From NCBI GenBank assembly GCA_963281255.1, contig OY725497.1:3340968-3404967 (forward strand): DNA of 64,000 bases, read 5' to 3'. Both the position numbers and the translations under genes were made by a program. Positions 1 to 64,000 of the stretch are shown here, in pieces. This DNA comes from Aphrocallistes beatrix. Lineage: Eukaryota > Porifera > Hexactinellida > Sceptrulophora > Aphrocallistidae. The first letter of the stretch is position 1. Every line of letters starts with the position of its first letter. The notes beneath the pieces were generated by a model, which saw nothing but the letters and a program-made list of their open reading frames with translations, made no database searches and was not told the DNA's origin.

Positions 1-3000
1 CAGAGTCTAGCTAATCTATGGGATGATGGTGAATTTACGATGTTTAGATTTCCTCTTGATATTTGCAGATGTCATCAAATTAGGCAAAATGTTCCGTATA
101 GTAAAGGAGAATCAAGGAAACCTTACTCGCCAAAGATGGTCATGGACATACTATCAAATCATGTTAAGAACAGCTCCGAGATATTATTATTTTTGAATCA
201 TGTGCAATCCCTGAAGGTTATCAGTATTGACAGATATGGTGAACTTAAACTAGAATATTCACAATCCTTCCGGTTAATAGGACCAACTCATCAGCCCATA
301 CCTGATTATTTCCCTCTTGCTAATATTGCGAAGGATATAAAGATTCAGGAAAAGAAATGCGTTAATACTCATGGATCATCTACTCGGGTGAGTAAATACC
401 GCATTTATTCCTTTCCAGATATCCCCATTGACCAATTCGTAGCTGGCATTCCAGAACTTAATGAATTTTTAGGGAAATACAACGAGGAAAAACTATGGGG
501 ATGTGGTGGAATAGCAGTATGCATTTCTCCTTTTGGATGTACCATGCAATCTAATATCTTTACATTTCTCCCTTTTGCCAAAGATAAATATCCTGTGCAC
601 ATAAATGCACCACTTATTTTTGACGCTTCGAGACAACATTTTTTTACGAATCAATCATCACCCTGGGCAGAAGCCTGGCATTCTTCTATAATAAAATACA
701 TCCTCGCACCTCTCTATACTTTGGTTGTACTTGACTTGCAAGCTCCATTCAAGCCTGTAGAAACTGTAGAGGAAAAGCGAGAGTACTTTGATTGGTTCTA
801 TCATCTCTTTCCTGACAAGTCAAATACTCACCAATTCTTAACCAAACTGAGCGAAGAATTTTACGCTTTTCTCTACAGAACGAATCAACCGATACTGTTA
901 CGTGATAATCTCGACTTCTCAGATGAACTGAAATGGTACTCATTACACGGCAATAACTGTGGAGTACTTAAGCCGATCTTTTTCCCATTTACCAGTAAAA
1001 TGACTCATGAAATTTCTGCTGTTGAAACCAACGAATACAAATTTCAGGTATCCACTCCTTATCTAGAATCAGCACAACAGACAGAAATGCTAAATGCATC
1101 AGCGAAAATAGACAAGGAAAAGGATTTTAGGAAATCTTTAATTCTTATTCAATTTCCACTCTCACATGCACCCGCTCGTCTATTTGACTGTTTTAACCCG
1201 CTTAAACTGGTTAGATTAGATCAGTCGTTTCTTCTTAACTATCTCAGAGACAACATTCATTCTTTATTTCATGAAAACACTTATCCGTGTAATATTAACA
1301 GTTCATTGCTTAATTTTCAACAATTCAGAACTATTTTAGAATATATACTATCTGCCAATGAGGAGTTGTTCCGAGATTTTCTTAGCATTCCTTTACGTAT
1401 TGACATTGGAGATAACATACGCTGTTTTAGAAAAGACAAACCTTCGTACCGACACAAATATTCTCTTCTCATACCTCACTGCTCTGAGAGCTTCATATCC
1501 TCGAAATATGATTTTAGCATTTTGCATAGATTATCTTCATTAGGTTATGTTAAAGATTTGACTTGTGATTATCTCGCTAAGCATTTAGATGTAGAAAGAT
1601 TTGAAGATAAAAAGCAATATTCACTCTTCTGGGAATTTCTAGTGCAAAATAAAATATCTGAAGAAGACTTAAACAAATTTTATAACCACAAGCTCGTTCC
1701 ACTTATTCCCAGCCAGCCATCAGATTTTTCTTTCTTTCCAGTTAACCATTTGAAGTTTGTTGTTAGCGAAACCCTAAATGATCCTTTGAAAGACAAAGTG
1801 TTATTTACTGCACTAAAAACGCTAGGTTGTCCTTTCGTATCATTTGATTTTTTTTCTAAACTTATCGATAATAATATCCCGTTGATTGCGAGAATAAAAT
1901 CTTATCTTGACAAGTTTGTGATATCCCAGCTCAGACATCCTGATATTATCCTTGGTTCAGTTTCATTCTCGTCCAACTTATCGGCTGAGCTTGGCTCAGA
2001 AGAAGAAGCCTTTAAGTTATATCAAATTTTTTCACAAATAAATCCGAACCAATGCACTGAGGAGCAGCTCCTCATCCTGTCACAATTGAAGATTTTCAAA
2101 ACGCTAGCTGGAGACCATTTATCACTGAGTCAATGCGAGATTTGCTTCATGAACACTGAAAAACTTATCCTTGGTCCCAAAATCCTTGAGCTACTTCAGA
2201 CCAATTACAAATTAGTTATATTCCAGTTCTATTCTGGAGATTTCTTTAAATCAATGTGTGCTCTTCTTAACAAAGAGTTCGTAGACGTAAATGGACTACT
2301 TTTGAATTATGTTTTAAAACACCTTTACCAAATTCCCTTGGGGGAGCAAAAGAAAATATTGCGATTTATTTCACATTTAACTGGCGGTGGAAGCATTTCA
2401 AAAATACGAAATTTGATAACTGGCTTAATGGAAGTTCCTTTCATTCAAATTGAAAACCGTTCTTTTAAGGTTAGCGAGTTGTATTCTCCAAAGCTTGAAT
2501 TTGTAAAAAGATTTTTGTCAGACAGAGCTCTTCCTGAAGATTGGGACAAAAAATATTTCACACAATTGTTTAGCGCGCTTGGTTTACGAAATGAGATCAC
2601 TCTAGATGACATATTAATAGTAGCATTAAAATTTCAAAGACGCGAGTTACCAACTGAATATTTGCATTCTCTATTACAGTCTCTTTTGTTGAATCTAACA
2701 TCTCAAATCGATCAGCATAGTGCTTATGTCCTGAGACAGATCGGTGAAGTTAGATTTCTACCGGCTTGGAAACTAAAAAATGTTCATACCAATCAAAAAA
2801 TCTATTCTTCAGATTTAGTTAGGTTTTGCGATGCTCAATTAATTGAATTTCAGCATTGTTGCTCAACAACTGCTCTAATTCATGAACTGAATTTTGAAAT
2901 TCCTGAGGATTTCTACCAATATCTGAATATAGCTCAGTATCCACCTCCTCAACTCATCAAAGTACATCTACTTAATGTTACTAATCAGGTCTTGCATCAA

Positions 3001-4884
3001 TATCACCAATCAGAAATTCCGGCTAATTTGCATGAATTTTTCTATTCTTCATACAAATATTTGGAGGCATTCTCAGCTCAAATTACCTATGCTGAATTTC
3101 TCAATTTACCATGCATTCTAGTTAATAGCAAACTGTACTATCCAGTTAACATGCTCTTCACATCTAGTGAAGAGCTCACACCATTTGTATTACAGCTACC
3201 TCCTTCATTAGCCAGCCTTTGTCCAATTTTTTTGGAAAATATCGGAGTGGAAAAGAAAGCCAGCCATAGGCATTTTGCATTTATTTTATGTGAAATACAT
3301 GCATCAATACAAGCTCGCGGTATTGAGTTGAAAGATAATAAAATGTATCTCTTTCAAGCTGAAATAGTGTTCAATAGGTTGATCAATGATTTGAGAGAAC
3401 TGGAAGTCCGTTCTACACCACTAAATTTGAATTTAACAAATATTGTGTTATTAGCTAATTATTCTCAATTGTCTCCTTGCGCTGATGTAATATTTGGTGA
3501 TAATCCTTTGCTCCTATCAAGGATAAACAAACTTCAGCTCCAGTTCAACATACTAAAACCGTTGGAACCAGATCAGAACAAATCTTGTGTTCCCCCTGCT
3601 TGTCTCAAGTTGAGAAGATTGACTGAATTTGTTAGAGAAGAAATTGATCCGAATGTGTATAACAACATGATAGTCCCCTCAGGCAATTGTTTATCTAATC
3701 GTTTAAGAGATATTCTCAAATCTCAAATCGTACTTCGTGCAATGCGGCGGTTATATTTCCATTTAACTAAAAAGGATTTGGAAATCGTTTTATTGAAAAA
3801 CGGAGAAACTTGCATTGATGATAATCAGCCTCATCCTGGGTTTCTATCAGTGTCTCAGCTTTTCAATAATCTAGAAATATTATGTGTAAACCAGATAGAT
3901 ATTCTTATTAGGGACTTTCGAACGGCTCCACCCAAAGTATACCAACTTTCGAATTCATCTGGTGCTTTTATAGATGCGAATGACAAATTCCTCATTTCTA
4001 ATCATCCTTTGAAACAGAGTTGTATTTACAAAGATATTTCTTATGCCGTCAATGCATACCTAGGAAATTTATTTACAGAAGTTCTTTCATTTTTTGAATT
4101 ATGCTTTATGCTAGATCCAAACGAGTTGATGGATAAACTGGATGAATATAATATTGCTATTGATCCTTGGTATGTTCCCCAGCCACCTGTCACAGCAATG
4201 CCAGTGCCACTAGTTCCACCTAGCACATTACCTCCAATTAATGTTCCGAATTATCCGGTGCCTCCCGCAGTACCATACGCCCCTTCAATTCCAGTGCCTC
4301 GACCTCGCCCCATACCAATGTTGGGAAAACAGGATGTCGCAGCAGCTAAACTCTGGTTACGGGTATCACAGTGTGATCTACTCGCAGCTAAACGTCTGAT
4401 AACTCAAAACGAAAACGACCAGCATCTGTTTCCAGCACATGCGTGCTTTTGTTGCTTTGAATCTGTGATTAAAGCTTTCATTTCACTGCTGCATTACAAG
4501 GGATCTAAGGATCGACTAGTGTTTGAGAGAAATTTACGTGTTTACTTTGACTATCTTCCATTCCTATTCCCTTCCAAACCACAGTTTCACAGCGAAATTG
4601 AACAACTCGCGATCCCTCTTATAAATTATGAGATGGAAACACGTATACCTTCAGCAACCTGCACTCCTGGGATGGGATCCTATATTCCACAGCAGATATT
4701 CACCGAAGAACAAGCTAGGGAAGCAATCAGAAATGCAACTAGATTAATAAAATTATTTATGAAGGAATTTCCGGAGTTGAGAGAGTGCATTCTTAGCGAG
4801 GATGATCCAATCTTAAAATGTCTACCATCACCTAACCCACCTCTCATCACTGCCATTCTTAGCTGTAAGTATTACTTATATTAA
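1..4884 (+). CDS. Sacsin-like giant protein, 5'-partial: SRR segment and HEPN domain
   Basis: The frame is open from base 1, so the gene begins upstream of the window; the ATG at 40 is internal. Residues just before and after it (FTMFRFPLD, then LLFLNHVQSLKVISID) match the middle of a sacsin repeat region, the Hsp90-like ATPase unit. About 170 residues in, a GGIAVCIS...FLPFA...PVHINAPLIFDASRQ block matches the next part of that unit. A long unrecognised middle region follows, then a Pro-rich linker (4156-4320) and a HEPN domain (about 4327-4830, AKLWLRVSQCDLLAAKRLI with CFESVIKAFISLLHYKG). Sacsin is a co-chaperone-like protein and its HEPN domain binds nucleotides. The frame closes at 4884, but CT|GTAAGT at 4864/4865 is a good phase-1 donor that fits the PARP exon at 6447 or 6462. 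The last seven codons are therefore probably intron. No DnaJ domain is visible before HEPN. Confidence 0.75.
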   Translation, partial: QSLANLWDDGEFTMFRFPLDICRCHQIRQNVPYSKGESRKPYSPKMVMDILSNHVKNSSEILLFLNHVQSLKVISIDRYGELKLEYSQSFRLIGPTHQPIPDYFPLANIAKDIKIQEKKCVNTHGSSTRVSKYRIYSFPDIPIDQFVAGIPELNEFLGKYNEEKLWGCGGIAVCISPFGCTMQSNIFTFLPFAKDKYPVHINAPLIFDASRQHFFTNQSSPWAEAWHSSIIKYILAPLYTLVVLDLQAPFKPVETVEEKREYFDWFYHLFPDKSNTHQFLTKLSEEFYAFLYRTNQPILLRDNLDFSDELKWYSLHGNNCGVLKPIFFPFTSKMTHEISAVETNEYKFQVSTPYLESAQQTEMLNASAKIDKEKDFRKSLILIQFPLSHAPARLFDCFNPLKLVRLDQSFLLNYLRDNIHSLFHENTYPCNINSSLLNFQQFRTILEYILSANEELFRDFLSIPLRIDIGDNIRCFRKDKPSYRHKYSLLIPHCSESFISSKYDFSILHRLSSLGYVKDLTCDYLAKHLDVERFEDKKQYSLFWEFLVQNKISEEDLNKFYNHKLVPLIPSQPSDFSFFPVNHLKFVVSETLNDPLKDKVLFTALKTLGCPFVSFDFFSKLIDNNIPLIARIKSYLDKFVISQLRHPDIILGSVSFSSNLSAELGSEEEAFKLYQIFSQINPNQCTEEQLLILSQLKIFKTLAGDHLSLSQCEICFMNTEKLILGPKILELLQTNYKLVIFQFYSGDFFKSMCALLNKEFVDVNGLLLNYVLKHLYQIPLGEQKKILRFISHLTGGGSISKIRNLITGLMEVPFIQIENRSFKVSELYSPKLEFVKRFLSDRALPEDWDKKYFTQLFSALGLRNEITLDDILIVALKFQRRELPTEYLHSLLQSLLLNLTSQIDQHSAYVLRQIGEVRFLPAWKLKNVHTNQKIYSSDLVRFCDAQLIEFQHCCSTTALIHELNFEIPEDFYQYLNIAQYPPPQLIKVHLLNVTNQVLHQYHQSEIPANLHEFFYSSYKYLEAFSAQITYAEFLNLPCILVNSKLYYPVNMLFTSSEELTPFVLQLPPSLASLCPIFLENIGVEKKASHRHFAFILCEIHASIQARGIELKDNKMYLFQAEIVFNRLINDLRELEVRSTPLNLNLTNIVLLANYSQLSPCADVIFGDNPLLLSRINKLQLQFNILKPLEPDQNKSCVPPACLKLRRLTEFVREEIDPNVYNNMIVPSGNCLSNRLRDILKSQIVLRAMRRLYFHLTKKDLEIVLLKNGETCIDDNQPHPGFLSVSQLFNNLEILCVNQIDILIRDFRTAPPKVYQLSNSSGAFIDANDKFLISNHPLKQSCIYKDISYAVNAYLGNLFTEVLSFFELCFMLDPNELMDKLDEYNIAIDPWYVPQPPVTAMPVPLVPPSTLPPINVPNYPVPPAVPYAPSIPVPRPRPIPMLGKQDVAAAKLWLRVSQCDLLAAKRLITQNENDQHLFPAHACFCCFESVIKAFISLLHYKGSKDRLVFERNLRVYFDYLPFLFPSKPQFHSEIEQLAIPLINYEMETRIPSATCTPGMGSYIPQQIFTEEQAREAIRNATRLIKLFMKEFPELRECILSEDDPILKCLPSPNPPLITAILSCKYYLY

Positions 4885-5129
4885 TAAAAGGTAAAATTTT
4901 AGCGAACACAAAATTTGAAATTGCCAAAATCGCGTTACTGAAGACAAATCTGTTTCGATCGTCGAAAATGAGAATATTGTGATAACTGACTTTATGATGG
5001 TGAGAAGGATTTAAAATTAAGTGAAGCCTTTTTGTGAGTGTTTAAACACCTTTTTTTGTTCAAAATAAGGTTTTTTGGCAATTATAAATTTTGTGGTCTT
5101 TGGCAAATTTAACCTTAACAATTCTCCAT

Positions 5130-6092
5130 CCTTACTATTAAAACTCGATTAATGTTTGTATATATATATAAGTGCGCTGGCGGACACTTTGTGTCCGCTG
5201 GAGTCACAAAATGAGTAATTATAAGGGAGATAAAATCTCTAAACATGTGTGTCTTACTGTTATAATCGATATCACAAATCATCAAATTTGTCAGTTTTTC
5301 ATTTATTGATGCGTAATGATGACTTCATAACAGAGTGATGACTCATCATTTTTTGATGATAGTTGTATCATGTGTGAAGAATATTAATATACACAATCAA
5401 TTAACATTTCAGCCTTCTATCACCTAAGATGACTGAGTTATAGTCGAAAAACTGAAAATTCTAATTTAAAAAGGTGACAATAACGTCATAATTCCATGAT
5501 GAGTCGACATTTTGGTCTGAGGTCAGAGCTTAGTGGAGCCATAGCCAAAATACTCCCACATGCCCAAAATCAGCTTTATGTGCCACAAACATTAATCGAG
5601 TTTTAATAGTAAGGATATATATATGACGAATTGATTGAAGAAACTCCAAGGAGCAGAAAGCTGATTTTTTGCATGTGGCAGTATTTCGGCTATGGCACTA
5701 AGTTCTGAACTCAGACGAAAATGTCGACTCATCATGGAATTATGACGTCATTGCCACCTTTTTTATTATTAGAAATTTCAGTTTTTCGATAATAAATCGG
5801 CCATTTTAGGTGATAGAAGGCTGAAATTTTAATAGAATGTGTATATTAACCTATCTCAAATATGATACAACTTTCATCAAAAAATAATGTCTCATCACTA
5901 TGTTATGACGTCATCATTACGCATCCTAAATTTAATGATTGACAAATTTTGTGATCTTTCGAGTGATATCGATTATAACAGTAGGGAATATTGATTTAGA
6001 GATGTTATCTACCTTATAATTAATCAATGTGAACCTAGGCGGACACTTTGTGTCCGCCAGCTGCACAACGCAAGCAAGCGAAGCGCGCTTGT
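5130..6092. repeat. Foldback (long inverted-repeat) element in the sacsin/PARP intron
   Basis: Two arms of about 400 bases (5175-5580 and 5640-6060) are imperfect reverse complements. Each arm ends in a short self-complementary hairpin, GGCGGACACTTTGTGTCCGCC (left copy 5179-5199 with one mismatch; right copy 6038-6058). In addition 30 bases at 5130-5159 are a perfect reverse complement of 5585-5614, so a second inverted pair is interleaved with the first. No coding capacity is visible. The right edge continues into a GC-rich tract (AAGCGAAGCGCGCTTG) shared with several other places in the window. This looks like a non-autonomous DNA transposon of MITE/foldback type. Confidence 0.75.
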
Positions 6093-6446
6093 TAATATTA
6101 ATACAAAACTATATCGGTTATATCGAAATCTAGCTAATATTGAACTAAAACCAAGGTATCTTCGACTTTGATATAACGGGGGTTGACTGTTTGTAAATAT
6201 AGCTAATACAGTTCAAATTAATATCTAATTCCGTGATGAGATAGCATTTGCCTGAGACTCGGGGTTACTAAACCCTTTGCAAATTGCTCCAATGCCAAAC
6301 AATCTTTCTAATTTACTCAGGTCTTCTGGTAGTGTATAAGGAGATGCCTTATGGTCTGGATGCTGCATCAGTATAATTGGAATATTACCAAAAATTGTAT
6401 ATTGGCACATGACAATATAAAATATGTATATGTCCTTATATTACAG

Positions 6447-7042
6447 TAAATTTATTTTTAGTAAATGTTGGAGACAATTTTCAACAAATTGATCTCAGTC
6501 CTGGGAATGATGAGTTTTTCGCAGTATCTCGTTGCTTCCTTGCTTCTATGCCTTATTCTGAGATTATCTCAGTCAAGAAGATTTACAATCCTACGAGTTG
6601 GGATGCATTCAAACAGAATATTATTCATGAAACAAATGTACATCCTGACAGTTGTCTCTACATCCGTTCTCTCTTCCACGGATCCAGCGAGACACATCCT
6701 GACACTATTATCAACGATCCTGAAGGTTTCAAGATGGAATTCGCGGAGAGAGGGTTATGGGGACGGGGTATATATTTTGCTGCCGACTGCTCCTATGCAC
6801 ATAATTACAGTCATTCCATAGATGATGGACTGTCTTGCGTCTTTCTAGCAACTGTATTTGTTGGTTATGCAAAAGAGCTTCCTCAAGATAGAAACATTGC
6901 TGGACCACCTCTGCTCCCGAATAACACTATTCATAGATACCATAGTGTACGGGGCACGAGACCTGGAGGTGATGTAATCCACATCGTCTATAAGAACTGT
7001 ATGGCTTATCCTTCCTTTCTTATAAAATATAAACATCTTTAA
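6447..7042 (+). CDS. PARP catalytic-domain exon, probable 3' end of the sacsin-like gene
   Basis: The frame carries an ADP-ribosyltransferase fold of PARP type: KKIYNPTSWDAF at the start, LFHGSS with the NAD-binding His (codon 6677-6679), GLWGRGIYFAADCSYAHNY with the second-triad Tyr, and AYPSFLIKY near the end. The residue that is Glu in poly-ADP-ribosylating enzymes aligns by eye with Ile in VIHIVY, so the triad reads H-Y-I, as in mono-ADP-ribosyltransferases. There is no convincing start codon before the domain. Two acceptors lie 15 bases apart (TTACAG ending 6446, TTTTTAG ending 6461) and both are in frame with the phase-1 donor at 4864. That makes a fused sacsin-HEPN-PARP product the simplest reading. 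A separate PARP gene with an unseen first exon remains possible. The stop is at 7040-7042. Confidence 0.7.
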
Positions 7043-8174
7043 TTAATTATAGCTCATTTAGCCCTTTAAAAGGATTCTCTGAAACTATACTAGGTTTAGT
7101 CGTTAAGGTGTGCTTATATTTTGCTATATTTTGCTTGATGTTAGTAGTTGAGGACATTATATACTATAGCTGAATATTCTGAGTTTATTCACATATCTGC
7201 AGTTTGATGTGGAGGGAGGGAGAGTTTTAATTCACTGTCAATTGCAACAACAGTAAAATGAGTGCACTTCTAGCATGGACAGTACGCTACGTTGGTCCGT
7301 CACTCCCACTAGTTTCTATCAATTTCGGTATGTAGGATCCCTTAATTTATTTGATAGTGTTTTTTCGCGAATTTTCATGACTTTGGGTTTACTTACGTAT
7401 ACGGGTCTCGTTTATTATCATACAGTGCAGAAATATTTATGATATAGAGTGAGATGATCTCACATCCAGGAAACCAGGTATTGACTCTATGTATATGCTT
7501 TCCTATTTTGTACATAGTAGTGGGATTGTCTCAATCAACACTCACTAAGTTTTTTGTTAGAGTACATACCTCATTTATTTAATAGCATAGAATCAGTCAT
7601 TTCATGTTAATAAGATATTTGTGTAAAAGCAGATTCCGATTCTCGCACTAATCGTTACGACATTCATTTTGAATCTGGACGTGTTATTTCCCATTCAATC
7701 ATTCAAATTTGTCTATTTCTGAAGGAAAATGTTTCCAAACACACTATATTTGAATTAGCCATTTTGGAAGATTTCAAATCAATTCTTTACTCACAAAGTT
7801 AGAAGTAATCATCAGTGGCACACTGCCACAGTGCATACGTCGGGTCTTAACCCTGTACAGATGGTTTTCAGGAATATCCCTCTTTTGTATTGGATGTAAT
7901 ATAATATTATGTCCCGCGAAATTTAACGCCGCGCCCCGACTTTATCATGACTCAGGCTGGCATGTATGGAAGTGCTGGGTCAGATCAGAGGTACTCACTG
8001 ACACTTATATCTGCTCCCATGGGTGGAACTGGACTAAAATGTAGCTTAGCATTCTACAATCCCAGAACCGACTCCTGACCAAATGATTCTAATTCGTAAT
8101 GATGGATACTGACTTTTCTAAAACGACTTTAATAAAAAAACCTAAAAACTACATACTAAATATCATGAACAGAT
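7043..8174. other. Intergenic region between convergent genes
   Basis: AT-rich spacer between the stops of the PARP exon and the sugar transporter, presumably holding both 3' UTRs. The only structure recognised is a partial miniature element at about 7909-7971, listed separately. No credible coding exon was seen. Confidence 0.6.
7909..7971 (+). repeat. Partial copy of the TGCCAACT miniature element
   Basis: The stretch from TATGTCCCGCGAAATTTAAC through TATCATGACTCAGGCTGGCATGTATG matches the right-hand third of the element at 19424-19629 with a few substitutions. The left end is absent or decayed. Confidence 0.6.
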
Positions 8175-9677
8175 TCAACTTGTCGCTACCACGTATGAAT
8201 TGGCAGAGCATTCCTCTTGACATTTCCTGCACAGGTATAATGGGTCACAAAACACAATATTTTCTTGAAACAATTTTTCAATTTCCTCCACTTTCTTACC
8301 TTTTGTTTCGGGGATAAACAATACCACAAATATTAACGAAAGCGTATTGATAAACGCGAATATAAAGAATGCACCTGAAGTCCCAAACCACATTTCCAAA
8401 TATGGCCATAGAAGCGCGATAACAAATGTGACTAGCCACAGATGTGTATTTACAAGGCTGGAAATGATGGTCTTAACCCGAATAGGAAACAATTCAGCCA
8501 GCAGCACCCATAGCAGCGACCCCCATCCAATTCCGAACAAGAAGAATATCGAGTTAAGACTCACCAAAGCACTGATACTAACTGTCAGACAGCCTGCAGT
8601 ACTTAGTAGTGTATGGTTATTGGGCAGAAAAGCTGCCGGTTGGCAACCGGAACTCTGCTCGATTAGTCGGTAACATATGCCTAGGCAAACATGGCAGATA
8701 ACTGTCCCCACAGCTGATAACACAGTGAGCATCTTCCTCCCCATCCTGTCGAACAGGCAGCTAGCTATCAGAGTCCCCAAAATCATAAACACCCCGAGGA
8801 GAATGGGAGCTGTATTGACGTCCAAAATTTTGTTGGAGCTGTAGAGCTGAGAGGCATAGGAGAGGTAGACCGGCACCCCAGTGCATTGAACAGCAGTGAC
8901 CATTAGGAGACCAGCTACTAGCGCCTTCAGGTGGTACGTCTCCGTCATCCACTTTAGCTTGGTTCTCAGCGGGGCTTCCGTCTCCCTGAGCACTGACTGG
9001 ATGGCCAGGACTTCCTGTCTTATGTCGCTCCCTTTTTGTCGGAGAGATTCGAGGACGCGGAAGGCTCGGACTTCCAGATTCCGAGATAGCAACCAGGCTG
9101 GAGAATACGGTTGTGGGAACATCAGGCAGGCCTGAATCAGGGATAGGAAGACAGGCACCAATGCCAGGGATCGGAATGACAAGAAAATTCCGAGCGTGTA
9201 AGCCACAACTATTCCAGATCTTAAGATGAGAGAGAATGAGTTTGTATAGAGAGCCCTGTTTTTGTGATGGACCAACTCTCCAATGTAGATGGGAGCTACC
9301 ACTGTTTCCACACCTATAGCAACACCTCCCAGCAGTCTACCCACGATTAGAAAAGAGGCATTCGTCCCAAATGCAACTAGCAGCCAGCCGAATGAATACA
9401 CCAAGGTGTTCGTCTGTATAACTGCTTTACGGCCGAAAAGTAGAATGAGTTGAAATGAGATCAGAGAGCCAAGGGCAGCCCCTAGGAAAATAGAGGCAGT
9501 GAATATAGGGAGTGTTCTGTCTGTCAGTAGTCCTAGTCTTGTTACCTCGCTGATTATAGGGGAGGTGTAGGAGACGCCGAATCCAATGTTGAAAGCGCCG
9601 ATATTCGTAGCTATGGTAGCAAATACCAAACGGCAAGAATTGGAGCTGAAGAGTTTCCAGGAAAATAAGGAAGGCAT
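8175..9677 (-). CDS. SLC2-type (GLUT) facilitative sugar transporter, intronless
   Basis: The 500-residue protein has the length and pattern of a 12-helix major-facilitator sugar porter. Visible landmarks are FGRKAV in the loop between helices 2 and 3, GRLLGGVAIGVETVVAPIYIGE (helix 4-5 region), FDRMGRKML in the second-half equivalent loop, GSLLWVLLAELFPIRVK at helix 10, and the closing signature PETKGKKVEEIEKLF. It should move hexoses or related polyols across the plasma membrane down their gradient. The helix-7 segment reads VQCTGVPVYLSYASQLY instead of the usual QQLSGINAVFYYS, so the substrate cannot be assumed to be glucose. The ATG at 9677 gives a full-length start. The gene shares a 500-base divergent spacer with the RAP1-like gene. 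Confidence 0.85.
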   Translation of the reverse strand: MPSLFSWKLFSSNSCRLVFATIATNIGAFNIGFGVSYTSPIISEVTRLGLLTDRTLPIFTASIFLGAALGSLISFQLILLFGRKAVIQTNTLVYSFGWLLVAFGTNASFLIVGRLLGGVAIGVETVVAPIYIGELVHHKNRALYTNSFSLILRSGIVVAYTLGIFLSFRSLALVPVFLSLIQACLMFPQPYSPAWLLSRNLEVRAFRVLESLRQKGSDIRQEVLAIQSVLRETEAPLRTKLKWMTETYHLKALVAGLLMVTAVQCTGVPVYLSYASQLYSSNKILDVNTAPILLGVFMILGTLIASCLFDRMGRKMLTVLSAVGTVICHVCLGICYRLIEQSSGCQPAAFLPNNHTLLSTAGCLTVSISALVSLNSIFFLFGIGWGSLLWVLLAELFPIRVKTIISSLVNTHLWLVTFVIALLWPYLEMWFGTSGAFFIFAFINTLSLIFVVLFIPETKGKKVEEIEKLFQENIVFCDPLYLCRKCQEECSANSYVVATS

Positions 9678-10177
9678 TTGACGAGCTATTTATTGTCTCA
9701 ATGTATGCGACTAGTTCGTCCTGTTTAGAGGATATGGTTGTGAACAAAAGAACTCGTTACTTTTCCGTTTATATAATAGCAGCTGGAATTTAACTAAATC
9801 GTGTGATGCCAAGTGACAAATCGTGAGAGATGGGAAAATACTTAGTATTACGTAGAGAGTTGAGAGTTGAGAGGCCTGCTTACTAGTTGAGGAACCTAGA
9901 AATAGAATGAATGGAGCCCAGCTACATAGACTGGGATGAGTCATCCTTATTTTAGGAATTATTCGGGAACTGTATAGGGCATGAACATAAAAGTTGTTGA
10001 CATGAATTGTCAAATTATGAATTGACAAACAAATTTAAATCTCAGCTACTGCAGAACAAATTTCCACACACCTGTCAGAAAATGGTAAAATAAACTCATT
10101 CCTTTTCTGTACAATACGAATACTACGCATCTCCAGGTTCATTTAGTCTTGATCTTGTTAGCACGTATCAACAAACT
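9678..10177. other. Divergent spacer, probable shared promoter region
   Basis: This lies between the start codons of the sugar transporter (-) and the RAP1-like gene (+). It is AT-rich, and no TATA box or repeat stands out. An acceptor-like CTCCAG at 10131-10136 is in an open frame with the downstream ATG, so a short upstream coding exon for the RAP1-like gene cannot be excluded. Confidence 0.4.
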
Positions 10178-10732
10178 ATGACAAAGGAACTAATTGGGAA
10201 GGAAATACTTGTTTTGGGAGTGGATCCCCAATCTTGGTTCGAGCAACCGCCAGACAAATACACCTCTCTATCCTCTTTCAATGAGAAAATGGATAATTTT
10301 ATTTCAGAGCTGGACAGCCTCACTAAGCAGACTCTGTCACAGTCAACCTCCGTTCCCTTCTCCTCCCAGCTCCAGGAGAGTCTCGTCATCGACCCAATCT
10401 CAAGCCCGGTCAAGCCCCATCGCCTCCTGGAGAGTGGCTCGGTGCTCACACGAGATTTCCGGTCCCTGCAGGCGGTTACAGAGGGGATAGCAGCGCTTGC
10501 CAAGTTGTGCGACTGCTCCATCCCTGAAGCAGTCCACTCCTTCCATTTCTGCTCTGGGAATATTCTGAGGGCGAAGCAGCTGTTGGACGGGAAGGGAGGT
10601 ACCCCGTGGACCGCGAAGGAAGACCGACTACTGCTCTCTCACTCCCTCGGGAACTACTGCACTCTCCTCAAGTACCGGACCCCTGACGACTTGAAGAGGC
10701 GTCTTGATTACTTCGCAATAGAGGATGCATAG
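10178..10732 (+). CDS. RAP1 C-terminal (RCT) domain protein, TERF2IP-like
   Basis: This is a 184-residue single-exon protein. Its last ~75 residues resemble the C-terminal domain of RAP1/TERF2IP: a helical LCDCSIPEAVHSFHFCSGNILRA segment followed by TPWTAKEDRLLL and LLKYRTPDDLKRRLDYF. These align by eye with the human WSRQDD...LVKKFG...RRIEF block. In vertebrates that domain binds TRF2 at telomeres and also NF-kB signalling partners. The BRCT and Myb domains of full-length RAP1 are absent, and only ~450 bases separate it from the divergent neighbour. It is therefore either an RCT-only protein or the last exon of a gene with very small upstream exons. The N-terminal half is Ser-rich and unrecognised. 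The assignment rests on a short domain and is moderate. Confidence 0.55.
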   Translation: MTKELIGKEILVLGVDPQSWFEQPPDKYTSLSSFNEKMDNFISELDSLTKQTLSQSTSVPFSSQLQESLVIDPISSPVKPHRLLESGSVLTRDFRSLQAVTEGIAALAKLCDCSIPEAVHSFHFCSGNILRAKQLLDGKGGTPWTAKEDRLLLSHSLGNYCTLLKYRTPDDLKRRLDYFAIEDA

Positions 10733-11112
10733 ATCCACTTTGTCTCTTTTGCTTCCCTCAATCCTCTAGCTCTTTATACGCAATCACAGAACCAAATAAT
10801 ACAATTTCCGATAATTAATTAACCCATTGACTTTGGGCGTACGCGAAAGGTCTGACCTTACTAGTCCTGTAAGGTCGTAGTATCGCATTCCTCTGAGGTT
10901 AAACGCTACTACCTTCCTAGCAAACTTAAGTATAATATATTTCAATACAAATTCTCACAGGCCAAGTACAGGGCATGCCTAATTCGGAATTCCCGGGACG
11001 GGACGGTATCCCGTCCCGGGAATTAGGTATCTTAACCCGTCCCGTCCCGGAAATTAGGCATGCCCCAAGTACAAGTTCTGTGTATTTAACTAAATCTCGG
11101 TACCGTAGCCGT
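10733..11112. other. Spacer between the RAP1-like and ankyrin genes
   Basis: It holds the 3' end of the RAP1-like transcript and the presumed 5' leader of the ankyrin gene, which is interrupted by the 95-base element at 10971-11065. Removing the element leaves the uninterrupted site GCCAAGTACAAGTTCTG. Confidence 0.5.
10971..11065. mobile_element. 95-bp MITE with 14-bp terminal inverted repeats and 8-bp target duplication
   Basis: The ends are GGGCATGCCTAATT and its exact reverse complement AATTAGGCATGCCC. The element is flanked on both sides by CAAGTACA (10963-10970 and 11066-11073), an 8-base target-site duplication of the kind made by hAT-like transposases. The inside is nearly palindromic and rich in CCCGTCCCGG. 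It sits 48 bases before the likely start codon of the ankyrin gene. An in-frame ATG inside it (10975) is probably not the start. Confidence 0.85.
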
Positions 11113-14100
11113 ATGTTCCAGCACCGTGTGCTGTCTGCCGAGGAGTCGGTTATGCAGGCAATTCACAGCAAGGACCTGGAGTCTCTGGAGCTGACCCTGC
11201 AGCAGTACAAGCGAGTGAACATCGACTTCCTCTCCAGCGAGGGCATCACCCCCCTCATGCACGCCATCATTCTGTACGCAGGGACCGGCGGGAAGGGAGC
11301 TGTGGAGGTGAAGCTCCTCCAGACCTTCTTGGGCCTACAGCCCAACCTCTCCGCGCAGGACAGCAGCGAGGGCCGCACTGCCCTCCACTGGGCCGTCCTG
11401 TTCGACCTGAGGGAGCTGGTGCTGCGGCTGATCGAGATGGGAGCGGACCACACCCTCAAGGATTTGGCGGGGATGGATCCCATACACTTCGCAGTGGAAG
11501 TGAATGCGGAGACCTGTCTACAGGTGTGATGACGTCATTGATCCAACGCATGCTGTTGCAGTTTCTATTTGAATTGATTCTAGGCATTCCTCAAGTATTT
11601 GAACAAGGAGCTGTTCGACCTCCCAGACGGACTGGGTCGCACTTGTCTGATCCACGCGATACAGAGCGAGCACTCGCTGCGCCTCTCTCAGAAGCTGATC
11701 AGTGGCGGCGTGAGTGTGAACTCCCAGGAGCATTCCAAGCCATTCCACACCCCGCTCCACTCAGCCGCGCTGATAGACGCCAAGCAGATAACGGACCTAC
11801 TCCTCAAATCAGGTGCAGACGCCACAGTCGTAGACGACCAGGGACGCATACCCTTACACTGTGCTGCCATGAACCCGGGGGGGACCGTCTGTCCCTCTCT
11901 CCTCAAGTCTACGCCCTCCACTCTCTTCGACCTCCCGGACAAGCAGGGGCTCACTCCCTTCTTGCTGACGGCTAAGTACTCAGCCTCGAAGCAGATGCGA
12001 GTCCTGATAAAGAGAGGTGTGAACACGTCAGCGAGGAATGTGCAAGGACAGACCGGATTCCACCTGCTGGCGGAGAGCTCGGAGAGGGCGGACACTCCCC
12101 TCTGTCTCAGCCAGCTCAGAGACAAGGAGCCCACGCTCCTGGACGCTAGGGACCACGCGGGACACACGCCTCTCACCTTCGCGGCCAGCGTCGGCAACGA
12201 GGTGGCGCTGACAGAGCTGCTGACGGCTCGAGCAGACGTGGCAGTGGTGGACGATGAGAACCACTCGCCCCTGCACTGGGCGGCAGCGGGCAGGAATCCG
12301 CTCTGTGTCCGCGTGCTCACCGACTACCTGAGAGAGAACGGAGGCGACCTCAATGCCAGGTTTTGATCAATTGAAAACCATTGAAGCTAGTACTACCTGG
12401 ACTCATTGTATTTATACTCGACAGAGACAACCGCTTCGCTACTCCCCTCCACTACTCGGTGCAGCTAGCAGCCTTCACGAGCGGATCTGAGGAGGAGGAG
12501 GAGGAGGGGGGCACCAGCACCAGGGCCCTGGAGTGCTGTCACGTGCTGCTGCAAGCGGGAGCGGACCCTAACGCCGTGGACGTATCGCACAGTCCTCCTG
12601 TGCTGTGGGCCGCGCGATACCCCCATGCCCTGGCCGCCATCCGCCTGCTCCAGCTCTCCGGAGCTAAGATAGACATTCAGAACGAGACGGGACTGTCTGC
12701 TCTGCACCTAGCCGCCCAGGAAGGACTCATTGACACCTGCAGATGTCTGGTTGAAGAGTGTGCATTTCCGGTGAGTCGCTCTTCTCACCTAATTGTGAGA
12801 CATAAGAGATTTCATGGAAATGAATTATCGAATTCCACTTGCGAATTATGAAATAAAACTAAGATTTTTTGTTGTTCTTGAAAAAGACATGAAATTGAGA
12901 AAGTGGGATATACACCACTTTCAGGATCCGAACTTCTGTAAATACTAAAATAACTCATCGAACATTTCGGCATCCCTTGTAATAACCTCAACTTTCTTTA
13001 GGGGAGTTTGGTAGACAATGCAGGCCAGACAGCTCTCTTCTACGCGCTGGACCACAGACACCTGGAGTGTTTCCAGTACCTGCTGAGTGTGGGGGTGTAC
13101 CCGGATCACCAGGACCTCAGAGACCGCTCAGTGTCGCACCTAGCCTGTATCCACGGACTAATAGACTTCCTGCGAGTGTTGAAAGAACACCGTGCTAACC
13201 TGGACCTAGCGACCGCAGAGGGAATCAAACCTGCACACGAGGCAGTCGTGAACTCTCAGTTCGACTGTCTGCGCTTCTTGCTGCTACAGTGCAGCTGCTC
13301 TCCAGACACCAAGGATAAGAACGGAGCCTCCCTACTGCACTACGCCGCTGACAAGGGTAGCGAGGACTTGTCCCGATTCCTGGTCGAGAGTGGAGCTGCT
13401 GTGAACTCGATGCTCTCCCACACGGCGAGTGAAGGGAAAGGTTTTTCTTATTACACCCCCGCGGATTTCGCAAGGCTGAAAGAGCACGACGAGGTTGTAG
13501 CCTATCTGGAGAGTGAGGGCGGTGAGAAGGGAGAGGAAGTGGCAGACCGAGCTAGTAGGAAGATCCAGGAAGTCCTGAGACAGAGGATCTCCGAGGTGAG
13601 AAAGAAGCGAGCCCAGATAGCCACTGCTCCTGCGGCTGACACAGAGGTTGTCTCCTTGGCGTCGGAGGGGAAGGAGGAAAAGGGGGACCGGGATCAGGGA
13701 CTTTCTGATACGGAAACAAGTGAGGGAGAGGAACTTCGTGACACGACACTCTCTCCCTTTCATGTCCCCACCCCGCTCAGAGAGAAGCGGTACCTCCCAG
13801 GCCTGCATATGATCCCACTTGCAACCCCGCCACTTAAGTTCACACCTGCGCCTCAGCTCTCCTCCCTCCCCCTCCCTCCCCCTCTACACGACCTCCCAGC
13901 ACCTAGTGACGCCCAACCTCCGCCAGTCAGTGCCAGGTCTGTTCTTATGTACATTCGTTAAATACGATTTCTAGCTTTTCCATACGAAATATTTGCTTAG
14001 GATTCCACCGAGCACACTTGAAGTGTAAATTTGAAAACTTTCCCAACGTCCGATTTGGATAAATTTGATGTTATTGGAAGGAAGAGGAACAAACGTTTAT

Positions 14101-15895
14101 GAATATGTGTTAAAATTTTAATTTTAATTCCTTTTAGGCAGTTAAATTTTATAATCAAAACGAGACAGCCTCAAACAATATGTTTAGTAATTTCTCTCAA
14201 AATTACAATTCAAGTGTGCTCGGTCGAATCCTAATCCAACTTAATTAACACTCGTCTTATCTATTAATTCATATGCAACTGCAAGTGGATGATTGCTTGA
14301 TTAATCACAAATTCACACATTAGAGGTTCGGGTGAACTCTTGACTCTGTATTGCATAGGACCCTTCAAAAACAATTGGCGATAATCCAGGATGACATAGG
14401 GCCAGGAGAATGCGAGGAGTCTAAAGTGAGTGCTGTCTCCTTCCTCGCCGCCGGAGCAGTGGCTGTTCTGAGTGCTACCCTGGGGGGGTCGCTGGGGGCG
14501 ATGGGACTCGATGCTGCAGGGGCGGTGCTGCAAGGAGAACTGGACGAGATGAGGAGAGATGTGCTGCAGCAGAAAGAGGGAGAGAGGACACCTCCTCTCG
14601 CGGTACAGCAGACTGAAGTAAGGGGATTCTCTGCTGTTGAGACAGAGGAGAAGAAACCTCTGGACCCCATCCCAGAGCAGCCTGATACGGAAGTAAGGCT
14701 ACCCTTTCACACCCACTCATCTCAAACTTACATATGAATATCTCTCTTAGACTTATAATGGGAAAGAATTGAACGGTCTTAAATACAAGGAAGGGTTGTC
14801 GGACATATCCAGAGGACTGGATGTGCTCTCAGAAGGAGGAGTCCGGACGAGAGAGGTTAGACGCCAGAGGCCTGAGACAGACAAGGATGTCTGTAGGGAG
14901 ATGGAGAGGGAGATTGAGAGGAAGCTCGTATGTTGCTTGTGATCTAATATAAATACTAGAAATTCTTACGCTATAGCCTTGCAACACAGGTGAGACTAAG
15001 GTCGGAATCACGCAAACAGAATGAACGATTCTGGAGAGAGTATGAGCACGCGATGGCCGAGGCGGGAGAGATTGAGAAGGAGCTGCACAAGGAGAAAGAG
15101 CTGCGCCGCGAGAACAACAGGGAGCTGGAGGAGCTGCTGGCGGCGTACGGAGTGAGCAGGAAGCCGACAGTGGCGCAGTGGCTGGAACGAAAGCGCGAAC
15201 AGAAGCGGCTGGAACTGCAGAGGGAGCTGGTAAAGTGGGACAGCGATAAGAAGCAGAGAGACGCGTACGTGATAGCCGCGAGGAGAGCTTCTGAGGAGAG
15301 ATTGGCACGCCACTCGGAGTGGAACAAGCTGAAACACCTCACTCTACTCAACGTCAGGGAGAAGCAGCGTCTCATCGATTTGCAGCTGGGTACAAGGGGC
15401 GGGAACGATCTGTTCTCGAGGAATTTCGCCAGGAATCCCTACACCCACCAGTCTAACAGTGGAGGCACTATTCACTCGAGGCCCTGGCCAGATGTACACT
15501 TCTCTTCTAAGATTTCAAAGGTCCGCCGTGCCCCCGCTACGCAGCCCCTACTCAGATCTCCCCGCCCTCCCACCAAACCGAGGACTGTGTCACGACCTGC
15601 CATGATTCGGATGACCGAGAGAGGACTACTCCGAATTACCGACTCTTCCCGCCTCCCTTCCTCGCCGGGGAAGAGAAACGCGACCGTATTGGACCCAACC
15701 ATAGCGAACAATCCCATCTGGCTACGAGCCACTGGACCGAAGAACACCCCCAGGAAACTTCCGGCGATCCAACTGCGTCCGGAGGAGTACGTGAACTTGG
15801 AGAAGTTTAGGAAAAACCTCGCTTCCTTCCCAACGCCCCCGACAGCTCCAGAGAGATCACAGCTGTACAGAACTTTATCTGTCCATTCAATTTGA
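11113..15895 (+). CDS. Ankyrin-repeat and coiled-coil protein, inversin-like N-terminal half
   Basis: Seven exons join in phase: 11113-11523, 11584-12359, 12425-12770, 13002-13936, 14359-14692, 14751-14927, 14990-15895, giving 1294 residues. The first four exons encode a long series of ankyrin repeats (GITPLMHAI, GRTALHWAVLFDLRELVLRLIE, GLSALHLAAQEGLIDTCRCLVE, GASLLHYAADKGSEDLSRFLVE). A helix containing RKIQEVLRQRISEVRKKRAQ follows, placed where inversin has its first IQ motif. Then come a Pro/Ser-rich stretch, an Ala/Gly-rich hydrophobic segment (about 14425-14525, possibly membrane-associated), a strongly charged coiled coil (14990-15390) and a basic Pro-rich tail. Inversin-type proteins scaffold the ciliary base, but the C-terminal half is not recognised, so that role is inference. 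The ATG at 11113 is chosen because it lies just outside the upstream MITE and starts the conserved reading. Confidence 0.75.
13997..14234. mobile_element. ~238-bp MITE in an ankyrin-gene intron
   Basis: The arms at 13997-14022 and 14209-14234 are reverse complements at 25 of 26 positions (TTAGGATTCCACCGAGCAC... inward). If the terminal TA pairs are the target duplication, the element ends at GGATTC, as in Tc1/mariner-type MITEs. The interior is AT-rich with no reading frame. It lies wholly within the intron 13937-14358. Confidence 0.7.
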
Positions 15896-16409
15896 CCGAC
15901 TTAAAATTCCTAATCACATTTATTGATTTTATTCCCCTCGTTTTATTTTATATTCAACTTTCATACATTATACTTGAGTATCCATTTTACTTGTTAGAAA
16001 TTGCTCTCCTGGGAAAACTATTCCATTGCCCTGACTATAAGATGACCAATTGGCATTCATTAATGAAATATTGATGGAATTAGAAGAGTAGAATTCTAGA
16101 CGTGGACTAACAAACACGAGACAAATAACAATTTATTTTAATTATGTCTTATAATGTATGGTGAACTCTAATTGATCCAAGATTCTAACAAAAACAGTGA
16201 AATATATGGACTTAGAGGAAATCTGTCAAATAACAGCCATAGTATATATATATCATAAAAATTAAAATATTTCCCAAATTGTGGACCGGAGGATCCATAA
16301 TGCCATGAGAGAATTCACACACAATTTGAATAAAACATGGCACTACTCCCTAGCCTAGAGTGTGTACTGGGACTAATTCTATTCTATTTTTAGAGTTCAC
16401 ATTTTAGAC
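15896..16409. other. Spacer between the ankyrin gene and BLM
   Basis: AT-rich sequence with a short TATATATA run near 16243. It presumably holds the ankyrin 3' UTR and the BLM promoter. No repeat or credible exon was seen, although a first exon of BLM other than the one proposed at 16410 could lie here. Confidence 0.4.
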
Positions 16410-20980
<4,571 letters not shown>

Positions 20981-21515
20981 CTTTCCAAGCTTAGATTTAC
21001 AAATCAGTATCAGTACTTTGTATCTGCAATTAATCACTATCTTAATTAATAAAGTATTGAATTAAGCAGGGAGGAGCAAAGTATATATTTACCGTATACT
21101 ATACTCCAATAATCGCCTCCCCGAAAGTTGTGCAAATTTTTTGTTACCTCGAAGAATAAAGATTAACAGTAAATTATTTCCTTGTACCATTTATTGAATC
21201 ACGCTTATGCTTATTCTTTGAAAAGTCTCTTATGTCTGAAATATTCTTTTTCTCCCGGTAGTAAATGGAGCTAAAAATAATGATCGCCCGGCTACTATTC
21301 GAGGAAATATCGGTATTTAAATTTATATGTGTAGGCGTAACGTGGCTAAAAATACTGATATTATGATAATATTTCTTAAATTTGACTTATTTGATCATAG
21401 GTGTGATCGATAACACATACCATACAACATTACCTATCCTCATGCCCGTTCTAATTAACGAAGTTTTAACATTCTTTCTACGCTATTTCTAAGCATTTTC
21501 TATATCAGTAGTGTC
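20981..21515. other. Spacer between BLM and ZFPL1
   Basis: AT-rich sequence presumably holding the BLM 3' UTR and the ZFPL1 promoter. No repeat or exon was recognised. Confidence 0.5.
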
Positions 21516-22301
21516 ATGGGGATTTGCAAGGGATGCGGCATCGTGGTGACGAGCCTGTACTGCTACGCACATAGGGTGAATGTGTGTGAGAGCTGCATAG
21601 TGGGGCAGCACTCCCGATGTGTGGTCCAGTCCTACAAGAGATGGCTGGAAGATGTGGACTATGACCCCAGTTGTCCACTCTGCCACTCTGACATGGAGCG
21701 AGGGGAGGTGGTGCGGTTGGTGTGCCATGACCTCTTCCATCTGGACTGCCTCAAGAAGTTCACACAGGAACACGGGGAATCTACCCCTGTCTGCCCTCTC
21801 TGCTCTTCTCCGATCGTTCCTCCAGATGCCAACGTGTCTCCGATCGCACAAAATCTCAGATCACATCTCCCCCAACTTGTGCCAGGTATTGAGATGACAT
21901 TCGACCTTAACCCCCCCGCAGTGGCGGAGTCAAGTTTCGCAAGGCCTCGCGGGGAGATGACACAACAACTCAACACACACACACCTCAGTCCCGGCACTC
22001 AGTGAGCGAGCAGATAACCATAGAGTCAGCAGTGCAGAGTGATAGCGCCAGTTTTGAAGAACTTGCTGAGGATAAATATGAGAAACGTGTTAAACAAAAG
22101 TTAGGTTTCTCTCGGGCTCCCTGGAAACGGACATACACTTCATTTTCTGTTTGTAGTCCTAAAGTAGTAAAATTAATCTGCATTTGTATATTGCTTCTTA
22201 TTTCCTTCTATTTATTTTCTCTGTTTCTAAGTAGAGCACGCCGAACTGTAGTAGATTCACAGATCATCAAAAAGGATTTGTTCTTCAAAGTTGGGCAATA
22301 A
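21516..22301 (+). CDS. ZFPL1: Zinc finger protein-like 1, Golgi membrane protein
   Basis: This 261-residue single-exon protein matches ZFPL1 along its N-terminal two-thirds. It starts MGICKGCGIVVTSLYCYAHR, continues RVNVCESCIVGQHSRCVVQSY and WLEDVDYDPSCPLC, and then has a RING-like VRLVCHDLFHLDCL...CPLCSSPIVPP. These Cys/His clusters form the B-box-like and RING-like zinc fingers. A hydrophobic segment near residues 218-240 (LICICILLLISFYLFSLFL) is the C-terminal membrane anchor, followed by a short basic stretch. ZFPL1 sits in the cis-Golgi membrane and binds GM130 to keep the stack organised. The start codon gives the conserved MG[LI]CK N-terminus. Human ZFPL1 is about 50 residues longer, mostly in the variable linker. 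Confidence 0.95.
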   Translation: MGICKGCGIVVTSLYCYAHRVNVCESCIVGQHSRCVVQSYKRWLEDVDYDPSCPLCHSDMERGEVVRLVCHDLFHLDCLKKFTQEHGESTPVCPLCSSPIVPPDANVSPIAQNLRSHLPQLVPGIEMTFDLNPPAVAESSFARPRGEMTQQLNTHTPQSRHSVSEQITIESAVQSDSASFEELAEDKYEKRVKQKLGFSRAPWKRTYTSFSVCSPKVVKLICICILLLISFYLFSLFLSRARRTVVDSQIIKKDLFFKVGQ

Positions 22302-23271
22302 AGATGGGAATTGAAGAGTCACTGATTACTTTAATGTTGTCTAAATACTATTCACAATAACTTCTAGTTTCATTACAGTGTATACTTTTGTATTGAATTT
22401 TGGCTCTGTACTTATTATTCAAATATTGATAATACATTGTGTTTTGACCCAGGGATAAACCCCGGGGGTACACATTTTAAATTACGAGTTCGATAGTCAT
22501 TTTAACAATAGCGACTACAACAGATGTATTGTATCGATGGCTATTTAAACACAATTGTTGGAAGTTGTTTGTTTGTTTCTAAGTTCAGAATTGATTAGAA
22601 AGACAAAACATGATAAAAGCACAAAAAAGCATGAAAAATGCACAAGAAAAGCACGAAAAAAGGATGAAAAAAAGCATTGAAAAAAGCACGAAAAATAGTA
22701 TGAAAAAAGTTGAAAAAAGCAACAACCAACCCAAAAGCGAGTTTACGAACTTCTATAAGAACTGTGCCGCATATTCACCAGAATAGTCTCCAAACAAACT
22801 AACCCCCCTCACAAAAAAAACTAAAACTCCACCTCAGCTATTTTCCATCACCAAAAAAACAAAACACCACAGGTAGCTGAATTTATCACCGAAAAGCGTC
22901 AAACTAGGCCTGGTATTGTATATTGGCACATAAAATTGATACTCGTCCCCGTTTTCTAACTTTTTTTACAAATATTTACATCAACAACAACACTTTTTAT
23001 TTTTTTACACTTCGGAATCTATTTTAATGATTCTAAATTCTGCTTCGGACACCTGATTCCAAAGAAAAAACAACAAAAAGAAAATTCCTATAAAAATCCC
23101 CTAAAAACACTCCCGTCAACAAAAAAAAAACCTTAAAAGCTCCTTACCCCTCCTATTTATACTACTCCCCAACCAACAGCGTCTACATTACTCTAGGTAT
23201 TGTTGCTTTCTAGTCTAAAAGCGTCAACTAGCCCTGGTATTGTATTCTCTAATCTACCAGATAGATTTGAC
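22302..23271. other. A-rich spacer with low-complexity repeats upstream of NIP7
   Basis: The plus strand is strongly A-rich. At 22608-22725 about nine degenerate copies of a ~13-base AAAAAGCAYGAAA unit follow one another. Imperfect direct repeats of about 29 bases (22892-22920 and 23217-23245, AAAGCGTCAA then CTGGTATTGTAT) flank an A/C-rich 300-base block. No coding exon was recognised. Confidence 0.6.
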
Positions 23272-23814
23272 ATGAGACCTTTGACTGAAGAAGAAACTAA
23301 AATATTTTTCGAGAAACTATCTAAGTTTATCGGAGATAACATCCGGCACTTGATAGACAGAGAAGACGGAAGCTATTCTTTCCGACTCCACAGGGACAGA
23401 GTGTACTACATGAATCAGGAGTTGCTGACGGCCTCCCTCTCCGTTGGGAGGAAGCAGCTTATATCAGTCGGCAGCTGTTTCGGGAGATTCACATCCAGCA
23501 AGAAGTTCCGTTTGCAGATTACAGCTTTGGAATATTTAGCACAGTACGCAACCGGTAAGGTCTGGGTCAAGCCGGGTTCGGAGCAATCGTTTCTATACGG
23601 AAATAACGTACTAAAGTCGGGTGTAGGCAGGATATCGGACAGTATAACTCAGCACCAGGGCGTGGTAGTGCTCAGTATGGCCAATCTCCCTCTAGGGTTT
23701 GGAGTATCAGCGAAGTCTACGCAGGAGTGCAGACACAGCGATCCAGGAACCATCATTGTTCTGCATCAGGCTGACATAGGGGAGTATGTCAGGAACGAAG
23801 ATAACTTGGTTTAG
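23272..23814 (+). CDS. NIP7: 60S ribosome biogenesis factor NIP7
   Basis: The ATG at 23272 gives 180 residues, the exact length of animal NIP7, starting [20 protein letters not shown]. Conserved blocks run end to end: [53 protein letters not shown] and [12 protein letters not shown]. The N-terminal alpha/beta domain is followed by a C-terminal PUA domain that binds RNA. NIP7 acts in the nucleolus in pre-rRNA processing and 60S assembly with partners such as FTSJ3 and SBDS. The frame is open about 72 bases further upstream but has no ATG there. The gene has no introns. Confidence 0.97.
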
Positions 23815-25060
23815 TATTTTATTTTGCTAAATTATTTAGATATAAATTTGTACGATGTAGTTGTCCATCAGCACATTCTATTCATGAGCAACCTTGTGCT
23901 GGACATGTGGGGTAACCCGAGACTAGAATGAACAAATGATTTTGCAAACTGAAAAATGATGGAACACATATCATACATACATTTATGATACGTATTATGC
24001 ACGTAAGTACATGAATTACGAAGATAAATACGTTTATACAGAACTACAGTGATACTAATACGCTGCATCTATCGTTTGATTTTACTAATTTTTTTGAGGG
24101 GTGTGTTTCAAATATAGAACTGGTTAAATTGAGTAAGAACAGTATACGTGTATCTTCCGTGGAAATTGGTTAATGAGATCAAAAGTGGTGCTTACTACCA
24201 GTATATGCCTGATCCAAACCCAGCCTAATTTCTCTTCCTGGTGTCTATGCACTTTCCAGAACCCGGCTCCAACTCTGCTCTACAGTGTTCACGGATCCAC
24301 TGTCTGCACTGGATGATGACAATGAATAGAGTCAGTGTTCAATGACTTCTATAATTGTTTGTACAATGCAAGTGGATCCCTGCCAATAAACCGTTGGCAT
24401 AATCCATGCTAAAGGAAGGAGACATATTACCAATTTGGCTCAAAAATTTAATGCATTGACGGGGATTAACTCATTTAAAATTTTGGATGAGTTGAAATAT
24501 TTAATGAAATTAGGCTATTAGACGTGTATAAAAGAACCCACATTTATGAAGTCACACAAAGAGAACAAATTATGATCTCAACTCTTCCAACGCCGGCAGT
24601 TTGAAATCTGAAATATATTCTAAAAATGATCCTTAATTCCGGTCGCCTGCATCTGAATTTTATTTTAAAATTTATATACTTTTCTTTTTAAGACTTCCAG
24701 AATTAAATACTTGAACAACTTCATAGATCGAAGCTGCACTCGAAACTTGGAGGAGACAGTTATTTAATAATTATCACAAAGTTACTTTTTAGTTGATTTG
24801 AAAATAATTTATTACCTTAATAAGGTATTGAACATTTTAAATTATTTAGTTGATAATAAGTTCCTCTAGGCGCGGCGGTATTAACTATATTACATCACAC
24901 TGATACATTTCTTTTGTTCTAATAGTTAAGGCCATAGAAATATTGTGATTAATTCATTGTAGGTCTTGGATTTTCATTCAAATAGTTCTGATTCTTGGAA
25001 TAATTGATTCCATTAAAAATAACGTTGAACTAACTCAAGATTTATTTGTGAGTAGCTGCC
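23815..25060. other. Intergenic region upstream of PSMD11
   Basis: About 1.2 kb of AT-rich DNA. I see no exon, RNA gene or repeat family in it; it should hold the NIP7 3' end and the PSMD11 promoter. Confidence 0.5.
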
Positions 25061-27004
25061 ATGGACGAAGTATTTCACTTCCGTCTATTATTCTACAAAT
25101 TCCTGAATAATCAAGATTTAGCGAACGCGGGTGTCCCTGGGATCCGGAACCTACTAACAGATTGTCTGAACCAATGTTTGGGAAGGGTCAGTAACATCGG
25201 AGTCACCAACCTCTCTTCTACAATCGTCGGCGTGCTGCTAGCTATCCCTGACCTGGAGCAGGGATTCCTGCCTAAGGACTGCTTGCAGTCTCGCGAGAGG
25301 ACAGTTGGGAAAGGTATGAATTAGTGGAAATTTACTTAAACCTTCAGAGTAACTTACAGTTTTATAGCATAATTACTATTCACTGTATCGAGTTGCCAAA
25401 ATTATGTCACAGTTCTATTCACAATTCTTTACACTAAGTGGTGTATTGATGGGAACGCCGCTTCCCCTTTAAATATAAATACATTACTGTCTGACTTATC
25501 ACGTGGAGGAGGGCGGTAGCGTACAAAGGTTCATAGAATATGGTCAAGACAAAATGTCAATAACAGATTAATCGGTCTACTGTATGACGGAAAAAATCCA
25601 AAATCCGCTAGGAAGGCAATATTTATAAAAGCAGCTGAGCCACCAGAATTTAACTCTAATCAGTGTTGCATATTTTTTGTAGAGAACGGCGATGAGATAC
25701 CCTTGGTGCTCCTGAGCGGAAAAATTTTCGAGAGATTATTGGATTCAGATGCCAGAATGGAAGCTTCGGTTGCTATAATGGCTCTTGACTTCGTGGGGCA
25801 GGAATCCATCGAGGTGATAAAACAGAAGGAATTGAGTCTCGCCGAGTGTGGAGACATTCTCAAAAAGTCCTGCTCCTCCGATAACACCGACCTCTCCGCC
25901 CTAGAGAAGCACCGCCACCTGTTCAGGAGCTTGCTCTACAACCTGCGCTACTGCCTGCACCCCTTCCCCAAGCAGAAGTCGGCCAAGATCGTGACGGACA
26001 CTCTCAACAAGTACCTCACCATAGAGAACAGCGTCGTGACGCTGGCGGATAAAGTCAGCATTGTAGAGCTGTACATCGGGTGGGCTGACGCTGAGAAGAG
26101 GGTCTACCTCAGACAAGCACTCGAGGCGCGACTCATGGCACTACAGGTTGACAACGGCAATTTCAACCGTGCGCTAGAGCTAGGCACCAAGCTGCTGCGA
26201 GAGCTGAAGAAGCTCGATGACAAGGCTCTGCTGATGGAGATACAGCTGCTGGAAAGCAAGGCATACTTCAGCATCAAGAACGTATCCAAGTCGAGAGCTG
26301 CACTAACTTCAGCGCGCACCACCGCTAATGCCATCTATTGCCCGCCTAAAATCCAAGCAGCCCTAGACCTGCAGTCCGGCATCCTCCACGCGGAGGAGAA
26401 GGACTTCAAGACTGCCTTCTCCTACTTCTTCGAGGCCTTCGAAGGCTTCGATTCCATCACAGACAAAGACTCCGCCGGACTCGGCCTCAAGTACATGCTG
26501 TTGGCTAAGATAATGATGGGCACTGCTTCCGAGGTGGACAGTCTGCTCTCCGGGAAGCACACCCTCAACTACCTCTCCGAGGAGATCATAGCCATGCAGG
26601 CGGTCGCCAAGGCGAGCACTGAGCGCTCCCTTGCTAAGTTCAAAGAAACCCTGCTGCGCTACCAAACATACCTGGGCACAGATTTCATTGTGAAGTCGCA
26701 TCTCGAAACGCTCTATGACGATTTGCTAGAGAAAAATTTGTGTAAAATAATTGAACCTTATTCCGTAGTAGAAATTTCACACGTAGCAAAACTAATTAAT
26801 CTTCCCGTAGAATTAGTTGAGCAGAAATTGTCGAAAATGATCCTCGACAAGACATTCAATGGCATTCTAGACCAAGGCAATGGGAACCTAATCGTATTTG
26901 ACGAGTCAGAAGCTGACAGAACTTATGAAGCAGCGCTAGATACATTCTCACAAATGGACGAAGTAGTCAACTCACTCTACACAAAGGCTAAACGTCTCAC
27001 ATAG
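25061..27004 (+). CDS. PSMD11: 26S proteasome regulatory subunit RPN6/PSMD11
   Basis: The exon 25683-27004 is a clear PSMD11. Residues from RMEAS onward follow the human protein, with RQALEARLMALQ, LGTKLLRELKKLDDKALLMEIQLLESKAY, RAALTSARTTANAIYCPPK, ILHAEEKDFKTAFSYFFEAFEG, and a C-terminal PCI domain with MILDKTFNGILDQG and SLYTKAKRLT at the end. It is a lid subunit that clamps the base to the 20S core. Similarity already begins before the first in-frame ATG of this exon (25757), so an upstream exon is needed. The open frame 25061-25313 ends at AAAG|GTATGA in phase 1, which fits the acceptor at 25681-25682. Joined, they give 524 residues, about 100 more than usual. That first exon is not recognised and may belong elsewhere. 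Confidence 0.88.
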
Positions 27005-27771
27005 TTGATTATTGTACTGCCCTTAGCCTGAGTATGTAATTTTAGCTATGTTAATATCTTGTCTAGTCAGATAATAGATCATACAGCATTGGGTGAACTC
27101 TCCTTTGCACACCCCAATCGCCATTCTTGTAGTGTCTTGTATAATAATTGACCATTAAAGTTTAGTGAGATTTTAATCACTCTGATCTGATGCTATTTTG
27201 TTCAATTCTGATACTACGATACTCGTAGTATCAGAATTATTATTCTATATGATGTAATTGTTATCATAATACTGGTTTTCAGATATTCCAGACCTTACAT
27301 TGTGTCTATCGAAATTTGGAGTTTCTACATCCTAACTATTCATTTCAGGTGGAAGTTAAACTTAAATGTATCTAAATTCTACACGTGCACAAAAGAGTGT
27401 CATAAATATCATTTTGCATTGACAACCATCCGAGGGTCTTGGAATTTTCCGCTAAAAAAGAAATCCCTACCCATCTATTTACCTAGAGGTCTTTTACTAA
27501 TAGTATACATAGCCATCTTACATTGAATGGTTCTTTTGAATATTTGAATATATCAAATATGTCGTTTTTAAACCTTGAGGTAGGACAGTGTATTCTCCTC
27601 ATAAGAGACAGTGTAAAGCATCTCATAAGATTCATAAATAGTGAGGTATCCCGTTTTCCACACCTCATCAAGCTCCTTATAAGGTCCTTATAAAATTAGA
27701 AATAACCCCCTCTCCGTTACTTCGAGTCTCGTACCACCTGAGATGCTTATTTAGTAATTACATCCAGTGTT
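27005..27771. other. Spacer between PSMD11 and RAB3GAP2
   Basis: It contains the perfect hairpin at 27204-27238 and otherwise AT-rich sequence with several TCATAAG or TTATAAGGT repeats near 27595-27690. No coding exon was recognised. Confidence 0.5.
27204..27238. other. Perfect 16-bp inverted repeat (hairpin)
   Basis: AATTCTGATACTACGA is followed after a 3-base loop by its exact reverse complement. It lies about 200 bases after the PSMD11 stop. It could be a transcript-end structure or a minimal palindromic element; it lacks the T-run of a bacterial terminator, and none is expected here. Confidence 0.6.
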
Positions 27772-30700
27772 ATGTCCTGTGTAGAGCTCCACACGTTCAC
27801 ACAGCTCCCGCTAAACTACCTCTACGAGCTCTCTGTCCTGGACCTCGAGAGCCGTGTGCGCCAGTCTGTCGCCGCTGAGACATCCGAATTTTCAGGACCC
27901 TGGGACCTGAAGTACCCTAGTCCCGGAAGTGGGTCTCTTCTCCAGAAGAGCTTCCTCCCCTTGTCACCTACCAGGAGATTCCTTGCGCTCATATCTCCCC
28001 GGCATTTCATAATTCTCAGAGCCTCTCCTGAGTCACGAGGGAGTCACTACGAGTTCTCCTACAAGCTGCACTCAGAGGCTAGACCCCTGATACCGCCGGA
28101 CTCTGAAGACCCGGGGGATGAAGCCACGGACGCAGCGGCACTCACCCTCCTCCTCCCACCCCCTGCACGCAATGGGGACGGGCCCCACCCCTGTACAGGA
28201 GGAGGGGAGCCCATCCTAGTTGAGGTGTTTGCGGTCGGTTTCACTTCCGGTACACTGAGAGTGTACTCACAAGACGGAAAGCTCCTGCTAGAGCAGCTGC
28301 TGCATGAAGAGCCGGTGAGGAAGGTGCACTGTTTCACCAACTGCCACGCGCTGGGAACGAACCCACGCGTGCCTCCCTCCGACCAAGAGTCTCTCCTCCT
28401 CCTGTTCCACTCCGCCATGGTGCTAATATCTGGATCCGCGCTGAGCGCCGTGTGCAGGGGGGCCATGGGGTCCGAGGAGGGGGGGCGGGGCGAGGCAGGG
28501 CTGGAGGTGGAGCACCGGAAATGGAGATTGGAGGACGCGAGAGAGGTGAACGACGTGGCCTGTCTTGGGGTGGTGGTTCCTTCCCTGTTCGACCATATTC
28601 AGGACGGCTGCGTGCTGGGAGGGTTCGAGCAGAGGGTGAGAGGGGTGACTGCTCCTGAGGAACAGTTCCTGGCAGCGGGGGTCTCGCCCATGTTCGGATT
28701 CTACTCTCTGAATGACCAGAACAGTCCCAATATGTCGGAAATAGTGGCAGAGGTGGCGACCCGCGTGAAGTCAGCTGTGAGCGCTAAGCTGGCCACAGCT
28801 GGCGGTTGGCTGTGGAGCGGAGCCACTCAGCACGAGCAGGGGGCAGTCGGAGGGAGGGAGGAGGCTAAGAAGAAACCTCCCCGGATCCTGCGCTCGATAG
28901 GCCTTCCTCTGAGCTCCAACATCTCTGATACTCCTCGCGACATCCACTCACTGATCCTGTCCCCCAGGGGCGTGCTGGCAGTGGCCACTGACAACTTCGG
29001 GCGTGTGCTCCTGCTGGACACGCGGAGGAAGGTGGTGTCGCGGGTGTGGAAGGGGTACCGCGACGCGCAGTGCGGCTGGGTCCAGAGCAGGGAGGAGGGG
29101 CAGAGTAGGGAGGGACTCTTCCTCATTATTTACGCGCCTAAACGAGGCATCCTCGAGATCTGGCCGAGTCAGTCCGGAAGTAGGGTAGGGGCGTTCACGG
29201 TTGGGAAGGACGCTCGTCTCATCCACACGGCACACGGGATCCTGGGACTGGGACAGCTGGTACAGCAGCAGCGGAGAATCGGACAGACCGCTGAGTGCTA
29301 CTCCTCTCCCCTCTCCTCCTGCTTCCTGCTGCACCCGACAGGACTGGTGAGAGAAGTCCTGGTTCCCTTCCACCTCACACTCCCCCCCACTCAGGTGGAC
29401 CAGGCACAGGACGAGGTGAGAAGACACCCTCCATCGTATGTCTGTATAGCAAATAGTTTTCTTGCACGTCTACTGTAGGTTCTGCTTAAGATGCTGAGGA
29501 ACTCGCTTCTGCGACACACTCAGGAATTCTCGGATGCAGAGAAGATCATCTTGGCCATAGACAGTCCTGCCCAGGTGCTGTCTGGCCTCCACATGATCCT
29601 CCGCAGCTGTCCCGACCTCCCCTCCTCCTCTGTCCTCCACGTGCTCGGCCTGCTGGCGGAGAAGCAGAAGCAGAAGCTGGAGCTGAAGGAGGGCGGAGAG
29701 AATGACAGCGAGGACGTGAGGGAGAAGCGAGAGAGGCTGGTGCCGATCCTCAGACACTACACCCATCTCACACAGAATGTGTACATGGTTCTGCGGCCTG
29801 ATCCTGATCCTCTCAACGCGCTAGCCTCGCACTCTAAGCAAGAGGTGTCCACAGCACAGACACAAGTGAATTCAGAGGGACTGATGCTACTCTTCAATGA
29901 GAGCGAAGAGAAGCTGGCTCACACCCTCTCCATGCTACGGAGCTACCCCCCGACTGGGAGGAAGGGAGGGAGGGACAGTCTGAAACTGGTCAACTTCCTG
30001 TCCTGCTTCCACATCAAGGAGAAGATCTCGCTCAAGTCCAGCATCCACGAGGAGAAGCGAGTGCGTCTGGGTCAGTTTCTGTTCAACAGCGACACTCCTG
30101 CAGTCGAGAAGACGGCCCTCCTCTCCCTCCTCTCTCAGTCAGAGGTGGCAGTGCGGGATCTGCTGCTGCTGCTGCTCAGCTACTGGTTCAGCGGACCGGA
30201 AGTGACGGCTGAGAGCATTCAGAGGTTCTCTGACTCTCTGAAAGTCCTCACCTCCTCCCTCTTCTTGCCTGAACTCTGGCAGGAGTACAGAGCCCGCTGT
30301 GCGGACAGTTGCATGCTGGGACACGCCCTGGTGGCGACGATGGCAGGGAGACTGATGGGATGCCCCGCTCTTCAGGGGGAGGGGACAGCCTCCCCTGACA
30401 CCTGGGAGCCAGTGAGTGAAGAAGACCAGCACTGGGGACGTCTTGTAGACCAACTCCAGTCCCTCAACTCTCTCTTCAACGTGACAGGCCGTCTCCCCAA
30501 CTGGGCGGTGCCCCTGTCTGCCCGAGAGCAGGGAGTATCGTGTCGCCACTACGTGACGGAGAGGCTGGGATGCTATCTGCACAGCGTGGCTGCACCTGTG
30601 GAATGTGTGCTAGGGGGTGATGGGGAGGGGACAGGAGAGGGGGAGGACATCGTTAGGAAACTGTGTTTGTTGAGAGAGACTTTCCCGCTCTCACTCTCCC

Positions 30701-31845
30701 CAGATCTGCTATTGGCGCACTCAGCCGTGCACGCGTTCTCCGGCTGGAGGAAGGATAGGGAGGGGGCGGGGATTGTGAGAGGGGTGCAGTGTCTCCTCCA
30801 CGTGCAGTCCCTCCCTCTCAGACAGGGACTGACTATCTACTGCTGGGAAGCGTACCTACACGAGCAGATGGAGACCCTCCTGCAGCTGGTGGAGAAGCTA
30901 GGTCGCTGTCCCTCTGAGAAGAACCTGCACAAGTCCCTGGGAATGGGAGTGGCTGGTGTGAAGGTGTTCATCACCCAGACCAAGTGCCTGGTGGACATCC
31001 TCCAGAAGACCATCAAGAAACTGCTCACCAGTCTGGACCTACTGAGTGAGGAGGAGAGACGGGAAGACTTCCCCACCGAGATGAGCCTCACCCTCCCCTC
31101 CCACCCTTCCGCTCCCTGCGTGGTGGACACCTGCATCTCCCTCAAGCCCGTGACCTCTCGGGCCTGCGAGAGACTCTACCTGCTGCTATTCTGTCTGGAG
31201 TACATCGTGTCGCTAGACTTCCGGTCTGTCCGTCCTCTCTCCCTCATCACCAGCAGGGAGCTGCTCTACGAGTTCAAGCTGAGGGTGAGCCAGGAGGTCA
31301 GGCCCTACGCCGACGTCCAGAAGGAGCGGGAGAAGTTCCTCGCTCAGATTATCTCGCACCACACCGACCCTTCACACCTCCGCCTGGACACCAGCTCCCT
31401 GGACACTCTCTACTCTCTGAGCGAGCTACTGGGATTGGACACAGAGGTGACAAGAGCCAACCTCTCTGTCTCCCTCTACGCCGCCGGACAGGACGACAGG
31501 GGGGAGGACATCCTCCTCACCCTCTCAGACAAGGACGTGGTGTGTGAGGACCTGGTGTCGGTGCTCGGGTTGAGACTGGGGTCGCTCATCTTCAACAAGA
31601 CCTCATCCCAGCACAGCACCTACCTCCTCTCCCAGCTACCCACCCTGGCCTCCAAGTGGGTGGAGCTGATGTGGGAACGCAGGTACGAGAGTCAGCTGAT
31701 CGTCAGTCCCGGGCAGAAGCAGACGCTGGAGAGTGTTAAGCGTCTCTGCGAGACTATAAAAGGCGTCCTCAGCGCCCAGAGCAAGCACAAGGAGCTCATC
31801 TCCACTCTCTCCACGGCCCTCGAGTACCTGTTCGTCCTCCCCTAG
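27772..31845 (+). CDS. RAB3GAP2: Rab3 GTPase-activating protein non-catalytic subunit
   Basis: Two exons (27772-29415, 29479-31845) join in phase 0 to 1336 residues, against about 1390 in human. The N-terminal half is a beta-propeller-like region with the family blocks VFAVGFTSGTLRVYSQDGKL, LRSIGLPLSSN, ILSPRGVLAVATDNFGRVLL, VWKGYRDAQCGWVQ, IIYAPKRGILEIWPSQSGSR and VGAFTVGKDARLI. The helical C-terminal half is weaker but collinear. With RAB3GAP1 it forms the Rab3 GAP and the Rab18 exchange factor, acting in exocytosis and ER-lipid traffic. Coding sequence is much more GC-rich than its surroundings, which is why long antisense frames appear. A 76-base piece of exon 2 (31225-31300) has been copied to 35693-35766. 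Confidence 0.93.
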
Positions 31846-32134
31846 CGGCCTATTAGTGTGTCGTGTTGTGTTGTGTTGTTTTAACGCAGTCTTATTTTGA
31901 TGCATACTATCATGTTTGTAGGATACATGTGTAAGAATCCTAATTTCAAGTTGTTATTTAAATTCTTTTCTCATTGCCACTTTTCATTTATTTTAATGGA
32001 TTATATGAATGATTACTGATCTCAACATCCCCTACGTTCGTTATTTATTCAAGTAAATACGAATATTTGCTGATACACTTATATACGTACATATGTATGC
32101 ATATGCCTTGCTATCTCACTCACTCACTCACCAG

Positions 32135-35100
32135 ATGTCTCACTGCTTGAGACTAGCTCTTCACAGAATCTCTCCTATTCCTGCTAGAACTCTAACCACC
32201 TCTCAGCCCAAGATGAGTGTGTCCAGTCTAGATGGAGTGTGGCCTGTCATGCTCACACCTTTCAAACCGATCACTTCTCCTGACAAACAGCCTCAAGTTG
32301 ACTATGAAGGACTTGATGGTTAGGTTATATACTTAATTAATTTAAATCAATCTTGATTTATCTTACACAAGCGCGCTTCGCTCACTTGCGCTGTGCGGCT
32401 TGCGGACACTGCGTGTCCACAGAGTTGCTCTGTGGGATATCAAAGAAACGGTTGATTGTTTTCTAATTCTCTACAATTCAATTGGTCATTGATGATTAAT
32501 GATAACGTAATAATTTGAAGGTGACTCATCATTAGTATTGGATTGATGTTGATAACATCAGGTGGAAATGTTATTAGACACTTGTAAATGTAAAAATTTT
32601 CACAAAATTATCTAGTCTATTTCTGAAATTTTTTTACTTTATGTAACTATTATGAACAAAAGTAAGCAAATAATTTATCATATAGATGCGAAAATATGAT
32701 ATTCGATACCTACACCCCTAAAAACCCTATATTAACCGTTGGAAGCTAGTCCTAGCATATTTTTCAAAATTCGTCAAAAAGTGTGAAAATGTGTATATAA
32801 AGGTCTGAAAATATAGACATAACCTTTTTTTATTGCTATACACTATAACAACATTAATATAACCAAATAAGCTATTGCTTTAAATATTCATTACATTACA
32901 GTGTATTGTAGTGTCGTACCATGATTTCTATTCTGAGAGTGAAGCCATATATAATGTATAGAAAAGGTGTGAAAAATTCGCTTAGATCTTAGAACTTAAT
33001 CGTAGACTCATCATTTGACACCTACATGCCAATTTTCATATCTCTACACGACTTGCCAATTCTTCAATCAATTCGAACAAACAAACAAACAAAAATCCTA
33101 ACGTTTTAATATACGAGTATTAGATTCAACTCCTTAACTATTTTAACAAAATGGATACGAGTATTATACAAACAGTACTACACAACAGTTATTTCACTCC
33201 ATTCACATCAATTCGTCCGAATCAAGCAGTCTCGGACTGTTCTGCCTTGGAAAGACGCGTCCAGCAGCAAGTTTCTTTTTCTTGTAACAATAGAGTAGCA
33301 CGAGTAGTAGGATGCACAGTATTATTAAGATCACAATGGGTACGATGATGATCGTAATCTCCCAGGAAGGTAGAGAGGAGGTAGCTGCATTGACTGTGGG
33401 GTGATTGGGAGTTTGAGTGGTGTTGGTGTGTTTCGGAATAGTTACATTATGGGTGGTGTTTGTATGTGTGAGGGTACGTATGGTTTTGGCAGTGATGGTG
33501 TGCGTAATATGGTTAGGGGTTTGGAGAGTTTTGATTGGGACGATTTTCGTGGGAGTTTTTAAAGATTTGGTTGGGACTGTTTTGGTGGTGGTGTTAGCTG
33601 GTATTAAGGTCATGGGTGTCTTGGTGGTGTTAGCTGGTATTAAGGTCATGGGTGTCTTGGTGGTGTTAGCTGGTATTAAGGTCATGGGTGTCTTAGTGGT
33701 ATTAGCTGGTATTAAGGTAATGGGTGTCTTGGTGGTATTAGCTGGTATTAAGGTCATGGGTGTCTTGGTGGTGTTAGCTGGTATTAAGGTCATGGGTGTC
33801 TTGGTGGTATTAGCTGGTATTAAGGTCATGGGTGTTTTTGTTGTCTGTGATGGTGACACAATTGGTATCTGGTTGTTTGTCACACATGACTTCTTATTTG
33901 AATCCCACATCTCTAAGTTCTCACAGCGACACTCAAACACGTCATATTCCTGGTAGCATGTAACGTTGTAGTCGGTACAATGCAAGGTGTATTCTCCTTC
34001 TTCCTTGCATCCTGTCCTGGAAACACATGAATACTGATCAGGCAACAGAATTTCGTCTTCTTTGCAGTTACAGTCGTAGCTGAATGGGTCACTGGTTGAT
34101 GAACATGTTTCATTGCAAACTTTGTTGAAGCTCCAACAATTTTCTCCTTGTTGACACTTCCCCTCTTTAATCCAGTTTTGTAGACAGTTTGCTTGTATTT
34201 CAATCTTGCCTACAACTGACATTGCTGCTAGGTACGAGGCATGGCAGGGACATGTTGCATCGAGTTCTGTACCTAATACGTTTGCTTCAGTGAGTTTACT
34301 ATTAAAATAAACCCCCACTTGAAATAGAGTAGCTGGGACCTCTAAGAGCATGGGACTATTTGTCAGCTGTATATTCTCGGGACGAACTTCTTCACCTAGT
34401 GAGGTAGGCATTGAACGGAGTATCTTCATGTTAGTTATCTTCAGGTTGAAGAGATTGTAGCAGGATGATGCTACGTTATTTCCTATTCGTGACAGGTTTT
34501 CCATTCCACCCAACTCAATACTCTTATAGTGATTTCCAGTGAATGAATAACTGTCGATGAGCTCTGTGTTAGCGCTACGAGTTAGTGTTAAATCTTGGAT
34601 AATAGAGTTTTTGGGGATAGTATTCTCTGATATATTCCCCAAATTATATCCCTCTAGTGCTAGCATGTGTAACTGTGGCGCTAGTACCTTGATGAACGAC
34701 CAATCGAGAGATTGAACCTGAGTCACTGCCATGCTCAGGAATCTTAATCTGTTCATCTTTTGAGCTGTTGAACCGTTAATTCCTTCTATTTTGTTTAAAC
34801 TGAGGAGGATTGAGACGAGGGTGTCCAATGGAAGCCAGTCTAAATCCAAATTTCCGATTTGTTTCCCTAACAACTTCAGATCTGAAACATTCTTCAAATT
34901 ATTCCAAGTTTCTCCAGATCCAGTAGAGATCATGCAACCCTCTACCCAGATCAGATTCAGTTGGTGAGAATCGGACAATAATCCAATATCAAATCTCACT
35001 TCTGGGCTGTCACTGGTGAGATTAAACCTAACTAACTCTTTCATTCCCTTGAAGGAGTCAGTTGGTAGATAGTGAAAGTCATCCAAACTGAGTCTAAATT

Positions 35101-38100
35101 CTTCAGTTACATCTTTGAGGTGGAATTGTATCTCGATATCACGAATGCCTGGCATTAGGGTCCAATCAGGATAGACAATGCCTGAGCTGTCCTTTGGTGG
35201 CTCATACGATGCATCAGGTGTTCCCACCTTCAATGTGAGAGTGGTTACTTGCCTTAATTCGTCCTTATTGACATCAGCAGTCACGTTAAAATGGTCGTTT
35301 CCACTTTCTATTATGCAAGTCATTACATTTCCTCCGAATGTGCATATCTTGACGCTCGAACTTGCTTTAACATTGATAAAGAAGAGAGTGAGGATTAACA
35401 CAGATAACAGCATCACTTATTTAGTTTGATCTTCTTTTAATTCCACTGCATACCCCAGGTATATATGGTTATTTCTTTTGCCTATCTTGATGCAATATGA
35501 TATTGTACATCTAGGTGGACATACCTTTGGCTGTGTTCTTATATAATGCTTAGAACTTATCTTTAACTTCCTCTTTTGATACGTATACTATTACTTAGGA
35601 ATCTGTTAGCAGAAGTAATGATTTCATCCAAGGAAACTAGCACCAGGATCCATCCCCAATAGGGGCTGATATCATTTGTTTGAAATGAATATTCTGTCCG
35701 TCCTCTCCCTCATCACCAGTAGGGAGCTGCTCTACGAGTTCAAGCTGAGGGTGAGCCAGGAGGTCACGGAGTCTCGACTTCTGGTGCTGTTCACAAAGTT
35801 TTTAACTGTACAATACCGTTCAGCATTAACTGTTCTTCGATCTTTTAACAGTCCCGATGCCACATGTTACTTTTTGTCGACAAATATAGCGACTAACTGC
35901 TTTGCGGTCACATGTCTAAGCATGGAGCACTCTCACCTAGAATCGCCAATACTTGCGATTGAGCCTTCTTTTCAAGTTCATTAGAGTATACCTACGTTTC
36001 ATCACCAGTAATGATTTGAGAAAATATATTTAGACATCCCCATATCCAATTTAACGAGCATTAGGATACACCAGTCGACCCAGGTCTTTTTTTATCTTCA
36101 GTTAAGAAATGAGAGATCCAGAAAACTCAACTCGTGGAGTCCAAGTTCTTAGTGGAGAATCTTCCTAACTGCCCATGATATCCCTTGGGTAGTGTGAATT
36201 GTCTCATTAGTGATTCTTCGGACTTCAACTTGCAGACGCACACGTTCCGTAATTTCCCCGGTTGTTGCAGTTGAGGGGCAACCAACTCGTGCTCATCCTC
36301 GAAAACAATTGGTAACGGATGAAAATGAGGGAGCACAATTACCAAAAGGAAATATCAATCACTCATATCATTGCCGAAGCGACAAAACGGATTTCAAGTC
36401 GTGAAAATCATAGCTCGAAAAAACTCGATTGAGATCTATAGTGAAAATAATGAACAATTCAGAAACTGTTTCTCAAGTCATCATAAAACTTGATAGGATC
36501 ATTGTATTGACTTGAAAAGTGGTATTCTAATATAGCATATACATATATACGAATACAATAAATATAGACCTAATAAGGCAACTAATACAATCTGGGCTAA
36601 AAACTTTCCGCGTGCCCCTCGTATAATATTCAACTTCTTAACAATTTTAACAAAACGGATACGAGTATTATACAAATAGTACTACACAACAGTTATTTCA
36701 CTCCATTCACATCAATTCGTCCGATTCAAGCAGTCTCGGACTGTTTTGCCTTGGAGACACGCGTCCAGCAGCAAGTTTCTTTTTCTTGTAACAATAGAGG
36801 AGCACGAGTAGTATGATGCACAGTATTATTAAGATCACAATGGGTACGATGATGATCGTAATCTCCCAGGAAGGTAGAGAGGAGGTAGCTGCATTTACTG
36901 TGGGGTGATTGGGAGTTTGAGTGATGTTGGTGTGTTTCGGAATAGTTACATTATGGGTGGTGTTTGTATGTGTGAGGGTACGTATGGTTTTGGCAGTGAT
37001 GGTGTGCGTAATATGGGTAGGGGTTTGGAGAGTTTTGATTGGGACGATTTGCGTGGGAGTTTTTAAAGATTTGGTTGGGACGATTTGCGTGGGAGTTTTT
37101 AAAGATTTGGTTGGGACTGTTTTGGTGGTGGTATTAGCTGGTATTAAGGTCATGGGTGTCTTAGTGGTGTTAGCTGGTATTAATGTCATGGGTGTCTTAG
37201 TGGTGGTATTAGCTGGTATTAAGGTCATGGGTGTCTTAGTGGTGTTAGCTGGGATTAAGGTCATGGGTGTCTTAGTGGTATTAGCTGGTATTAAGGTCAT
37301 GGGTGTTTTGGTGGTGTTAGCTGGTGCTAAGGTTATGGGTGTTTTCATTGTATGTGATGGTGGAACAATTGGTATCTGATTGTTTGTCACACATAACTTC
37401 TTATTTGAATCCCACATTTTCGTGTTCTTACAGTGACACTTGTTCCTGGTGGCATATAACTTTATATTTAGAACAGCTCCAGGTGTTGTCTCCTTCTTCT
37501 TTGCATCCTTTCTTGGAAACACATGAATACTGATCAGGCAACATAATTTCGTCTCCTTCTTTGCATTTACAGTCGTAGCTGAATGGGTCACTGGTTGATG
37601 AACATCTCTCATCGCAAACTTTGTTGAAGCTCCAACAATGTTCTCCTTGTTGACACTTCCCCTCTTTAATCCAGTTTTGTAGACAGTTTGCTTGTATTTC
37701 AATCTTGCCTATAACTGACATTGCTGCTAGGTACGAGGCATGGCAGGGACATGTTGCATCGAGTTCTGTACCTAATACGTTTGCTTCAGTGAGTTTACTA
37801 TTAAAATAAACCCCCACTTGAAATAGAGTAGCTGGGACCTCTAAGAGCATGGGACTATTTGTCAGCTGTATATTCTCGGGACGAACTTCTTCACCTAGTG
37901 AGGTAGGCATTGAACGGAGTATCTTCATGTTAGTTATCTTCAGGTTGAAGAGATTGTAGCAGGATGATGCTACGTTATTTCCTATTCGTGACAGGTTTTC
38001 CATTCCACCCAACTCAATACTCTTATAGTGATTTCCAGTGAATGAATAACTGTCGATAAGCTCTGTGTTATCGCTACGAGTTAGTGTTAAATCTTGGATA

Positions 38101-41100
38101 GTAGAGTTTTTGGGGATAGTATTCTCTGATATATTCCCCAAATTATATCCCTCTAGCGCTAGCATGTGTAACTGTGGCGCTAGTACCTTGATGAACGACC
38201 AATCGAGAGATTGAACTTGAGTCACTGCCATGCTCAGGTATCTTAATCTGTTCATCTTTTGAGCTGTTGAACCGTTAATTCCTTCTATCTTGTTTAAGCT
38301 GAGGAGGATTGAGGCGAGGGTGTCCAATGGAAGCCAGTCTAAATCCAAATTTCCGATTTGTTTCCCTAACAACTTCAGATCTGAAACATTCTTCAAATTA
38401 TTCCAAGTTTCTCCAGATCCAGTAGAGATCATGCAACCCTCTACCCAGATCAGATTCAGTTGGTGAGAATCGGACAATAATCCAATATCAAATCTCACTT
38501 CTGGGCTGTCACTGGTGAGATTAAACCTAACTAACTCTTTTATTCCCTTGAAGGAGTCAGTTGGTAGATAGTGAAAGTCATCCAAACTGAGTCTAAATTC
38601 TTCAGTTACATCTTTGAGATGGAATTGTGTCTCGATATCACGAATGCCTGGCATTAGGGTCCAATCAGGATAGACAATGCCTGAGCTGTCCTTTGGTGGC
38701 TCATACGATGCATCAGGTGTTCCCACCTTCAATGTGAGAGTGGTTACTTGCCTTAATTCGTCCTTATTGACATCAGCAGTCACGTTAAAATGGTCGTTTC
38801 CACTTTCTATTATGCAAGTCATTACATTTCCTCCGAATGTGCATATCTTGACGCTCGAACTTGCTTTAACATTGATAAAGAAGAGAGTGAGGATTAACAC
38901 AGATAACAGCATCACTTATTTAGTTTGATCTTCTTTTAATTCCACTGCTCACCCCAGGTATATATGATTATTTCTTTTGCCTATCTTGATGCAATATGAT
39001 ATTGTACATCTAGGTGGACATACCTTCTTCGTTGTGTTCTTATATAACGCTTAGAACTTATCTTTAACTTCCTCTTTTGATACGTATACTATTACTTAGG
39101 AATCTGTTAGCAGAAGTAATGATTTCATCCAAGGAAACTAGCACCAGGATCCATCCCCAATAGGGGCTGATATCATTTGTTTGAAATGAATATTCGCCGA
39201 CATTTTGCTTACTTCCTAATGCTAGTAACAGCTAGTGCTACTACATACTTAGCTAGCATTTAGCATGCTTTTGCTTATTTAATACATTTTAGTTTGGCTC
39301 GATTAACTGCTAGGTTCGATTCATAATTAAGAAGACTGCCAAAGTGGTACGATCTTAACAAATCACCATTAACCACTTTTACAATGCATATAATGGCGAA
39401 ATTAGGAGAAAAATACCCTTCATTTGCACCATAAATCTGAATAATATCTTCCAGTCTTTGGTTTAACTAATTCGAAATGATGTCTTATCCATAGAGAAAA
39501 CAGTTAAGTATGATATTCCAATTATGTTTTGTCTTAAAGTCCAAAAAGTAAACATTTTTTTGAATTTACCCGGTAATAAACATATAATATATTTTAACTA
39601 AATATTTCATACTTTTCGTGTTATAGAAAGAGTAGACTCTTTGATAAAAAATATTCTGCAATATTAAAATTTGTGATTTTTGCTAAAACTAGAATATTCA
39701 TATTTTACATACAACAAGCGCGCTTCGCTTGCTTGTGCTGCGCGGCTGGCGGACACTTTGTGTCCGCCGGAGGCTCCCTTTCGGTCGCCTGGGGTCACAT
39801 TAGTTAATTATAAGGNNNNNNNNNNNNNNNNNNNNNNNNNNNNNNNNNNNNNNNNNNNNNNNNNNNNNNNNNNNNNNNNNNNNNNNNNNNNNNNNNNNNN
39901 NNNNNNNNNNNNNNNNNNNNNNNNNNNNNNNNNNNNNNNNNNNNNNNNNNNNNNNNNNNNNNNNNNNNNNNNNNNNNNNNNNNNNNNNNNNNNNNNNNNN
40001 NNNNNNNNNNNNNNNAATATGTCTCTCAAGTGAGATGTTCGACGTGAGTCTGAATATTATATCTGCTGTACAATGTGCTAATAGACCAATACATTTAAAT
40101 GAACCTTACATCTAGTTGAGTTATGACGAGAGATTCAAGATTGCCAAGAGGGTTTGTGATAAAGTGAACAAGAGGATTCCAGTCGTGGTCGGAGGTACCT
40201 AGTACTAGTAAACAAGTAACACAGCTAGTTTCCTTAGTAGGATTAGACTTATAATATCATACTTCCTGGATAATCTGTAGCTACCTACGAAGGAGGGGTT
40301 AGGAAGCATGTGAACTTCATCAACAGCATTAAGGACTTCGCCACAGCTGCGGTCTTGATTACAAATCAGATATGTGAGATGAAGGAAGTGAGTACAGTTA
40401 ACTTATATTTTAGTATTGTTCTATAGAATTTTTAACTATTGTTACTATGGCCATAGAGTGATGAGACGTGGATAAAGAATGCTCAGACCATTGTGGATGA
40501 GACAGGCGACATTCCTCTCGGTGTGTACGAAACACCACACCCAGAAATCAGGTAAAATCATTTATTTTTTTGGTACATATCTTGGTAATATCTCTATGTA
40601 TCTGTTCCCTTAGACTGCTTAGCCCCAGAGTAGTGGAGTGGATGGTCTCAACGCAGAGGTTCATCTACTACAAGTGTAATAACTCCGACAAAGAGGAAAT
40701 GACGGAAATAATCAAAACTGTGAATGAAATCCCTCAGTCGGGATTGGGGTTGGTTTATAACCAAATTTCTATCCGGCTGAGTCAGGCGAGAAATTTAAAC
40801 GTTCCTAACACCTCATTAGGTTCTACACTGGCCAGAGCATCCTGATGAAGACGGCACTCGATTCAGGCGCAAACGGATACAGTGGAATATCTCTCAACTA
40901 CTTTCCATGGCTCTGTGCTTGGGTGGTCAATAACAGAAAGGACCCCAGAGCAGAGAAAGTGCACAAATTCTTGCTAATCACGAATTCTCTACAAGGTTAT
41001 AAGGTCAGCTCTCATCTTTTCTTTTTTACTGTTCTACTTATCTATATTGATACAGCACCATTTTCCAATACTCTTAGTACCCAACTTCTTGTAAAGTGTA

Positions 41101-41364
41101 TCTGAACAAGTACCATAAAGTACCCTTCCATCCCATCTCTCGCTTCAAGCATAGCACTCTGACAGAGGCCGAGGTGAGCAAATAATCGCTTCTATTTCAA
41201 GACATTATATTGGTCTAAAAATATTTTCTTCTGATTGGAATAGGATACGCATGTACTTATACATTCCTTATGCGTAGGGTTGGTGTCTTGAAGAACTGCA
41301 CTCTCAGATGGAGTCACTTTGTACTGAGTTGGGCATCAACCCTGTTTCTTACTTCGAAGAATAA
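32135..41364 (+). CDS. DHDPS/N-acetylneuraminate lyase family aldolase, with possible mitochondrial presequence
   Basis: Exons seen: 32135-32318, then after a ~7.7 kb intron and a sequence gap, ?-40043, 40116-40194, 40281-40387, 40457-40551, 40614-40748, 40820-41003, 41078-41173, 41278-41364. All phases fit. The sequence follows the class I aldolase barrel of the DapA/NanA family: DGVWPVMLTPF, DYEGLDG, CLSSEMFD|LSYDERFKIA, IPVVVGATYEGG, IPLGVYETPHPEIRLLSP, RFIYYKCNNSD with the candidate Schiff-base Lys, GANGYSGISLNYFPWL. The closest memory is bacterial-type dihydrodipicolinate synthase-family proteins of unknown substrate. The first ~24 residues are Arg/Ser/Thr-rich without acids, like a mitochondrial targeting peptide. 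A second in-frame ATG at 32213 would give a form without it, and another ATG at 32093 is possible. Residues falling in the gap are unknown. Confidence 0.75.
32319..33202. other. Proximal part of the aldolase giant intron
   Basis: It is occupied almost entirely by the interspersed repeat at 32369-33106, followed by the left edge of the duplicated LRR unit from about 33124. No exon of the aldolase was recognised. Confidence 0.6.
32369..33106 (+). repeat. Longer copy of the GC-head/AT-body interspersed repeat
   Basis: It opens ACAAGCGCGCTTCGCTCACTTGCGCTGTGCGG and TTGCGGACACTGCGTGTCC, and its last ~370 bases match the copy in the BLM intron (18540-18838), ending CAATTCGAACAAACAAACAA. Between head and shared body lie about 300 bases missing from the BLM copy, so one copy is internally deleted. 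Confidence 0.65.
33203..35416 (-). CDS. LRR-EGF-mucin-like type I membrane protein, intact copy
   Basis: 737 residues on one exon, antisense inside the aldolase intron. The order is: signal peptide (MMLLSVLILTLFFINVKA), irregular leucine-rich repeats over about residues 100-360, a Cys-containing cap resembling LRRCT (CPCHASYLAAM to CLQNWIKEGKC), two EGF-like Cys clusters (CNETCSS...CNCKEDE and CYQEYDVFECRCEN), and seven tandem 12-residue units TKTPMTLIPANT rich in Thr with Asn-Thr-Thr sites. Then come a Thr-rich stalk, one membrane helix (ITIIIVPIVILIILCILLL) and a short basic tail ending DSDELM. It is probably a heavily glycosylated cell-surface adhesion or recognition protein. No named family is recognised, so its role is unknown. 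Confidence 0.8.
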   Translation of the reverse strand: MMLLSVLILTLFFINVKASSSVKICTFGGNVMTCIIESGNDHFNVTADVNKDELRQVTTLTLKVGTPDASYEPPKDSSGIVYPDWTLMPGIRDIEIQFHLKDVTEEFRLSLDDFHYLPTDSFKGMKELVRFNLTSDSPEVRFDIGLLSDSHQLNLIWVEGCMISTGSGETWNNLKNVSDLKLLGKQIGNLDLDWLPLDTLVSILLSLNKIEGINGSTAQKMNRLRFLSMAVTQVQSLDWSFIKVLAPQLHMLALEGYNLGNISENTIPKNSIIQDLTLTRSANTELIDSYSFTGNHYKSIELGGMENLSRIGNNVASSCYNLFNLKITNMKILRSMPTSLGEEVRPENIQLTNSPMLLEVPATLFQVGVYFNSKLTEANVLGTELDATCPCHASYLAAMSVVGKIEIQANCLQNWIKEGKCQQGENCWSFNKVCNETCSSTSDPFSYDCNCKEDEILLPDQYSCVSRTGCKEEGEYTLHCTDYNVTCYQEYDVFECRCENLEMWDSNKKSCVTNNQIPIVSPSQTTKTPMTLIPANTTKTPMTLIPANTTKTPMTLIPANTTKTPITLIPANTTKTPMTLIPANTTKTPMTLIPANTTKTPMTLIPANTTTKTVPTKSLKTPTKIVPIKTLQTPNHITHTITAKTIRTLTHTNTTHNVTIPKHTNTTQTPNHPTVNAATSSLPSWEITIIIVPIVILIILCILLLVLLYCYKKKKLAAGRVFPRQNSPRLLDSDELM
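33583..33838. repeat. 36-bp coding minisatellite, seven units (copy 1)
   Basis: Plus-strand units of the type TTAGCTGGTATTAAGGTCAT followed by GGGTGTCTTGGTGGTG repeat in register, each encoding 12 stalk residues on the minus strand. Units differ by one or two bases. The duplicate gene has six units. Confidence 0.9.
35417..35692. promoter_or_regulatory. Upstream region of the LRR gene, duplicated with it
   Basis: About 275 bases upstream of the LRR start codon are conserved between copies (35417-35692 and 38916-39194) with few changes, so the putative promoter was duplicated together with the gene. No specific element is recognised. Confidence 0.4.
35693..35766 (+). pseudogene. Fragment of RAB3GAP2 exon 2
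   Basis: Seventy-four bases (TCTGTCCGTCCTCTCCCTCA onward to CCAGGAGGTCA) match 31225-31300 with one 2-base deletion and one C/T change. The source codes SLITSRELLYEFKLRVSQEV. The fragment abuts the end of duplication copy 1 and the truncated mariner element. It has no splice sites of its own and is not functional. Confidence 0.9.
35767..36621 (-). mobile_element. Decayed, truncated mariner-family transposon
   Basis: Read on the minus strand from 36621 it opens CGAGGGGCACGCGGAAAGTT next to a TA (36622-36623), a typical mariner terminus. It then shows fragments of transposase: TTQGISWAVRKIL, LTEDKKRPGS, IITGDET (start of the catalytic core) and LLKDRRTVNAERY, in different frames with stops between. 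The 3' third is missing, cut by the RAB3GAP2 fragment. Orientation and order of motifs agree with a Tc1/mariner transposase. Confidence 0.8.
36707..38915 (-). pseudogene. LRR-EGF-mucin-like membrane protein, frameshifted copy
   Basis: Nearly identical to the intact copy from the signal peptide through the first EGF-like cluster, where the frame closes at 37428 after CHQEQVSL. Compared with copy 1, eleven bases are missing between CCAGGAA and GTGTCACTGT (around 37438-37446). The downstream part (second EGF cluster remainder, six 12-residue stalk units, membrane helix, tail) is otherwise open in the other frame to 36707. As it stands it would yield a secreted 495-residue product lacking stalk and anchor. 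A splice or assembly error could change this, but no intron boundaries fit. Confidence 0.75.
37127..37345. repeat. 36-bp coding minisatellite, six units (copy 2)
   Basis: Same unit as copy 1 with one fewer repeat and one extra Thr codon between units 4 and 5. A neighbouring 39-base stalk segment encoding PTKSLKTPTQIV is also doubled in this copy. Confidence 0.85.
39195..39815. other. Distal part of the aldolase intron up to the gap
   Basis: AT-rich, without recognisable coding sequence, ending at 39717-39815 in a GC-rich repeat end (ACAAGCGCGCTTCGCTTGCT, then CTGGCGGACACTTTGTGTCC) followed by AGTTAATTATAAGG. This matches the left arm of the foldback element at 5175. Confidence 0.6.
39816..40015. 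other. Assembly gap, 200 N
   Basis: Exactly 200 undetermined bases, so the size is a placeholder. The gap begins inside a copy of the foldback repeat and ends inside an aldolase exon (CLSSEMFD). Part of that exon, and perhaps others, is therefore missing. Confidence 0.99.
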
Positions 41365-42086
41365 GAACGAATAAATCTGTGCTACTATTTTCCTGCTAAA
41401 AGGTCTTATTATTATTATTTGTATTAGGATTTCTAATTACTTTCTTAGTTATCGGCGGCTACTGTAGACTTCTCACGAATTTATCCCTTCGATTATAGCT
41501 AATTCATTTTATGTTTTGTTTTTCATGTTTCCTTTCAATTTGAATTTGAATACATAGGTTATTTGATATAAGCAATATTGAACAAATTAAATAAAATTGG
41601 GAAACTTTGATGCGAGACGATCGAACTTTAAGAAACTTGAATATATAGAATTCGATTTGGATTGTTTATTCCAACCCCAAAGCTAACTCAATGGAAATAC
41701 CTAGAAATTGTCATGTCGGAGATGCTTCCTTTGCAAGCGACTATCAATCTTAGTTTTTAATTATTTACTCTTCCAAAAATAATTTCTAAAATATTTGAAA
41801 GATCCCAAAGTAGTATGTTTATCTGACAGGATGCAACACGGGAGAGTAGAACCATTTTTATTTTAAATAAAATTTCATCCAAATCTCGGAAATGTTACTT
41901 TTTATGTTATTCAACTGTTTCTGACCAATCACTTCCTGCAGCTACTCAAATATATTTTCGATTTGACCAACGCGTAAATGTATGTCATGTTAAATTCCCT
42001 GAAATGCTCTGTATGTATTACAAAATCCTCCTCTGCCTTCCCTGGCAATTCCCCTGCCGTGTTTTTACATTCACAACATTTAAGTT
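41365..42086. other. Spacer between the aldolase gene and NAA35
   Basis: AT-rich sequence with no recognised repeat, RNA gene or exon. Confidence 0.5.
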
Positions 42087-44300
42087 ATGGCTAACAGAGA
42101 TAATGCATTAGATCCATCGGAGCAAGTAGAAGCACCATGTACAGATGTATCTTCGCTTCCGTGCAAACCTACTACTACAGATCAAGGTCCCCAGTACAGT
42201 GATGCTGCTAGCAACTGTCATTCATTGACACCTGAATTATTAGACACACACAGCGAGTATCTGGATATCTCAGAAGAGTTCAGATATGCATGCCAGGAGC
42301 TGGATTTGGGAGAGATGGTCCACGTGGACAAATTCACTCTTCTTGATGCGATGTCAGCTATTGAGCTATCAGAGAAGAAGCAAGAAGAGACGAGTGCAAG
42401 TTCGGAGGATATCTGTATAAATCAGGACATGCCGGTCACTGAGGTGCTGGCAGTCCTAGACCAGCTGTTGTGCTGTGTGGGTACGTGGTTGCAAGGCAAC
42501 ACGCTACTGCAAACTGTGTTCTCCTTCTCTCTTGCCAGCTGTACTGACCGGATTGAGAATGTCTACATCAGATCTTTCACGCGAATGCTCGTCAAACTGA
42601 TGTTCTACTTCAAGGAGACGGTCAGACAAGCTGGCGTGCAGGAGGAGGAGGATGCGATGGACATGTGCTTAGACAGCTCATTTCTTGAGAATATGTCTAT
42701 TGCTGAAATCCAGAAAGAGCTCGAGGGTTCAATAGAGACGTTCTGTAAGCTTAAAAATATCCCCACTCCCCGTCCCATGTCAGAGCAAGAGGGGGGAGAC
42801 ATCTCTGAAGACGAGAGTCTTGTTTTGAGACTTCGGCTGATTCTTGTACTGTTCACAGTCGCCTATCAGCTGGACCGGTTTCCAGATCTCAGACAGGTCG
42901 AGATGGCTCAAACTCTTCTCAAGGACAATTTGAAACTGTTGGATTTAGTCATCAACAGTCACATTTGCGCCACTGAAGTATCTGACTGGCGGAGGTACGG
43001 TTTCCAGTCGACTGACCTAACTCTACTCCCCCCGAACCCTCGCAAAACAGCCATCCTTCCTTTCTTAGAGTCCACTGGCATTCTCAGAGCGGCTTTTGAA
43101 GATCTACTCTCAGTCATCGCAATCGTGGCAGGAGCGGACAGCTTCAGACCAATATTTGTTAGTTTTTCTTCATTCTCTAAAGATCCTACGGACAAGTGTC
43201 GTCCCAATATCCTGGCTCGTTCTTACTTCAAGCTAATGATCTACTATAACAAAAAATTACTTGGAAATTACGACTTCGAAGTGTGTCTAAGAGATGAGCT
43301 GAAGTATTTCTGCAACCCACCCTCACTCAGCTCCAGCTCCAAGATTTCCTCAAAAATACAAGTCCGCAAGTTGGTCAGTCAGTTCCTGTCTCGTGTTCAG
43401 GGCGCCTTAGTGGAAATAATGCACTATTTGTGTATGAGTCGAGCTCGACAATTCCAAATCCTGCAACAGAATCTCTTCATTACTCTCTCCCAGCTTCTGA
43501 GTGAGGCTGACGGGTTTGACTGTCAGATGCACAAAATCGGAGAGCAAGTAGCTCCTCCAGAGAGTCACATTGGCTACTTCGTTTCTTGGGTTCTCTACCA
43601 CATCCTTCAGATCATGACGGACTACCTACAACTTGGGTTTGAGTATGACTTGTATAGCCTCTTCGAGTTCCACTACATATTCTGGTACCTGGAGTATTTG
43701 ATGGGGTGCAAGCAGTCTTGTCTGGAAATGTCGCAAAACCTGCTGACTGTTACAACAGAACCGACACTGAAGAAAGGAAAGGGGAGTAGTCATAAAAAGC
43801 GCAATAGAAAGGATTTTAATTTTAGAATTCAGGTTTTTGAAGGTGAGAAGATCTATCTGAACTCCCTCAGATTGTTATGTATCGGCTACCTCCGAGCTAT
43901 GGAGGCTTTGACACTAGCTAACAAGGTTAAAATACCCTCTTTTGATTTTGGGAAAAGAGAGTTTTGTTTCGAACAAAGATTTTTCCCATTTTCCCACCTG
44001 TCGACTCCCAAACCTCTGCTCTACGAGAAGTATGCCGCCAACTCCAATATCGAGCAGTTGAATCCGAAGGACAGGGACAAGATGTTCCAGTCCTCTGCCA
44101 AACACTTCCAGGTTGCTAAGACCAGTTTAGAGAAGTATGAAGGATCCTTTACTTCGGAAATTGAGAAAGTTTTGAAAGTTACAAAAATGAATATAGTGAC
44201 CATGAATCTAGCTGCTTCAGGCCACAAAATGAACACACCTGATCCTCCAGAGTTTGATTTTTCTTTATCGAAAAATTTTCCCATAATCCGTTTGAAATAG
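42087..44300 (+). CDS. NAA35: NatC N-terminal acetyltransferase auxiliary subunit
   Basis: This 737-residue single-exon protein is collinear with NAA35/MAK10 (about 725 residues). Matching blocks are YLDISEEFRYACQELDLGEM, LLDAMSAIELSEKK, VLDQLLCCVGTWLQGNTLLQTVF, FCEF-equivalent FVSFSSFSKDP, SWVLYHILQIMTDYLQLGFEYDLYS, FEFHYIFWYLEYLMG, FEQRFFPFSHLSTPKPLLYE and the C-terminal PPEFDFSLSKNFPIIRLK. NAA35 is the large scaffold of the ribosome-associated NatC complex with catalytic NAA30 and NAA38, acetylating N-termini of the Met-Leu/Ile/Phe type. The usual DPKMDAG motif after the AMSAIE block is degenerate here (SEKKQEE). The N-terminal 55 residues are Ser/Thr-rich and not conserved. Confidence 0.93.
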   Translation: MANRDNALDPSEQVEAPCTDVSSLPCKPTTTDQGPQYSDAASNCHSLTPELLDTHSEYLDISEEFRYACQELDLGEMVHVDKFTLLDAMSAIELSEKKQEETSASSEDICINQDMPVTEVLAVLDQLLCCVGTWLQGNTLLQTVFSFSLASCTDRIENVYIRSFTRMLVKLMFYFKETVRQAGVQEEEDAMDMCLDSSFLENMSIAEIQKELEGSIETFCKLKNIPTPRPMSEQEGGDISEDESLVLRLRLILVLFTVAYQLDRFPDLRQVEMAQTLLKDNLKLLDLVINSHICATEVSDWRRYGFQSTDLTLLPPNPRKTAILPFLESTGILRAAFEDLLSVIAIVAGADSFRPIFVSFSSFSKDPTDKCRPNILARSYFKLMIYYNKKLLGNYDFEVCLRDELKYFCNPPSLSSSSKISSKIQVRKLVSQFLSRVQGALVEIMHYLCMSRARQFQILQQNLFITLSQLLSEADGFDCQMHKIGEQVAPPESHIGYFVSWVLYHILQIMTDYLQLGFEYDLYSLFEFHYIFWYLEYLMGCKQSCLEMSQNLLTVTTEPTLKKGKGSSHKKRNRKDFNFRIQVFEGEKIYLNSLRLLCIGYLRAMEALTLANKVKIPSFDFGKREFCFEQRFFPFSHLSTPKPLLYEKYAANSNIEQLNPKDRDKMFQSSAKHFQVAKTSLEKYEGSFTSEIEKVLKVTKMNIVTMNLAASGHKMNTPDPPEFDFSLSKNFPIIRLK

Positions 44301-44742
44301 ACTAGACAATAGTAAACTTTCGCATTTGTTTTGGGATTATTGGTTTATCTAGATGAGTACTTGATAGACCACATTTAGAGAATTCGGATTGTATAATCAT
44401 ATTCAAATTTTAGTTTTTATCTTATTTTATTTGAGCCTCAGATTGTAATTGTAGGAATTCCCTATATTTTGAGGCGAGAATGATAGGAATGGTCTCATTT
44501 TGAAATTAAATTGTGTTCAGCAGCTCAATTTTAATTCAACAGCTCCGTACTTGAAATCTGGGATTTGTAAGGATTTATTATTTAGGAATTATTTGCTTTC
44601 GCTAACATTAGAATTCCGAATGAATTAAAGCTGTAATACTTGTACGTATTACTGTATATAATTTTGTATATAATTTGTAGAATTTTGTTTACAAATTTAT
44701 ACCATTTCATTGATAAGCTTGAGAGACTAGTCATTCAGCTGG
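44301..44742. other. Spacer between NAA35 and MCM8
   Basis: AT-rich, no recognisable feature; it should contain the NAA35 3' UTR and the MCM8 promoter. Confidence 0.5.
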
Positions 44743-47700
44743 ATGTCAACAGGAAACTGGAGGGGATATGGCGGCGGATGGCGGGGGAATTGGAGAGGAA
44801 GATTTTATAATACATCTGGAAGCTACTCCGGGATTAATAATCCCAGCTACACCGGGAGAGCTACTCCTGGCAACACCACCCCTACACACTCCTACGACAC
44901 AAATCTAACACCTACTCTCACGCCAGCCTCCAGCCCGTTCATCGGCAGCATCCCCAGCATCAGCGAGATGCAGGTGATGCGACAGAGAGAACTCGAGGCT
45001 TGCCCCTTCGAAGCTTGGGAGGTCTATCTGCCTAGCGCATGCTATGAGTCCTGTGGGAGAACAGAACTAATTATTACTACATTTTTGAGGTTTTTCTCAG
45101 AGTTTTTTAGCAAAGAACAGTTGGATGAGATAGAAGCAAGCAGAGTGATTCATTTAGATTTTGATGAGTTGATTTACGATCCTGATCTCCTCTCAGAGAT
45201 CCCAACCATCGCTGATCTATTCCGAGATGATCCGGATCAGATTATAGGCACCATATGCCTGGCAGTGGATCAGATCCTAACGAATAAGACTGTGAGTTCA
45301 GTCTCCAGCTGTGAAAAGAGTCGGTTGTCCACCCGACTGTACAACTTCTCCCCCGTCACCTCACTCAAATCCTTGAGAGCTTCTCAATACGGGAAATGTG
45401 TTTCCGTGAGAGGAACCGTGCTCCGCCTAACCAATATCAAACCTCACATCACGAGGATGGCTTTCCTGTGTGCTACGTGTAGAGGAGTGCAAGTGAGCGC
45501 CGTACCCTCTTTTATGTGCTGTATGTTGTACTGCCATATTAATATCTGCCTGTCTAGGTTCTGCCCTTCACTGAAGGTAAATACGTTTCACCAACCAAGT
45601 GTCCGTCACGAAGTTGCAGAAGCAAATCCTTCTTCCCCTTGAAGAGTTCTCCTCTCACAGAGTCAGTACCCCTGCAGAGCCTGTGGGTGCAGGAACAGGA
45701 GGGGGTGGGGACTGGAGAGGGGATGGGGAAGGTAGCTAGGAGCATTGAGTGCGAGCTGACAGGGGATCTAGTGGACTCATGTCTACCTGGGGACTTTGTT
45801 ACTGTAACTGCTGTCGTTAAGGCTGTCAGTGGAGAACAGACAAGGTAGTGACCTGAATACTTGTACAAGAACTCCTTTGTAAAGTAACACATTTTAATCA
45901 CAAAACTTATACTTTTTGGATAGCCCTTAATTATTGAGTATTTGCAAAATTGAGAATACAAAAGCATTCCAAACTTTTGACTGTACATTCATTTTGCTTT
46001 TCTAGAAGTTCCAAAGAGCGCACTACGCAGCTGATCTATCTCAAGGCTATCTCTATTAGCCAGACGAAGTTTGGGAATGACTTACTCTATAACTCAGAAT
46101 TGAGTCAGTTTACCTTAGAGTCCGTACTGGAGCTAGGAAAAATTCCATCACTGTTCAAACTCATTGTCAACTCACTCTGTCCCAACGTGTATGGCCACGA
46201 GATGGTAAAAGCCGGGCTAATCCTGTGCCAGTTCGGAGGTGTCACTAAGCAACAGTGTCGCCAGCTGATTTCTACCCGCGGGGAGATTCACACCTTACTA
46301 ATCGGAGATCCAGGTCAGGGTAAGAGTCAGCTGCTACAGGAGACAGCTGCTCTAGCGCCTAAAGGAGTGTTTGTGTGTGGAAATACGGCCACTGCATCAA
46401 GCCTCACTGTCTCTGTAACAAAGGTACGATCTCCTCTTAACTCCTAACACATCGTTACATATCATATATGTTATAAGACTGTACTACATCTTACAGGAAG
46501 CGGGAGGAGGGGGCGACTACGTGTTAGAGGCGGGAGCTCTTGTCCTGGGGGATTGTGGGAATTGTTGCATTGATGAGTTTGAAAAACTGAGTGGCCAGCA
46601 CCAATGTCTAATTGAAGCAATGGACCTGCAGAGTGTTAACCTCCTTAAGGCAGGGATTGGTTGCAACTTGAAAGCTCGCACCTCCATCGTAGCTGCTGCT
46701 AGTCCTAGTGGAGGCCATTACAACAGGGCCAAGTCAGTGGCTGAGAATATCCGAGTGAATAGCTCTATCCTTTCCAGGTCTGTGCCATTATTACTTAAGA
46801 TTGATTATCTATAACCTACAAGTAGTAATTCTGTTAAAAATGATGTCTTTAGTTCGCCGGCTATGCTACTGTAGTACATGTCTAACCAGGGCTACCTCCG
46901 TAACGGTTACCCTCTAAAACCCTAAATGTAATGAATTAATCTATTTTTACTGTGGTATGATGTTTGTGTGAGTATTGAAGACTTTTCTTTCAAAATGGAT
47001 CAGAGAATTTATCATCTCCATGAATCTGTGAGTAAAATTCGTTATAGCTTCTCGTATCACTTATTGCTGTAGGTTAATAATTTCATATAATAACTCCGAC
47101 ATCGTAGGAATGACATGCTATCAATAAAGTACTTATTTCGTGTCAGGTTAGTACGTATGTATCAGCTGTCTAGAAGCCGCTATCTTATCACCTCGCCACA
47201 TTGAAGGTCATGTACTTAATTACATCATGCTTATTATTATCTCTACCCTGCAGACTTGACTTCGCCGTTTATACCCTAAACTACTTCCAATTCCACCGCC
47301 CTTCTCACTGTGTTAACTCCTAGTATTGATCTATAGAGATAATTAACTTAAATTAGTCTTTTTTTCTTTCATTAAATTCATTGAAGTGATTATTACTTTG
47401 AATCCCAAATATGCAAATCTAGTTAGTAGTTTAATTTTACACACAAACAAGATGCAATTCCCTACTTGGCAGCATCTTGTGTTTAAGATTTATGTATTCC
47501 AGCATTGTAATGGAATAATAGTTTAAGAGAAGCCCTCGTAGGGTAGGATATTTCTAATGAATCGAATTGTTGGTTGTAGAACTGAATTGACCATTTAGAA
47601 CTTCACTCCATGTGGCAATAGGCCAGTGAATGGTTTGTCTCTGCACACTGGCTGATCCATTTAGACTAGCATTATATAAGAACAGACGTAGTGAGCTGAA

Positions 47701-50540
47701 TGAATAGAATTCTAAAATTGGAATTTTTGGTTGCATTGTGTGGTAATATATATAAGTGTTTGATGAAAGAAATGCATAAATAAACACTAACTGGTGAAAT
47801 TTAAATGGTTGAATGCTTAATATGATTTTTGAATCAGGATCAGAAATTGACCCCGTGAAAGATACTGCCTCTCCCCTTACTACATTTTATAAAGCAGAAG
47901 TAAATGGACTGTGCAAAACTAAAAGTCCAGTTCCTAACTCGCGTTCAGATAAGCTGATCCATATCCGAGGGATTGAGACCATTGCATCTCGTAATTTCAT
48001 CCGAATCATGCTACTCGGAAATAGTGGATGTGGCAAATCAAGTTTAATTCGTTTTATAACTGAGAATAAAGGAAACTATCCTTCTACTAATCAAACAACG
48101 AATAACAGGGATGGAGTTGGGTTTGAGAACCATATGTTTGAGTTGATTGAAACGCCAGGCTTCCAGTCGCTAGTTCCAGACTCTACGTGGCAAGAACTGG
48201 TAGATCGCGTGAACATCTGTGGCGGTATTGACATATTCCTGTTGGTGATAAACGCCGCAGAGAAGACCGACATGGTAGGATACCTAGCTCTCAGTCAATT
48301 CGAAAGGAAACATATAGAAGACCGACTCTTGTTCTGGGATAGAGTTGTTGTAGTGTTTACACACGCAGACTACATGGGAGCCACGCCCTCTGAGCAGGAG
48401 AAGAATGTTCAGTTAGAACTTCATGAATTCGATGCTGATAAGCTGAGGCAGGTAGTTATCAATGCAGAAAACCGATGCCTCTATGTTAACTCGTTAAATA
48501 CTGAACTCAGCTACCAGGATCTCCAGTTACGAGCTCTCTACGATCAAATCAATAGGATTCAAGAGCCTTTCCCGGATAAATACTCGTTTGATTCACTCGA
48601 TGATTATGATCCAATGGACCCATATGGTAGATATCTCAGTAATTGCAATGGAGGTATAAATGGTGTGCTTGATGAAATACAAAAGAAGAAAAAGAAAAAG
48701 AAATTTTTGAAGTTAAGTAGCATCAAAAAAATAGCAAAACGTCGTAGGATTTCAAAAGAAACTAATACAGAAGAAGATGCAAGCATTACTAGTAAGAATC
48801 GAGGCAGAAGGCGATCTTCCAATGCTGTAAAACTTCTTATAAACCCACTGAAGCGACTACTGGCATCAACCCCCTCCAAGGCGATAGATTACGACAGGGT
48901 TAACTCAGAAAATCGAACTCATGTTAAATCTTCAGATCCCCCTATTTGTACAGAGGATATTCAGATGAACAGATCTAGTTCGCTCCCGGATGTGTTAGAT
49001 AGAAAAGATCGTAATTCTAGCATGGTTAGAAAGAACCCATACGCCATTGAGATATACGAACAACAGAAATTGATTGTAGCATCCCCAAATGAATCACCCC
49101 TCCTAGATGTAAAGAAGAAGCATCAAAAGAAAGAATTTATTTTCACGGCTCAAACCAGTGGTGGATCCGATACTGAGGAAAGCGACCAGTTTTTTACCCC
49201 GCCTCAGAGCCCAAGTGAGATGTGACCCCAATGCTTAGGAGGAAATTTTCTTTGTTATCTTATCTTGACATCAATGAATTCTAGAGATTATGATTGTTTT
49301 ATGTCTCATGATTAATGAGTAGCTTACTCTACGTACGTACACATGTTACTAGTTTAAGCCAATGTTAGTCCATATACTAGTAAAGGACTTTTTAAACAAG
49401 GTTTCCATAAAAAGTGGTTATATACGCACACATGCCAACCTGAGCCATGACAAAGCGGGACGCAGCGTTGAATTTCGTGGGACATGGCGGGACGCGATAA
49501 AATAGTACTATGCATAGAATACAAAAAAGCGGGACATAATGGGGAATTTTCATGTAAAAACGGGACACTCGAGAAAATTAGCTCAATAGAAGAGTGAAAA
49601 AAGCGGGACGTCCCGCCAAAAACGGGACAGTTGGCAAGTATGTATGATGCAAATATTGGTATTACAAGTTTGGGATTGGTGCTTTTTACGGTTTTACGTG
49701 TGTCGGCTATATCTTTCGTACGTATGTTCTATCTCGTATTTAATGGTGTTTTATTCTAGATTCGACTTGATATTCATTTTGTTCGACAAACCAGACGAAG
49801 AGATGGATCACAAGCTGTCTAAACGTATGATGGCAATCCACACCGGGAAATTAAGAAAGTCAAAGAATAGTCTGAAACTAACGGAAACAGGTCCGAAACC
49901 CTCTGGAAGCATTTTTGATGATTTTGATTGTACAGACTACATTCCTCTGACAGAGAGGTTAAACTACCAGAAAGAAGAAGAGTTTGAGCCAATTCCACCT
50001 GCTTTGTTACAGAAGTTCATAGTTTATGCTCGTAGTAATATTATTCCTAAGATTTCTCCTGAAGCAGCTGATGTCCTCAAGAATTTCTACACAGAACTCA
50101 GGCTGCATGGAAATAATTTCGATTGCATCCCGATCACTACCCTTCACCTCGAGTCCCTGGTTCGCCTCACGGAGGCTCGAGCACGTGCTGAGCTGAGAGA
50201 TGTCGCTACAGAGGAGGATGCCTATGACGTAATCGACGTAGTGAAGCATAGCATGATGAACCTCTACTCGGATGGGATGGGGGGTGTCAGACACACCGCA
50301 CAACGTGGTGCAGGGTTGAGTCAACGCAACCAGGTAAGAGCGTTAATCGCTGAGCTTACGCGCATCTCAGAAATACGTGCAAGTGCGATTTTTTCCATTG
50401 ATGAGATACGAGAGGTTACAGAGAAAATCGGCATACCTCATGTCAAATTTGAGGATGTAATGTTCTCATTGAATAATCAGTGCTACTTAATAAAGAAAGG
50501 CCCAATGCTCTTTCAACTACAAAACTTTACCTGTTTGTGA
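44743..50540 (+). CDS. MCM8: DNA helicase MCM8
   Basis: Five exons (44743-45492, 45558-45844, 46006-46423, 46497-46777, 49760-50540) join in phase to 838 residues, almost the 840 of human MCM8. It starts with the Gly/Arg-rich NWRGYGGGWRGNWRGRF typical of MCM8. It continues VYNF-like RLYNFSPVTSLKSLRASQYG, a zinc-binding CATC...CPSRSC pair, IVNSLCPNVYGHEMVKAGLI, Walker A GDPGQGKSQLLQ, Walker B DCGNCCIDEFEKL, and the arginine finger LSRFDL at the exon 4/5 junction. The C-terminal end has LTEARARAELRDVATEEDA and LIKKGPMLFQLQ. MCM8 works with MCM9 in homologous recombination and crosslink repair. Intron 4 (2982 bases) contains a separate GTPase gene on the same strand and a miniature element just before the acceptor. 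Confidence 0.95.
46778..47812. other. MCM8 intron 4, upstream of the nested gene
   Basis: AT-rich with no recognised exon or repeat. It must hold the promoter of the nested GTPase gene. Confidence 0.5.
47813..49225 (+). CDS. AIG1/GIMAP-like GTPase nested in an MCM8 intron
   Basis: A single exon of 470 residues, same strand as MCM8. A GTP-binding domain covers about residues 60-260: G1 GNSGCGKSSL (69-78), G3 ETPGF (113-117), G4 THAD (183-186). The conserved hydrophobic strands IFLLVINAAEKTD and FWDRVVVVFTHADYMG and the preceding layout resemble the AIG1/GIMAP family, which act on intracellular membranes and, in vertebrates, in lymphocyte survival. The rest is a Lys/Arg-rich region (KKKKKKFLKLSSIKKIAKRR near 285-304) and a Ser-rich tail. 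No membrane helix is seen, so the basic patch may serve membrane or nuclear binding. G1 lies after ~60 unrecognised residues. Family level is fairly firm; function is unknown. Confidence 0.8.
   Translation: MLNMIFESGSEIDPVKDTASPLTTFYKAEVNGLCKTKSPVPNSRSDKLIHIRGIETIASRNFIRIMLLGNSGCGKSSLIRFITENKGNYPSTNQTTNNRDGVGFENHMFELIETPGFQSLVPDSTWQELVDRVNICGGIDIFLLVINAAEKTDMVGYLALSQFERKHIEDRLLFWDRVVVVFTHADYMGATPSEQEKNVQLELHEFDADKLRQVVINAENRCLYVNSLNTELSYQDLQLRALYDQINRIQEPFPDKYSFDSLDDYDPMDPYGRYLSNCNGGINGVLDEIQKKKKKKKFLKLSSIKKIAKRRRISKETNTEEDASITSKNRGRRRSSNAVKLLINPLKRLLASTPSKAIDYDRVNSENRTHVKSSDPPICTEDIQMNRSSSLPDVLDRKDRNSSMVRKNPYAIEIYEQQKLIVASPNESPLLDVKKKHQKKEFIFTAQTSGGSDTEESDQFFTPPQSPSEM
49226..49759. other. 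MCM8 intron 4, downstream of the nested gene
   Basis: It holds the 3' end of the nested gene and the miniature element at 49427-49646, ending with the acceptor TTATTCTAG at 49751-49759. Confidence 0.6.
49427..49646. mobile_element. ~220-bp miniature inverted-repeat element, reverse copy
   Basis: It opens ACACATGCCAACCTGAGCCA and closes GACAGTTGGCAAGTATGT. Read in reverse it is the same element as at 19424-19629, with the GGGACGTCCCGCCAAAAACG block and the GCGTTGAATTTCGTGGGAC block in order. It lies about 110 bases before the MCM8 exon-5 acceptor. Confidence 0.85.
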
Positions 50541-50914
50541 TATCACGATGATAATCGAAGGAGATAATTAATTGGTCACTGCTATTGTATTTGTACATAT
50601 ATTATATCTGTAGCTGTGTCTGTGTGTATATTGATGTCGTGTAATATACAAATATTAACCACTTATGAGTATATCCCTGATATTATATGATAATCGAAAC
50701 ACGCATTCTTTCTAGTGTATCGAATCACAGATACCAAAACTTTAACGTATCTAAGCAAACAAGATTGGGTCATTCCTACATTATGCACTAGTGAAATTAT
50801 TTAACATTCTTCTTAAAATGTTTCCACTTAATCGTGCCTTCTGACATGACAGGAATATACCATAGTGGGGAAGGATTTTAATCACTAGATTTTTCAGCTT
50901 AAATTTGCGATAAA
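50541..50914. other. Spacer between MCM8 and the first GST
   Basis: AT-rich, no feature recognised. Confidence 0.5.
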
Positions 50915-51601
50915 ATGGCAGAACAACCAAAACCGAAGTTTGGCTACTGGTACATTCGAGGGCTAGCTCAAGCCCAAAGAACGCTACTCCACTACACTAA
51001 CACTCCATACGAAGAGGTGACGTACCTACAGGGAGACGGGCCCGAATTCTCTCGCCAAGAATGGCTGGACGTAAAGTTCACCCTAGACCTTGACTTTCCT
51101 AATCTCCCGTACTACATTGATGGTGACTTCAAAATAACTGAGAGTTGTGCCATCTTACGTTACATCGCAGATAAAAATAATTTGCTCGGAAAGGACCCTG
51201 AAACCAGGGCCTGGGTGAGTATGCTGGAGCAAATCATGGTTACATGGCGGAATGGGAATTCAAGAGTTGCTTACAAAGCTGACTATGCCGACCTAATGGG
51301 CGACTTAATTAAAGATGTGGAGTCGAAATACCTCGGAAAAGTGTCCGGATTCCTCAAGAAGCAACCATGGCTGGCCGGAACTGAGATAACCTATATCGAT
51401 TTTATGTGTTACGAGCTACTCCTGGCTAACTTCGCAATGGAACCCACGCTTCGAGAGAAATACCCAGTTCTTCGTGAGTATATGGAGAGGTTCGAAGCCC
51501 TCCCTGCCATTAAAGATTATCTTAAATCTCCAGAAGTTGCCAAATACCCGTTCAACAACAAAAGTGCAGGCTGGGGAAACAAGGTGTTATCCTCTGATTG
51601 A
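50915..51601 (+). CDS. Mu-class-like glutathione S-transferase, copy 1
   Basis: 228 residues, intronless. The N-terminal thioredoxin-like domain has the catalytic Tyr in KFGYWYIRGLAQ (Tyr11), the glutathione-binding DFPNLPYYIDGDFKITES and the Ser/Cys-Ala-Ile-Leu-Arg-Tyr-Ile helix. The C-terminal helical domain carries PWLAGTEITYIDFMCYELL and the mu-type ending AGWGNK. The enzyme conjugates glutathione to electrophiles in the cytosol, working as a dimer. The second copy follows 950 bases later in the same orientation with roughly half the residues shared, so this is an old tandem duplication. There is no mu-loop expansion obvious by eye. Confidence 0.92.
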   Translation: MAEQPKPKFGYWYIRGLAQAQRTLLHYTNTPYEEVTYLQGDGPEFSRQEWLDVKFTLDLDFPNLPYYIDGDFKITESCAILRYIADKNNLLGKDPETRAWVSMLEQIMVTWRNGNSRVAYKADYADLMGDLIKDVESKYLGKVSGFLKKQPWLAGTEITYIDFMCYELLLANFAMEPTLREKYPVLREYMERFEALPAIKDYLKSPEVAKYPFNNKSAGWGNKVLSSD

Positions 51602-52552
51602 ATTTCTTGTTTCTCCTTAGGTTTGTATTCCATATTAGTTCTATGCATATAGGCCTTAGTTACCTGGAAATCTTTATCAAAATATTCGATTTTTCCTTAG
51701 TTTAGCCCTGCTAGTTTTCTAGTTTTTTAAATCAGTTTTATTGTCTAAAAGTCTTGAGTATTTCCCTAATAATACTTAGATTTTGTAATGTAATATTTTT
51801 CTATGAAATTATATTTTTACATGCGTACATTCCTACTATGTTGAGTATGGTCTGGGGCATGCACTCAGTCGCTGGGCCTAGGCCATGCCGTTTGGGACAA
51901 TAATTTTCACAGGATGACAGATCCTGATTATAACACCTGGGTAGTAAACGGGAATGTTTATAGGTAGTGTCTACTATAAAACAATTTTTGCCACAAACAA
52001 TATCACATAATTATCCATACGAACATAATCTCAATTAGTATATAGCTCTGGAGTATAGCAATATGGACAGGTTTTTTATCTCAGTAAAATATATTGTTTC
52101 AAGTTCAGAAGGAGAAGTACATTTGCTAGTAGGATCCCTTTATGGTGTGCATTTTATTCTCTCAACTGCTATTGTAAGATGTTTCACTATAATTTCGCAC
52201 TTGAGACTGCTGAAGTGTCGCGATCCTAAAATCATTAGGACCACCTTTTTAGTTCAAATTGTCAATATGTGCCCAACATTTAATACAGTAATTAGAAATG
52301 AATGTCTTTAAACCCTTAATTCCACAGAAAGATACACGCTCTGTTACGGTAGATTGTTCCATATCAACTAGGCATGTTCGTCTTGACACAAAAATTTGGA
52401 ATAATATAGTATGTAGTAGTATTGTTAAAATTTTCAAAATACGATATTATTCTAACTTTTCTGCGTCAGGTAGGATTCCTACTTGTTAGGAAACACGTGT
52501 ATATTTTGAATTAAATTTCTGAGTCTGACCAATCATTCTATCGTGCTTAAGC
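51602..52552. other. Spacer between the two GST genes
   Basis: AT-rich; short open frames at 52063 and 52298 have no family features. No repeat was recognised. Confidence 0.5.
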
Positions 52553-53236
52553 ATGGCAGAAGTCGGCAAGGTTAAACTGGGTTATTGGCGGACGCGTGGC
52601 TTAGCCCAGCAGATACGTCTCCTACTCGAATACACAAATACGCCTTACGAAGACATTCGATATGAGCAAGGAGAAGCTCCGATTTGTGATAGGAGCTATT
52701 GGATGAGTATCAAGTTCACACTAGGGCTAGATTTCCCCAACCTCCCCTACTACATGGACGGGGATTACAAGTTGACTCAGAGTGATGCGATAATGCGGTA
52801 CATCGCGGATAAAAATGGCATGGTCGGGAAGAATGCAGAGGAGAGGGGGTTCATCTCCATGATAGAGAATGTACTGTATGATTGGCATACCGACTATTGG
52901 GCTGTGACCTACGACAAGAACTATGCTGACCTCATACCGGACTACCTGACTAAGATGGAGTCCAAGTATGTGGAACCAATACTCAAGCTTTTAAGCAAGA
53001 GCAGTTGGCTGGTAGGGGATGAGCTCACTTATGTAGACTTCATTTTCTATGAATTGATTGATTCCAACTTTCTCTTAATACCGAGTCTACGCGAGAAGTA
53101 TCCAACCTTAGTCGCGTATGCAGATAAATTCGAACAGCTCCCAGCTATCAAGGCTTACATGTCCTCGCCCAGGTTCCTCAGGTATCCGCTGAACAGCCCG
53201 TATGCTGGTTGGGGAGTGAAGGACGGCCCGCCTTAA
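52553..53236 (+). CDS. Mu-class-like glutathione S-transferase, copy 2
   Basis: 227 residues, intronless. It has KLGYWRTRGLAQQIRLLLEYT with catalytic Tyr11, LDFPNLPYYMDGDYKLTQSD, the helix AIMRYIADKNGMVG, SSWLVGDELTYVDFIFYELI and the end YAGWGVK. Its N-terminal domain is closer than copy 1 to vertebrate mu enzymes (IRLLLEYT, QSDAIMRYIA). Both copies have the same length and fold, and differ throughout the substrate-binding helices around residues 100-130, so they probably accept different second substrates. Confidence 0.92.
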   Translation: MAEVGKVKLGYWRTRGLAQQIRLLLEYTNTPYEDIRYEQGEAPICDRSYWMSIKFTLGLDFPNLPYYMDGDYKLTQSDAIMRYIADKNGMVGKNAEERGFISMIENVLYDWHTDYWAVTYDKNYADLIPDYLTKMESKYVEPILKLLSKSSWLVGDELTYVDFIFYELIDSNFLLIPSLREKYPTLVAYADKFEQLPAIKAYMSSPRFLRYPLNSPYAGWGVKDGPP

Positions 53237-54294
53237 TATTATTTGCTACCTTACTATTTTATACTTAGTTAGATACATTATTTATACGATCAATGTCTAG
53301 CTCCTTTGATACAAAATTGCTTTCTACAGTCAGGATTTCCCTCTTCAATCCTGTTGACGTCTTGAATAATCGTATCCGATTCTATGGATGAAAATTCCGT
53401 CAATTATCGAAAAATAACCTGCCTAACATAACATTTTTTGTAGCTACTGTATCCAATGGGATACAGACTTCCAAAGTGGTACAACATAAATTGACACACT
53501 GTGTCTGTATGTATTACTGGTCAATGGAAATCTGTACAGACATGCCATACCCAACAATACTAGCCAAATAAGTATGGTGTCCATCACCATCACAGTCCGG
53601 CGAGTCACTGCTACTCATCGCGTTGATAAAGGCAATTATTATGTTAATTTTTTGTACGTAAATATACTACATACAACAATATCCAACATACTCTGAATAC
53701 AGCAACATGTCTCTTCCCTACACCATGGGTTTATCTATGATTTTCCAGTCCTACACTTTTTTGAAGGCGATAAAAGTTATATGGCACCCAAACAAGGATT
53801 TATCTTGTAATTCCAGGGGTGATGGCAACCCAATACCAAAATCGAATCACACTGCAAGCACCTTGGCTCCTCGGACGATAGCAGACTGGCACCTATAAGT
53901 GCCTGCTCAGGCTGCTCTACACCCAGCATAAATGTCCATATCCCAGATTCTATGTATTTAAGAATCAACACTAGTCTAATTCATAGAAAGGAGGCTTAAG
54001 CCAATTCGCGCCAGTGTATTGTATGAACTCATTCCTAATACGCCATTCAGAATCCAAGGTATTCACAAGTTAAAAGTATTCAGAGTCTACAGTAGGTATC
54101 CCGTTTTCTAATTTTTCCACTATTCAATGGAACGTATGTAAACAACATATCCTCCTTTGTCAAACAAATATTGCAATTAATTAACAGCGTCACTTTCTTT
54201 TCAACTCTTGGATTCTATTTTAGTTGATAACTGCAAACTCACTGTCTTGTTCTATACACGTGTAATTACTATCTAAATAATATATGTATTAGAC
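53237..54294. other. Spacer between GST copy 2 and AIMP2
   Basis: About 1 kb of AT-rich sequence; the 63-codon frame at 53707 shows no conserved feature. No repeat family was recognised. Confidence 0.5.
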
Positions 54295-55416
54295 ATGACA
54301 ACTCAAATCAGTTCTATCTCGCCCATGTATCACGTGAGGCCATTTGAACTCTCCAATGAGCCTCTCTACCCGTCCAGCTCTGGTATGTACCACATGCGCC
54401 CTTATTTCCCTGTACAGTCGCCCTCTAGCACTAGCTTAGAGATGAATTCGCAGGAGTCTAATGGGTACTCAAGCGACACCTCTGCTATCCAACAGCTCGA
54501 ATCTGTACACCTGAATATCGAGAAAGAATTGGCCTTACTCAAAACTCGAGTTGATGCCTGCAGCAAAAAGTTATTTCCCGCGGAGAAGAATTCTGAAGTT
54601 GAAGTGAGTAAGCAGGATAAACCATCTCACTTCGCGGAGCTGGAGAAGAAACAGGAAACCATCAAGCAGCAGTTGAGTGCTCTCAAACAAGAAATGACTA
54701 CCTTCAAGCAACAGAGGAAAACTGGCTCCGCTCGCTCCACTCCTGAGCCACCACGAAACTCGGGCGTCATACCTCCCGACATCCCAGTGGATGCTGTCAT
54801 CAAGTGTCACCCAGACAGACCCCCTACTGCCACCTTTCTGGTGTTCTCCCACCTCCAGGAGTTCACACCTGTCTCCTGGAGAACCCTGTTCCACTCGAGC
54901 CTATCCGACCCTGTGCCCCACTTATCATCAGCACTCCGGCACGTGCAGAAACGTGACAAACCGCGCCTTATCCTCACTGTCATCTGGAGAGGAGAGCTGG
55001 CCGAGCCCTCTCTGCAGGTATCTCCTGCTCACACGCCCATCTACGGGGACCACAACATAGCCAAGTATCTGTGCAGGCTGCACGCTGACTATCTCTACGA
55101 GGGGTTGGGCGCTGTACAGGCGACAGAGACGGACCAATGGGTCAACTCTTTCTCCACACAGCTGTTAGCTGGCTCGAGTAAGGAGAGACAGAACGTGTTC
55201 AAGGCTCTGAATGCACATTTTGGAAAGAGCAGGTGGTTGGTAGGGGACCAGATGTCCCTCGCCGATTTCGTAGCTTTCTCTCTGCTAACCAACGAAGAAG
55301 TAGTTGGTGAAGGGAAGATACAGAAAAACGTGATAGAATGGATCAAACTGACGAGTAAAGAGGTCCCATTCTCTTTGCCCAATCTACAGCCCTTCTTCAA
55401 CATTCCGCCTTCTTAG
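54295..55416 (+). CDS. AIMP2: Aminoacyl-tRNA synthetase complex scaffold p38
   Basis: 373 residues, intronless. The N-terminus contains MYHVRPFELSNEPLYP and a second MYHMRPYFP, matching the conserved MYQVKPYH...MYRLPN of AIMP2 that binds lysyl-tRNA synthetase. A coiled coil follows (residues ~62-145, LNIEKELALLKTRV and FAELEKKQETIKQQLSALKQ), then a thioredoxin-like region and a GST-C-like domain with HNIAKYLCRL, GSSKERQNVFKALNAHFGKS and WLVGDQMSLADFVAFSLL. AIMP2 is the core scaffold of the cytosolic multi-tRNA synthetase complex. The Pro/Ser-rich linker is longer than in human (320 residues). It lies just after two GST genes but shares only the distant fold, so adjacency need not imply origin. 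Confidence 0.92.
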   Translation: MTTQISSISPMYHVRPFELSNEPLYPSSSGMYHMRPYFPVQSPSSTSLEMNSQESNGYSSDTSAIQQLESVHLNIEKELALLKTRVDACSKKLFPAEKNSEVEVSKQDKPSHFAELEKKQETIKQQLSALKQEMTTFKQQRKTGSARSTPEPPRNSGVIPPDIPVDAVIKCHPDRPPTATFLVFSHLQEFTPVSWRTLFHSSLSDPVPHLSSALRHVQKRDKPRLILTVIWRGELAEPSLQVSPAHTPIYGDHNIAKYLCRLHADYLYEGLGAVQATETDQWVNSFSTQLLAGSSKERQNVFKALNAHFGKSRWLVGDQMSLADFVAFSLLTNEEVVGEGKIQKNVIEWIKLTSKEVPFSLPNLQPFFNIPPS

Positions 55417-55712
55417 GGTATCATGTTAGAACTAGTTTCTTTAGTCTGAATTTATAACTTAGAAATGTAGTTGAATAAAAGCAAGTTACAAACTAAGATT
55501 CTATGGCCGCGGAAATACGATATCACTCTTGCCTCTGTTTAAATCGTTAATTGAAAGATATGACCAATCCAGTTGCTAAAACAGAGGGAGACTTGCAAAT
55601 ATTATCGTTTCATGATGAAGTAATACTGCGGAATTCTCAATCAAATTTAAGAATGTATCTGAAAAACTAACAAAGTAAAACTCTAGGGAAAGGTAATAGT
55701 AAAATAGCTGTT
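55417..55712. other. Convergent 3' spacer, AIMP2 and MGMT
   Basis: Short AT-rich spacer holding both 3' ends; an AATAAA poly(A) signal lies at 55474-55479 for AIMP2. Confidence 0.5.
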
Positions 55713-56216
55713 TTATTCCTCTGTTTTTCGCCGTTTTGAAATTCTGGCTTCATGATCGAGCAGCTCTCTCTTCGTATTGGCACCTTTTCCTCCGGAATAA
55801 CTCCCCATGCCGCCTCTCTTTGGGAGGACACGGTGACAAGGAATGAAGAGAGGGATCGGATTACGCTTCATCGCCGTTCCCACTGCTCTCGCTGCAAGCG
55901 GACTCCCAACCAGCTGAGCTAGTTGGGAGTATGTCAGGCTCACCCCGTCCTTCGTCTGTTCTAAGAGCGTTCTCCATACTTTTGTATGGAAAGCGGAGTA
56001 TTTGTTGAAATTCAAACTCGGCATTTCGACTTTAACTTCGCTCTTCCCGAAGTAATACTCTAACCAAGTCATCGCTTGAGTCAGGTGTTTATTCTGAGTT
56101 TTCTCAGCTCTGCTCTCTGTGTCTGAGCTCACCCATTCCACTCCAGTGATCCCAACGTGATCACAGCTCACTTTTATATTTCCAACGGGGGAACGATATA
56201 TCACAGAATCATTCAT
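55713..56216 (-). CDS. MGMT: Methylated-DNA-protein-cysteine methyltransferase
   Basis: 167 residues, intronless. The active-site motif IPCHRV places the acceptor cysteine at Cys127. Around it are the helix-turn-helix with the DNA-base-flipping arginine (AARAVGTAMKRNP, Arg110), the Tyr of SLTYSQLAQLVG and the glycine loop GSYSGGKGANTKRELL. The short N-terminal RNase-H-like domain starts SVIYRSPVGNIKVSCD. The protein transfers alkyl groups from O6 of guanine to itself in one suicidal turnover, in the nucleus. The length resembles bacterial Ogt and compact animal forms rather than the 207 residues of human MGMT. A basic KRRK near the C-terminus may be a nuclear signal. Confidence 0.94.
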   Translation of the reverse strand: MNDSVIYRSPVGNIKVSCDHVGITGVEWVSSDTESRAEKTQNKHLTQAMTWLEYYFGKSEVKVEMPSLNFNKYSAFHTKVWRTLLEQTKDGVSLTYSQLAQLVGSPLAARAVGTAMKRNPIPLFIPCHRVLPKRGGMGSYSGGKGANTKRELLDHEARISKRRKTEE

Positions 56217-56601
56217 GTTACTAAATTATAACAAAGGATCTAATAATTATCCCACTTTTTCAAATTTCTGGAGGGGGGAGAATTTGGTCCCCCCTCCCAT
56301 ATATAACCTAAAGACTGGGAAGTTTCGCAAAATTTGTATGTAGATTATATAGTAGTATAGACAATGGCACTAATAATGCTACATAAAGTCACCTAAATAT
56401 AGCTTCTCATAACGAGTCTCCATAACTACCGCCTGACCTTGATACAATTCCAATTAGGTCGCCTAAGAGGGACTGATCAAACTCCCTGGTTATAATATAC
56501 GGGTTTAACTATCTTCAATAAGCGAGGGCATGCTGAGTAGAATATTTATTTGTTGAATAACTATGTTTATACTTTTAATAAGATAATTAGCAATTATCGA
56601 T
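56217..56601. other. Divergent spacer between MGMT and PYM1
   Basis: 385 bases separate the two start codons, so promoters may be shared. It includes a GGAGGGGGGAGAATTTGGTC and TCCCCCCTCCCATATA region (56272-56302). No further element was recognised. Confidence 0.45.
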
Positions 56602-57363
56602 ATGGCAACTGGCCATCGAGTTATTGAGAGAGGACTTCGCCCAGATGGAACTCCCAGGAAACCGCTTAAGATTAGGGAGGGCTATCATCCCCCGGACGAA
56701 GCAGTAGCGTATGTACCTCCACACAAGAAAGATCAGCCCCAGGTAGAGGTAGCAGAAAGTGCTACTTTGAGCTTAGAATCCAGACTAATGAGCGAAGAGA
56801 GTCCAATTGTCACTAATCAGCCGAAAACTAAATCCCAAATTAAAAATGAGAAGAGAAACAAAAACAGACGGGAAAAGAAACTTGAGCTTGCAAATAAACT
56901 TGGAACAGAACAGTGTAAAAGAGATGCATTGTTACCTAATGATGTCGTTTCTATGTTGAAAGGTGCTCCAGATGAAGTAGATATATCGTCACATAATCAT
57001 ACACCTTTGGACAACGGAATTTCTGATTCCAATTCACTTCCTATTACAAACGGGTTTGATGGAGAAGAGGTTAAATTTGAAACAGATGGTTCAGAGAGGA
57101 AAAGTACGAAGAGAAAACAGATGTTAGAAAATCCAGATATAGTGATAAAGGCTATAAGCAATAATTTGTCAAATATGGATGAAATAACTGATTTAGAAAG
57201 ACAGCAGAAAAAACTTAAGAAAAAGATAGAACAACTAATAAAACTGGTAGAGAGAGGAGGTGAACTGAATAATGAGGAGAAAGTGAAGGTAGGGAAGAGG
57301 GATGAGTGGGAAGATGAGATGAGGATGGTAGAGAAACGGCTGAAATCCCTCAAGACCAAATAA
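56602..57363 (+). CDS. PYM1: Partner of Y14 and Mago (exon junction complex disassembly factor)
   Basis: 253 residues, intronless. The N-terminal LRPDGTPRKPLKIREGYHPP matches the Mago-Y14-binding motif of PYM1 (RPDGTWRK...VKEGYVP). The middle has KSQIKNEKRNKNRREKKLE, like the AKRNLKRKEKRR of human PYM1. The end is a coiled coil with QKKLKKKIEQLIKLVERGGEL and a terminal WEDEMRMVEKRL, corresponding to the ribosome-associating C-terminus. PYM1 removes exon junction complexes from translated mRNAs. The tryptophan of the usual TWRK is replaced by Pro. The central ~80 residues are poorly conserved, as in other species. Confidence 0.9.
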   Translation: MATGHRVIERGLRPDGTPRKPLKIREGYHPPDEAVAYVPPHKKDQPQVEVAESATLSLESRLMSEESPIVTNQPKTKSQIKNEKRNKNRREKKLELANKLGTEQCKRDALLPNDVVSMLKGAPDEVDISSHNHTPLDNGISDSNSLPITNGFDGEEVKFETDGSERKSTKRKQMLENPDIVIKAISNNLSNMDEITDLERQQKKLKKKIEQLIKLVERGGELNNEEKVKVGKRDEWEDEMRMVEKRLKSLKTK

Positions 57364-58665
57364 CTCTTCTCACAAGTTAGATACAGTCCAGCGCTCAGCT
57401 CAATATATAGTTTGATAAGTTAAATGCAACATTGACTTTATTAACATACAAATTAGTTTTCTGTATTAAGTTGTTTCAATAAATCTTGCACTCTATTTTC
57501 CTAACTACATGTAGTTAATATCTTCCCTCCTTGGATGGTATTGAATTGACAGGCAAGGGCCGTTGCGAAAGAATCTTTGGGGTTACTGAATCTATTATTA
57601 ATCATGATTCCTGGTGTAAACTGTTATTTTTCAATTGTTTATGTTGTGGAACACTATCCATAAACTTGAGTTAAGTGTTCCTAGGCATTTTTGTAAAGAG
57701 CTAGTGTCGTACATTTCACGACGGATAATTTAGAAATATAAAGCATATTTTGACGATTTGTGGTTTCTATGTAATAAATCTCCAGCAAGTCTTAAAGAAA
57801 AAAACATATTCCAGATTTTTTTTTTACAACATTTACTGATTGATTAAAAATCTCAATTATAAATAAGAATACGTGATGATAAATTAATACCAGGTTTATA
57901 ATTTGAAAATCTATATGTTAAGGTACATACAGACAATATTATTCACAAGTGCAATTATAGAATTTCGTATAAGGGATTATTGCTCATCTCTCTTATATTA
58001 TTGTATTCTCGCTTAATCTCTGGCAAAGCATCAACATTGAGACTCTCTCTTCCTATCAGCAGTTCATAGTATTGTCCATGATCATTTGAGAATGCCGTTC
58101 GTTTGGCGTCATGATCTATGCAAGGTGAATGTGAGTGACTCCTCTTCGGCATTCTTCTTTGTCGATAGTAGATATAATTTGAGGACGGAATGGACGGATA
58201 ATTTCGACTTAGCACTTTCAATTTTTTAAATATTTCTTACACAACAGCCTATCTCTCCGATTGATTGAAAAAGGCTTGGTTAATAATCAATTTAAAATAT
58301 CAAAAAGATGATGGCTATCTTGTATGTACAAGATGGTGCCGTTTCAAATAGCATTCAAATACAGGTGTAATGTTAAACTCCTACAATTGATTCGTCAATA
58401 CACTAACTACTGTTCCATCATATGGAAAGATTCAGATTTATGCAAATTGGTCCCAGGAGCTGACATACCAGATTATTTCCCCAAAGGCTTCAAAAGGACA
58501 ATAACAGTAGAAACAACATAATAATACTAACTTAGATCAAAATCTATCTCAATCAGCAATCAGCCAGTCTTAAATTAACACGGAAGTGGAGTGTAGTTAG
58601 TTCTACTATGAAATTATTGTCCTGTAAGAAATAATTAGATAGTTCAGTACTAGCTAAATCACTCT
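57364..58665. other. Spacer between PYM1 and the POLR2A stop
   Basis: AT-rich; contains the small doubtful frame at 57955-58152 (-) and the POLR2A 3' UTR. An AATAAA just after PYM1 (57478-57483) is a probable poly(A) signal for that gene. Confidence 0.5.
57955..58152 (-). CDS. Hypothetical small protein or terminal exon
   Basis: From the ATG at 58152 the frame gives 65 residues (MPKRSHSHSPCID... to NNPLYEIL); it is open 23 more codons upstream without ATG. Composition looks protein-like (KRSHSHSP, ELLIGRESLNVDALPEIKREYN), but no family is recognised. It could be the last exon of an unseen gene, or chance. Confidence 0.2.
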   Translation of the reverse strand: MPKRSHSHSPCIDHDAKRTAFSNDHGQYYELLIGRESLNVDALPEIKREYNNIREMSNNPLYEIL

Positions 58666-61600
58666 CTAATCAGTGTCCATCTTGTCGGAACCAGATGGCG
58701 TATACTGCGGAGAAGTGGAGTACTGCGAGCTGTACCCGTCTGGACTGACCGGCGAGTAAGCTGAGGGTCTGGAAGGGGAGTACCTGTCATCAGGAGAGAT
58801 GGGCTGAATCGCCGGTGACTGGAGGTCGTTAGGAGAGACGCGTGTGTCTGGAGTGTAGCTAGAGGAGGGGGAGTAGGTGGGGGAGTGTGGGGAGTAGCGA
58901 GGGGGGGAGGGGTCGACTGAATTCGGGGTGTAAGTGGGGGTGTAGTTGGGAGAGGAGGGTGTGGAGGGGGAGTATGGGGTGGAGGGGGTAGCTGAGTCTG
59001 TGGGTGTGTGAGGAGTATACTGCGGGGAGGTGGGCGTGTACTGGGGACTGGAGGAGTCCGCTGACGATGGCTGCTCTGGTGTGTACTTGGGAGAAGTGGG
59101 GGAGTACTTGGGGGAAGAGGGGGAGTACTTGGGGGAGGTGGGCGAGTATCTGGGGGAGGAGGGGGAGTATTGGGGGGAGGTAGGAGAATATTGGGGAGAA
59201 GTGGGGGAGTATTGGGGAGAGGAAGGGGAGTATTGGGGGGAGGTTGGCGAGTACCTGGGAGAGGAAGCGGAGTTTGTAGAGGGAGAGTATTGAGGTGAGG
59301 TAGGGGAGTACTGGCGAGATTCAGGAGATACCTGGGAGCTGGGCGAGGTGGGTGAGTATTTGGGAGAAGTAGGAGAATACTTGGGGGAGGAGGGACTGTA
59401 CTGAGGGGAAGGGGTGTACTGGTTGCTTCCCTCCGGCGAGGAGGGGCTGTAGTGAGGAGAGGAAGGGCTGTACTGGGGCGTGGAGGGAGATATCTTCGGA
59501 GAGGTGGGGGAGTATCTGGGACTAGACGGAGAGTACTGCGGGGAGGTGGGGCTGTATTTGGGGGAGGATGGTGTATATTGTGGAGAGGTGGGTGTGTACT
59601 TTGGGGACGTGGGACTGTAGGTGTTGGAAGGGGAGTAGGACGGGGAGGAAGGGGAATATGAAGGTGAGGAAGGAGAGTAGGAAGGGGAAGTGGGACTATA
59701 AGAGGGAGACGAAGGGGAGTATGAAGGAGAGGAGGGAGAGTACGATGGAGACGTGGGTGTATAAGAAGGAGAAGTTGGGGAGTAGGAGGGGGAAGTAGGA
59801 CTGTAGGAAGGAGAGGAGGGGGAATATGAGGGGGAAGAGGGCGAGTAGGAGGGAGATGTGGGTGAGTAGGATGGACTGGCAGGAGAGTAGCTTGGAGAAG
59901 AAGGGCTGTAAGAGGGAGAAGTGGGGCTATAGGAGGGAGAGGACGGGGAATAGGAGGGGGAAGAGGGAGAGTAGGAGGGAGAGGTGGGTGAGTAAGAAGG
60001 AGAGGTGGGGCTGTAGGATGGGGAGGTGGGGGAGTAGGAGGGAGAAGTGGGACTGTAGCTGGGGCTGGTGGGGGAGTAGGAGGGACTGGTGGGCGAGTAG
60101 GAAGGGGAGGTGGGCGAGTAGTTGGGAGAGGTCGGACTGTAGGTGTTAGAAGACGGGGAGTACGTGGGAGAGGTACATCGAGGGCTAGAGGGGGAGTAGT
60201 CGCGAACGAATGCCGGCGAGTACTCAGGAGAAGTGGGGGAGTAGTAAGGGCTCTTGGACATGTCTTTAGAACCCTCCAGCATCGGACTGGAAGGAGAAGC
60301 AATGCTCCCGGAGAACGGAGACACGGGCGAGTTAGCCCACCAGGCGTGCATCTCGCTCTGCGCCGGAGAGAACGCAGCCGCCCCGGGCGTCATGCTGGCG
60401 CCGTACGGACTGAAGCTGGGGTAAGGGGTCATGTTCGTTATGGGGGTTTGTCCTGGACCCATCGGAGTCCCCATTAATACGAATGGCATTGTCAGTCCAG
60501 GGCCCCTGGGGTTGATATCCATGGCTTCCTTACACAAATCAACATCCAGCATTAGATCGAAACTTCCGGTGCCAATAGGCGCCAGCTGGCCTAGGATTAT
60601 GTTTTCTGACACGCCGCGTACCATGTCGCACTCAGAATGCACTGCTGCGTCCAATAGTACGTCCACCTAAAACAACGAATAACAGATGAGTAAATAATTG
60701 CACTTCTAAACCAGGGAGATATCCGTTCATGTACCGCGCTAATCAATGGAAAGTTTAATAGTAAACCACTCACCGTCTCTTCAAAAGAACATCTCATCAG
60801 AGCTCCCAGATCCTGTCGGTTCACTCCGTGCCTGGTGATGGCCATCAAGTGGCCCTTGCATGTCATGATGTCGCAGAGAAGCGCCAGATGTCGGTAGTTC
60901 ACATAAGACCCGTCAAAAGAGATGACGGCATGCAATTCCTTCTCAACCGCTTTCCTCACTGCCTCTATCCCAAGCACGCGGAAAATCTCACAAATATCAT
61001 TGGAATACGTGCGAACTGGATCTACAGAGGGCTCACTCAGCACCTAATGAGGCTATACTGTAAGGTGTTTGTATACAAATCATATATGAATGGAGGAGGA
61101 CGCACCCTCTGTAGGTTAGTACCGTCCGTCTCCAGGATCCACTCGTGAATCTTCTTGAACTCGCCTCCTTCTGTGATAATGGTTCTTTTCTTGCTGTCTT
61201 CATTGGGCCAGTGCATGTACACCTTGGAGATCTGCTCCACCCCTTTCAGTGTGACACTGGTGAGCAGGTTGTACTCGCACAGGCGGAGGAACGAGTCGTC
61301 TTCTGCCTTGTCCACCACTTCCTCGTCGTCTCCCAGTTTCGTGTCCTCTTCATCCACGAGGCGGATCCGTAGCACCAGCTGGTCTGCGTTGTCGTCTGTG
61401 AAGATACAACTCATCGTCTCCCCGAACGTCTGGCTGATCTTCTCAGAGATCTGCTCCATCGACAGGCTTGTGTCAGTCATTAGTTTGCGGTCCAACTCAA
61501 TACGTAGCAGCCTGGGTGGTACATATTACCAGTAGAGTAGAGTATACTGAGAAATTCCTTCTTCAAGTTCACGGGTTACCAACCATGGGGAAATGTTAGT

Positions 61601-64000
61601 TCTGTTGAAGTCTGGCATCTCGTAGTACATGTTCACCCATTCCTGGTCCTGCGTGATCACACTGTTCATCGGTTCTGGGTCGTAATAGATGGCTGTGTTA
61701 GCTACAACTTTACGCAGTGTCGTGTGCTCCAGTCTGCATTGTACTTCCTAATAACAACTCAATAAACACTCACGTGTATAATGCCATCATACTAGCATTG
61801 ACTTACTTTGCACTTGAGCTGGTCTTTGGCTGCCTGGCCCAAGAGGAAGATGGTGAGAGAGGGAGTCTTTGGTCTCTTGGACACATTTATAATCTCCTTC
61901 AATCGAGGCACTCCCAGTGTCACGTTCTTGGCAGACACTCCTGCGAAATGGAAGGTGTTGAGTGTCATCTGTGTCGCAGGCTCTCCCAGGGATTGTGCGG
62001 ACAATGCACCTACCATCTCACCAGGTTGTACCTAATATGCACATAAAACCGTGCATTCCTCTGGACCGCAGGCGTAAAGTTTGCCTCCGATCAATATGTC
62101 GCGGGTTCCCGGGCAGACTCAAAAGCGAGCGACCAATAGGGGAATTTTATACTTTAAGGCAGTAAGAGATAAATCTCCCGCAAACCTGATTACTAAGATA
62201 ATCTATTTTAGCAGATAATTAAGATAAAGCTAAGAAGATAGTACTATTGCCTGTATTTAGATGCGTCTTATGATAGTTATTTGAATATTTTAAAGTAAAT
62301 GTCTTTGAATTCAATGCTTGTACGTATAGTATTGAAATATTCTGAATTTTTCGATTTTTTTCTGTCGTGGGTGCCCGGACACCCACGGACCCCCCAGGAT
62401 TTACGCCTATGCTCTGGGCGAATTATTATTTACGTAGAATCGTTAATAACTTGCCTTAGAGAGATTGAATCTGGTCTCAATCTCTCCGAGTAGCCAGTCG
62501 AATGCCTGTGAAGACAGGTGGTGCTCCTCCATGACTCGTTTGCAGGCTAGAGTGGATCTGAGATGGATGTTAATTAGTAAGGTGGCATTGTACTGCGCCT
62601 CTTTAGAAATAGAATCCTCTCCTTCTACTACCACCAGCTTCTTACACAGTTCTTCAACTCCTATTACACAAATACAGCTGACTCTATTATGGAACAACGA
62701 ATACGTTTATATGATGACTCTGAGATTTTTTAATTAAAGTACTGAGAAGAGAATACATTAGTAGTATTAAAGTAGGTGTTGATGCATGTACGAACCTTCT
62801 ATAACTTTGAGGGGGTTGAGGTCACTGTTGTTTCTCGTATTAATTTTAAACGTTTTCTGAGCGTTCCATATCATCCTACTCAGGTTGCATGGCAACACTA
62901 CTTTACTGTTTCCATCCTTGAAGATCTCTCTGAGAATCATCCTGTCATCATGCAGCCGGGCGAATTCTTCCTCGAACCTGGCTTGAGCCTCTGGGTTCAC
63001 TCCCAGCTCGTGGATGACGTCTTCTGAGATGAACTTCTTTAGCTGTCTATAGCGAATGAACAGTTAATCGTTGTAAACTGGGACGAGAACATTCTGAGAC
63101 GAAAACATCGTGATAATTAAATACGACGTTATACTGGCATAATTATATATATATGAGTTAGTAGGTCTATTATTACGCAAGTATTTATACAAGCGCGTTT
63201 GCTCACTTGCGCCGCGCGGCTATCGAGTATTCATAAATCGCGATTGAATTATTTAATATTCTCAGGCGCCCGCAAGGCGACTCTGCGGACACGAAGTCTT
63301 CACAAATCGCGGTTGTAATATGATATGATATGTTGAATATGGCTCACCTCTCATTCGTGTATGTGAAGTGGTACCTCCTGTCAAACGCATAATCTCCTAA
63401 CTCGAGAGAGTTGAGCTTCTGTCCTTCCATGTGTGCCCCGTCTATCCCGTCCTCTCCATAGCGCAGCTGCACGAGCTGCCCGTTAGAGTTCCGGATGGTA
63501 GCATCGTACTTGACCATCAGCCCCTCCATTGCCTTGATAAGACGTCTCTGGATATAACCTACACACAAAATGGTTATTTTGTGGAATTTAACATTCGCAG
63601 TAAGTTTCACGACATCAATCACCTGTCTCAGATGTCTTAACAGCTGTGTCGATCAGTCCCTCTCGCCCCCCCATAGCGTGGAAGAACATCTCATTCGGAG
63701 TGAGGCCGGCCAGATAAGAATTTTCCACGAACCCTCTACTCTCAGGCCCGTAGTCGTCCTTGATGAAGTGGGGTAAGGTACGGTGACGAAATCCGAACGG
63801 GATTCTCTTCCCTTCCACATTCTGCTGACCCACGCACGCAATCACCTGGGAGATGTTGATCTTGGACCCTTTCGCGCCTGACACAACCATGGCCTTCATG
63901 TTGTTGAAGTCAGACAGACTCTTCTGAGCGCTAGAACCGGTCTGGTCGCGCGCGTTGTTCAGGATTTTGTTGACATTGTTCTCGAATGTCTGTCTCAGGG
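58666..64000 (-). CDS. POLR2A: RNA polymerase II largest subunit RPB1, 3' half (5'-partial in window)
   Basis: Ten exons on the minus strand, in coding order: beyond 64000-63623, 63558-63348, 63046-62796, 62660-62455, 62031-61807, 61747-61584, 61511-61106, 61043-60774, 60666-58666, all in phase. (Nine are wholly or partly here.) The protein enters at [14 protein letters not shown], passes the funnel region [15 protein letters not shown] and [20 protein letters not shown], and reaches the trigger-loop segment [20 protein letters not shown]. It continues through the cleft and clamp domains and ends in a CTD of roughly 55-60 heptad-like repeats. The proximal CTD is near-consensus YSPTSPS; distal units are degenerate with Lys, Gln or Arg at position 7. 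The tail is SGSDKMDTD. Intron 62454-62032 has a GC donor. Intron 63347-63047 holds a GC-rich repeat. This enzyme transcribes mRNA genes. Confidence 0.97.
63187..63310. repeat. GC-rich repeat remnant in a POLR2A intron
   Basis: ACAAGCGCGTTTGCTCACTT followed by GCGCCGCGCGGCT matches the GC-rich heads at 6068, 18465, 32371 and 39719. About 70 bases later GCGGACACGAAGTC recalls the hairpin terminus of the same family. Confidence 0.55.

Follow-up and report, generated by a model that had tools for sequence, protein, structure and literature searches.

The first 7,042 nucleotides of the window (the whole 64,000-nucleotide stretch of Aphrocallistes beatrix DNA analyzed here) hold a giant sacsin-like reading frame with a candidate HEPN domain near its 3' end, followed on the same strand by a separate exon encoding a PARP catalytic domain. 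The question raised by this locus is whether these parts belong to one protein, as an earlier sequence-only reading had proposed, or to two neighbouring genes.

Paralogous loci and the exon junction

Comparison of the window PARP exon with the genome from which the window derives (100,537,919 bases, 28 contigs) yielded 13 matching places. The seven best, referred to here as copies A (the window copy) to G, were distributed over five contigs, C11, C3 (two), C1, C7 and C12 (two), with identities to the window exon of 100, 71, 67, 47, 44, 45 and 45% in the search and of 41-70% for the six other copies in alignment. When the wide flanks of these seven places were examined, a giant sacsin-like exon was found 5' of the PARP exon at every one of them; at the remaining six of the 13 places, no sacsin match was present within flanks of 1.5 kb. 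A genome search with Pfam PF00644 returned 28 places, some of them pieces of one gene and seven of them these loci, the wide flanks covering those seven.

Frame 1 of the window was without a stop over positions 1-4884 according to the reading-frame listing, and in the upstream 10 kb of the same contig (L022 on C11) the same frame was unbroken for another 1758 codons, so that 3379 codons up to the donor form one open stretch. The Pfam SACS match in the window alone was confined to a truncated tail (E 5.3e-4, 20.3 bits against a cut-off of 32.8), and the part in L022 gave strong matches (E 1.7e-112). A phmmer search of window positions 1-4881 against the PDB returned no sacsin or HEPN chain, the best hit being unrelated (E 0.67). 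Relative to paralog C, copy A showed a single frame change some 10 kb ahead of the donor (L022, about 4704-4716), which may be a mutation, an unrecognised small intron or an assembly error, and its intron 2 spans about 3.9 kb, against less than 0.3 kb in C.

The earlier reading had the sacsin-like frame running to a phase-1 GTAAGT donor at 4865 after the HEPN domain, and the same donor was recovered at all seven loci; in the window the exon ends with ...AGC T, and the intron begins in phase 1 with GTAAGT. Its further claim that both possible PARP acceptors restore this phase was borne out, since exons starting at 6447 or 6462 are each in phase 1, and the six paralogs correspond to 6462. The combination of a phase-1 GTAAGT donor, a phase-1 AG acceptor and an open PARP exon was present at seven of seven loci, and in each the PARP exon begins with the final two bases of the split codon directly after the AG. 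The window copy has Leu at this codon, copy D has Val, and the other five have Phe. The last intron varied widely in length, measuring 1597 nt in A, 522 in B, 2374 in C, 370 in D, 2382 in E, 425 in F and 60 in G, the last of which is too short for a promoter, a 5' leader and a start.

The PARP domain had also been described as lacking its own start codon, and this held for the window, where the interval from the preceding stop to the acceptor contains no in-frame ATG and the exon itself has its first Met at residue 29. Across the family, five of the seven copies lack an ATG in that interval, and C and D have one each; the first Met inside the exon lies at residue 29 in A to D, at 59 in G, at 2 in E and at 6 in F. 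Given the upstream Met of C and D and the early Met of E and F, the argument from the missing ATG serves A, B and G and is insufficient alone against a separate start in C to F. Beyond the donor, the window frame continues for six more codons to a stop. AATAAA/ATTAAA motifs occur in the window intron at intron positions 19, 273 and 927, the first of them an AATAAA at about 4883, and in four of the seven last introns overall (A, C, D and E; none in B, F or G). Neither a transcript end near 4884 nor a separate first exon for the PARP domain at 6092-6446 was apparent from the sequence alone. Words of the inverted repeat in the window intron (Table 1) recur in the introns of other copies: C contains GTGTCCGCCAGC and GCAAGCAAGCGAAGCGCGCTTGT, and E contains GCAAGCAAGCGAAGCGCGCTTGT and TCCTTACTATTAAAACTCGATTAAT. 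This suggests a mobile repeated element entering these introns.

Table 1. Coordinates and supporting evidence for features of the candidate SRR-HEPN-PARP gene in the window.
Feature	Positions	Strand	Basis
3' part of giant exon (exon 3), sacsin-like gene	1..4864	+	Frame continues upstream into L022
Tail of SRR / SACS domain, truncated at the window edge	34..234	+	Pfam, weak, below cut-off; head in L022
Predicted sacsin-type HEPN domain	4348..4764	+	Pfam PF05168, weak; predicted fold with 3o10 as first match; alignment of seven paralogs
Phase-1 intron, GTAAGT...AG, 1597 nt	4865..6461	+	Counterpart intron in 7/7 paralogs
Nested inverted repeats, GGCGGACACTTTGTGTCCGC at 5179 and 6038; transposon-like insertion in last intron	5128..6092	.	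Repeat comparison
Last exon, encoding the PARP catalytic domain (193 aa with the split codon counted); stop TAA at 7040-7042	6462..7042	+	Pfam, phmmer, profile
Triad His codon (LFHG)	6677..6679	+	Invariant, 7/7
Triad Tyr codon (GIYFA)	6773..6775	+	Invariant, 7/7
Third triad position, Ile	6977..6979	+	Ile 5/7, Val 2/7; column aligned with PARP12 Ile

Domain composition of the predicted protein

Two small conserved exons precede the giant exon, giving a gene of at least four coding exons. Exon 1 (...NYPDGSQILK) was located in six copies and not in E, and exon 2, with an N-box (E.IQNADDA) and a G-box (VGRF..GF), was located in all seven; besides these, no conserved upstream exon of at least 35 aa was detected in the flanks compared, and a start exon and promoter were not located in the flanking sequence. 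Exon 2 of copy C matched sacsin structures in the PDB, with 5v44-5v46 at about 1e-30 (5v45 at 1.1e-30) and lizard sacsin 5v47 at 6e-29. The first sacsin repeat is made up of exon 1, exon 2 and the beginning of exon 3. Pfam SACS matches in exon 3 numbered three each in C, D, F and G and four in E (best E 1.7e-149), for a scan that covered exon 3 of C to G and, for A, where a 730-codon piece precedes the frameshift, the sequence from the frameshift region onwards (window positions 1-4881 together with L022:4695-9968). Taken together, the sacsin match of exon 2 and the SACS matches of exon 3 give the triple-SRR plan of sacsin. No DnaJ (J domain) match was obtained at E<=0.1 in the scanned exon-3 pieces of A (part), C, D, E, F and G. 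The ATP-site residues of the first SRR of sacsin are given in the available text of PMC9880540 as Glu116, Asn120, Asp123, Gly188, Gly191 and Gly193. Within the first SRR of the present family, the N-box E-x-IQNADDA was retained in seven of seven copies and the counterpart of Gly191 was Ala in A, B and D, suggesting that the first repeat may be weakened in these three.

The domain preceding the donor had been called HEPN, an assignment that the predicted fold favors and for which the sequence match was weak. Pfam PF05168 was matched by four of the seven paralogs at E<=10 (best 9.6e-4), the window copy scoring below the cut-off at 0.064, and a HEPN profile built from the seven paralogs found no match in the PDB. 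An AlphaFold2 model of the window domain, computed with the seven sequences, had a mean pLDDT of 72.6. The top two Foldseek matches of this model were human sacsin HEPN chains of 3o10 (probability 1.00, target TM-scores 0.68 and 0.67, E 0.016 and 0.023) and the third was an archaeal HEPN protein, 2hsb; no match reached an E-value of 0.001. Misassignment of the domain was considered in view of the empty profile and single-sequence searches of the PDB and the weak Pfam scores, yet the predicted fold leads to the HEPN domain of sacsin, and the model thus points to a HEPN domain of sacsin-type fold. The available text of PMC3710099 lists Rx4-6H as a ribonuclease motif of HEPN domains. One Arg column of the HEPN alignment is invariant in all seven copies, with a His 4-6 residues after it only in B and D; Rx4-6H strings occur at other positions in C, F and G, and none occurs in A or E. 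Judged from this alignment, the ribonuclease motif is not conserved across the seven paralogs.

The reading frame containing the PARP exon (6413-7042) matched Pfam PF00644 at E 1.7e-16 and, in a single-sequence phmmer search of the PDB, PARP12 at 6.5e-14. A profile of the seven paralogs again matched PARP12 best among PDB entries (1.4e-25), with PARP14, PARP15, PARP13, tankyrases and PARP10 also found. The His and Tyr of the catalytic triad are accompanied by Ile or Val in the column that we take to be the third triad position of PARPs. Active mono-ADP-ribosyltransferases, PARP10 and PARP12 among them, have an H-Y-I triad; PARP13 is a catalytically dead PARP without the triad His. With PARP12, PARP14 and PARP15 as the closest relatives and an H-Y-I/V triad, mono-ADP-ribosylation would be expected, and the domain is rather likely to be an active mono-ADP-ribosyltransferase. 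Comparison of the PARP alignment with prokaryotic genome contigs and viral contigs gave 33 and 13 pattern matches, respectively; none was confirmed by tblastn, and prokaryotic or viral relatives among these contigs were accordingly discarded.

Selection, phylogeny and competing explanations

The frame that contains the giant exon was open over 4040 codons in C, 4055 in D, 5153 in E and 4193 in F. Three frame changes were found in paralog B and one in-frame stop in the giant exon of G, which, like the frameshift of A, may be mutations, unrecognised small introns or assembly errors; with these breaks, three of the seven copies may be non-functional or misassembled. The ratio pN/pS (Nei-Gojobori) was below 1 in 63 of 63 comparisons, comprising 21 pairs for each of three segments (PARP, HEPN and the preceding sacsin part), with a highest value of 0.73. 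Among A, B and C, the PARP segment had a dN/dS of 0.12-0.15, the HEPN segment of 0.18-0.24 and the preceding part of 0.18-0.32, rough values with dS above 1; many pairs outside this trio were saturated. These ratios indicate that the sacsin part and the PARP part are both under purifying selection.

Trees of the sacsin part and of the PARP part did not conflict: A to D are united, F is paired with G, and E stands in between, the F-G pair being unstarred in the seven-row PARP tree and unresolved in a 14-row tree. In the latter, which also included seven other PARPs of the genome, hand-chosen for their readable frames among the 21 other PF00644 places, the seven fusion PARPs formed one group (87/88; 85% of bootstrap trees); support was moderate and the program warned of long branches. 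A single fusion ahead of the duplications would be the simplest account of the seven-member family. The same junction at all seven loci, the 60-nt intron of G, purifying selection and compatible trees all side with the earlier proposal of one SRR-HEPN-PARP protein, and on these comparisons three SRRs, HEPN and PARP almost certainly constitute one fused protein.

Several other explanations bear on parts of this result. That a sacsin-like gene stops at 4884 and is followed by a PARP gene of its own with an overlooked first exon could appeal to the in-frame stop soon after the donor, to the AATAAA at about 4883, and to the Met codons before the acceptor in C and D and at exon residues 2 and 6 in E and F. 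This explanation would leave unexplained the identical phase-1 arrangement of seven loci and the short intron of G; A, B and G have no in-frame Met ahead of residue 29 of the exon, and the trees are without conflict. Because seven copies share the same join, two genes misread as one are very unlikely; the shared phase-1 junctions and the 60-nt intron speak strongly against both a separate PARP gene and a chance phase match at one locus, and the two-gene explanation is left with hardly any probability. Another explanation is that the gene yields alternative isoforms, a short SRR-HEPN form ending by intronic polyadenylation and a long form to which the enzyme would be added under some conditions. 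The polyadenylation-type motifs in four introns and the end of the window frame six codons past the donor would fit such isoforms; three introns (B, F and G) are without such a motif, and AT-rich introns often contain AATAAA or ATTAAA by chance. Regulated isoforms are considered quite improbable.

While the rest of the family works, copy A could be a pseudogene in decay, as its exon-3 frameshift relative to C, long intron 2 and inverted-repeat insertion in the last intron might indicate. Set against this are the approximately 10 kb downstream of the shift that are open without a stop, the retained catalytic landmarks, the low pN/pS and the possibility that a lone frameshift is an assembly error; decay of copy A is considered unlikely. 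A PARP domain that is catalytically dead and serves as an ADP-ribose or NAD binding module, in the manner of PARP13, would be consistent with Ile or Val rather than Glu at the third triad position and with the matches of the profile to structures of zinc finger CCCH-type antiviral protein 1 (PARP13). The invariance of the triad His and Tyr in all seven copies argues the other way, H-Y-I being the triad of active enzymes and PARP13 having lost the His, and a dead domain is considered unlikely.

Proposed role and relation to known systems

Overall, a fused gene family combined with a client-marking mechanism is probably the best explanation of the locus. Under this mechanism, protein assemblies that are misfolded, aggregated or foreign would be bound and acted on by the Hsp90-like repeats. 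The HEPN domain would dimerize or bind nucleotide, and the tethered PARP12/14-like domain would place mono-ADP-ribose on the client thus held, or on what lies next to it, to mark stress or defence. That the protein serves in stress or defence by acting on captured clients is possible and is put forward tentatively, by analogy; the earlier reading had likewise offered a stress or antiviral factor as a possibility. By the logic of domain fusion, the arrangement suggests that sacsin repeats, HEPN and ADP-ribosyltransferase can share one target, and it raises the hypothesis that sacsin clients are ADP-ribosylated. Loss of sacsin causes the human ataxia ARSACS, and the function of sacsin is still poorly understood.

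The predicted proteins resemble the sacsin (SACS) of animals in their three Hsp90-like SRR domains and C-terminal HEPN domain of sacsin fold, and differ in the PARP domain added after HEPN and in having no J domain in the exon-3 pieces scanned. Canonical sacsin carries a J domain before HEPN, and vertebrate sacsin an N-terminal ubiquitin-like domain. With PARP12, PARP14 and PARP15 they share the catalytic domain and the H-Y-I/V triad, whereas macro, WWE, RNA-binding and CCCH zinc-finger domains were absent from the coding pieces scanned and the carrier is sacsin-like. The PARP12/14 group is tied to antiviral defence and here gains a sacsin-like carrier, of which no description was found in the literature searched.

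Sacsin-DEATH fusions occur in the sponge Amphimedon, and RNA-level stress and death roles have been proposed for sacsin and its paralogs, according to the available text of PMC3710099, from the main text of which the word PARP is absent. In animal conflict systems, TRADD-N is fused to sacsin and, separately, to Macro-PARP and HEPN (available text of PMC8195603). These fusions resemble the present family in that sacsin, HEPN, PARP and death or immunity domains are recombined in invertebrates, and they differ from it in that no sacsin-PARP join is described in the available text of either source (PMC3710099, PMC8195603); by analogy, such relatives suggest a stress or defence role. Sponge PARPs are described in PMC4245714, where the word sacsin is absent from the available main text, and a coral sacsin-like gene with Hsp90-like, J and HEPN domains appears in PMC8626496 with PARP unmentioned in the text available. 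The component domains are known; their order, SRR-HEPN-PARP, was not found described in the open-access literature searched, and automatic annotations of it may exist. More speculatively, the seven loci might represent an animal family in its own right, still expanding, of ADP-ribosyltransferases tethered to a chaperone. In it, an Hsp90-like sensor would recognise abnormal or foreign protein assemblies and set ADP-ribose marks on those it holds, acting as a cell-intrinsic stress or antiviral effector.

A separate local expansion was noted on C11 at about 4.34-4.36 Mb, where three PARP genes, L016, L017 and L018, lie within approximately 18 kb; their open frames measure 1031, 1036 and 1027 codons. 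Within the window, an AIG1-family (GIMAP-like) GTPase domain, representing an immunity-type gene family, was detected on the forward strand at 47813-49222 (Pfam E 7.3e-11). Two reverse-strand frames at 33206-35416 and 37431-38915, without a Pfam match, share their first 50 residues (VMLLSVLILTLFFINVKASSSVKICTFGG...) and are, on this similarity, probably a recent duplicate of an uncharacterised protein. The C-terminal repeats of the RNA polymerase II largest subunit were found on the reverse strand at 58669-60666 (Pfam E 1.6e-30), where they are visible as 21-base tandem repeats with a strong GC skew.
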